A stretch of 33,015 nucleotides of DNA. It comes from a virus. The notes under the pieces were generated by a model that made no database searches, was not told the DNA's origin, and saw only the letters and a list, made by a program, of their open reading frames with translations. The stretch lies in IMG/VR virus record IMGVR_UViG_3300028025_002543, positions 1-33,015 of that record. One strand, written 5' to 3'. This document shows positions 1-33,015 of this stretch, one piece after another (within the stretch, counting starts at the first letter, position 1; the number at the start of each line of letters is the position of its first letter). The position numbers were made by a program, and so were the translations under genes.

Positions 1-150
1 TTATCTATACTATTACTTAATATATCTATAACTACACTTAAGCTTAGGTTTTTTGTGTTTATATAACATTCCGACTTCTCTACAGTAGAGTTATCCACAG
101 GGTTATCCACAGGCTTAACTGTAGGTTTAACCTTAGGTTTAACTAAGCCT
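1..150. other. Putative phage replication origin (AT-rich stretch plus iterons and DnaA boxes)
   Basis: Positions 1-70 contain only 14 G/C bases (20% GC), far below the surrounding sequence. They sit directly next to two perfect DnaA boxes and the 12-bp iterons. An AT-rich unwinding element beside ordered initiator sites, inside the initiator gene, is the layout of lambda-type origins. The origin may continue beyond the left edge. Seen: the repeats, boxes and composition. Inferred: origin function. Confidence 0.6.
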
Positions 151-734
151 TGCTTAATCTTAGACACCATAACTGTATCTCCTTTGACTGGTTTGTATAC
201 GTCTAACTTGGCCTCGGCTGGCCGCTTAAAAGCCTGCGCTAACATGCCTGCCAGCCTTGCTTTGTTGTCCCGGATCTCGGCCTCAGTCCATACTTTCTGT
301 AGCTCTCGGTTCTCATGTTCTATCATATCTGGCAGCCTCACATCTTCGTTTGATCCTGCTATCCCTAGCGCGTCGTCTGCGCTAATTCCAGCCCCATAAA
401 TAACCCTTATCGTGTCGCCCTTGGTGCCCTTCCAGCCCTTCTTTATTCGCTCTATATACCCGCATCGCTTAAGTACTGTTATCTCTCTGGCTACTGCGCT
501 CTGGTGCATACCTAGATCCGAGGCAATCCTATGCTGGCCGACATAAGTTAACCCGGCTCGGTTTGCATAACTGCAGAGCACGGCCAGCACGCGCAGCGCT
601 GCGTTACGTAGCCTAGGATCCGCGCAAGCCTTAAATGGAATAACTGCAAACTTTCTAGCGTCTGGTGGTGGTGCATGTTGTTTTATCCTAGGCTTTTCCG
701 GTAGCTTTAGGTTGTGGTTTGCTGGTATTTCCAT
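1..734 (-). CDS. Winged-helix replication-initiator-like protein (3' end off window)
   Basis: The frame is open from an ATG at 734 to the window edge (244 full codons), so the C-terminus is missing. Residues about 40-98 form a winged helix-turn-helix: a helical stretch RNAALRVLAVLCSYA, then a recognition-helix region around HRIASDLGMHQSAVAREI, then a basic wing (ERIKKGWKGTKG). This layout is typical of phage replication initiators of the lambda O kind. Residues about 198-215 are a short K-P-x-V / P-V-D-N repeat, encoded by tandem 12-bp DNA repeats that include two DnaA boxes, so the gene probably contains the origin its product binds. The start overlaps the end of the upstream gene by 28 nt; the AGG close to the ATG is a weak ribosome site. 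Initiator function is inferred from the fold and the embedded repeats; a plain transcription regulator is the alternative. Confidence 0.7.
   Translation of the reverse strand, partial: MEIPANHNLKLPEKPRIKQHAPPPDARKFAVIPFKACADPRLRNAALRVLAVLCSYANRAGLTYVGQHRIASDLGMHQSAVAREITVLKRCGYIERIKKGWKGTKGDTIRVIYGAGISADDALGIAGSNEDVRLPDMIEHENRELQKVWTEAEIRDNKARLAGMLAQAFKRPAEAKLDVYKPVKGDTVMVSKIKQGLVKPKVKPTVKPVDNPVDNSTVEKSECYINTKNLSLSVVIDILSNSID
91..150. repeat. Five tandem 12-bp iterons, two of them DnaA boxes
   Basis: On the plus strand, 12-bp units start at 91, 103, 115, 127 and 139. Each begins TTA, and the first four have AGG at unit positions 9-11. The first two units contain the perfect consensus DnaA box TTATCCACA (91-99 and 103-111). 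The next three are TTAACTGTAGGT, TTAACCTTAGGT and TTAACTAAGCCT. The repeats lie inside the initiator-like gene and encode its K-P-x-V / P-V-D-N peptide repeat. Confidence 0.75.
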
Positions 735-1003
735 AACCTATACATTTCGCCTCTTAGCGCTAGCATGCCAGCCTCACCACGTGCGCGCTCAATCCTAGCT
801 AGCGCGGCCTGCCTTGTCTTTTTGGTACGGTAGGCCTTGAACATATGCCGAGCCTCGCAATAGCGCCTATAGTCCTCTGAATACGTGTCTAGCTCGCGGC
901 CGTCAATTGTCAGAGCTAGCTTTGCGCTTGATCCGTTTGCTAATACACTCTGCGCACATCCAGCGCCTATTCCTGCCTTGGTTTTTAATGATCCAGTCGC
1001 CAT
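707..1003 (-). CDS. DUF7696-like small phage protein
   Basis: The C-terminal 65 residues carry a core (YRRYCEARHMF ... RIERARGEAGML ... LRGEMYRLW) resembling the small DUF7696 phage proteins, which have no assigned biochemical role; the family name is from memory. The first 30 or so residues read from the ATG at 1003 overlap the zinc-protein gene in another frame and look like shadow sequence, so the true start may be a non-ATG codon near 910. The next in-frame ATG (near 845) would leave only the C-terminal half. The end overlaps the start of the initiator gene, consistent with one minus-strand early operon. Confidence 0.55.
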   Translation of the reverse strand: MATGSLKTKAGIGAGCAQSVLANGSSAKLALTIDGRELDTYSEDYRRYCEARHMFKAYRTKKTRQAALARIERARGEAGMLALRGEMYRLWKYQQTTT

Positions 1004-1100
1004 TGTCTACCTTCCTGTGTTGCTGGCAATTGCTACACCAGCGCGTGCCTGTCGTGTTAATCGTCGCCTGTACTGCCTGTTTGTAGTCTAGGTTTGCCAC
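903..1100 (-). CDS. Small four-cysteine zinc-binding protein
   Basis: A 65-residue protein with a GTG start. It has two CxxC knuckles (Cys22/Cys25 and Cys49/Cys52) separated by 23 residues, and a strongly basic tail (KRIKRK). This is a zinc-ribbon-like arrangement and probably binds nucleic acid. The start overlaps the end of the nuclease gene by 44 nt, and no ATG start lies before the first CxxC, so the GTG is the best choice. It belongs to the minus-strand early operon between the nuclease and the DUF7696-like gene. Small zinc-ribbon proteins are common in phage early regions and are mostly uncharacterised, so no specific function is claimed. Confidence 0.6.
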   Translation of the reverse strand: MANLDYKQAVQATINTTGTRWCSNCQQHRKVDNGDWIIKNQGRNRRWMCAECISKRIKRKASSDN

Positions 1101-1419
1101 TGTCTACCGTCTCTCTAATTTGTTCTATTACCCACGCTAAGGGCACAATGCAGCGCCAAGGCTGGCCGTTACGTCTATAGGCCACTATCGGCACGTCTCC
1201 GGGCTGGCATGTCGCCTCTACCTGCTGCGCCCAATCGTCGGCCTGCACGCGCTCGCGTCTCTTAACTTCTATTCTGTACTGGCCTATCTGGATGTCGTCG
1301 CCCCCGTCCCGGGCTTGGCCTAACTTGCGCTGCACTACAAAGCCTAATTCGTCTGTCAGTATTTTAGACAGCTCGCGCTCACCAGCTGCGCCCTTGTTGC
1401 GTGCCATGCGGCCGCTCAT
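1057..1419 (-). CDS. PD-(D/E)XK nuclease, Holliday-junction-resolvase-like
   Basis: The 120-residue protein shows the PD-(D/E)XK order seen in small Hjc-like resolvases. Near the N-terminus is NKGAAGERELSKIL with Glu14/Glu16, then a GGDD turn with Asp41/Asp42, and then the catalytic-type E-V-K triad at 51-53. A strand PIVAYRRNGQPW follows at 77-88. Such enzymes cut branched DNA during recombination or before packaging, using a metal ion. The start codon overlaps the stop of the ribbon-helix-helix gene in an ATGA, showing translational coupling; an internal ATG at 1407 is a possible alternative. Its operon also holds the initiator, and the opposite operon holds an exonuclease-annealase pair, so a recombination role fits. 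A generic nuclease role cannot be excluded. Confidence 0.7.
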   Translation of the reverse strand: MSGRMARNKGAAGERELSKILTDELGFVVQRKLGQARDGGDDIQIGQYRIEVKRRERVQADDWAQQVEATCQPGDVPIVAYRRNGQPWRCIVPLAWVIEQIRETVDSGKPRLQTGSTGDD

Positions 1420-1601
1420 TTACCTAGCAGCCTATGCAGCCTATCAGAGACAGGCGCGTACCTGTCGCGCAGCGTATCTCTTACGATTTCATCAATAATG
1501 CTAGCCCGTGAGCGCCTTTGTTCGTCTGCAGCTCTGTCTAGCAGCGCCCTAGTATCAGGCCTAAGCCTGATTAAAAATGGTATTAATGTTTTCTCTGTCA
1601 T
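1416..1601 (-). CDS. Ribbon-helix-helix (Arc/CopG-type) regulator
   Basis: 61 residues from the ATG at 1601, which has a strong purine-rich ribosome site (GGGGGA) a few bases upstream; a longer frame begins at a weaker upstream codon. A beta-strand segment (IPFLIRLRP) is followed by helix A (DTRALLDRAADEQ), a turn, and helix B (SRASIIDEIVRDTL). This is the ribbon-helix-helix fold, whose dimers place paired strands in the DNA major groove. It is the first gene of the minus-strand early operon and lies beside the divergent control region that holds a palindrome. It is therefore likely an autorepressor and possibly the switch between the two early operons, which is an inference from position. 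Confidence 0.7.
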   Translation of the reverse strand: MTEKTLIPFLIRLRPDTRALLDRAADEQRRSRASIIDEIVRDTLRDRYAPVSDRLHRLLGK

Positions 1602-1664
1602 AGTGAGATCCCCCAAGGCTGTAAGATATCGCAGGGCTATACATGAGGGCAAGCAATGCTAGCT

Positions 1665-1684
1665 TATTAGGGTTTGTCCTAATA
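1665..1684. promoter_or_regulatory. 20-bp palindrome, candidate operator
   Basis: The sequence TATTAGG-GTTTGT-CCTAATA has perfect 7-bp half-sites around a 6-bp centre. It lies between the two divergent early operons, just upstream of the ribbon-helix-helix gene. Such regulators bind palindromic or tandem sites near their own promoter, so this is the natural operator candidate; binding is inferred. Confidence 0.5.
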
Positions 1685-1691
1685 TATAAAC

Positions 1692-1720
1692 TGTGCACAA
1701 AGCAAAATATCTGCTATAGT
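1692..1720 (+). promoter_or_regulatory. Candidate early rightward promoter
   Basis: A TATAGT -10-like hexamer at 1715-1720 is preceded, at 17 bp, by a poor -35 (TGTGCA, 1692-1697) lying within the 8-bp palindrome TGTGCACA. It lies about 57 bp upstream of the first plus-strand gene. The weak -35 suggests activation or another element, or that the true promoter is elsewhere in the divergent gap. Confidence 0.35.
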
Positions 1721-1776
1721 TCGGCTTAACGGATATCGCTTTGATACCGGATAACCTACCGAGATACGGAGATTAT

Positions 1777-2451
1777 ATGAAAGCAAAATTAAACCCCATT
1801 ATGCGCGGCCTTAAACTGTCGGTTACTTCAAAGCTGGACGGGATCCGCAGCTGGTCTCTTATCGCTCGCGATACGTGCCCGGGCAGTATTGAGGCCGGCG
1901 AACTGGTGGACGCATGCAAGGGCTGCTACGCAGTAAACGGTAATTACCGCTACCCTAACGTGAAGGCACCACGCGAGCATAATCGCGAGGACTGGCAGCG
2001 CCTAGATTGGGCTGATGATATGGTGGCCGCGCTTGATGCAGATAGATACTTTCGCTGGTTTGATTCTGGCGACATGTACACCCTCGGGCTGGCCGAGAAA
2101 ATCCTAGAAGTTATGCAGCGCACGCCGTGGGTTAGGCACTGGCTGCCAACACGCATGCACAAATTCCCCAAGTTCCGTCGCGTACTTGAACAAATGCAGG
2201 CCTTGCAGAATGTATCGGTTCGCTTTAGTTCTGACAGTGTGACAGGCAAGTATACAGCTGGCCTGCACGGATCCGTCATTGTGCCAACAGCTGCAGATAC
2301 ACCAGAGGGCGCGACATTGTGCCGTGCCTATGAGCACGCAGGCAAGTGTAACGGCTGCCGGGCATGTTATGACAAGGCCGTGGACGTTATCGCATACCCT
2401 GCGCATGGTGTCAGCATGGCCAAGGTTATTCGCATTATTAAGGCGGCCTAA
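1777..2451 (+). CDS. Gp88-family protein with two cysteine clusters
   Basis: The chosen ATG at 1777 has a GGAG ribosome site at 1766-1769; an upstream TTG frame start is less likely. The 224-residue protein resembles the phage 'gene product 88' family. It shows CPG...C-x2-CYA (Cys34, Cys47, Cys50), a conserved-looking FRWFDSGD segment (92-99), HWLPTR (121-126), RFSSD (149-153), and a second cluster near the C-terminus (Cys182, Cys191, Cys194, Cys197, the last as CxxCY). The spacing suggests metal or Fe-S binding, and the first cluster followed by alternating helices and strands recalls radical-SAM-like barrels. That similarity is my inference; the family has no assigned function that I know of. 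It is the first gene of the plus-strand early operon. Confidence 0.65.
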   Translation: MKAKLNPIMRGLKLSVTSKLDGIRSWSLIARDTCPGSIEAGELVDACKGCYAVNGNYRYPNVKAPREHNREDWQRLDWADDMVAALDADRYFRWFDSGDMYTLGLAEKILEVMQRTPWVRHWLPTRMHKFPKFRRVLEQMQALQNVSVRFSSDSVTGKYTAGLHGSVIVPTAADTPEGATLCRAYEHAGKCNGCRACYDKAVDVIAYPAHGVSMAKVIRIIKAA

Positions 2452-2452
2452 T

Positions 2453-2614
2453 ATGACAAACCACAAACTAGAACTACTCGCACAATACGCAGCTTTCCGC
2501 TTGGGCTGCGAAAAATCTCTAGCATTACTGCAGGATCCAAACGCTAGCGAATTTGACGCGGACAAGGTTATACATTTTTTACAAACTGTACTAGGGGAAA
2601 ACGGCCATGAGTGA
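2453..2614 (+). CDS. Small hypothetical protein (53 aa)
   Basis: The ATG lies one base after the preceding stop, and the product is 53 residues, acidic and mostly helical (NHKLELLAQYAAFRLGCEK ... EFDADKVIHFLQTVL). The end overlaps the next start by 8 nt. Tight tiling and helical composition support a real gene. I do not recognise a family. Confidence 0.6.
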   Translation: MTNHKLELLAQYAAFRLGCEKSLALLQDPNASEFDADKVIHFLQTVLGENGHE

Positions 2615-2924
2615 TTTAGATTTCTACAAACTAGGCCGAGCTGCAGCGCGTGCGCACAATGCAGGATCTGAGCTGGTAGACGCATACAGTTATTTCACAC
2701 AGTCTGCAGATATCGCCATGGCGCGTAAGCAATTCAGAGCTGGCTACGATTCCGCACGCGAGCACAAACCAGAAAACGTATTACTACTGCGCATTGTTAA
2801 TCTGATATCCGAGCATAGACGCGAGCAAGGCTGGCCAGACGATAGCGAGGCCTATAACAAACTGATCTCAGATATTGAACCCACACTTTATAAGATGTTA
2901 ACCGAGGAGCTAGACAATGAATAA
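2607..2924 (+). CDS. Hypothetical early protein (105 aa)
   Basis: A helical, charged 105-residue protein (FYKLGRAAARAHNAGSEL ... AMARKQFRAGYDSAREH) with no visible catalytic motif, signal or membrane segment. GGGGAAAACGG precedes the ATG. Its start overlaps the upstream stop and its end overlaps the next start, as in a translationally coupled early operon. Function unknown. Confidence 0.6.
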   Translation: MSDLDFYKLGRAAARAHNAGSELVDAYSYFTQSADIAMARKQFRAGYDSAREHKPENVLLLRIVNLISEHRREQGWPDDSEAYNKLISDIEPTLYKMLTEELDNE

Positions 2925-3066
2925 CTTAATTAATCAAGATACCCACACACCAGCACGCCGGGCATGGCTGCGCACACTACAGCACCACGCAGAGCACTCT
3001 ATCGGTTGGGATATTGTCTCGGTTGTTTTGCTCGGGCTGGCAGTACTGGCCGCTTGCTTTTTGTAG
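2917..3066 (+). CDS. Small single-pass membrane protein (49 aa)
   Basis: 49 residues, with the ATG inside the last codons of the previous gene. A basic N-terminal half (RRAWLRTLQHH) is followed by one hydrophobic span (IVSVVLLGLAVLAACFL) ending at the C-terminus, so it is a likely tail-anchored inner-membrane protein. It lies just upstream of the serine recombinase gene. Possible roles (host takeover, superinfection exclusion) are guesses only. Confidence 0.5.
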   Translation: MNNLINQDTHTPARRAWLRTLQHHAEHSIGWDIVSVVLLGLAVLAACFL

Positions 3067-3075
3067 GGGCTGGCC

Positions 3076-3717
3076 ATGCAATACATAGCCTATTTAAGAG
3101 TAAGCACGGATAAACAGGGATCTAGTGGCCTAGGCTTGGAGGCGCAAACCGAGGCGCTTAAGACTTACGCTGGCCAGATCCTGCAAACTTATACAGAAAT
3201 AGAATCAGGCAAGTTAGACGACAGGCCACAGCTCGCGGCCGCGCTGGCCCATTGCAGGCGTTTAGGCTGCGCGATACTAATAGCCAAAATAGACAGGCTT
3301 AGCAGAGATGCGGCCTTTTTGTTTACGCTACGTAAGGCCGGGGTGCAGATTGTCGCGGCCGATATGCCAAGCGCTGGCATGCTGGAATTCGGGATCCGTG
3401 CCATATTCGCGCAGCATGAAAGGGAAGAGATAGCCAAGAGAACCAAGGCCGCATTACAGGCCGCTAAGGCTCGAGGCGTGAGGCTTGGATGTCCTAACCC
3501 TAGCAAAGGCGCGGCCGTCTCTGGTGCCCGTGCAGCTGCGCAGGCAGACACCTACGCGCAAAGGGTAGCGCCTATCCTGCGCGACATAATGGCCAGCACG
3601 CAAGGGTTACAGGCTATCGCGGCCGGGCTAATGGCTCGCAGTATACCCACGCCTACAGGCCGGGCAGTGTGGCACAAAAGCAGCGTTAAAAATTTAATTA
3701 ATCGCTTGGGGATGTAA
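3076..3717 (+). CDS. Small serine recombinase (resolvase/invertase family)
   Basis: The N-terminal catalytic domain spans about residues 1-138: YLRVSTDKQ with Arg8 and nucleophile Ser10; KIDRLSRD (71-78) with Asp73, Arg74 and Arg77; and the E-helix start FAQHEREEIAKRTKAAL with Arg116 and Arg122. This matches the serine recombinases that cut both strands through a 5'-phosphoserine link. A short C-terminal segment (160-213) looks like the DNA-binding helix-turn-helix (ILRDIMASTQGLQAIAAGL ... SVKNLINRLGM). At 213 residues it is resolvase/invertase-sized, not a large serine integrase. It could resolve genome multimers, invert a segment or act as an integrase; no recombination site was recognised nearby. 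All catalytic residues appear intact. GGGG precedes the ATG. Confidence 0.85.
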   Translation: MQYIAYLRVSTDKQGSSGLGLEAQTEALKTYAGQILQTYTEIESGKLDDRPQLAAALAHCRRLGCAILIAKIDRLSRDAAFLFTLRKAGVQIVAADMPSAGMLEFGIRAIFAQHEREEIAKRTKAALQAAKARGVRLGCPNPSKGAAVSGARAAAQADTYAQRVAPILRDIMASTQGLQAIAAGLMARSIPTPTGRAVWHKSSVKNLINRLGM

Positions 3718-3866
3718 TGGAAATTTTAGGACAGGTAATAGTGCACCTTATCGGATCCGTGGCCACTGCTATAGCTATCGGCTGGCTACTGGACGGCATA
3801 GAGCGACGCGCCAAGGCACGCCAGCGTGAGCGCCTACTGGAGGACTTCAACAAAAAATACCATTGA
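3717..3866 (+). CDS. Small membrane-anchored protein (49 aa)
   Basis: 49 residues whose ATG overlaps the recombinase stop by one base (TAATG). An N-terminal hydrophobic span (ILGQVIVHLIGSVATAIAIGWLL) is followed by a basic amphipathic tail (RRAKARQRERLLEDFNKK), giving an N-anchored cytoplasmic-tail protein. No family recognised. The operon position and clean overlap support expression. Confidence 0.5.
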   Translation: MEILGQVIVHLIGSVATAIAIGWLLDGIERRAKARQRERLLEDFNKKYH

Positions 3867-3916
3867 CACGTTTTTTTCTAGTGTGCGTACCGACAAACTT
3901 TTTTTTGGATATAAAA

Positions 3917-4873
3917 ATGGCTGGTAAAAAAACACCTAACGACATTATGTCTGCATCCCGTCTGCCTGCGCTGATGGGTCTTAGCAAGTACCGCAGTCCT
4001 AATGACGAATTACTGTATACCCTTGATGCCCTGCGCGGCAATGAGCTGCCAGAGTTAATAGACTCCGAGCCTGCAGACTGGGGCAATGCGCTCGAGCCTG
4101 TGATTATGCAGCAAGCTTGCGCACGCTTAGGGCTGGGCACGCCTAAGGTAGACCACGACGACGCGCTATTTCACCCTGACTGGCCACTGGCCGCAAGCCT
4201 TGATGGCTCAGTTGACGGGCAAAGCGTTACCGTTACGACTGATCCCGAGGCAGGCATATTCGTGATCGGGCAGGACAGCATTACGCTTGATGGCGTAGGC
4301 GTGCTCGAGGCCAAGCTAACTAGCATGCAGCCTGAGGACTCGCCTCCCCTGTGGCGTGGGCCTATCCAGTTGCAGGCGCAGATGGCCTGCGCTGGTGCCA
4401 AGTGGGGTGCAATATGCACACTGTACCAAGGGATCCGCATGCGCGTATTCCTGTTTGCTCCGCATCAGGCAACACTGGATGCGATCCGCGAAGCAGTGCA
4501 TGAGTTTAATCGGCGCGTGGCAGTATGGAAAGCAGACGGCACCATTGACTACTACGCACCACAGGATAGCGAAGACGCTAATCGCACATGGCCGCAGGCA
4601 GTGGCCGATGAGGTCATGCTGGATGATCTCGCGCAGACATGGGCACGGGAAATTATGGAGGCCAAGCAAGATATCAAAGACGCTGAGGCCGTCATCGCAG
4701 ACCGTGAAAAGAAAATCAAAATACAGATGAAGGAAAGCAGTAACGCAGTAGCAGGGCAGTACCGTATCGCGTGGCCAATGCGGCATTACAAAGCAGCTGC
4801 ACCGCGTGTTGTGCCAGCAAAAGAGGCGTACTCGGTTAGACAATCAACTCTCACAATCAAGGAGTCAGCATGA
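3917..4873 (+). CDS. YqaJ-type viral recombinase exonuclease
   Basis: The frame is open from a TTG at 3863, but the ATG at 3917 begins the recognisable domain and is preferred; no strong ribosome site is visible for either. The protein (318 aa) opens with the YqaJ signature SASRLPALMGLSKYRSP (12-28), followed by WGNALEP with Glu60, SLDG with Asp96, EAK at 131-133, and QLQAQM at 151-156. This is the nuclease core of lambda-exonuclease/YqaJ enzymes, which resect double-stranded DNA 5' to 3' using a metal ion. The C-terminal third is helical and charged (IMEAKQDIKDAEAVIADREKK). A RecT-like annealing protein lies two genes downstream, making a Red-alpha/beta-type recombination pair. The stop overlaps the next start in ATGA. 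Confidence 0.85.
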   Translation: MAGKKTPNDIMSASRLPALMGLSKYRSPNDELLYTLDALRGNELPELIDSEPADWGNALEPVIMQQACARLGLGTPKVDHDDALFHPDWPLAASLDGSVDGQSVTVTTDPEAGIFVIGQDSITLDGVGVLEAKLTSMQPEDSPPLWRGPIQLQAQMACAGAKWGAICTLYQGIRMRVFLFAPHQATLDAIREAVHEFNRRVAVWKADGTIDYYAPQDSEDANRTWPQAVADEVMLDDLAQTWAREIMEAKQDIKDAEAVIADREKKIKIQMKESSNAVAGQYRIAWPMRHYKAAAPRVVPAKEAYSVRQSTLTIKESA

Positions 4874-5100
4874 AACAAACTAAGCGGGATAGGATCTGGC
4901 AATTGCTAGAACGAGGGTATAGCATCAAGGCCATTGCGGCTAATGTTAAGTGCACTCGGCGTTACGTGTACATGCAGCGACAAGACAGGCGGCAGCGAAT
5001 GCAAGAGGCGGCCAGACTAATGTCTCAGGCGGCAGCACAAGTCAGAGCACAGCAAACGCCTAGCTTATTGCAGCGTATTAAAAATTTCTTCAAGGGGTAA
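4870..5100 (+). CDS. Small helix-turn-helix DNA-binding protein
   Basis: 76 residues. The N-terminal half is a clear helix-turn-helix (residues about 8-33: RIWQLLERGYSIKAIAANVKCTRRYVY), like those of homeodomain-like resolvase or terminase DNA-binding regions. The rest is a basic, Gln/Ala-rich helix ending IKNFFKG. The start overlaps the exonuclease stop (ATGA) and GGAG lies upstream. It sits exactly between exonuclease and annealing protein, so it may bind DNA for that module or regulate the operon. Confidence 0.65.
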   Translation: MKQTKRDRIWQLLERGYSIKAIAANVKCTRRYVYMQRQDRRQRMQEAARLMSQAAAQVRAQQTPSLLQRIKNFFKG

Positions 5101-5102
5101 TT

Positions 5103-6095
5103 ATGAGCAACATCACAACACGTAGCGGGTTCGCCCCGCAGACAATGGCCGAGGCCATGCAGTTCTCAGAGACACTGGCCGCTAGCAGCATGGTGCCACG
5201 CGCATATCAGGGTAAGCCTCAAGATATCCTAGTGTGCGTACAGTGGGGTTATGAAATAGGCCTAGCGCCCATGCAGGCCTTGCAAAATATCGCAGTAATT
5301 AACGGTAAGCCTAGCGTCTATGGTGATGCGGCCTTAGCCTTGGTGCAGGCATCTCCGGTATGCGAAGGCATCGAAGAGAGTATTGAAGGCGAGGGTACTA
5401 GCAACCCGGTGGCCGTGTGCGTAGCGCAGCGCAAGGGACGCAAGCCAGTGACGGCTAGGTTCTCAGTAGAGGACGCTAAGCGAGCTGGTTTATGGGGCAA
5501 GCAAGGTCCTTGGACGCAGTACCCCAAGCGTATGCTGGCCATGCGTGCTCGAGGCTTTGCCTTGCGCGATGCGTTTCCCGATGTACTCAAGGGTCTGATC
5601 ACTGCAGAAGAGGCGCAAGATTACCCAGTCGAGGCAGCACCACGCGACATCACGCCGCGGCCAGTTGCTAACCCGTTGGATGCCATCGCAGCACCACAGG
5701 CACCAATGGTAATCCCTACTACAGTTGACGTAGTGTCAGCACACATTGAGGAAATTACAAATGCGGTTGTACAGGAAAACGTGGATGTGGTTGAGATTCC
5801 GGAAGTTGTCGTTTCTGTTGCGCCGCGCAATGAGGAAAGCTGGTATCTAGCAGTGCCCGGCAAAGGCGAGACAGAGTACCCGTCTTATGCAGAATGGGCA
5901 GCAGCCTATGAGGCGATGTGCGACAAGGTGGCATCAGCTGGCAAGGCTAGTGCAGAAGTCAGGATGTCTAAGTTAAACCAGTTGCGCGAGAGCAATGAGC
6001 ACATGTTTGTGCGCTTGAGCGTAGACGACAAAGTCAATCACTTGCAGTCCTATGCCAAGCGCAAGTCTGCAGTATTAGGAGGTGCAAATGGATAA
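5103..6095 (+). CDS. RecT-type single-strand annealing protein
   Basis: 330 residues; AAGGGG precedes the ATG. The N-terminal 175 residues match the RecT fold signatures: GYEIGLAPMQALQNIAVINGKPSVYGD (49-75) and KRMLAMRARGFALRDAFPDVLKGL (142-165), followed by an E-rich TAEEAQ. RecT-family proteins coat single-stranded DNA and anneal complementary strands, working with a partner exonuclease, here the YqaJ-type gene upstream. The C-terminal half is a low-complexity Val/Ala/Pro/Glu linker (about 180-250) followed by a small helical domain (SWYLAVPGKGETEYPSYAEWAAAYEAM), probably for partner contacts. Family assignment is from motifs only. Confidence 0.8.
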   Translation: MSNITTRSGFAPQTMAEAMQFSETLAASSMVPRAYQGKPQDILVCVQWGYEIGLAPMQALQNIAVINGKPSVYGDAALALVQASPVCEGIEESIEGEGTSNPVAVCVAQRKGRKPVTARFSVEDAKRAGLWGKQGPWTQYPKRMLAMRARGFALRDAFPDVLKGLITAEEAQDYPVEAAPRDITPRPVANPLDAIAAPQAPMVIPTTVDVVSAHIEEITNAVVQENVDVVEIPEVVVSVAPRNEESWYLAVPGKGETEYPSYAEWAAAYEAMCDKVASAGKASAEVRMSKLNQLRESNEHMFVRLSVDDKVNHLQSYAKRKSAVLGGANG

Positions 6096-6261
6096 GCCTT
6101 ACGTCACGGCCGCGGCCACGGATATTGCTAAGCGTTGGCGCGATGAATATAACTACGTGCCAGCCAGCGAGGTACCAGAGATCAAGGCCAAGCACGACAT
6201 GTTCCGCACCTACGGGTTTGACATTAACAAGGCGGGATTATGCGAACAGGCATCACACTAA
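6088..6261 (+). CDS. Small hypothetical protein (57 aa)
   Basis: 57 residues with a strong ribosome site (TAGGAGGTG, 6075-6083) five to six bases before the ATG at 6088, whose codon overlaps the end of the annealing-protein gene. The product is polar and helical (TDIAKRWRDEYNYV). Its tail overlaps the start of the secreted-protein gene by 22 nt. No family recognised. Confidence 0.6.
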   Translation: MDKPYVTAAATDIAKRWRDEYNYVPASEVPEIKAKHDMFRTYGFDINKAGLCEQASH

Positions 6262-6545
6262 TTGGCTTAGCCGTGTGTGTGGTGTGTCAGGCACAGGAGC
6301 AGCAGCCCTTGCCTGACCGCTTTGGCAATACGTATAGCCTGCCATCGCTGCCCAGTCAGGCCACGCCTACCACGTATCAGCCTACACCTATGTACGGACT
6401 AAGCCTGATCAATGACACCAACAAAAATGTGTACACCGAAAAGCAAGAGCTGCCCGGTGGCATTACTTTAATTAACCAGTCTGGCAAAAAAAATAGATTG
6501 ACTGTTTGCCAGCTTACACCAACAGGACAAACGGTATGCAACTGA
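6240..6545 (+). CDS. Secreted or periplasmic small protein with signal peptide
   Basis: 101 residues beginning with a basic residue and a hydrophobic core (RTGITLIGLAVCVVCQAQ), a likely Sec signal with cleavage after the A-Q region. The mature part is Pro/Gln/Thr-rich (LPDRFGNTYSLPSLPSQAT) and ends with a beta-like segment containing two cysteines (TVCQLTPTGQTVCN). A signal peptide in the early operon suggests a periplasmic target, for instance an envelope-modifying or exclusion factor; this is inference. Confidence 0.55.
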   Translation: MRTGITLIGLAVCVVCQAQEQQPLPDRFGNTYSLPSLPSQATPTTYQPTPMYGLSLINDTNKNVYTEKQELPGGITLINQSGKKNRLTVCQLTPTGQTVCN

Positions 6546-6925
6546 GCAAAAACGAAATCATAATGAACCTGATTAAGGCCAATGATCACATCTCTTGTTT
6601 TCAGATCCTTGAAGAGACAGGCTTTAATGAGAAAACGGTTAGCAGTATCTTGGCCAAGTTCAGGCGCTTTGGTCTGACTCACATAAGCAAGTACGTCACA
6701 AACAGGACTGGCCGTGTGGTCAAGGGCTATTCAATTGGCGCTGGCCCTGATGTTGAGTTTGATATCACCAAGGTAGAAAGAGTTGATATGCCGCTCAAGT
6801 CAGCAGAGCCTGCGTTTGCGCCGCACCTAGACATTGCTGCTCAGTGGATCCCAGCACGATCTGAGCAGGAGTTAGCCGCAGTAAACGACAGCTGGATTGA
6901 CTACATTGTGAGGTATCGCAGATGA
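6536..6925 (+). CDS. Winged helix-turn-helix early regulator-like protein
   Basis: The ATG at 6536 overlaps the previous stop and is preferred over an upstream in-frame TTG at 6506. The 129-residue product starts with a winged helix (residues about 5-60: IIMNLIKANDHISCFQILEETGFNEKTVSSILAKFRRFG, then a wing with KYVTNRTGRVVKGY). The C-terminal half is acidic and lacks recognisable motifs. It is a candidate transcription or replication regulator within the early operon. Confidence 0.6.
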   Translation: MQLSKNEIIMNLIKANDHISCFQILEETGFNEKTVSSILAKFRRFGLTHISKYVTNRTGRVVKGYSIGAGPDVEFDITKVERVDMPLKSAEPAFAPHLDIAAQWIPARSEQELAAVNDSWIDYIVRYRR

Positions 6926-7149
6926 ATCAGAAAATTATAGAGTTTGCTGTAAAGGCTGGGCTTGCATACAAGACTGGCAGTAGGTGGTGGATTGACGCAG
7001 GAGAAGTTGACATACACCTTGAACGCTTTGCAGAGTTGGTGCGCCAAGATGAGCGAGAAGAATGTGCAACTTTATGCAAAGTTATGTTGTGGAGAACGCC
7101 GTATGAAGTTGTTGTAGAAGCAAGAATTAGAGGAAGGGGAAACACATGA
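6922..7149 (+). CDS. Hypothetical early protein (75 aa)
   Basis: A 75-residue protein (IIEFAVKAGLAYKTGSRWWIDAG ... RQDEREECATLC) of a type common in phages of Proteobacteria; the EREECA-containing helix recurs in many small phage early proteins. It overlaps both neighbours by 4 nt (ATGA). Function unknown. Confidence 0.6.
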   Translation: MNQKIIEFAVKAGLAYKTGSRWWIDAGEVDIHLERFAELVRQDEREECATLCKVMLWRTPYEVVVEARIRGRGNT

Positions 7150-7277
7150 GCAGCATATTTGTTATCACGCTTTCTGACATTGTTGGTTTAATCTTTTTTG
7201 GATTTTTTGTTTTGTTTTTTGCAGGTTGTTTGATTGCCTTAAAAATACAACAAAGAAAATACAGGAGAAAGAAATGA
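7146..7277 (+). CDS. Tiny single-pass membrane protein (43 aa)
   Basis: 43 residues, ATGA-overlapped with the gene before. One long hydrophobic segment (ITLSDIVGLIFFGFFVLFFAGCLIAL) is followed by a strongly basic tail (KIQQRKYRRKK), giving a positive-inside membrane peptide. The next gene's ATG overlaps its stop. No family recognised. The coding strand is unusually T-rich, as expected of a membrane span. Confidence 0.5.
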   Translation: MSSIFVITLSDIVGLIFFGFFVLFFAGCLIALKIQQRKYRRKK

Positions 7278-7630
7278 GCATCGAAGCAATGAAGCAAGCG
7301 TTGGATGTGTTGGAAAACACAGCACGCAGCGCAGTAGAGCAATATGTAAGTGAACAAAATGCAATCACCGCCCTACGCCAAGCCATCGAGCAAGCAGAGA
7401 AGCAAGAGCCTGTGGCGTGGTTACACCCTGATAAAAAAGTTGATGTTGTTGTTCCTACTAGCCTTACATGGTTTGATAAGCCTTTACCTCTCTACACCGC
7501 ACCACCACGCAAAGAATGGGTCGGGCTGACGGATGAAGAAATTGTCACAACTTTGTTTGAGTGTGAAGGCAATGGCATACATCACTACACACGAACAGTA
7601 GAAGCCAAACTCAAGGAGAAGAACACATGA
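7274..7630 (+). CDS. Early protein with EPVAWL...LYTAPP motif
   Basis: The ATG at 7274 has an AGGAGAAAG ribosome site and overlaps the preceding stop; a longer frame from 7226 is a shadow. The 118-residue protein has an N-terminal helical coil (AMKQALDVLENTARSAVEQY ... ALRQAIEQAEKQ), then EPVAWL and PLPLYTAPP, a motif pair widespread in small early proteins of proteobacterial phages, then a helical end. Function unknown. The downstream gene repeats the motif pair in divergent form. Confidence 0.65.
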   Translation: MSIEAMKQALDVLENTARSAVEQYVSEQNAITALRQAIEQAEKQEPVAWLHPDKKVDVVVPTSLTWFDKPLPLYTAPPRKEWVGLTDEEIVTTLFECEGNGIHHYTRTVEAKLKEKNT

Positions 7631-7815
7631 AACCAGTAGCTTACCGCGTTAAACTGTATGACAAGTGGCAGTACTTTGATAACCCAGAGTTCTTTCCGCA
7701 TGACGGGTGCGAGCCATTGTATGCGCACCCACCAGCAGACAAAGAAAAAATCTGCTACTGCCTTAACCCAGTATTGTGCGACTTGCACGACAAATGTATG
7801 AAGGATACCTTATGA
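7627..7815 (+). CDS. Short relative of the EPVAWL/LYTAPP protein
   Basis: 62 residues, overlapping the preceding gene by 4 nt. KPVAYRVKLYDKWQYF and EPLYAHPPAD match the VAWL...PLYTAPP core of the gene before, without its helical N-terminus. A Cys/His cluster (CYCLNPVLCDLHDKC) at the end may bind metal. Probably a diverged partial duplication; function unknown. Confidence 0.55.
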   Translation: MKPVAYRVKLYDKWQYFDNPEFFPHDGCEPLYAHPPADKEKICYCLNPVLCDLHDKCMKDTL

Positions 7816-7955
7816 GCCACTGGCTAATTGCATTGACCGGCATAGGATATTTTGTAGTATCCGTTGAGCAATTTTATAAAGGCAACATTCCGACTGGCAT
7901 GGTGTGGGCAGGATACGCATTCAGTCAGATAGGACTATGGAAGTTAGCGAGCTAG
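7812..7955 (+). CDS. Small membrane protein (47 aa), last plus-strand gene
   Basis: 47 residues, ATGA-overlapped with the gene before. Two short hydrophobic stretches (WLIALTGIGYFVVSV and MVWAGYAFSQIGLW) flank a Lys/Asn turn, so it may be a small hairpin membrane protein. Its end overlaps the end of the convergent Rz1 gene by 12 bp, so early and late transcripts meet here with no spacer. Confidence 0.45.
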   Translation: MSHWLIALTGIGYFVVSVEQFYKGNIPTGMVWAGYAFSQIGLWKLAS

Positions 7956-8171
7956 CGCATCATGTTTGGCAGCACAGATACCGTACAAAGTGACCAGTGC
8001 TATGTAGCTTAGAGCAAGTTGGTCCCACTGGTCACTTACAACTGGCTCGAGTTTAGGACAAGGTTCAGTTAGGTTTGCGGGTATTGGCGGATTCAATGGC
8101 AGCGTTGAGTTCCCGCAGCCGGGCAGTATCAATAATGCAGCCATCAGGCAAAGGCTTTTCAACAATGACAC
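7944..8171 (-). CDS. Outer-membrane spanin lipoprotein (Rz1-like)
   Basis: 75 residues from the GTG at 8171, which has GAGAGG seven bases upstream; an upstream TTG (8186) is less likely. A Lys-containing start and hydrophobic run end in the lipobox LPGC, after which a short Pro-rich stretch (LPLNPPIPANL) follows. Rz1-type lipoproteins are lipid-anchored in the outer membrane and pair with Rz to fuse the two membranes at lysis. Its start lies inside the Rz gene in another frame, and it extends about 120 bp past the Rz stop: the overlapping nested arrangement seen in many Gram-negative phages. Confidence 0.75.
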   Translation of the reverse strand: MSLLKSLCLMAALLILPGCGNSTLPLNPPIPANLTEPCPKLEPVVSDQWDQLALSYIALVTLYGICAAKHDALAR

Positions 8172-8430
8172 GGTTATACCTCTCAATAATTTTAGGCTTT
8201 GCGTCCAGCATTGAAGTGATCTGAGCCTGTAGGGTTGTGGATAAATCGTGTAGCCTCAGCGACTCCAGTCTAAAAGACTCGAGGTCTGCTAGGTATCTTT
8301 CTTTTTCCGCAGTGCTATAGCCACTGTGGTATTGCCACTTGCCATATCCCCATAGGGATAGCAGCACGCCAGCCACAGCCAGCGCGTAGACTACGTACTT
8401 ATTCTCAATGAGTTTTGCTATCCATAGCAT
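8065..8430 (-). CDS. Inner-membrane spanin (Rz-like)
   Basis: 121 residues from the ATG at 8430; a longer frame reaches 8490. One membrane span lies near the N-terminus (about 12-29, VVYALAVAGVLLSLWGY), followed by a periplasmic coiled coil (about 40-75) and a C-terminal helix. This is the i-spanin layout. It partners with the Rz1-like lipoprotein encoded in an overlapping frame. Its start overlaps the holin-like gene by 26 nt. Rz identity rests on topology plus the nested lipoprotein, not on sequence identity. Confidence 0.75.
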   Translation of the reverse strand: MLWIAKLIENKYVVYALAVAGVLLSLWGYGKWQYHSGYSTAEKERYLADLESFRLESLRLHDLSTTLQAQITSMLDAKPKIIERYNRVIVEKPLPDGCIIDTARLRELNAAIESANTRKPN

Positions 8431-8611
8431 TCTTGTCGTCCCAAGTTGCAAAGCCCATATAGGCGGTAACCACAGCTCCGACAAACCCATAGAACGGCAA
8501 GGCTATTTGGCCAAGCGTTGGCGATTCGGAGGCTAGTATTAGCAAAGGGAATAGCAGGCCAGCTATCAGCGATAGCCAAGTCATCTTGCGCCTGTTCTTC
8601 CATCTGTCCAT
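8405..8611 (-). CDS. Holin-like small two-span membrane protein
   Basis: 68 residues. A basic N-terminus (DRWKNRRK) precedes two hydrophobic segments (about 11-28 and 37-54), followed by a charged tail. This is a class-II-like holin topology, and the gene lies between endolysin and spanin. The ATG overlaps the endolysin stop (TAATG). Holins form the membrane holes that time lysis; the call rests on topology and place in the cassette. Confidence 0.6.
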   Translation of the reverse strand: MDRWKNRRKMTWLSLIAGLLFPLLILASESPTLGQIALPFYGFVGAVVTAYMGFATWDDKNAMDSKTH

Positions 8612-9105
8612 TACTTCAGATCCTGAGCTGCGTACAGGGCGTTGCCAGCCATGCGGTTAATCCAGCCGCGCCCAAAGTGTGGCCACTCTGTACAGCCAGT
8701 ATAAAAGCTAAGCCTTGCTGACATAAACTTGAGCACTGTCTGCGTCGGGTCAGAGAAGTTGGTGCGAGCCAATGTCTCTGGTCCTATAGCGCCGTCTACC
8801 TTGGCACCAACTGCAGCCTGCAGCCAGCGCCCAGCGTAGCCTGCCCCGTGGTTTACACATGCGTCAAAGACCTGAAACCCTACAGCGAAGTGCATTTTGT
8901 CGCACAGGTTCTTGTCCCAGAAGGCACGCTTGTAAATGACGATAGCCTCGTTGCGGTTCATGGTCTTCATGTCACCATGAAAACCGTTCTCTCTGGCCGT
9001 GGCAATGGTGACACCCCAGTTAGTCTCACCGCCCCTGTCGTGCTCGAGATGCGCGTACCCGCCTTCATGGCCAAGCACGCGCTCGACTGCAATATCAAAA
9101 GTCAT
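8611..9105 (-). CDS. GH108 endolysin (N-acetylmuramidase)
   Basis: 164 residues, full length for glycosyl hydrolase family 108. The N-terminal catalytic motif is HEGGYAHLEHDRGGETNWGVT, with the expected catalytic Glu14 in EGGY; the peptidoglycan-binding region carries VNHGAGYAGRWLQ (84-96) and DGAIGPET (104-111), ending GRGWINR (145-151). The enzyme cleaves the glycan backbone of peptidoglycan. No signal peptide is seen, so release probably depends on the holin. The start overlaps the phosphoesterase stop (ATGA) and the stop overlaps the holin ATG. Confidence 0.9.
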   Translation of the reverse strand: MTFDIAVERVLGHEGGYAHLEHDRGGETNWGVTIATARENGFHGDMKTMNRNEAIVIYKRAFWDKNLCDKMHFAVGFQVFDACVNHGAGYAGRWLQAAVGAKVDGAIGPETLARTNFSDPTQTVLKFMSARLSFYTGCTEWPHFGRGWINRMAGNALYAAQDLK

Positions 9106-10142
9106 TTACGTTTCCTCTTCCACTTGACGTACTCCAACCCTTGAGCTGGATCCCAGAATACCTTGACCATGTCCGGGTGATCGGCAGGCAAGTCAGGATT
9201 AATCACAGTCATACAAGCAGGCGATAGGGACTGATCCCTGAATCCCCGTTCCTTGGCATAGCTGTCAAAAATTTTGTAGCTAGCAACTTGGATTGCATGG
9301 CATACCTTGCCAGTGCTTGGGTCTTTAATCAGGCCGTAACCAGATGTGTGCTTGTGGCCAGACACCATGATGTGATCACGCATACCCATCTGTGCAGCTT
9401 TCATCTGACCGTGCGCGGGATTCCATTGGCTATGCCCGGCAAAGTCGTGACGGGCATTGACAATGACTTCTCTCTTATTCGGAAATCGCAGGGCGATACG
9501 GCATTCACTTGATTGGTATAGGGTATTACCTTGGCGGGAGATCCACTTGATCGGATCACTGGACCCAGACCATGCGTCGTGGTTGCCACCAATCATGTAC
9601 AACCAGCGGGTGCGAGATATAAACCACTCAGCTAAGCGCCATGCTTGATCAGCAGACGTGCTCTGGTGGGCATAGAGACGCGCAAGACGGCCTACCCAGT
9701 TGTTGGTAGTGTCGCCTACGTTAGCACCCCATATGCCTTCTACGTGCGTCATATCGCTATGTCTGCGCAGGGCATCCAGATCCGTGCCGTCGTCGTCTAC
9801 GTGCGGGTCACCAAAGTGCAGGATGCCAATGACCCCATCGATGTTGACCTTGACTGGGATTAGCTTGGTGGCCTCTTGATGTGTACGTTTTTTGGAGAAC
9901 TGCTTGATGCGGTGCTCGACAAGTTCGTCAATGTCGATGTCGTCATCAGGTAAATTAGCTACAGTGAACTCAGACTTGGTACCTCCGCTTTCTCCAAAGC
10001 GCATCTTGTATACGTTAAGTCTGTGGGCAAGTGTAGTAACTGGTATTTTTAATGCGTCTGCTGCGGCTTGTTTAGTAGGCGAATCCAATAGTGCATTCCA
10101 AGCCTCGATGAGTAACTCATCTTTAATTGGCGGTGTTGGCAT
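9102..10142 (-). CDS. Calcineurin-like metallophosphoesterase with N-terminal HTH
   Basis: 346 residues. Residues about 20-45 are a helix-turn-helix (TKQAAADALKIPVTTLAHRL). The phosphoesterase core has all metal-ligand motifs in order: GDPH (Asp112, His114), GD (Asp144), GGNHD (Asn187-Asp189), RHDFAGH (His232) and SGHKH (His263, His265). Such enzymes hydrolyse phosphodiesters or phosphomonoesters with two metal ions; the substrate cannot be read from sequence. A fused HTH suggests a DNA substrate or DNA tethering. It sits upstream of the endolysin in the late operon and overlaps it by 4 nt, so it is expressed late. Nuclease, packaging-related or anti-defence roles are all possible. Confidence 0.8.
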   Translation of the reverse strand: MPTPPIKDELLIEAWNALLDSPTKQAAADALKIPVTTLAHRLNVYKMRFGESGGTKSEFTVANLPDDDIDIDELVEHRIKQFSKKRTHQEATKLIPVKVNIDGVIGILHFGDPHVDDDGTDLDALRRHSDMTHVEGIWGANVGDTTNNWVGRLARLYAHQSTSADQAWRLAEWFISRTRWLYMIGGNHDAWSGSSDPIKWISRQGNTLYQSSECRIALRFPNKREVIVNARHDFAGHSQWNPAHGQMKAAQMGMRDHIMVSGHKHTSGYGLIKDPSTGKVCHAIQVASYKIFDSYAKERGFRDQSLSPACMTVINPDLPADHPDMVKVFWDPAQGLEYVKWKRKRK

Positions 10143-10150
10143 GTAACCCT

Positions 10151-10393
10151 CTAGGTTTTTAAATCACCAATCTCGGTGACCTCTTGAATCATCCCGTGCG
10201 GGATGAATATAAGATTGGCCATGTCCTCAGGGAACCACGTCTGAGCTACCATAATGCCTTTCTTATTCTGTTTAGCTATGAACCCCACAGTCCAGCATGG
10301 GTTAGCCTCAATCTCCACGTTTTCTCCGAACAGCCACCCGTCAAGATGGTATGCGTCAACCCATCTGATAATAACTAGCTTAGGGCTTTTCAT
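10151..10393 (-). CDS. Hypothetical late protein (80 aa)
   Basis: The start at 10393 (ATG) has AGGAG five bases upstream, preferred over a GTG at 10399. The 80-residue protein is beta-rich (PKLVIIRWVDAYHLDGWLF ... CWTVGFIAKQNKKGIMVAQTW), of a small phage family usually annotated hypothetical. No catalytic motif or membrane span is seen. It lies between the coiled-coil membrane protein and the phosphoesterase. Confidence 0.6.
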   Translation of the reverse strand: MKSPKLVIIRWVDAYHLDGWLFGENVEIEANPCWTVGFIAKQNKKGIMVAQTWFPEDMANLIFIPHGMIQEVTEIGDLKT

Positions 10394-10401
10394 GCACACT
10401 C

Positions 10402-10671
10402 CTATTTGTGAAGGTAATCAGCAATGATTGCTATGCCTGCTCCGATAACTAGCCACGTTGCCTTGTCTACAATTCGGTAGATAGCGCCACGCCCTACGTT
10501 TATTTTTTCTACTTCTATGATGCGCACCTCAAGGTCAGATTGCCTGTCCTCGTATGCGTCCATGCGTTTAAACAAGGTAATCATCCTCTCTTCCATACGC
10601 GCCAGAGACACTACCGCCTCGGCCAGTTTGTCCAACTTAACTTCAATTCTGGAAAGGCGTGCGTCATCCAT
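10402..10671 (-). CDS. Coiled-coil protein with C-terminal membrane span
   Basis: 89 residues: a long heptad-like coiled coil (about 5-57, RLSRIEVKLDKLAEAVVSL) followed by one hydrophobic span (71-86, ATWLVIGAGIAIIADYL) at the C-terminus. This topology resembles XhlA-like lysis-associated proteins and other small phage membrane proteins. Its stop codon lies within the ribosome-site region of the next gene. Lysis involvement is an inference from topology and from the cassette downstream. Confidence 0.6.
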   Translation of the reverse strand: MDDARLSRIEVKLDKLAEAVVSLARMEERMITLFKRMDAYEDRQSDLEVRIIEVEKINVGRGAIYRIVDKATWLVIGAGIAIIADYLHK

Positions 10672-10683
10672 AATACAGATCCG

Positions 10684-11208
10684 TTATGCGACAGGAAGTT
10701 GTTCAGCTGGTGCTACATAATCTGGGTTGTTCGGCCATTGAACAGCAGGCAATGCGGCCAACTCTTCAATTGTAGTGCAGGCCGTAATCGCTGCGACATA
10801 TGTTTGCGCTTTGTTGCGAATCTGTTCACGCCATAGCATCCAGTCAATCTTGTATTCTGGATCACGCAAGTTGCGAATGTCTATGTAATCAGTCGGTGCA
10901 AGCAGGGAATACGCCGCTGCGTTTGTTGCGTTTACTGCGTTTGACTGAGATTCAAACAAGTCTTTAGGTGTGTTAGTGTAGTTAATTTTAACCACGCCGC
11001 CATCCACCACCGGAGCGTCTTCAGATACCCAGTAATATTTATCGTCTGCACGCTGTCCATACACCACATCCACAATGCCTAGCCGTGCCTTCTCTTCAGG
11101 CGTAGACAGGTTTAACCAGTTGGCCGGGTACTGTACGTCATCCAATTTGAATGGAGTATTTTCAGGCAGGAATTTTACGAATTGGTTTGATTTGATAATT
11201 GCAAACAT
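10684..11208 (-). CDS. Tail-fibre-assembly-like accessory protein
   Basis: 174 residues. The first part (FKLDDVQYPANWLNLSTPEEKARLGIVDV) and the last (YIDIRNLRDPEYKIDWMLWREQIRNKAQTYV ... AVQWPNNP) are like phage proteins that follow adhesin genes and help fibres fold or attach. It lies immediately after the large lectin-domain protein and two bases separate the genes. The family name is uncertain; an accessory tip protein is the alternative. Confidence 0.55.
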   Translation of the reverse strand: MFAIIKSNQFVKFLPENTPFKLDDVQYPANWLNLSTPEEKARLGIVDVVYGQRADDKYYWVSEDAPVVDGGVVKINYTNTPKDLFESQSNAVNATNAAAYSLLAPTDYIDIRNLRDPEYKIDWMLWREQIRNKAQTYVAAITACTTIEELAALPAVQWPNNPDYVAPAEQLPVA

Positions 11209-11210
11209 TA

Positions 11211-13595
11211 TTACCTCGCAAGAGAATTCTTAAATGGGTTTTCGGCAAACGCCGCATAGATGTAAGTGTTGCCAGATGCGTTAACCGAAAGAACAGAATT
11301 TCTAAGTTTAAAACCGTTTGACAGCCCATCAAGTAATGCAAGCGTTCCTTCAGCATCCGATAAATTTGCCGCCAAATATTTTTGTTCAACATTATATGGG
11401 TCACGAGAAGTATCAAGAATATTCCAGTTTGTACCTCCAGCACCTATTTCTTTAATCATTACCCATTTAGGTCTAAATCCCGTATATACAAATGCGCCAT
11501 CAGTCGAACCATTACCCGTGTAGCTACCAAACGCACTGTATCCGGCTATGGGTGCCCAGCAATAAGCAATACACGCTTCTGCGCTTGGGTTAGCTGTTGT
11601 ATCTGACCCAAGACTAAACACAGACGAAGTTGGAATTGTGCTATTCCAAACTGTTGCAGCACTTCCAACAGCATCCGTTGAATTTAATTTAAGAAATTGC
11701 AAGCCAGTTAACGCACTATGCCAAACAACCCAATTAAATCCTGCGGTTACTCTACGCTTAACAACAATAAAACTAGGCGCAACGCCCAATCCATGCCCAA
11801 CCGTTGCATTAACGGCTGTGCCGGTGTAGCTGACCACACTAAACCCCGCACTAGCATTAACGCTCACAGTTGATGTGATTGTGCCGTTGGTGTTGGTTGT
11901 GTTTGTACCTTGTCCTGCTTGCCATTGCCACGCAACATAAGTAGCGGCTAAATTGTTGTAGTCGGTGTTTGTGCCAACGGTAAAACCATTAGTGTTAAAT
12001 GCTGTCAGCCCTTGAACGTCTGTTGCTTCAGCCGCAGTAGAGTTTGATGAAAGTGATTTAGTTACACCACGAACTGAATCTGTCCACTCATGCCCTGTTG
12101 CTGCCGAGCGTGACTTGAGCCACACAAGGTCAGGCTTAAACGCAGCCGTATTAGTGATTGCGTTAGATAGCAGCGTACCCGTATACAGCGTAGCATCCAT
12201 CACCGTATTGCCTTTGAGGATAGTGCTAGTCGGCAAGTTGTATGTGTTCAAACTTACATAGCCTGTGGGGGGTGTGTAGGCAAATGGGCGTTGACCGAAG
12301 TTAATTGAGCATGATCCAGAGCTGTTATAAGCGCCAACAACACGATCAACGCCTGTTGAAATTGTAGCGACTTGACCAGTACCCGCAGCAGGGTTACCTG
12401 AGTTTTGCCATGTGCCATTTTTTGCTACATAAACTTTTCCGGTATCAGCATCCCATGCAAAACCAAGTACATCACCATCTGTATATGAGCTAACAGTTAA
12501 TGATGTTGAGCCGTTGTAATAGATTGCACCGCCTTGAAAGTAGCCAAATGAGTTACCGTCATAGCCGGGGTAATACGTTCCTTGCCCAGCTACATACAAA
12601 CCAGACATAGGAAAGTTTGCACCAGCTCCGCTATTAACTCTAAATTCCCAATACCACTTGCCTGTGCGTGCAGCAATTGTTGACCGCTTGCCACCACTAC
12701 CTGACAGGTCTAAGTTGCCACCACCTAATGTGCCACCCATGCCAGTCTCAGCATTTAATGGATTCAACACAGCAAAGTTAGCCGCCGTAGCACTTGTCAG
12801 CGTAGGCACATCGGTCATTGAGTCGTATGTAGTACCACTCGTAATGCTGATGTTATTGGTAGTCCAATAGTTACCGTTGCCGCTAAAGTCTTTGCCTAAC
12901 CCTGCGTTAGAACTTGTAGTCAGCGCAGAGTTGTCCGTAAACGGTAGATAGAATCCGTTTGTACCGTATGTGCCAGCGTAGCGTTTAGGTTTCCATACTC
13001 CGGTTGTTATGTCTGTTTCGCCGAATGAGGATTGGGTTAGGGCTTGACCGTCAATGAAGTTTATTTCGGTTAAGTAGCCGTCAAAATATTGACCAACAAA
13101 TGCCAATGCACCAATGTTTGTTACATCTGTTGTATTAACTTCTGTATTATAGTTTTGACTGTAATAAGTAGATGTACTGAACGCAGTAATTTGTGTTCCG
13201 TTTAGGTATATTTTTACTCTGTTTGATGCTGTTGCTTGTGTTGTATCAGTTGCAATAACAAGATGATACCAAGCAGAAGGATCACGAAATACTTGGGATG
13301 TAATAAGCTGTAATTGATAAGGACCACCTGTTACATCATAAACTTCTAAAACGTCCGTGTTGTTATTAAACCGTGCAACAAATATGTTGTTCCCTTGTGA
13401 AAAAAAACAATTATTTGTACCCAAAGCACCACGCTTAATCCAACCGCTCCATGTCCATTTTTGACGATTGCCAGCACTAGCAGGTGTGCGACTTAATGAC
13501 GCAGACGCACTAGACCTAAACCGCAGCGAGCGTGTGAGGTTGTAGCCGTCATCGGCCGAGAACAGTAATGGGTTAGCTGATCCGGGTACTATCAT
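11211..13595 (-). CDS. Large tail adhesin with LamG- and SPRY-like domains
   Basis: 794 residues from the ATG at 13595, which overlaps the fibre stop (ATGA); a TTG upstream at 13619 is not preferred. The N-terminus MIVPGSANPLLF recurs in phage lectin-domain tail proteins. Residues about 20-215 look like a LamG/concanavalin-like jelly roll (WTWSGWIKRG, VKIYLNGTQI, EINFIDGQ). About 290-460 resembles a SPRY-type sandwich (GKWYWEFRVNSG, DGDVLGFAWDADTGKVYVAKNG, INFGQRPFAYTPPTGY). The last 330 residues are Ser/Thr/Asn-rich beta repeats (FKPDLVWLKSR, APSFIVVKRR, RPKWVMIKEIG). It probably binds surface sugars as the distal part of the tail apparatus. Confidence 0.75.
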   Translation of the reverse strand: MIVPGSANPLLFSADDGYNLTRSLRFRSSASASLSRTPASAGNRQKWTWSGWIKRGALGTNNCFFSQGNNIFVARFNNNTDVLEVYDVTGGPYQLQLITSQVFRDPSAWYHLVIATDTTQATASNRVKIYLNGTQITAFSTSTYYSQNYNTEVNTTDVTNIGALAFVGQYFDGYLTEINFIDGQALTQSSFGETDITTGVWKPKRYAGTYGTNGFYLPFTDNSALTTSSNAGLGKDFSGNGNYWTTNNISITSGTTYDSMTDVPTLTSATAANFAVLNPLNAETGMGGTLGGGNLDLSGSGGKRSTIAARTGKWYWEFRVNSGAGANFPMSGLYVAGQGTYYPGYDGNSFGYFQGGAIYYNGSTSLTVSSYTDGDVLGFAWDADTGKVYVAKNGTWQNSGNPAAGTGQVATISTGVDRVVGAYNSSGSCSINFGQRPFAYTPPTGYVSLNTYNLPTSTILKGNTVMDATLYTGTLLSNAITNTAAFKPDLVWLKSRSAATGHEWTDSVRGVTKSLSSNSTAAEATDVQGLTAFNTNGFTVGTNTDYNNLAATYVAWQWQAGQGTNTTNTNGTITSTVSVNASAGFSVVSYTGTAVNATVGHGLGVAPSFIVVKRRVTAGFNWVVWHSALTGLQFLKLNSTDAVGSAATVWNSTIPTSSVFSLGSDTTANPSAEACIAYCWAPIAGYSAFGSYTGNGSTDGAFVYTGFRPKWVMIKEIGAGGTNWNILDTSRDPYNVEQKYLAANLSDAEGTLALLDGLSNGFKLRNSVLSVNASGNTYIYAAFAENPFKNSLAR

Positions 13596-15175
13596 TTGAC
13601 ATCCGCCAGTAATCTGCAAGTGATAAGAGTCGAGGATTCTACGTAGTACACCAACTGATCCCGAGCGCTGTTGCTAGCTGTGACGCTAGGCACCGTGCCG
13701 CCGGGGAAATCCCAGTAGCTACCGAACGCCAAAGTCTTGGGTGAGCTAGCATGCTGAGTGAAAGCGATTACACCAGACTGGCCAGCTACCATATTGCTTG
13801 GGTTGGCTATCGTAGTGTTCTCTGTGAAAGTGTGTGTGAAATTGTTGCTCAGCGAGAAATCCACAGCAATGCTGTTTGATGAGCTGCTAAGCGATACTGG
13901 TGTGCCACGCTGAGCTTTGGTATAAGCCTGAGCCACATCTGTTTTGGCTGTGTCTACGTCGTAAGCCTGTACGTCAACACCAACCTCTACGTCCATGGCC
14001 TGCTGAGCTGCTGCCACAGAGGCTGCAGTAAACACGGCCTTACCGACTGTAGTGCCACCCAAGTTAGTCAGCGCGGTGGGAGCGCTAGCCAAGTCAGACA
14101 AGTTATTGCTTGAGGCCAAGAACCCTGTGCCAGACACGTATGCGGCCACCCAAGCTGAGCCAGTGTAAACCCGCATCTCGCCAGCCACGCTGTTGAAATA
14201 CAGTGCGCCAGCAACAAGCGCGTTACCGTCATTGTCTAGCGTAGGATTAGATGTCTTGCTGCCAAGATATCTGTCGTCAAAAGTGTCGTATGCCGCAAGT
14301 GTCGCATCGCGTGCAGACTCCGCAGCAGACTGTGCGCTTTGTGCTGCAGTAGCGCTTGTGCTCGCGTTGCCTGCGCTGGTAGACGCAGCCTGTGCGTGGT
14401 ATTTAGCGGAGTACTCTCCGCCTGCCACAGTGCCAGATGTCTTAGTAGCCCAGTCATTGGCCAGTATTGCAGAGGCCGCAGCTGCCGCAGCATTTTCTTG
14501 AGCATTTTGAACGTCTACAATGTTGGCTGCAACTGTGCTTACCGCACCGCTAACACCAGCTACTGTGGTGATATTGGCGGTGTTTCCGGCGACAGTGTTG
14601 ATATTGGTTGAGTTGCCGGCAACAGCAGCAACCTCAGTATCAATAGCAGCAACCGCCACAATCTCGTCTGCAATGGCTGCAATGGCGGCCACCTCAACTG
14701 CGGTGTCACCCGGCTGTGGGTTACCGTTAGCGTCAAAGGCTAAATACTTACCCGCACGGTCTGCCTTACGGGGCAGCGTCATGTTGATATCTGTCGGGTC
14801 AGTCACAGGCGCTTTGAGTCCACGCTCTGCAGTTTCAGCGACTTGCTGAATAAAAATTGTCTGCGAGTCTAACTCGTCGTTAAGCGTGTTAGCAAAGAAG
14901 TCGCCACCTGTTACAAAGTCTGTAGTGCGCTGAATATTGCGAGCGCCTACAATGGTGATGTTATTTGTGCCAGCTGTAGCTACAAGAGTAACTGAGCCAG
15001 TACCGTTCGCGTTAATAGTAACCGTGTAATTTGTTGTCAAAGTCAGGAGCGTATCACCCCTGTACACGTCGATGTCTGTTTGAGATAGAATTTCAAATGT
15101 AAAAGCGTAAGGTCCTATCCCACTTGGGGCATAGACCACTCGTCTTGTTACATTACTGATGTCATAATCTGCCAT
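13592..15175 (-). CDS. T7 gp17-like tail fibre, virion-attachment type
   Basis: 527 residues from the ATG at 15175, with GGAG upstream; the in-frame TTG before it is weaker. The first 125 residues match the T7 gp17 N-terminal tail-attachment domain (FTFEILSQTDIDVYRGDTLLTLTTNYTV ... DFFANTLNDELDSQTIFIQQVAETAERGL). The middle is low complexity: TVAGNTANITTVAG-type repeats (about 190-225) and an Ala/Ser helical shaft (about 230-295). A YLGSKTSNP segment is typical of fibre repeats. The C-terminal part is beta-rich with no recognised receptor domain. It presumably trimerises and attaches to the tail tube; the adhesin gene follows directly. Confidence 0.85.
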   Translation of the reverse strand: MADYDISNVTRRVVYAPSGIGPYAFTFEILSQTDIDVYRGDTLLTLTTNYTVTINANGTGSVTLVATAGTNNITIVGARNIQRTTDFVTGGDFFANTLNDELDSQTIFIQQVAETAERGLKAPVTDPTDINMTLPRKADRAGKYLAFDANGNPQPGDTAVEVAAIAAIADEIVAVAAIDTEVAAVAGNSTNINTVAGNTANITTVAGVSGAVSTVAANIVDVQNAQENAAAAAASAILANDWATKTSGTVAGGEYSAKYHAQAASTSAGNASTSATAAQSAQSAAESARDATLAAYDTFDDRYLGSKTSNPTLDNDGNALVAGALYFNSVAGEMRVYTGSAWVAAYVSGTGFLASSNNLSDLASAPTALTNLGGTTVGKAVFTAASVAAAQQAMDVEVGVDVQAYDVDTAKTDVAQAYTKAQRGTPVSLSSSSNSIAVDFSLSNNFTHTFTENTTIANPSNMVAGQSGVIAFTQHASSPKTLAFGSYWDFPGGTVPSVTASNSARDQLVYYVESSTLITCRLLADVK

Positions 15176-15210
15176 TTCCAATCGCTCCTATCGCTGATTG
15201 TATCTGTTTA

Positions 15211-18147
15211 CTAGTCTTTGTAAAAGAGTCCAAATGAACGCTTCTTTTCCTGCAACTGCCTGATTTTCCCTTGTAATTCCGTATCACGGGACACCAAGGT
15301 CTTGCGAGCTGCTTCCATAAGCGTGTCATGGACCTGACGCACCTTAGATTGCTGGGCATCAAGGGTCATAATGCTGAACCCGGGTGAGGCAATAACAGCC
15401 TCTAATTGCTGCTTTGCGCCAAACTCTTTTCCGTATATGGTAATCAAGCTGTTGTACTGATCTGCATTTAACTCAACCCCATCGACTTTGCGGTTAGGCA
15501 TACCGATAGGCGATCCCATCTGAACCAATGCGTTGTCAACTGGCGAGAACTGTCCGGGGCTGATACGGGTTGGCAGCACCAACTCATACGCATTGCCCTG
15601 CCCAACCTGAACCGGATCACCCCACAAATTGAGGCGCACAGGCACGTTGTCTGACATGCCGGGCACACGGCTCTGGTACTTCTTTAAACCCTCGTAAAAG
15701 CCCTTTACGCCCATTGGAAGGTCTAGGCCAGCTGTAGATACGTCGCTTGAGTTCGGGTCTAGGAAACGCTCGATGCCAGCCACAGCCGAACTGTACACAC
15801 CAGCCGGGGATCCGCCTACAGCAAATGAACCAAATGTTTTGGTCCAGCCGTTAACTACGGATTCGACTGCCTTGTTGGTATTTGGGATGGTGCCTGTTAG
15901 CGCCGAGGCTAGATCTGATATGCCTTGCAGGAATGGCTGCTGGCTCATGTAGTGATACATGCCATATAGCGCACCCATGAAAACCTCTTCTACTTTCCCT
16001 GCGTCGTCCTCATAACGGCTGTATTCAGAATAGTCTGCAGCCATAGCCAAGAATGCCGAAATAGGCTCAAGGCCGTTAAAGCTGACATAGACTTTGTCGT
16101 TAGATACAGACACTTTGCCCATGCTGCCTAAGCGCTCGACTTGATCGCCAAACATATCTTTAGGCAACACCAGCGAATACGGTTGCCAGCCCTCACGCAA
16201 TAGCGCCTCGCGGTCAGCTTTGCGGCCGGGGCCACGGCCAGTGATCATGCCTTCTCCACCCATGCTAGCAAAAGTAGTTAACAACGCAGATCCCATTGTT
16301 GCCTTAGCCAAAGCCAAATCACGTACGGCACCGCCCTGCATGAAGTCATCACGGAACCGTGAAGAGATTGGTGCAAACGGAGTACGCTCAATAACTTCTA
16401 AAGCGATGTTTGATGGGGTCCTAAAGAACGGAGCTACCATTTTGACGATAGGATGCTGGAACGCTGGCTCAATAGCCTTAAGCGCTGGGGGCAAGTCCAT
16501 AGTAAATGTGCTGCGGCGTGCGGACTGCATAGCGGCCTCATCCAGATCAGCAGGCGGGTCTTTCATAATTGACGTGACCTCGGCCTGAGATTTAGCAATA
16601 GCCGTTACCTCGTCGTCACCAGCCTCAAGTGCCTCTCGGTATACTGATTTACCGCGGCGCAGTGCTAAGCGGTTAAATTCCGTACGGTAGAAAACACCCT
16701 TAAAAAATTCGTCCTCAGCCATTAGCGCACGCCCCGGGAGCGTGACAGCCTTGCCATAGAAGTTGATGCCCTTAGCAAGCAGTCCGTCATCAGACATGCC
16801 AAAGGCGGCCGCGCTGATATCTGCAGATCCGCCACGCTTGCCAGCTAACTCAATCTTGGATAGCGGATCGCTTGGCATGTTGTTTTTAAATGCCGTGCTA
16901 GCCAGACTTAAGCCTTCGCGGATGCCAGACGTAAAGCTCTGGATATCTGTCAGGAATTCGTCAAACTCTACTTTCTCTTTAGCTGAGCCGGGCACCAGCG
17001 CTTTCCATGAACGCACTCCATCAGGAAGTACATTCCCATAGAATGCGGCTATCATGCGCTCAGGCACCTGATATGCGCCAAACATGGTATTGCCTAGTAT
17101 GTTCTTGGCATGCGTAACTGGTGACGACAGGATGCCGTTAATCCAAGTTGTGAACCAAACGTCTTTGACGCTTGAGAACATGGACTTTTCAACCAACTTG
17201 TTCTTAGCAGCTGTGTCATCACCAAGGCCAACATAAGCGCGAGCCAAGTCTTGCAGCGAGTTGTCGCCACCAGACTCGTCTAGCGTGCGGCGAATCAGGT
17301 CAACATTGCCATCACGCGGCACGCGCATCACGGCCAACGCTCGAGCTGTCTCAGTCTGGATGCCCTTGACTGACTTCTGAATCAGGCCGTGCATGCTGAT
17401 CTGCTGGCGCAATTGCAGTTTGTCTACGTCTGTAGCCTGCCCACTGTTTACTAGTTTAAACAGACGGTCTAGCTCACCGGCTGAGGCCTCCATCAAATTC
17501 ATAGCGCGGTAGGTGTCCACCGCGTTGGGCATCATATTGCCTTCAGAATCAAGCAAGCGAGTAAGGAATTTTTCATCAACTCCCAACTGATCAGCCTTGG
17601 CCTTGATCTCATCAAAAGTGACAGACTTGGTTTCAATGCCTAGCGCGTCAGATGTGCCGTTGATAATGTCAGCGATATTGTCTGGCATGCGCGTTGTGTT
17701 AAACGCTTCTTCTGGCGGCTTAAGCGTAGTCGGTTCAGCAACAGCGCGGGCCTCTACAGCCTCGCCTACTTTCGTAGTTACGTCTTCACCAGCCTCAGGA
17801 ATTAGCGTTGCCTTGCCTGCAGGCACCGGCTCTGGGATGCCATCCTCGCCTACCTTCATCTCAGGCGCTAATGGACGGATAGATTTTTCTGGCGCTTGTA
17901 CAGCCTCTTGCGTTATTTTCTTACTGCCTTTCTTGATAATGCCACGTAATCCAGCGTCACCAATGCCAGCAACCAGCGTGCCTTCTTCTTGCATATTAGG
18001 GGTGCCAGTATCCTCAATCGCCACGTCCTCAGCTGGGATGTTGGCAAACTGCGGATCAGCCTGCTCAGTAACTGGAGGCTCTACTACGCCGGTATCTTGC
18101 TCAGGCAAAATACTTTGCAGGCGCTGCTCGATTGGTTTAATAGCCAT
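15211..18147 (-). CDS. Large internal virion (ejection) protein, gp16-position
   Basis: 978 residues, the largest gene here, in the position of T7 gp16 (upstream of the fibre, last of the internal proteins). An acidic Pro/Glu-rich N-terminus (1-150) is followed by long helical regions and several hydrophobic stretches (ALAKATMGSALLTTFASMGG, VEEVFMGALYGMYHYM). I see no lytic-transglycosylase motif of the kind found in T7 gp16. The likely role is delivery of the genome through the cell envelope after ejection from the capsid. Its start overlaps the preceding stop (TAATG). Function is inferred from size and gene order. Confidence 0.65.
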   Translation of the reverse strand: MAIKPIEQRLQSILPEQDTGVVEPPVTEQADPQFANIPAEDVAIEDTGTPNMQEEGTLVAGIGDAGLRGIIKKGSKKITQEAVQAPEKSIRPLAPEMKVGEDGIPEPVPAGKATLIPEAGEDVTTKVGEAVEARAVAEPTTLKPPEEAFNTTRMPDNIADIINGTSDALGIETKSVTFDEIKAKADQLGVDEKFLTRLLDSEGNMMPNAVDTYRAMNLMEASAGELDRLFKLVNSGQATDVDKLQLRQQISMHGLIQKSVKGIQTETARALAVMRVPRDGNVDLIRRTLDESGGDNSLQDLARAYVGLGDDTAAKNKLVEKSMFSSVKDVWFTTWINGILSSPVTHAKNILGNTMFGAYQVPERMIAAFYGNVLPDGVRSWKALVPGSAKEKVEFDEFLTDIQSFTSGIREGLSLASTAFKNNMPSDPLSKIELAGKRGGSADISAAAFGMSDDGLLAKGINFYGKAVTLPGRALMAEDEFFKGVFYRTEFNRLALRRGKSVYREALEAGDDEVTAIAKSQAEVTSIMKDPPADLDEAAMQSARRSTFTMDLPPALKAIEPAFQHPIVKMVAPFFRTPSNIALEVIERTPFAPISSRFRDDFMQGGAVRDLALAKATMGSALLTTFASMGGEGMITGRGPGRKADREALLREGWQPYSLVLPKDMFGDQVERLGSMGKVSVSNDKVYVSFNGLEPISAFLAMAADYSEYSRYEDDAGKVEEVFMGALYGMYHYMSQQPFLQGISDLASALTGTIPNTNKAVESVVNGWTKTFGSFAVGGSPAGVYSSAVAGIERFLDPNSSDVSTAGLDLPMGVKGFYEGLKKYQSRVPGMSDNVPVRLNLWGDPVQVGQGNAYELVLPTRISPGQFSPVDNALVQMGSPIGMPNRKVDGVELNADQYNSLITIYGKEFGAKQQLEAVIASPGFSIMTLDAQQSKVRQVHDTLMEAARKTLVSRDTELQGKIRQLQEKKRSFGLFYKD

Positions 18148-18608
18148 TATTCAGACCCTTTGATTTTCTTGATTGCCTTCTTAGCAAGACCAGCTCCCCT
18201 GACTGCAGGGCCAACTAGTGGCAACGCGCCTAACGCAGCAGCGCCAGCACCGATAGCAGCCTCAGCGTAATCACCGCGCTCGCCAGACTGGATAGCCTCT
18301 TTAGCAGAAATTCCAGCCTCTTCTAATTGCAAGCGTGTACCCAAGAACGGCACAATGTCTGCAAGTCCTAGGTTTAATGGACCTTGACTATTTGGCCCAC
18401 CAACAAGACCACCAGCCATGCGACGTGCTGTTTGCTTGTCTACGCCAGTTGTCGCCTCAATTCCAGCCTGCATAAATGCGTGCAATTTCTCGCGCATAGT
18501 CGGGTCATAGGCTTTCATCTCTGCCTGTGCTTGCTCTTCCTCCGGTGAGGGAGGAAACATAAATGCCATGTAATCGTCTAGATAAGCGTTTTCAACGTCA
18601 GAGTACAT
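18147..18608 (-). CDS. Small internal virion-associated protein (153 aa)
   Basis: 153 residues. A Glu/Asp-rich N-terminus precedes a Gly/Ala-rich hydrophobic segment (YAEAAIGAGAAALGALPLVGPAV) and a basic tail (AKKAIKKIKG). The amphipathic or hydrophobic core suggests membrane interaction during ejection. It lies between the two large internal proteins and overlaps both neighbours by single bases at start and stop. No family recognised. Confidence 0.55.
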   Translation of the reverse strand: MYSDVENAYLDDYMAFMFPPSPEEEQAQAEMKAYDPTMREKLHAFMQAGIEATTGVDKQTARRMAGGLVGGPNSQGPLNLGLADIVPFLGTRLQLEEAGISAKEAIQSGERGDYAEAAIGAGAAALGALPLVGPAVRGAGLAKKAIKKIKGSE

Positions 18609-20341
18609 TAGTATCCCTCGGCATCTTTAAGCAATGTTTTAATGCGCAATATTTCTTGCGGTGTAATCTTTGGCTTTTTACCAGCCTTAACCTCACGCTG
18701 AACTTGTTGTTCAAGTGCGTCAATGTTGTCTGATGTAATAGTTGATCCAAGGCGCTTTGAGTAATCACCAAGTTGAACCTGAGCGGCTTTAGCTCGTTCA
18801 GTGTTCATTGCCTCAACTTTCTCGCGTTCTAGCGTGCGCACAAACTCACGGCCATCAAATGGCTTGCCTTCAGCCCTAGCTTGCTCTTGTGCAGAATAAT
18901 ATCTATCTTGATACGAAAAGTAGCGCTTTGCGTTGTCGCTTGCTGGATTTAAATTCAGCATCGAATCAGAGATACCAGCCAAGCGCTTGATGCTACTTGA
19001 TACGTCTGCACTAACTTTTGAATCCATGCGGCGACGTAGCAATACAATTTGCTCTGGCGGGATGCCGTATTTTTCTGACTGGGCTAGCAACTCAGTATTG
19101 GTTGACAGCGTGCCATTGTCAATTAGGCTTTCAACATGGAATACACCCATGCCAGCCTTAGTTGTTTTTGGGCCCTCAATTAATGTACGTGTCATTTCCA
19201 TAGACAACACGTTCATGTCTAGCAATTTGTTTTTCAGTTTAGTCTTCTCTTCTGGATCTTCTGCTTCCAAATAAGACCGATATGTAGACAACGCAATCTT
19301 AGTGTTTGCCTCATTAGATTCAGCGCGTCTACGCTGCTGGAATGTGTGGCGGTTGCCGTCTTCTGTCATAAAGTTGGCAATTACCTTGGCACGCTCTTCT
19401 GGCAGCAAAGACTGGTATGCGGCCGTCAATGGGCCAGCATCACCATTCTGCAGCTTTACAATTGCGCTGCCGTCATTGGACATGCCGTTACGAATCAAGC
19501 CTTCCGTAATGGAGCTGACCTTTACGGCAGACATGTCTTTGTTCATTTGTGCGGCATAGCGCTCAGCGCCTTGCACACCGACTAGCATCACAGCGTTGTT
19601 AAGAAAACGCTTTTTTTCTGCGTCGATAAACTGGTCAACATTAATTGGCTCGCCAGTTGTCGGATCTACCGGAGCGCTTGAGCCAGAGTACAGTGAAATA
19701 GCTTTTAGTGTGTTCTGGTAATCGCGATCGAGCGCAACAGAGTTTGTCAGCAAACGCTTGCGGCCGTCAATCTCAGCTGCCTTGTCCACAACTCGTGAAC
19801 CCAAAGTAGCCATCGAGGCGCGATATTTAAATGACGCATCAGGGTCAACGCGAGCAAGCGATTGGCCATAGCCATTGGTGATGGCTGTGACCTTGTCCAT
19901 AATGGTGTTGGTATCAACCTCACCGCGCTCGGCAGCGTCTAGCAATTTCACCAGCTGTGAGCGGCCATCGACTTCAGCGTGAGCAGATAACTCAATAGCC
20001 CGGGCTTTGCGCAATGCCGCGCCATACGCGCTCATTGGGCTGCCTAGGGTAATCCCTGCCATGTTGCCAGAACCCATGGCATTGAGTTGTTCAGCCGTCA
20101 GTGGGTTTTCTGCAGCAAACTGCAAGCCAGCCATTTGAGAGTATTTCTCAGCATAACCAAATGCTGTCTCACCCATGCGCTCAAGTACTTGGCTAAGCGT
20201 TCCCTGATATTTGGCAGCAGCCTCAAGCGCAACATCTGGGCGCTGCTCAGGATAGCGCATGCGTGGTGCTGCACCCGCCGGGGCATTTGGCACCGGCGAT
20301 ACAGCAACTCGTCCTGCTTCAGTTTGTGGAAGTTGTGCCAT
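18608..20341 (-). CDS. Internal virion protein, gp15-position
   Basis: 577 residues, almost wholly helical, polar and without membrane spans (QRPDVALEAAAKYQGTLSQVLERMGETAFGYAEKYSQ ... RFLNNAVMLVG). It occupies the T7 gp15 place between the gp14-like and gp16-like genes. Internal core proteins of this kind leave the capsid with the DNA and form a channel across the periplasm. No enzyme motif seen. The call is by order, size and composition. Confidence 0.65.
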   Translation of the reverse strand: MAQLPQTEAGRVAVSPVPNAPAGAAPRMRYPEQRPDVALEAAAKYQGTLSQVLERMGETAFGYAEKYSQMAGLQFAAENPLTAEQLNAMGSGNMAGITLGSPMSAYGAALRKARAIELSAHAEVDGRSQLVKLLDAAERGEVDTNTIMDKVTAITNGYGQSLARVDPDASFKYRASMATLGSRVVDKAAEIDGRKRLLTNSVALDRDYQNTLKAISLYSGSSAPVDPTTGEPINVDQFIDAEKKRFLNNAVMLVGVQGAERYAAQMNKDMSAVKVSSITEGLIRNGMSNDGSAIVKLQNGDAGPLTAAYQSLLPEERAKVIANFMTEDGNRHTFQQRRRAESNEANTKIALSTYRSYLEAEDPEEKTKLKNKLLDMNVLSMEMTRTLIEGPKTTKAGMGVFHVESLIDNGTLSTNTELLAQSEKYGIPPEQIVLLRRRMDSKVSADVSSSIKRLAGISDSMLNLNPASDNAKRYFSYQDRYYSAQEQARAEGKPFDGREFVRTLEREKVEAMNTERAKAAQVQLGDYSKRLGSTITSDNIDALEQQVQREVKAGKKPKITPQEILRIKTLLKDAEGY

Positions 20342-20357
20342 TCTATGTCCTCATATC

Positions 20358-21083
20358 CTATGCAAACGCAGCTGGGAATGTTTTGGCAAAACCCAATGCG
20401 CCAGTAGTCATCTTCGCAGTAGACAACAAACCACCAGTCTGAGCAACCATTTGACCGCCTTTAAGCAGCGACGCAGTGTTGGAGATAGCAGCCTCGCGCT
20501 CGTAAAATGCCTGATCGTAACCAGCCTTCAGGATTGCAGTAGCGTCCTCCAAACCGAATATACGGGACACTAGAGCGCTTAATTCCACCATACCCACGTC
20601 TTGGTATGTCCGAGCTACGTTTTGCTCCTGTACGCTCATTGCTGAGCCTGAGCCTATCGATACGCCATTAGCTGCTGCCCTTGCTCGAGCGGCTGCGTTT
20701 GTCCTATGCAGATCCTGCAGCAACGCATTGCCCTTGGCTTTGTAATTAAGCTGCTCGACTTCTGTCTGAAACAGCTTGCGCTTAAAGTTTAGGTTTGCGT
20801 ATTCAATCTCTTTGTCTGCACGCAATCCAGCCAAACGCATTTGTTCTTGCGCCTGAGCTGCATAACCGGATTGCTGTAAGTAAGCTTGAGCTTGCGATGC
20901 ATAACCAGCGCCAATCTGAGCGCCAAGTCCAGCGACAGATAATGCTGCACCAGATATTGCATTTAGCGGTTGCGTAAGAGATGACCAGTTAAACCCAGAT
21001 GATGCGGGTGCACCAGTCGCAATTGTGGGAGATACCAGCACAGAAGACGTTGGAGATACAAGACCAGAGGATGCTATTGGCAT
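20358..21083 (-). CDS. Internal virion protein, gp14-like
   Basis: 241 residues, in the T7 gp14 position directly after tail tubular protein B. An N-terminal Ser/Pro-rich region is followed by a Gly/Ala hydrophobic helix (AISGAALSVAGLGAQIGAGYA) and a long amphipathic helical region (EQMRLAGLRADKEIEYANLNFKRKLFQTEV, RARAAANGVSIGSGSAMSV). The motif 'AAANGVSIGSGSA' is typical of gp14-like core proteins of podoviruses, which form the part of the ejection channel at the outer membrane. Confidence 0.7.
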   Translation of the reverse strand: MPIASSGLVSPTSSVLVSPTIATGAPASSGFNWSSLTQPLNAISGAALSVAGLGAQIGAGYASQAQAYLQQSGYAAQAQEQMRLAGLRADKEIEYANLNFKRKLFQTEVEQLNYKAKGNALLQDLHRTNAAARARAAANGVSIGSGSAMSVQEQNVARTYQDVGMVELSALVSRIFGLEDATAILKAGYDQAFYEREAAISNTASLLKGGQMVAQTGGLLSTAKMTTGALGFAKTFPAAFA

Positions 21084-21085
21084 GA

Positions 21086-23056
21086 TTATGTCCCTTGATG
21101 AACGGCCAGTTTGTATTCAAGGCCAAGCAAAGTCATTTTCAGAGGCAACGTCTGGGTAATCTCCACAGCAATATCCCTGTTATAACCAAGCACACCGTCT
21201 AGCCGTTTTGATCCGGTAAATTCCTGAATAGGCAAATCGAGCAATGGGTTGTCAAAGTTACGAAATGGCAATGGTTGGCCGTTAATAGACAGATGCTGCG
21301 TGCTATCAACAATAGCAATAACTTGCACTAACCGTTTCTTAAATCCAATACGTGAGCCAGTTTGCAGCTTTAATTCCACAGGCATAGTCTTGGCGTATAC
21401 CGTATATGGCAAGCCAGCTTCCCATCTAGTAGTGCTAGGCCTGTCAAAGGTAATTGCTCCAGCTGTAACTGTCTCTGAACCCTGTGGCACGCCATCACAA
21501 ATTACATTAAGAGATTCGCCTGTGTGCGGCAGACTTGTCGCGCCAGATGCTACACCGCCAGTAAATGCGCAATCGGTATAAAACTCGTCGCTAAACATTT
21601 CTAGGAAGTATTTATCCGTACTATTAAACGTACGCTTTACGATAGCAAAGATGCGGGTCACGTCTACGCCGACATCGATAAATGAACCGTCGGTAATAAA
21701 CTCGGACGGGGCAACAACTTGCTGGCTCTTCAAGATAGAGAACACAGCCATTGAGCCGTCGTCTACGTTGGTAATAAACAGCAAATCCCCTTCGTCTGTT
21801 TCGGTAGCGCGACGCAATGCAATGCGTGACGGACCCTTAAGTAAGTGGCCAGACAGCAATGATATACGCGATGTTACATACGTAAGCTGACTGTCAGAAA
21901 ACAAGAACTCGTTTAGAGCTTTACCTTGCCTTTGAATAAATACAGTGCCTGAGTCCAGTGTCTCGACTCGAGTGCCCGGGCGCATGCCATTTCGGCTGAC
22001 CGCCTTAAAGTTAAACGCAACTGGAGTGATCGGATCTGTACCAGTCTGCGGGACATAAAACTCGCCTCCAGTCGTAAACACTTGCATGTCTCGGCCAGAG
22101 ATCATGTCCACAATCACGTTAAGCTGATTAGTGTCTAGCGTCGCCTCAACTGCGTCGTCATCTAAAGATTCATCTGCTTTGAACGCGAAGAACAAAGCAA
22201 TCTTAGATCCCCAGATAGTAGACGGGCGCGACTTACTGCCACCAAAATACAACCGGCCTTCGTGAAATGTAACTGTGCGTGGCCAGCCTCGGCCAGCAGA
22301 CCAAACAGCCTCGTATCCAGTTTCTAGATCCCATGCACCGTTAGCAATAGCAGACGTGTTAAAGAATGGGAACTCAATAATTACGTCAACAGATGTACTG
22401 GAGTTGTAGCGCACAATACGCGCACGGCCTTGAGGCGATGCGTTAATGTACTGATCTACGTGCGATGCACTAAAGACACCAGACGACGCTGTAATCGTTG
22501 CATTGCCAGACACAGCGCTCGGTGTAATCGTCCCTGCTGGGTTTGTCGCAGACAATACAAACGCATAATTTGGGATACTGTCAAAAGTAATTGTGGTTTG
22601 AGTCCAGCTTGCATCAGTTGCACCGCGCACAATAGTAACCGGCGCAAGGTCAGGATGCACAATAATCAGTGTGTCAGCACTCTGCGTCCAGTTAATGCCG
22701 TTGAGCATTGCAGACGTAATAGATGTCGTTAGGTATGCGTTACCAGATCCGTTAATGTTGGTTACTTGCACACCGTTTTTAACAACATACATGCGTAGGT
22801 TAGTAAACACTAACATGTAGCTGTCTTCGGTAGAGAACTCGAACGGAACCAGACGCACACCGTTAGCCGCAGCTGACGGCAATTCAAATATGTGCTTAAG
22901 CCCGGGGCGACGTTTTAGTCCACCTTGAGGCTGGATAACTACGTTAGTAGCCTTGGCCAACGCATTGTTGTATTGCTCCAAATCTACCCGTGCTCGCAAT
23001 AACGGATCGAGTTCACCGGTAGCAAAGTTGGTCTGCAGATCAACAAAGCGTGGCAT
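21086..23056 (-). CDS. Tail tubular protein B (T7 gp12-like)
   Basis: 656 residues. The N-terminus is characteristic: LQTNFATGELDPLLRARVDLEQYNNALAKATNVV, then QPQGGLKRRPGLKH, as in gp12-like nozzle proteins. The rest is beta-rich (VVRGATDASWTQTTI; TVTFHEGRLYFGGS), consistent with the propeller-type nozzle of short-tailed phages. It forms the tail nozzle beneath tubular protein A. The start overlaps the gp11-like stop by one base (TGATG). Confidence 0.85.
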   Translation of the reverse strand: MPRFVDLQTNFATGELDPLLRARVDLEQYNNALAKATNVVIQPQGGLKRRPGLKHIFELPSAAANGVRLVPFEFSTEDSYMLVFTNLRMYVVKNGVQVTNINGSGNAYLTTSITSAMLNGINWTQSADTLIIVHPDLAPVTIVRGATDASWTQTTITFDSIPNYAFVLSATNPAGTITPSAVSGNATITASSGVFSASHVDQYINASPQGRARIVRYNSSTSVDVIIEFPFFNTSAIANGAWDLETGYEAVWSAGRGWPRTVTFHEGRLYFGGSKSRPSTIWGSKIALFFAFKADESLDDDAVEATLDTNQLNVIVDMISGRDMQVFTTGGEFYVPQTGTDPITPVAFNFKAVSRNGMRPGTRVETLDSGTVFIQRQGKALNEFLFSDSQLTYVTSRISLLSGHLLKGPSRIALRRATETDEGDLLFITNVDDGSMAVFSILKSQQVVAPSEFITDGSFIDVGVDVTRIFAIVKRTFNSTDKYFLEMFSDEFYTDCAFTGGVASGATSLPHTGESLNVICDGVPQGSETVTAGAITFDRPSTTRWEAGLPYTVYAKTMPVELKLQTGSRIGFKKRLVQVIAIVDSTQHLSINGQPLPFRNFDNPLLDLPIQEFTGSKRLDGVLGYNRDIAVEITQTLPLKMTLLGLEYKLAVHQGT

Positions 23057-23670
23057 CAGTACCTCACGTCAACTAAAGAGAAGTCCTCAATAACTGCTGG
23101 CGGGTTACCCTGAGAGTCCATAAGCATGGCCTGTCTAAAAAAGCCACCACGTCCGTTCTCAGATGGTGCGCCTACTGCAACACCTTGCCAGTACACAGTC
23201 TTGTCTTGCTGTTCAGTAATTGGGTAAGCCAAGTGCCATGCCATCGCATAGCGTAATAGCTGCACAAAGTACTGAGGCATTGCAAACTCAGGCGTGCTGT
23301 ATGGGTAGTCAATGTAAATAGTCTTCTCATTGGTCAAGAGCTTGTCGCCTTGAATTTCCCACTCTTTAAAGACGCGAGCATAAGGCTGAGAAGTTGTGTA
23401 TACAGCTCTTGGGTTACCAAGCCTGTCGCCGGGTAACTGGTATTCGTATGTCCATTCCGTGTTGGGAGTAGTCACCAACCGAGCTAGCTGTACTTTTTTG
23501 TAAGCAAAGCTCCACGGGTACATCATCAGCGCCATATCCTTAACGCCGGGGTACAAACGGTCACATGTATTGGAGCGGTCCGTACCATCGTTAAATGAAG
23601 AGATGGCCTCTGCGCCAAGCAGAATCAGCGCATCAGAACAAATCTTTACTCCGGTATCGCCTGCAGCCAT
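23056..23670 (-). CDS. Tail tubular protein A (T7 gp11-like adaptor)
   Basis: 204 residues, the usual length. GVKICSDALILLGAEAISSFNDGTDRSNTCDRLYPGVKDMALMMYPWSFA is the gp11-like signature: an alpha-helical adaptor that joins portal to nozzle. Later strands include RAVYTTSQPYARVFKEWEIQGDKLLTNE. An intrinsic terminator lies just upstream in the transcription direction, separating capsid from tail genes. Confidence 0.85.
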   Translation of the reverse strand: MAAGDTGVKICSDALILLGAEAISSFNDGTDRSNTCDRLYPGVKDMALMMYPWSFAYKKVQLARLVTTPNTEWTYEYQLPGDRLGNPRAVYTTSQPYARVFKEWEIQGDKLLTNEKTIYIDYPYSTPEFAMPQYFVQLLRYAMAWHLAYPITEQQDKTVYWQGVAVGAPSENGRGGFFRQAMLMDSQGNPPAVIEDFSLVDVRY

Positions 23671-23683
23671 TACAGCCCCTTAA

Positions 23684-23722
23684 TAGAATAAAGCCTGCCT
23701 CCGAGGTTGCTCAGAAGCAGGC
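23684..23722 (-). terminator. Intrinsic terminator after the capsid genes
   Basis: On the minus strand a 13-bp stem (two G.U pairs; arms 23693-23705 and 23710-23722) with a 4-nt loop CAAC is followed by a short T-rich tract (TTTATTC). It occupies the same place as the T7 late terminator after the capsid gene. The tail is short, so it is probably leaky, letting tail genes be expressed at lower level. Confidence 0.65.
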
Positions 23723-23741
23723 CCAATATCAACAGCGAGGA

Positions 23742-24020
23742 TTAATCGCCGTCAGTATTAGCAAGTGTCGTGCCGTCATTAACGTCAACAACACCGCTTG
23801 CATTGGACAACACATACACTAGCGTAGCAACAGCTGTCGAGCCAGTTGATGTTACGCAGTAAATGAGGTCGCCAACTGCTAACGTGTCCGACAGGCTGTT
23901 GAAATAACCAGCTGTGTTAACGTCAGCGATTGCATCAGCTGTTTTATAGGCATAAACGCTAGGTGCGTTACCGCGCTTAGCTGCCGAAACAACGGTCCAA
24001 CCAGTTGAGGAAAAAGCCAT
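23742..24020 (-). CDS. Small capsid-adjacent structural protein
   Basis: 92 residues, with GGAGG before the ATG. Beta-rich and Val/Thr/Asp-rich (GYFNSLSDTLAVGDLIYCVTSTGSTAVATLVYVLSNASG), a pattern of small proteins coded directly after major capsid genes in podoviruses and related phages. Possibly a head decoration or head-fibre base protein. Position and composition are the only evidence. Confidence 0.55.
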   Translation of the reverse strand: MAFSSTGWTVVSAAKRGNAPSVYAYKTADAIADVNTAGYFNSLSDTLAVGDLIYCVTSTGSTAVATLVYVLSNASGVVDVNDGTTLANTDGD

Positions 24021-24032
24021 GAAAGCCTCCTA

Positions 24033-24878
24033 TTAAGCAGATTCGCGGCAAGTGATCTTGACGATACCTTCATCGTCAATAGCAATCGAGCCAGCGGAGA
24101 ACATCGAGGCCACCAAGAAAGAAGTCTTCTCGGGGATGTAATTGATTTCGGTCTTAGGTGCAATACCTTCGGCCATACCAATCGCATCGCGGTGGAATGC
24201 ATAGCAAGTACGATCCAGCGAACCGTCAACAGGCAAACCACCTTCTGAACGGTCACCCAACACATGGAACGTAAAGCCCAAGAATGTGTTGATGTCGCCC
24301 TGAACCAGCGCCTTCACAGTGTTGAAGTCGGAGCTGGTAACAGCTGTTTCGCTCAAGAGCGATGACAGGCCGTTAGCGTGGATAATGATGTGGCGGTTGT
24401 CCATTGGGACGTTACCAGCATCAAGCTTTTGCTTAGCAGTACGCAGTTTAGCTACGTTCAGGTTTGTGTCCGAACCACCGATGTCGTTGCTGACAGTCAA
24501 GCTGGTGCTCGAGGCAGCAAGTGCGTCGAGAATCAACTGGTCTTGGCGACGGCCGATAGCGTTAGAAACAACTTGAACCAACTCACGGCGCTCGTCAAAG
24601 TTGACTTTTGCTTGCATGAAGATATCGCTATATTCAGCAGCAATGTAGTCAGACAGAGTAGCGGTGACTTGACCGTACGTAACATTCAGCGGAGCAACGT
24701 CAGTCTGTGGAACACGGACTTGAGCGACACCCTTGCCGATCTTAGGGAACTTATATGTAGAGCCTTCAACACCTGCACGAACACGAACAGCGCCACGCAA
24801 TACGGCTTGCGCCTGATATGCCTGTTTAACTTCCGCATCGAACAGGGTTACAAAGGCGGTCGAGAGATTCTGAGCCAT
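24033..24878 (-). CDS. Major capsid protein
   Basis: 281 residues with AAGGA before the ATG. Features of HK97-fold capsid proteins of podoviruses: an N-terminal arm (TAFVTLFDAEVKQAYQAQ), the E-loop region (GSTYKFPKIGKGVAQVRV), the spine-like helix (VNFDERRELVQVVSNAIGRRQDQLILDAL), and the A-domain (DAGNVPMDNRHIIIHANGLSSLL ... VKALVQGDINTFLGF). The C-terminus ends with EGIVKITCRESA. It is coded between the scaffold and the tail tube genes, and it has its own promoter-like region and a 175-bp leader. Confidence 0.85.
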   Translation of the reverse strand: MAQNLSTAFVTLFDAEVKQAYQAQAVLRGAVRVRAGVEGSTYKFPKIGKGVAQVRVPQTDVAPLNVTYGQVTATLSDYIAAEYSDIFMQAKVNFDERRELVQVVSNAIGRRQDQLILDALAASSTSLTVSNDIGGSDTNLNVAKLRTAKQKLDAGNVPMDNRHIIIHANGLSSLLSETAVTSSDFNTVKALVQGDINTFLGFTFHVLGDRSEGGLPVDGSLDRTCYAFHRDAIGMAEGIAPKTEINYIPEKTSFLVASMFSAGSIAIDDEGIVKITCRESA

Positions 24879-25007
24879 TTGAAATCCTTAGATAAAGTTA
24901 AGAGAATTAGCGCTTCGGTTAGCCGGTGATCCGGGCCTACTACTTGCTAGTTACGCTAGCCAGTCGTCAGTTTCCACTGCGGCATAGGGTCGGTAATTTG
25001 ATTGGCC

Positions 25008-25022
25008 TATAACAGGGTTATA
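25008..25022. promoter_or_regulatory. 15-bp perfect palindrome over the capsid -10 box
   Basis: TATAAC-AGG-GTTATA (plus strand) has perfect 6-bp arms with a 3-bp centre. One arm is the -10 box of the promoter-like site upstream of the capsid gene. Either it is an operator where a repressor blocks the promoter, or a second -10-like arm arises by chance. The regulator is unknown. Confidence 0.45.
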
Positions 25023-25045
25023 ACATTACTAAGTTTAACGTGCAA
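25017..25045 (-). promoter_or_regulatory. Candidate promoter for the major capsid gene
   Basis: Read on the minus strand: TTGCAC (25040-25045), a 17-bp spacer, then TATAAC (25017-25022), five of six bases of a sigma70 -10. It lies about 140 bp upstream of the capsid ATG, just after the 56-aa gene, and would give the capsid its own transcript. Confidence 0.45.
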
Positions 25046-25053
25046 GAGTTATG

Positions 25054-25224
25054 TTAACTTTTGCTAATATCAGTAGTTGGTAGCTCTAGCGCATTGATGC
25101 GTCTTTCCAACTCTTTTGCAACATGTTCTCTTAACTTTGTGTTCTTAGTTAATTTAAATGTCTCTATTAAATTAATATTAGTCCAATCAGTTAAGCTATT
25201 AGGTAACTCTGTATCTGTATTCAT
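25054..25224 (-). CDS. Small charged protein upstream of the capsid gene (56 aa)
   Basis: An ATG at 25222-25224 opens a frame of 56 codons ending with TAA. AAAGG lies ten bases upstream. The product is a charged, mostly helical protein (NLIETFKLTKNTKLREHVAKELERRINALEL) with a D/T/S-rich start. Composition and ribosome site suggest a true gene. It is the only convincing CDS in the long gap between scaffold and capsid. No family recognised. Confidence 0.6.
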   Translation of the reverse strand: MNTDTELPNSLTDWTNINLIETFKLTKNTKLREHVAKELERRINALELPTTDISKS

Positions 25225-25437
25225 TAGGTTTATACCTTTGCTTTTTGGTGGACGAACCTAGCCTTTCCTAGATTCGCCTTAAACCGTTTGCTTTTCGGAG
25301 CCACGGAACCCGCCAGCCGTTCGGTATCGGGCGCTAGCTTCGCCACCCTTGCCTCTGTCTCATACCTGATCCCACAGTAGAGGCTATCCCCAATCCCTGC
25401 CGTCTATTAACCCGACGGATTGGCGGTTGTAATGATC
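25225..25437 (-). other. Hairpin-rich non-coding stretch before the 56-aa gene
   Basis: No convincing gene. On the minus strand: an 11-bp hairpin with two G.U pairs (arms 25251-25261 and 25268-25278, loop GAAAGG); CCAATCC...GGATTGG enclosing GTC...GAC around 25392-25422; and GCCTCT...AGAGGC around 25350-25385. The G.U pairs become A.C mismatches on the plus strand, which suggests the structured molecule is minus-strand RNA. A stop-free frame (25233-25403) lacks an ATG. Confidence 0.5.
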
Positions 25438-25525
25438 AAAAAAAAAGCTGTTTAAGAAAGCATTCCGGTGAGAGAACCCCCGTGGGAGTCAGGCTGAACG
25501 CCTCGGAACGCTTACTTAAACAGCT
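25438..25525 (-). terminator. Long-stem intrinsic terminator
   Basis: The outer 11-bp stem (arms 25446-25456 and 25515-25525) is followed by T9 on the minus strand (25438-25446). It could end transcription coming from the scaffold gene as well as the small RNA. The stem-loop is much larger than a normal terminator, which is why a structured RNA is suspected. Confidence 0.6.
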
Positions 25526-25544
25526 ATATGTCTCTCACGACAAC
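25438..25544 (-). ncRNA. Candidate structured small RNA ending in its own terminator
   Basis: From a predicted start near 25544, the minus-strand transcript contains a long stem: 11 bp (AGCTGTTTAAG with CTTAAACAGCT), one T.T mismatch, then 10 bp with one G.U pair. The 36-nt apical part can form two small hairpins (GGC-GUUCA-GCC, and ACUCCC-ACG-GGGGGU with one G.U). A run of about nine U follows the stem, as in an intrinsic terminator. A perfect TATAAT lies upstream. Promoter, structured body and terminator together suggest an independent RNA of about 105 nt; expression is not shown. Confidence 0.5.
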
Positions 25545-25550
25545 AATTTA

Positions 25551-25578
25551 ATTATATCAAAAAAAATCCCCAGCGCAA
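25551..25578 (-). promoter_or_regulatory. Candidate promoter with perfect TATAAT
   Basis: On the minus strand TATAAT (25551-25556) stands 16 bp after TTGCGC (25573-25578), a half-matching -35 located in the loop and arm of the preceding terminator. Predicted start near 25544, just before the long stem-loop. Confidence 0.45.
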
Positions 25579-25587
25579 GCCGGGGAT
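25559..25587 (-). terminator. Intrinsic terminator after the scaffold gene
   Basis: On the minus strand ATCCCCGGC-TTGC-GCTGGGGAT forms a 9-bp stem with one G.U pair and a tetraloop, followed directly by eight T. It lies about 30 bp after the scaffold stop and should end the packaging/portal/scaffold transcript. Confidence 0.85.
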
Positions 25588-25617
25588 AAAAGCCCTGAAC
25601 TAGGACCAAGGAGATGA

Positions 25618-26415
25618 TTAATTGTAGCGCTGGGCAAACAACTTTTCAACCTTTTGACGGTAGCCGGGATCGGATTGATACCGTTTATCGCCTACCATGG
25701 CTTGCAGTTCTTGGTCAGTTGGCATACCTTCCATTGGCTCAGACTCAACTGGGATCCGCCCTTCATAGGATTCACGGATCTTCATTAAAGCCTTTAAGCC
25801 TTTGGCAGTACCACCCATTACCTTAAACTCTTCAAAGTCGTCTTTGTTCCAGACTCCCTTGTTTACTAAGCCGCGTGCCCAGCTGACCATACCGTTGATT
25901 ACAGCGTCTGCATTGGCTCCTAATGCCTTGCGTTCCTCTGCCGGGTCAACAGTTGGGGTCATGCTGCTAGACATTTCTACAGCTTTGTCTGTCAACTGCT
26001 TTGCTAGTGAATCAAAAGCTACTTGAGAGATACCATTTTCCTTAGCCCATTCTTTAAATAATGGAACCATGGGTAGGTTTTCAGCATTCTCACCAAACGC
26101 TTTTAAGTCGTAATTACCGTCTGCTGGAGCCTTTTGCTTGCCTTGACTGACCATCTTGCGCATGTCTTTCCAAGACTTTGCAATACCTTCAAGGTCAGGC
26201 TCGTTGTCTTTCCAGAAGTTCTCTGGCCACCACTCTGGACGATCAACTGGCTCATCGTCTGGAATGCTATCAGCAGCCCTATGATCTACCTCTGACTTGT
26301 CTGCCTTACTAGAATCTGGCTGGCTTTCGTCCGATGTTTCCACACCGTCCAATAGGCCAGTTGCTTCTGGTGCTGCAGCTTCACTGGGTTGGACTTCAGA
26401 TTCTTTATCACTCAT
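25618..26415 (-). CDS. Capsid assembly scaffolding protein (T7 gp9-like)
   Basis: 265 residues, highly acidic at the N-terminus (about 1-60, Ser/Glu/Asp-rich) and helical after. The segments PEWWPENFWKDNEPDLEGIAKSWKDMRKMV and GNYDLKAFGENAENLPMVPLFKEWAKENGISQ are typical of podovirus scaffold proteins. A short basic helix at the C-terminus (GYRQKVEKLFAQRY) would contact the capsid protein. The scaffold guides procapsid assembly and is then lost. Order portal-scaffold-capsid agrees. The start overlaps the Bbp19-like stop by one base. Confidence 0.85.
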   Translation of the reverse strand: MSDKESEVQPSEAAAPEATGLLDGVETSDESQPDSSKADKSEVDHRAADSIPDDEPVDRPEWWPENFWKDNEPDLEGIAKSWKDMRKMVSQGKQKAPADGNYDLKAFGENAENLPMVPLFKEWAKENGISQVAFDSLAKQLTDKAVEMSSSMTPTVDPAEERKALGANADAVINGMVSWARGLVNKGVWNKDDFEEFKVMGGTAKGLKALMKIRESYEGRIPVESEPMEGMPTDQELQAMVGDKRYQSDPGYRQKVEKLFAQRYN

Positions 26416-26669
26416 TACTTACCTCTTGCTCTCGCAATGCGGGATTCAATCTCTTTCACAAGACTACATCTCCCTTCTAGAAAATAGCCATAGGTAGCGT
26501 CTGCTCCCGGCCCCCAGCAAGGTTGCTCAACAGTCTGATCTCTCAGCCATTTGAACAACTTTTGCCCTTCCTCTGTGCCAAATACGCGCAGGCACAGCTT
26601 ATCTATGTCAGTCCCATTAGGACTTGCAAGCGATTGCTGTACAGCTTCTAGGTCATCCCAGCCAGCCAT
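26415..26669 (-). CDS. Bbp19-like small phage protein
   Basis: 84 residues with AGGAG before the ATG. A C-terminal half of the type FGTEEGQKLFKWLRDQTVEQP ... ADATYGYFLEGRCSLVKEIESRI resembles the Bbp19 family, small proteins coded near portal and scaffold genes in many podoviruses. Its function is not established. Bbp19 identity is from memory of the family pattern. Confidence 0.65.
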   Translation of the reverse strand: MAGWDDLEAVQQSLASPNGTDIDKLCLRVFGTEEGQKLFKWLRDQTVEQPCWGPGADATYGYFLEGRCSLVKEIESRIARARGK

Positions 26670-26670
26670 A

Positions 26671-27000
26671 TCATTCTCCTTTGTTTATTAAGACCTCATC
26701 TACCTTATCTACGTCTGTTTCGTCCGTAGCATGTATGCAATACCAAATGACATTGGTTAAAGCAATAACTTCATGGGGCACATTAGCTGCAATCTCAATG
26801 CAGGCTGGTCCCTCGTATTCAATCTGTGTGTCGCCAGCCTTAACTATCGCACGCCCTACAGCCAATATACTTAAATGGCTATAGGAGTGCGTGTGCTTCA
26901 TGACATAGTGGTTAGCTGGGATAATTGACTCCTTGGCATATAGCCCAGCTGCAAAATGATGCCCTATAACAGGCTCAAATTCCTTGTTTTCATCGCTCAA
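26671..27000 (-). CDS. Cupin-fold small protein in the head-gene cluster
   Basis: 109 residues starting with TTG at 27000: the codon overlaps the portal stop (TTGA) and GGAG lies seven bases upstream; no in-frame ATG fits. A cupin-like barrel is suggested by the motif MKHTHSYSHLSILAVG (His36, His38, His42) and a second motif IAANVPHEVIALTN (His76). Cupins bind a metal through such His residues. Whether this is an enzyme or a structural version is unknown. It lies between portal and Bbp19-like genes and is expressed with the head genes. Confidence 0.65.
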   Translation of the reverse strand: MSDENKEFEPVIGHHFAAGLYAKESIIPANHYVMKHTHSYSHLSILAVGRAIVKAGDTQIEYEGPACIEIAANVPHEVIALTNVIWYCIHATDETDVDKVDEVLINKGE

Positions 27001-28634
27001 ACTGCGGCTCCAATTCCTTGATCTGGGGTTGTTGCTGCTTCTTGCTGGTTAACTACAGCCTGTTGGTTACCAGCGGCTGCTAGCATAGCCTGATCTTGCA
27101 TCATAAGTGCGCGTTGCTGCTCGATAATGTAAGCACGCTCTGCAGCGCTTGTACGCAGGCTTGCAGGCACGCCAAGCTTGTCGCCTAGGTAATCTATTAG
27201 GTCACCAGTTCTAACGGCCAGAGCGCCTTCGTTACCAAGGCTAGAGGCAATCTGCATAAACTGCATAACCGAGTTCACCTCTTCCATGTTTTGCGCCATA
27301 GCAAGCGGGGCAACTGGCGATACTTTGACTTCTAGCCCGTTTACTCGCAGCGGCAAGTCAATTAACCCACGCTCGTCCATCACTTGCAGGATTCGGCTGA
27401 CCAATGGGATCATTGTCTCGTTGATTAGACGGCCAAATGCTGATCCTAGGTTCTGTGCCAACTCTTTCATACGCTCAACCACCTCAGTTGCAGAGCGAGC
27501 AGACATATTATCAGGTGGAAGTGATTCATCCAATAGCGTACGCTTGATGTTTTGACGTAGGTCATTGATCACAATCTGCGATACGTTAAAGTCGCCTGCA
27601 CGGGGCAGGGCACGCAGCGATTCGCCTTGTGGGCCACCGTTTCGCGCCACAGGAATGATGGCTCCCGGGGTGATTCGCACCGTTTGAGGGTTCAAAACAC
27701 CATCATCTGCCGCCGTGTAGACCCCTGCAACAGCTAGCGATGCGTTCTTAAGCAGCAACTCTAGCGTCTTGTTAAGCGTTTTAATGTCTGGCAGTGCAGT
27801 CAGCAGTGGGCCGCGGCCATAAATCTCACCAGCCACCTTCATATAGCGCGAGATGACCCATGGCGAGGACTTCATGCGACGGTAAACAATCTCTTCCTTA
27901 GATACCTTGTCAATAACGTGGTAGCACCAGTCGCCTTTGTCGTCGTCATAGACTGTAGCCTCAAGCAATTCCACGTCATCAGTGGGTTTTGCCTCGATGC
28001 GGTTAGCTAAAGACTCAGGAATCTGTGCATCACGCCATTGCTGGGTGATAGATTCAGCCTTCATGCGCATACGGCGATAGATTTTATCTACCATACCGTT
28101 GGCACCCTCTTCGTACGCCACTAAGAACATGGGCACAGGGATGAAATTGATAGGACTTACGTCATCACCGGGCTGCACCAACATGCAAGCAGTGCCTACA
28201 GACAGGTCAAGCAGGAATTCACCGATAGCAATGTCAAAGTTTGACTGCTTAATGACCGAAAACATCTTCTCGTTGTACAGGTCTAGGATAGCTTGAGCCT
28301 GTGTTTTCTTATCTTGAGGTATATCAAGACCCGGCTCAAGGCGACTCCACTTGCGCTGCGGTGGGAAGATGCCAGATTGCAGTCTGTTAGCAAAACGCTG
28401 GGTAGAGTTGATGGCTGTCGAGTCAAATACCCGTGCCATTTTCTTATTGCCAACGCTATTTCCTTCCCAGTAGCCGTACAACTGGCGCTGAGGCAGGGCA
28501 AATTCGTACGCATCGCGATACAAATCCTCAAACAAATCTTTTTTTCGCTGAGCTACTTCAGCTCTACGAATAAGCTCATCAGGCTTTAGTTTTTTGCCCT
28601 GATAGCGCTGTGGTTTTTCGTTCATTTCAGCCAT
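26997..28634 (-). CDS. Portal (head-to-tail connector) protein
   Basis: 545 residues from the ATG at 28634 with AAGG eight bases upstream; a TTG at 28661 lies further upstream and an ATG at 28625 further in. The signature FEDLYRDAYEFALPQRQLYGYWEGNS, DSTAINSTQRFANRLQSGIFPPQRKW and the later YGRGPLLTALPDIKTLNK mark the T7-type head-tail connector family. The dodecameric ring forms the DNA entry vertex and docks terminase and tail adaptor. The C-terminus is Gln/Ala-rich (QQRALMMQDQAMLAAAGNQQ). The end overlaps the cupin start. Confidence 0.9.
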   Translation of the reverse strand: MAEMNEKPQRYQGKKLKPDELIRRAEVAQRKKDLFEDLYRDAYEFALPQRQLYGYWEGNSVGNKKMARVFDSTAINSTQRFANRLQSGIFPPQRKWSRLEPGLDIPQDKKTQAQAILDLYNEKMFSVIKQSNFDIAIGEFLLDLSVGTACMLVQPGDDVSPINFIPVPMFLVAYEEGANGMVDKIYRRMRMKAESITQQWRDAQIPESLANRIEAKPTDDVELLEATVYDDDKGDWCYHVIDKVSKEEIVYRRMKSSPWVISRYMKVAGEIYGRGPLLTALPDIKTLNKTLELLLKNASLAVAGVYTAADDGVLNPQTVRITPGAIIPVARNGGPQGESLRALPRAGDFNVSQIVINDLRQNIKRTLLDESLPPDNMSARSATEVVERMKELAQNLGSAFGRLINETMIPLVSRILQVMDERGLIDLPLRVNGLEVKVSPVAPLAMAQNMEEVNSVMQFMQIASSLGNEGALAVRTGDLIDYLGDKLGVPASLRTSAAERAYIIEQQRALMMQDQAMLAAAGNQQAVVNQQEAATTPDQGIGAAV

Positions 28635-28644
28635 GATTTTTGCC

Positions 28645-29229
28645 TTATTCGTACCATTCAATGTGTAAATGAGCCATGTGTGCAGTGCCGTTTACGTTTG
28701 TCAGCCTAAAAAGATAAGTAGTCAACGGGCTAAACACCTGTTCTGTCGCGTATGAATCCCCGCCACCAGCTTTTTTACCAACTCCACCAGCAATAAACTG
28801 CGAATCCAGCAAAGTCCCTAGGCTAGTGACGGTAGGGTTAATCAATATTGCAGATTGACTAGCGTTTGTGATGTTGCGATTGCGACGCACTGCGGTAAAG
28901 CTAGTGCCTCCAGACACAACTGAGCCTTCATACAAGTAAACCTCAGCGTCTCCACCGCAGTTTGCGTCATACACAAGATGTGGAGTTACGCCAGTAGCAA
29001 ACGCCATAGCAATATCAATACTTGATCCAGCTGGCAACATGCTTGCATAGGGATAAAGTTTGTAAGCGTAGTAAGCGCGGCCTTCATGTAGACGCAAATG
29101 GTTAACGTCTACAATAGGCGCTGGCCGATCAGAACTGACAAGGTATTGCTTGCCGTCTTTGTCTATGTAAGACGGCGAGACATGTCGGGATTTTGTGGTG
29201 AGCGACTCGCGCTCAACTTCAATCGCCAT
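28645..29229 (-). CDS. Hypothetical virion-region protein (194 aa)
   Basis: The ATG at 29229 has an excellent GAGGAAG ribosome site; the frame opens earlier, at 29250. The 194-residue protein is beta-rich (KDGKQYLVSSDRPAPIVDVNHLRLHEGRAYYAYKLYPYAS ... AEVYLYEGSVVSGGTSFTAVRRNRNITNAS), with Gly/Thr-rich loops and a compact end (TAHMAHLHIEWYE). It resembles jelly-roll-like minor structural proteins of podoviruses near the portal. Function unknown. Confidence 0.6.
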   Translation of the reverse strand: MAIEVERESLTTKSRHVSPSYIDKDGKQYLVSSDRPAPIVDVNHLRLHEGRAYYAYKLYPYASMLPAGSSIDIAMAFATGVTPHLVYDANCGGDAEVYLYEGSVVSGGTSFTAVRRNRNITNASQSAILINPTVTSLGTLLDSQFIAGGVGKKAGGGDSYATEQVFSPLTTYLFRLTNVNGTAHMAHLHIEWYE

Positions 29230-29734
29230 TTTCTTCCTCGACGGGTTCAATCATTTCGATAATGTTGCCACCCATAGCATCAGTAATTGGGCCACCGGGT
29301 TTCCACGAATCACATGTACGACTACTTGTACAAGTTATGTTCCACTCTTCGCAATAGCCGCCTGACTGATTGGTATCAACCCAGTCTGGCCGCACTTCTG
29401 GGGGCGTAAGTGCTGGGTACTGTTTCATGCAATCGTCAATAAACTTGGTCTTCCAGTAGTAACCGCAATTCCCGCACAGCATTTCGCGTGCTGCAGACTC
29501 ACTGACGTTCCATGTCATGGACTTCTTAAGCCAAAACATAACGGAAGGCACTAGCGGGTTTGCAGGACCTAGGTCTGCTTTCACAATGCAAATCTGGTGA
29601 TTGCTAATGTTGACGTTCTTGTCGCGGATCGCCTCAGGACATTGTCCTTCCGTAAAACCCGGCACGTCAGGTGCGCTTTGCATTTCAATGTCAGCTAGCA
29701 TTGTGCGAGCTTCGCGCTCTTCCATCATGTCCAT
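29219..29734 (-). CDS. Cysteine-rich hypothetical protein
   Basis: 171 residues; AAGG precedes the ATG, and Met3/Met4 are possible alternative starts. Eight cysteines are present (32, 49, 87, 90, 102, 128, 135, 141), including CGNC at 87-90 and GYCEEWNITC with RTCDSW after it. The pattern suggests a metal or Fe-S site. It sits among head genes, so it may be a virion or assembly protein. No function is claimed. Confidence 0.6.
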   Translation of the reverse strand: MDMMEEREARTMLADIEMQSAPDVPGFTEGQCPEAIRDKNVNISNHQICIVKADLGPANPLVPSVMFWLKKSMTWNVSESAAREMLCGNCGYYWKTKFIDDCMKQYPALTPPEVRPDWVDTNQSGGYCEEWNITCTSSRTCDSWKPGGPITDAMGGNIIEMIEPVEEENGD

Positions 29735-29736
29735 AA

Positions 29737-29889
29737 TTATGCCTTTTGCTTTACGCCAGCCTCAGACATTGCAATAGCAACGGCCTGATCTTTGCTGGTC
29801 ACTTTGTCGCCAGAGCTGGACTTCAGCTTGCCTGACTTGTACTCGCGCATTACCTTGCGCACCTTTTTCTTCATTTTCTCGTCTTGCAT
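29737..29889 (-). CDS. DUF6496-like small basic protein (50 aa)
   Basis: 50 residues. KKKVRKVMREYKSGKLKSSSGDKVTSKDQAVAIAMSEAG matches the compact pattern of DUF6496 proteins (K-V-M-x-E-x-K-x-G-K-L-K-S-G-S-G ... QA-x-AIA-x-SEAG), found in phages and bacteria without known function. It lies between the coiled-coil protein and the cysteine-rich protein, with only a two-base gap on each side. Confidence 0.7.
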   Translation of the reverse strand: MQDEKMKKKVRKVMREYKSGKLKSSSGDKVTSKDQAVAIAMSEAGVKQKA

Positions 29890-29891
29890 AA

Positions 29892-30767
29892 TTAAGCCCC
29901 CGATAACAATGGTCTGGTTTGCAATCGGCGAGCAGCAGCAACTTTGGCTGATTTACGCTCACCAATTTCACGCTCAAAATATTTAGTTTCTTCCTGCAGC
30001 TTTTCTGAATACTTTGTAATGTCTTCCATTACAGGCACAGGCTCGTTAAATGTCGGCACTGTGGGTTGGTTAAAGCTGACGTTAAACTCACCGGGGTCTG
30101 TGCCGCCTCGACGATACAAACCGTACTGATAACCGTACGGCAAGTAATTCATAACGTCTAGCGTATACAACGGGTTTGTTGGCTCACTGCCAAGACCAAG
30201 CACTTCTTGAGACGCTGCAACCATTTGGTTGTAATCGTCTTCACCTACCGTCTCGCCAGTGTTTGGATTTACATATCTTGCGTAACTTCCACCGGCATCG
30301 CCACCGCCACCGTACACTTCTTCACGCACAAAACCCGATGGGGCAGGCGCAGTGATTGGATTAGTTCCAGCCTCAAGCAATGTTTGGTAAATAGGGTCTG
30401 TCGTCCTGATCCCACTGCGGTACATGCCAATCGGACCGGACTGCGAGTAGCCTTGGAAGAAGCTGCCACCAACCAATGTTCTTTGGTTAAACGCAGCGAC
30501 GCGCTCATTAAACTGGTTTACTTGCTGTTCGTAAGCAGATACAGCTTCGTTGTATTTTGTTTTGTATTCAGAAAATTCGCTTTCATAACCAGCCGCTTTT
30601 TTTTCGTACTCAGTCATCTGAGCACCAAACTCTTTGGCTACGCGGCCAGTCTCTGTGCCAAACTCAGCGCGGGCGCTTTCTAGTCTGCGCCCAAGCTTGT
30701 TGATTTCTGACCCAGCTCGAGTACTAGCAAACTTCTTTGCTGCACGTAATTGAGCAGTTGTTGCCAT
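29892..30767 (-). CDS. Coiled-coil virion-region protein (291 aa)
   Basis: 291 residues. The first 100 residues form a long charged coiled coil (RRLESARAEFGTETGRVAKEFGAQMTEYEKK ... SAYEQQVNQFNERVAAFNQ). A Gly/Tyr/Pro-rich middle (about 100-235) follows, then a second helix, and it ends RRLQTRPLLSGA. A similar RR...R.LLS end is found in the next gene. Presumably structural or assembly-related; no family recognised. Confidence 0.55.
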   Translation of the reverse strand: MATTAQLRAAKKFASTRAGSEINKLGRRLESARAEFGTETGRVAKEFGAQMTEYEKKAAGYESEFSEYKTKYNEAVSAYEQQVNQFNERVAAFNQRTLVGGSFFQGYSQSGPIGMYRSGIRTTDPIYQTLLEAGTNPITAPAPSGFVREEVYGGGGDAGGSYARYVNPNTGETVGEDDYNQMVAASQEVLGLGSEPTNPLYTLDVMNYLPYGYQYGLYRRGGTDPGEFNVSFNQPTVPTFNEPVPVMEDITKYSEKLQEETKYFEREIGERKSAKVAAARRLQTRPLLSGA

Positions 30768-30775
30768 GGTCTACC

Positions 30776-31243
30776 TTATACGGATACGCTTGAACCAAAA
30801 GTGGATGCGTCGTAGTTACCTAATCCCATCTCTGGAGTTAGTCGAGCAGAAGACAGTAGACTGCGCTGGCCACCGCGGCGAGCAGCTTTCATACGGGCTG
30901 ACTCAGTCTCTGCGGCCTTGCGTTGCTGACCTTCAATCTCTGCAGCCATTGCGCTAGCCTTTTCCTGCGCTGCACGCGATTGCTCGGCAAGGGTAGCTTT
31001 AGTGCCAGCAGCCTGCTCTAGCTCAAAGTTCATACGCTCACGCGCAATCTGCGTTTGCTCGCGTTGGGCTTTAAGTTGCTGCTCAGCCATCTGGTTGGCT
31101 TTAAGCTGGGCAACCTCAGATTCCTTTTGTGCAGCTTTAGCAGCGTTGGCCGCTTCCTTACGATTGCGCTCTGCAGCAGAAATAGAATATACGGCTGTAG
31201 CGCCAGAAATGATTGCGGCAATCGTGCCAGCTATCCATGGCAT
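30776..31243 (-). CDS. Coiled-coil protein with N-terminal membrane span
   Basis: 155 residues with GGAG before the ATG. The first 22 residues are a hydrophobic span (WIAGTIAAIISGATAVYSI), followed by an Ala/Gln/Glu/Lys-rich coil to about residue 110 and the C-terminal motif ARRGGQRSLLSSARL. Small proteins of this shape in T7-like phages are near TerL or portal and may be minor virion parts. Function is inferred only from position. Confidence 0.55.
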   Translation of the reverse strand: MPWIAGTIAAIISGATAVYSISAAERNRKEAANAAKAAQKESEVAQLKANQMAEQQLKAQREQTQIARERMNFELEQAAGTKATLAEQSRAAQEKASAMAAEIEGQQRKAAETESARMKAARRGGQRSLLSSARLTPEMGLGNYDASTFGSSVSV

Positions 31244-31324
31244 AATGTTCTCCGGGTGTTAACACATATGCCAATTCTACGCCAGAATATTCTTAGTGAT
31301 GCAATACTGATATCTTTGTGATAT

Positions 31325-32875
31325 CTAGTTAAACACATCAAAGTCTACAGAGGCTTGCGTCTGCGCAACAAACCCGGATCCAGATAGCGACGGAGTCTTG
31401 GTCATCCTACGGTGCTCACCCCCGCCCAGCATAAGGTATCCGAATGCGTCGCCAACGTGTGAGTGCTCGTTTTTGTTTGGCGCATCCCGGAATCGCTCAT
31501 GCCCGGCACCAACCGCAATCCGTTTAAAGTGATATCCACCCGATAGCGACTTGCGCAATAGTTTGCAATCGCGGCTGACAATGAGTCCGGGTTTGCCTTG
31601 TATTAGTCTTTGCATGGGCATAGCAGCTGCCTCACGTCGCACCTTAAAGTCGTTGCTAGGAGCTGGCTGGGCACGCAGGCCTAGAGTTCGCAAGAAGTCA
31701 AAAGCAGTGACTTCGTAGATGGCATCACGCGCCATACCGGCAGGATCTCCCCAGACCATAAGTTGAGCCTTTGGGTACTTAGCATTCATCTCGGCAAGCA
31801 GTTGCTGGCCAAAGCGCTCTAAGCCCATATCAAAGGTGACAATCTCGTCAAGCACAACCCAGCGCCCGTTAGTCAGGCGTTGGCCAATGACAGCAGCTGG
31901 CGTTAAACCAAAGTCCAGCCCAATCTGCAACGGCACGGACGGGTCATAGTCCACGTCGCCAGCCATCATGTTGTCGTCATATTCTGGCCAGACCGGTCTA
32001 CCTTCCTGTACATACGTGTACTTACCCTCGGCGTAGCAGCGGATCCAATCTAGGTTCTTGCCGCCCAGCATCTGCAAGTAGTAACCAGCAGGCAAGTTGC
32101 CAATGTTCTCGGCCTTAGGGTTGATCTGCCACCAGCGGCCAGCAGAATAGATATGGTCATTGGCCTCAGGGTTTTCAGGCAAGTTGTCAGCGTCAGCCTC
32201 AATTACGCCACCGGGCTGCTTAAAAAACTGCCAGCCGTATATGCCGTCTAGCTTTTCTTTCTCGGACAGTTTGTACCACCAATGGTCATCATCCATGGGG
32301 TTGGTATCCATCCAGATACCGTTCCATGTTGCGCCCCCATCGCGCTTAGTCGGGTAGCGGCCAACCCGGTGTGTCAATCCGTCAATCACAGCCTTAGGCA
32401 GCTCTCGCGCCTCGTTGACCCATGCGCCTGTCAACTCCAAAGACAAGAGCTTACGCACGTCTTTAGGCTGGTCAAGTGCTAAGAAGATAACCTCGCAGTC
32501 AATACCAGCAGCATCGCCTCGGCTAGGCAGCTTGATGTGGTGGGTAATAGGTGGAGTCCACAACATCGGGCCAAATGTGTTTTCAGGAAACAGATCCTGC
32601 CATGTCTTAATTGTGGTAGTCTTAAGCATCGGGTAAGAGTTGCGGACGATAGCAAAACGTGAGTACCGTATACCATCGATAGGGGATGGCTTTTGCCTAA
32701 CGGCACGCATCATCACCTCAGCGGCGCAGGCATAGGACTTACCTGACCCCACCGGTCCCATAATCCCGCGTACAAACGCATTAGATTGTAAGAAATTGTA
32801 TGCAACTGGTGACGTTCTGAAATCCAGATTCAGGCCAGTTGCTAACATCTCTTGCTTGCTACCGTTTTTAGACAT
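31325..32875 (-). CDS. terL: Terminase large subunit
   Basis: 516 residues. Walker A is GPVGSGKS (40-47) and Walker B is LTGAWVNEA with Glu155. An arginine-containing segment follows (THRVGRYPTKRDGG, TNPMDDDHWW). The RNase-H-like nuclease domain shows GLDFG with Asp321, VWGDPAG with Asp377, and HSHVGDAFGYL near residue 478. The enzyme pumps DNA into the prohead and cuts it, docking on the portal. Its ATG overlaps the stop of the DUF6378-like gene (TAATG). Downstream are two coiled-coil genes. No small terminase gene was recognised in the window. Confidence 0.95.
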   Translation of the reverse strand: MSKNGSKQEMLATGLNLDFRTSPVAYNFLQSNAFVRGIMGPVGSGKSYACAAEVMMRAVRQKPSPIDGIRYSRFAIVRNSYPMLKTTTIKTWQDLFPENTFGPMLWTPPITHHIKLPSRGDAAGIDCEVIFLALDQPKDVRKLLSLELTGAWVNEARELPKAVIDGLTHRVGRYPTKRDGGATWNGIWMDTNPMDDDHWWYKLSEKEKLDGIYGWQFFKQPGGVIEADADNLPENPEANDHIYSAGRWWQINPKAENIGNLPAGYYLQMLGGKNLDWIRCYAEGKYTYVQEGRPVWPEYDDNMMAGDVDYDPSVPLQIGLDFGLTPAAVIGQRLTNGRWVVLDEIVTFDMGLERFGQQLLAEMNAKYPKAQLMVWGDPAGMARDAIYEVTAFDFLRTLGLRAQPAPSNDFKVRREAAAMPMQRLIQGKPGLIVSRDCKLLRKSLSGGYHFKRIAVGAGHERFRDAPNKNEHSHVGDAFGYLMLGGGEHRRMTKTPSLSGSGFVAQTQASVDFDVFN

Positions 32876-33015
32876 TAGCGGTCTATCCCATTTAGGTTAT
32901 CGGCGACCAACTGCGCGTAGCCAGCAATGTCCAGCCATGAGTCAACATAGCTGTTGTCGCCATTTATGATGCGGCCTAGCTTGTTGCAAATCATGTCCAA
33001 CGCTTCAATCTGTTG
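32875..33015 (-). CDS. DUF6378-like protein (5' end off window)
   Basis: Only the last 46 codons are present: EALDMICNKLGRIINGDNSYVDSWLDIAGYAQLVADNL. The 'K-L-x-R-I-x-N-G-x ... D-S-W-x-D-I-A-G-Y-A-x-L' pattern is that of DUF6378/DUF1599-like phage proteins, some of which are linked to nucleotide metabolism or modification. The fragment reads cleanly to the window edge, so the start is off the sequence. Its stop overlaps the TerL ATG. Confidence 0.65.
   Translation of the reverse strand, partial: QQIEALDMICNKLGRIINGDNSYVDSWLDIAGYAQLVADNLNGIDR

Follow-up and report, generated by a model that had tools for sequence, protein, structure and literature searches.

Positions 1-150 of this viral contig, the window of 33,015 bp analysed here as a whole, are best read as part of a theta-type, lambda-O-type replication origin embedded in the initiator coding sequence, with a facultative DnaA-box module resembling that of plasmid P1 (probability about 0.78). 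By analogy to lambda and pSK41, an in-gene origin is the most likely role of this DNA. The earlier note's proposal of an origin-like module in an initiator gene is supported: across homologues, the linker-coding DNA keeps DnaA boxes, palindromes and AT-rich sequence beyond the needs of the protein, and two homologues with a box array just outside the gene add further support. A widespread, almost uncultured family of small aquatic phages thereby gains a predicted initiator and origin.

An O-like initiator gene at the contig edge

At its right end the contig carries terL (terminase large subunit), which shares 80% identity with its counterpart in Methylophilales phage MEP301; the contig also encodes RecE/RecT-like and RusA-like recombination proteins; neither a polymerase nor a helicase was found among the contig proteins scanned. 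The gene covering positions 1-150 had been taken to encode a winged-helix initiator-like protein, an assignment that holds and can be refined to O-like. Its product matches Pfam HTH_36 (6.9e-9) and PHROGs 391, 345 and 678 ("replication initiation protein / O-like"), the latter weakly for the contig protein (5.9e-5) and better for relatives (to ~1e-11). An AlphaFold2 model of one homologue (L309) contains a confident winged helix (residues ~29-106), a linker with pLDDT <50 (residues 196-257) that corresponds to the putative origin-coding stretch, and a small helical C-terminal domain. Fold searching returned generic winged-helix matches, plasmid Rep/initiator domains included, and no Foldseek match fell below E 0.001.

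A scan of viral contigs with the contig initiator as single-protein query gave no match, and relatives were collected through terL neighbours and alignment search, yielding 122 homologous ORFs (69 non-redundant). Initiator homologues sit upstream of terL in these relatives. In the phage collection searched, MEP301 was the only cultured relative, and it is the nearest one; its homologous initiator (MEP301_gp55) is annotated as hypothetical, and the description of the phage named neither an initiator nor an origin (PMC8024684). No relative was found in the bacterial genome contigs searched.

Anatomy of positions 1-150

The two exact DnaA boxes, the five 12-bp units and the 80% AT tract that the earlier note had reported are all present in the sequence (Table 1). 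No other 70-bp stretch of the 33,015-bp contig is richer in AT than the AT-rich tract, which lies at the TAA side of the boxes; the layout of R1 and DUE in E. coli is the opposite, which counts against the in-gene origin reading.

Table 1. Coordinates of the features discussed (contig positions unless a relative is named)
Feature	Position	Strand	Remarks
O-like replication initiator gene	3..734	minus	244 codons present; C-terminal part missing, cut by left contig edge
AT-rich tract, 80% AT	1..70		Candidate DNA-unwinding element
CTTAGGTT	43..50 and 132-139	+ (43..50)	Only two copies in whole contig, flanking the boxes; candidate half-site
Perfect palindrome CTCTACAGTAGAG	78..90		Candidate initiator site, flanked by AT-rich tract and first box, which it abuts
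Exact DnaA box TTATCCACA, unit 1	91..99	+	Codes PVDN on minus strand
Exact DnaA box TTATCCACA, unit 2	103..111	+	Same strand, 12 bp from unit 1
12-bp box unit TTATCCACAGGG	91-102		First of five units (91-150)
12-bp box unit TTATCCACAGGC	103-114
12-bp unit TTAACTGTAGGT	115-126		KPxV codons
12-bp unit TTAACCTTAGGT	127-138		KPxV codons
12-bp unit TTAACTAAGCCT	139-150		KPxV codons
Dyad-like AACTGTAGGTT + AACCTTAGGTT	117-127 + 129-139		Within 115..150; candidate initiator sites
Third exact DnaA box, single	8236-8244	minus	Inside Rz-like spanin ORF 8065-8490; probably chance
Noncoding element, relatives (others also exist)	L124:33427-33612	minus
	L273:10808-11003	minus
	L155:3564-3806
	L168:3568-3791
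	L031:7120-7341
Other-family initiator genes	L017:9482-10546		Tandem/near-tandem boxes read as VDN/VDK
	L024:1823-2380		As above
	L224:5132-6415		As above

Of the 12 positions of the box unit, the three KPxV units share only 6-8; they contain AGGTT and resemble the family half-site AGGTT. Two features had been overlooked: the repeated CTTAGGTT and the palindrome CTCTACAGTAGAG, whose placement fits the box-dyad-AT order of relatives and whose like would occur in such a stretch in an estimated ~10% of cases by chance alone. The contig lacks the family dyad and its module is interrupted by the contig end; its own initiator sites are uncertain, with the palindrome and the AGGTT-containing units as candidates.

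This contig and four others (L292, L334, L352, and L359) all stop within the linker or the AT-rich stretch of the initiator gene, probably because assembly broke off at a hypervariable spot.

A conserved linker module in the long-ORF homologues

In the long-ORF clade (ORFs ~850-1030 bp, n = 41), the linker carries DnaA boxes, dyads and an AT-rich tract in this order. The boxes (0-4 per gene), found around nucleotide 600-670, are in frame and in most cases spaced at 12 bp and read as xVD(N/K). They are followed by one to three palindromes, typically ACAACCT-NN-AGGTTGT, of which a perfect ACAACC-N(4-6)-GGTTGT form occurs in 17 members; dyad spacing is 48 bp in fourteen members and 24 or 72 bp in others. 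Repeated in-gene dyads are a property of the clade, the contig itself having candidate dyads only. An AT-rich tract adjoins the sites within the gene, and DnaA boxes adjoin initiator sites, which in the contig are candidates. The genome's richest 70-bp AT window falls just after these linker sites in the contig and in three of the four full-length clade relatives examined.

The module is confined to the initiator gene in the relatives searched. The ACAACCTNNAGGTTGT palindrome (≤2 mismatches) was found in 4/7 full-length relatives, nowhere but in this gene, as were the exact DnaA boxes of 3/7. In-gene box pairs are present in the contig and 14 further homologues and absent in others. Because many members carry dyads without boxes, the boxes are facultative and DnaA is no general requirement.

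The earlier note had merged boxes and KPxV units into a joint host/phage binding array with a single shared 12-bp period. The general form of this idea stands, with boxes beside initiator-type dyads, at a distance of 23 bp in six (related) members. At the DNA level, tandem boxes at 12 bp recur among homologues, and the nearest relative (L126) retains three of them; it lacks the KPxV units, and the 12-bp array is not conserved. The shared period itself fares poorly, given the absence of KPxV units from L126 and dyads that in relatives mostly lie 24, 48, or 72 bp apart. Neither is it distinctive, since DnaA boxes in viral contigs are commonly spaced at 11-12 bp, mostly outside genes.

DNA-level constraint and alternative readings

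Shuffles of the contig (300) contained a mean of 0.25 exact boxes and not one pair within 39 bp. When synonymous codons were drawn with the peptide fixed and phage codon usage, two exact boxes appeared in 22/20,000 draws, the observed AT content in 0/20,000, and the 12-bp DNA period in 86/20,000. As boxes and AT content are this rare, the contig DNA is constrained beyond its protein; the 12-bp period exceeds what the peptide forces only modestly. In the 41 long-ORF genes, which are related and hence not independent, and which include the contig as starting case and a member found through box search (L037), all four counts lay above every synonymous-codon shuffle: 70 inverted repeats vs 18.0 expected (max 26), 52 near-boxes vs 14.3 (max 25), 18 adjacent box pairs at 11-13 bp vs 1.0 (max 4), and 17 exact boxes vs 1.4 (max 4). 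The same null gave no clear excess in 27 short-ORF homologues.

These counts bear on the reading that the repeats belong to the protein, with KPxV/PVDN codons duplicated in tandem in a proline-rich linker and the likeness to DnaA boxes a by-product. Each unit spans exactly four codons, the disordered linker is repeat-prone, and tandem duplication copies codons; yet synonymous draws seldom yield boxes, the 41 genes contain more boxes and palindromes than the codon null predicts, and the residues encoded by the boxes vary among homologues (VDN, VDK, VEK, VNN, and VDQ). Two distant homologues, moreover, have their arrays beyond the stop codon: five boxes at 12 bp just past it in L031, and seven DnaA-like boxes, spaced 11-14 bp, ~60-140 bp after it in L273, both noncoding. 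This points to DNA rather than peptide as what is kept, and we regard a purely protein-level origin of the repeats as highly improbable. The L273 array is the densest array of DnaA boxes in this analysis.

Regulation of initiator-gene transcription or titration of host DnaA, with the boxes no part of an origin, is unlikely but draws on real properties of DnaA, which is a transcription factor and through which lambda stimulates its origin-activating promoter (PMC7466680); the boxes are also not universal in the clade. Their location speaks against it, late in the gene and not in a promoter position, with dyads and the most AT-rich tract of the genome as neighbours, as does the recurrence of the box-dyad-AT order in relatives. 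The dyads and AT-rich tract might instead serve recombination, packaging or initiator autoregulation, for palindromes suit several dimeric DNA-binding proteins and these phages encode RecE/RecT-like and RusA-like proteins. We consider this very unlikely, as no separate dyad copy was found elsewhere in the relatives searched, and placement inside an O-like gene mirrors lambda and pSK41 (PMC7466680, PMC5703833).

Proposed mode of initiation

Under the in-gene origin reading, the initiator would join an N-terminal winged helix to a small helical C-terminal domain through a disordered linker, whose coding DNA would double as origin. Initiator dimers would bind the dyads and host DnaA the tandem boxes where present; the bound complex would then melt the adjoining AT-rich tract, and host DnaB would be loaded. 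The DnaA boxes would have an accessory role, comparable to that in P1, F or RK2. Searches for DnaB_C, IstB/DnaC (PF01695), and lambda P (PF06992) detected none of them in 10 near-full-length relatives, whose records may be fragments and which may encode a loader of another, unfamiliar type. This negative result prompts the hypothesis that box-bound DnaA may help to recruit host DnaB/DnaC. A bolder version, in which a codon-written origin serves two initiators, host DnaA loads the helicase for a loader-less phage, and the box module was gained, lost and shifted past the stop codon as the phage dyads persisted, is tentative, with the odds somewhat against it.

The detrended GC-skew minimum falls inside the initiator gene in MEP301 only, 1-2 kb away in the contig and two relatives, and far away in two; these minima are confounded because skew follows gene strand.

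Comparison with known origins

The closest parallels are lambda O/ori-lambda and Stx-phage O, with a winged-helix O-like initiator and mid-gene dyad iterons followed by an AT-rich tract (PMC7466680, PMC5043065). In lambda, O occupies inverted-repeat iterons as dimers, and opening takes place in the AT-rich region next to them (PMC5043065, PMC7466680). The phages studied here differ in dyad sequence and spacing, usually have two dyads, and in part of the clade add tandem DnaA boxes. They differ also in that no lambda-P loader was found in the relatives; a partner loader of the lambda P/DnaC type is a trait of lambda itself, not of every in-gene origin.

To our knowledge, the origins of the iteron plasmids P1, F, RK2 and pSC101 lie outside the initiator coding sequence. 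They are similar in uniting DnaA boxes, initiator sites and an AT-rich tract (PMC5043065). RepA_N plasmids, of which pSK41 is an example, share the winged-helix N-terminal domain, a central linker encoded by the ori and a separate C-terminal domain (PMC5703833); the ori-coding part of pSK41 Rep is this linker (PMC5703833), and Rep/initiator domain structures were among our fold matches. In contrast, DnaA boxes have not been reported in staphylococcal plasmids (PMC5703833), and no sequence-family match to RepA_N plasmids was found here. In repABC plasmids, oriV with its AT-rich tract lies inside the initiator gene repC, although no iterons or DnaA boxes were found there (PMC3155836), and silent mutations in the repC origin abolish replication (PMC3155836).

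The predicted arrangement would join two textbook plans, the in-gene iterons of lambda and the DnaA boxes of P1, in one coding stretch. The literature searched, which took in few subscription papers, yielded no description of DnaA boxes within the initiator gene of a phage. What DnaA contributes to a phage origin can be tested by comparing natural variants in which the DnaA module is present, absent or displaced, and by silent recoding.

Tandem boxes elsewhere and a noncoding element in short-ORF relatives

Tandem DnaA boxes are common in viral contigs, mostly outside genes, and have preferred spacings near 11-12, 21, and 32 bp, in keeping with helical phasing. The idea that tandem boxes are in every case VDN repeats within genes was rejected, as most such arrays lie in no ORF or in only short or antisense ORFs. 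Boxes within initiator genes of other families (Table 1) suggest repeated independent use.

Short-ORF relatives have no in-gene origin module. Near their initiator gene lies a conserved noncoding element of ~185-245 nt, which is also present in MEP301, where a shorter initiator carries neither in-gene boxes nor dyads. An Rfam search near the initiator gene matched no known RNA. The 3′ 71 nt of the element form two hairpins with covariation, in which 7/13 pairs changed on both sides and 99% of cells are paired. With a covariance model of these 71 nt, a single copy was detected in MEP301 and in each of the short-ORF relatives (3/3), whereas 7/7 long-ORF relatives and the contig gave none. Among the genomes searched, the noncoding element and the in-gene origin are mutually exclusive, and the element is a candidate new structured RNA.

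Follow-up and report, generated by a model that had tools for sequence, protein, structure and literature searches.

Organization of the locus

The window, meaning the whole stretch of 33,015 nucleotides that was analyzed, is the record of a podovirus-type virus that has RecE/RecT and a recombinase. No tRNA or tmRNA was found in the window, and none of the ORFs scanned looked like a phage RNA polymerase, so that host promoters and terminators are probably relevant. The region under study lies on the minus strand between the genes for a scaffolding protein and the major capsid protein (Table 1). Sixty-five homologues of the scaffolding protein were found, and its gene adjoins the capsid gene in relatives.

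Reading of the minus strand from 25578 to 25438 gave a -35-like TTGCGC, a spacer of 16 nt, TATAAT, an interrupted stem and a tract of nine T residues. An earlier note on this DNA had proposed a new phage small RNA here, and its interval of 25438-25578 is bounded exactly by the -35 and the last base of the U-tract. The terminator that it placed at the close of the scaffold transcript was recovered on the minus strand by a consensus scan (25587-25566), and the perfect TATAAT right behind it was present (25556-25551) together with the -35-like hexamer. The imperfect 21-bp stem and the nine-U tract were likewise found, as 21 pairs with one U.U mismatch and T9 at 25446-25438. The RNA, referred to as RNA1, was predicted to start at about 25544 and to end inside the U-tract, which corresponds to a length of about 105-106 nt; its 5' hairpin starts about seven bases past TATAAT. 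The 56-amino acid ORF farther downstream had no Pfam match.

The capsid leader (24879-25012, minus strand), which reaches from the capsid promoter to the start of the capsid gene, was strongly conserved in 35 diverse relatives. The conserved string reads GACCC..GCAG..GCTGACGAYTGGCTGGCG..AGCAAGC..GGCCC..GGCTNACCG..GCG, and some of the pairs covary. The leader had no Rfam match and is possibly a separate structured element.

Table 1. Features between the scaffolding and capsid protein genes of the window
Feature	Position	Strand	Basis or remark
Scaffolding protein gene (upstream neighbor)	25618..26415	-	Weak PHROG 1052 'head assembly' match at C-terminus
Intrinsic terminator of scaffold transcript	25566..25587	-	Consensus scan; loop TTGCGC is the -35 of the next promoter
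Sigma70-type promoter of RNA1	25551..25578	-	-35 TTGCGC 25578-25573, 16 nt, -10 TATAAT 25556-25551
RNA1, small RNA gene	25438..25544	-	Covariance model R1 and 97-sequence alignment A4
P1, 5' hairpin	25529..25544	-	Short in the window: UGUC/GACA or UGU/ACA
Pseudoknot strand a (P1 loop)	25531..25538	-	GTGAGAGA as DNA read; GUGAGAGA in RNA
P2, long interrupted stem, doubles as terminator stem	25446..25525	-	25525-25504 with 25467-25446
P3, apical hairpins within P2	25503-25476	-
Pseudoknot strand b	25468..25475	-	TCTCTCAC as DNA read; UCUCUCAC in RNA; follows the apical hairpins, precedes the P2 3' strand
RNA2, Rfam RF02932 'Betaproteobacteria-1' RNA	25308..25425	-	97.3 bits, gathering 49.4, E 2.7e-17
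RNA2 3' extension past the Rfam model	25247..25307	-	45 aligned RF02932-type loci
Small ORF, 56 aa, between RNA2 and capsid promoter	25054..25224	-	Sequence
Promoter of capsid gene, TTGCAC-17-TATAAC	25045-25017	-	Sequence
Major capsid protein gene (downstream neighbor)	24033..24878	-	PHROG 3437 major head protein, E 1.2e-56

Fold, strand and pseudoknot of RNA1

RNA1 has a conserved secondary structure with covariation. The stretch folded far below the energies of shuffled sequences on both strands, with z values of -4.78 for the minus and -4.70 for the plus strand. In a first alignment of 29 relatives without the window, 97.7% of the cells were paired and 24 of 37 pairs showed compensatory changes. 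The covariance model R1, built from this alignment with the window left out, recovered the window at 25546-25442 with 47.3 bits (E 6.7e-9). In the larger alignment A4 (97 members, 37 pairs), 97.0% of the cells were paired. Compensatory changes were found in 32 pairs; shuffles gave 24.1 and slid controls no more than 18, and none of 500 shuffles reached as high. P1 had 98.6% of its cells paired and compensatory changes in 4 of 5 pairs, and the corresponding counts were 18 of 20 pairs for P2 and 5 of 5 for P3. The outcome of the covariation analysis, which the earlier note had named as a check on its proposal, was thus very strong in the 97 homologues. A chance fold was excluded by the z value of -4.8 together with the covariation.

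The covariance model gave the plus strand of the stretch only 29.8 bits. The minus strand is favored because of the U-tract, the promoter and the model score, which bears out the strand assigned in the earlier note. An RNA from the plus strand was excluded, as it would be without a U-tract, has the lower score and lacks the promoter, which lies on the minus strand.

A kissing pseudoknot, in which the P1 loop base-pairs with strand b within the long stem, was overlooked by minimum free energy folding. In the relatives with the element between scaffold and capsid genes, inspection by eye showed the first hairpin loop to be complementary, each time with a different sequence, to a strand close to the apex of the long stem, and in the alignment of 29 relatives the pseudoknot helix showed up to four pair types per position. 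Six to eight Watson-Crick pairs between the loop and strand b were present in all 97 relatives despite 37 loop types. The mean was 6.98 pairs, compared with 3.23 (sd 0.09) for mismatched partners. This test is separate from the covariation analysis of A4, because that alignment was fitted to the nested structure and not to the pseudoknot. The description of the stem as topped by two small hairpins therefore holds for P3 but is incomplete, since the apical strand also takes part in the pseudoknot.

Promoter and terminator of RNA1

The first search pattern contained the -10 box, and for this reason promoter conservation was assessed on loci fetched via RNA2 signatures. Among the matches to these signatures that were listed, a sigma70 match of at least 9/12 at the right distance before RNA1 was found in 60%, compared with 3.5% of shuffles. 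Conservation of the promoter upstream of RNA1 is thus independent of the query. In the window, the -35 of the promoter sits in the loop of the scaffold terminator. The same fusion of terminator and promoter occurs in relatives, with TTGACA (L005), TTGCGT (L024 and L029) or TTGTCG (L046). At the other end, RNA1 relatives carry a U-rich tail with a mean of 7.4 T residues in the nine positions after the stem, and in the aligned members the intrinsic terminator consists of the foot of P2 and the U-tract.

RNA1 is followed by a second structured RNA

RNA1 and RNA2 together make up a cassette, in which RNA1 is the 5' half and RNA2 lies downstream on the same strand. In the window RNA2 belongs to RF02932 and lies directly downstream of RNA1, which the RF02932 model does not cover and which has a different fold. 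Elsewhere RNA2 is of other classes, for which no Rfam match was obtained in the relatives scanned; several RNA2 classes occur at the scaffold-capsid locus itself. Searches with two RNA2 signatures, one from the RF02932 core and one from the 3' end of a different class, each matched at least about 120 viral stretches. Among the matches listed, the covariance model placed RNA1 just upstream and on the same strand in many stretches. By a structural descriptor, again among the matches listed, RNA1 was upstream on the same strand in 90 of 91 class A/B RNA2 loci (0 in shuffles) and upstream in 63 of 112 RF02932-type viral loci (2 in shuffles). Many RF02932 copies without RNA1 come after the end of an apparent primase gene, for example in Acidovorax phage AP1, and RNA2 is therefore not always dependent on RNA1.

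Base pairing between RNA1 and RNA2 was no better for their own pairs than for mismatched pairs. An RNA1-RNA2 duplex was dropped as a candidate; with pairing not beyond chance, a direct RNA-RNA partnership is unsupported. No promoter of its own was evident for RNA2 in the loci read.

The order of the two RNAs would also fit a regulated terminator, a riboswitch- or protein-controlled attenuator that switches on RNA2 or the gene behind it with the pseudoknotted part as sensor. Both RNAs are on the same strand, RNA1 first, and the terminator lies between them. As a separate RNA2 promoter is not obvious, a regulated rather than a leaky terminator remains possible, and the RNA2 copies behind primase genes, which lack RNA1, are possibly transcribed from upstream. 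However, no conserved alternative partner for the strands of the terminator stem was clearly above chance: a partner of at least 7 pairs was found for the P2 3' strand in 17.5% of cases versus 16.5% in shuffled sequences, and one for the 5' strand in 40% versus 31%. The terminator of RNA1 also looks uniformly strong, and the genes downstream are very diverse. We therefore consider an attenuator unlikely.

In RF02932-type loci, conservation runs about 60 nt further 3' than the Rfam model (to about 25247 in the window), with the motif GUGGCUCCGA...AAGGC...CUAGGxxxGGCUAGGUxxGUCCACC in 45 such loci among the matches listed. Because of this continuation, the Rfam model looks truncated.

Extra inserts of about 110-200 nt lie between RNA1 and RNA2 in L046/L091, L092, L095, L117 and L126. 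They are bounded by a long inverted repeat, e.g. GACTGCTTAAAGATG...CATCTTTAAGCAGT, and ARAGORN called no tRNA in the inserts of several relatives. Three tRNA genes (Pro, Tyr and Thr; 330-686) are located directly ahead of the RNA1 cassette in L126.

Distribution and genomic context

Eighty capsid relatives were fetched for a comparison of the scaffold-capsid gap, and L141 and L142 were added via the scaffold protein. The gap is usually 180-270 nt long; it measures 739 nt in the window and 600-713 nt in a few others. The long gaps hold an inserted block ahead of the usual capsid promoter and leader. It is composed of a promoter, a hairpin (e.g. GUUGUCGU...ACAAC), a long stem with U-tract and a second structured region, in this order. 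Relatives have either the whole cassette, from the promoter and fold to the terminator and second RNA, or none of it, in which case the gap is about 180-270 nt and the scaffold transcript is closed by a simple terminator alone. Presence of the stem in relatives only as a variable terminator, which by the earlier note would have refuted its proposal, was thus not observed.

The cassette was present in 11 of the 133 rows of a capsid tree. To account for these rows, 8 changes are needed, and well-supported branches force 6 of them; for a few rows the gap was only partly visible. The distribution is patchy, with at least six gains or losses. The cassette appears to move between phages, although active mobility is inferred.

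Another stem-type element (GTGGG...CCCAC), with a -10-like box before it, was noticed just past the scaffold terminator in L141, L142 and L143, which are the closest scaffold relatives. It precedes RNA1 in L141 and L142.

Conservation of the element is by no means confined to scaffold-capsid gaps but extends to many other phage loci. The pattern of promoter plus hairpin matched 55 viral stretches, mostly true homologues in other genomic settings, and in total RNA1 was present in well over 100 environmental phages, nearly always beside a second structured RNA. Among GenBank phages, searched with few query variants, only MW202484.1 was found with the cassette, which within the limits of these queries is common in environmental phages and nearly absent from sequenced phage isolates. 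Bacterial genomes (GTDB) gave 18 matches to one strict pattern, none of which was a significant model match. In MW202484.1 (L224), an annotated hypothetical protein at 6023-6382 overlies RNA1 and RNA2 in part and is probably a false gene.

These data bear on the suggestion that the stretch merely adds an elaborate, possibly two-way terminator to the one already present between scaffold and capsid transcripts. Its stem and U-tract do have a good terminator shape, and both strands fold well. Such an element would need neither a promoter in front nor a covarying 7-bp pseudoknot, however, and it would not be expected in dozens of unrelated loci. Relatives that lack the element close the scaffold transcript with just a simple terminator. 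We regard this suggestion as barely tenable. A plain terminator, which the earlier note had already doubted, is in effect refuted by the promoter, the covarying pseudoknot and the wide distribution.

The genes downstream of the cassette fell into about 50 unrelated ORF clusters, led by a replication-initiation-like protein (40 loci) and the capsid protein (20 loci); further clusters include methyltransferases, a terminase-small-like protein and others. With two exceptions, the names of these clusters rest on reading of the sequences. No consistent downstream gene was found across the clusters, though 40 loci share the replication-initiation-like ORF. Because of this diversity, the cassette is not the control of one gene family.

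HNH endonuclease genes were located at most 410 nt behind RNA1 in L100, L106, L142, L241 and L415; in L415 the gene begins right at the U-tract, between RNA1 and a possible RNA2. L141 has an HNH_3 gene, of a different HNH type, behind RNA1. In all, an HNH gene is associated with only about 6 of about 147 cassettes, and the encoded proteins are small PF01844/PF13392 proteins. These genes, located inside or just behind some cassettes, raise the alternative that RNA1 and RNA2 are domains of one long RNA, such as an ORF-less or HNH-bearing homing or ribozyme-like element, with an incidental U-tract. The tight linkage of the two RNAs and the patchy distribution would fit this as well. On the other hand, RNA1 ends in a U-rich terminator throughout, RF02932 occurs without RNA1, the copies examined sit between genes and not within them, and no Rfam ribozyme or intron was matched in the relatives scanned. 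One long RNA is in our judgment improbable.

Discussion

We conclude that the stretch is likely a stand-alone noncoding RNA gene of about 106 nt, RNA1, whose transcription is inferred. In the two-RNA phage cassette, RNA1 is the 5' module and RNA2 the 3' module. The fold, the pseudoknot, the conservation of promoter and terminator, the linkage to RNA2 and the patchy distribution are computational observations. A discrete structured RNA gene is well supported by them, and its function is an inference made without transcript data. The earlier note was correct in its observation, and its candidate new phage small RNA is supported by the covariation, the conserved cassette and the Rfam comparison, although a discrete transcript has not been demonstrated experimentally. 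The pseudoknot, the RF02932 partner, the patchy spread and the other phage loci had not been seen in it.

Several known systems resemble the cassette in part. Type III toxin-antitoxin (ToxIN) and phage AbiF loci have the order promoter, pseudoknotted or structured RNA, terminator and second product. The order of elements in the cassette is similar, but its second product is a structured RNA instead of a protein, and RNA1 is one unit and not a repeat array. No toxin or Abi protein gene lay consistently downstream of the cassette; the downstream ORFs were not compared with a toxin or defence library. The HEARO/OMEGA RNAs of IsrB/IscB are, like the cassette, structured, patchy and sometimes beside an HNH gene. 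The HNH proteins of the cassettes are small, however, and most cassettes have none; no RuvC-HNH effector gene was found beside RNA1, and the relatives scanned gave no Rfam match to HEARO. Group I and II introns were not matched in these relatives either, and the copies read sit between genes. GOLLD and ROOL are ornate RNAs of unknown role from phages and metagenomes. RNA1 is likewise a structured phage RNA of undetermined role, but measures only about 105 nt, and neither family was matched in the window or the relatives scanned. In phi29 pRNA, loops pair between molecules. RNA1 is also a small phage RNA that uses loop pairing, but here the pairing is within one molecule, and packaging genes are not close to most cassettes.

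No Rfam family matched RNA1 at gathering level in the window or in the relatives scanned. RNA1 is unnamed in the literature searched, where RF02932 is not named either; an earlier description elsewhere is not excluded. Phage structured noncoding RNAs are known as a kind, whereas the RNA1 family, its pseudoknotted terminator design and the standing partnership with a second RNA appear to be new.

Host RNA polymerase is expected to start the stand-alone RNA1 gene at the sigma70 promoter, with its -35 in the loop of the terminator just upstream. The RNA folds so that the loop of the 5' hairpin kisses strand b within the long stem, and transcription ends at the foot of P2 with U9. Beyond this, the mechanism that seems likeliest can be put forward only tentatively, and others may prove correct. 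RNA1 may accumulate as a stable structured RNA acting in trans, while its terminator may pass a small share of transcripts into RNA2 and so set a fixed ratio of RNA1 to RNA2. Both the read-through and the action in trans are inferred. More speculatively, and with rather little confidence, the two RNAs could be a protein-free mobile phage system, with the pseudoknotted terminator RNA determining how much of the larger structured RNA2 is made. Such a system might, for instance, be an addiction or counter-defence unit that consists of RNA only.

With RNA1, the analysis contributes an RNA family that is sharply defined and has a kissing pseudoknot with covarying pairs, and RF02932 gains a partner RNA and a transcription unit. 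With a predicted start, a predicted end and compensable pairs, the expression and role of RNA1 are directly testable. The findings suggest that intergenic gaps of phages can hold arrays of undescribed RNA genes.
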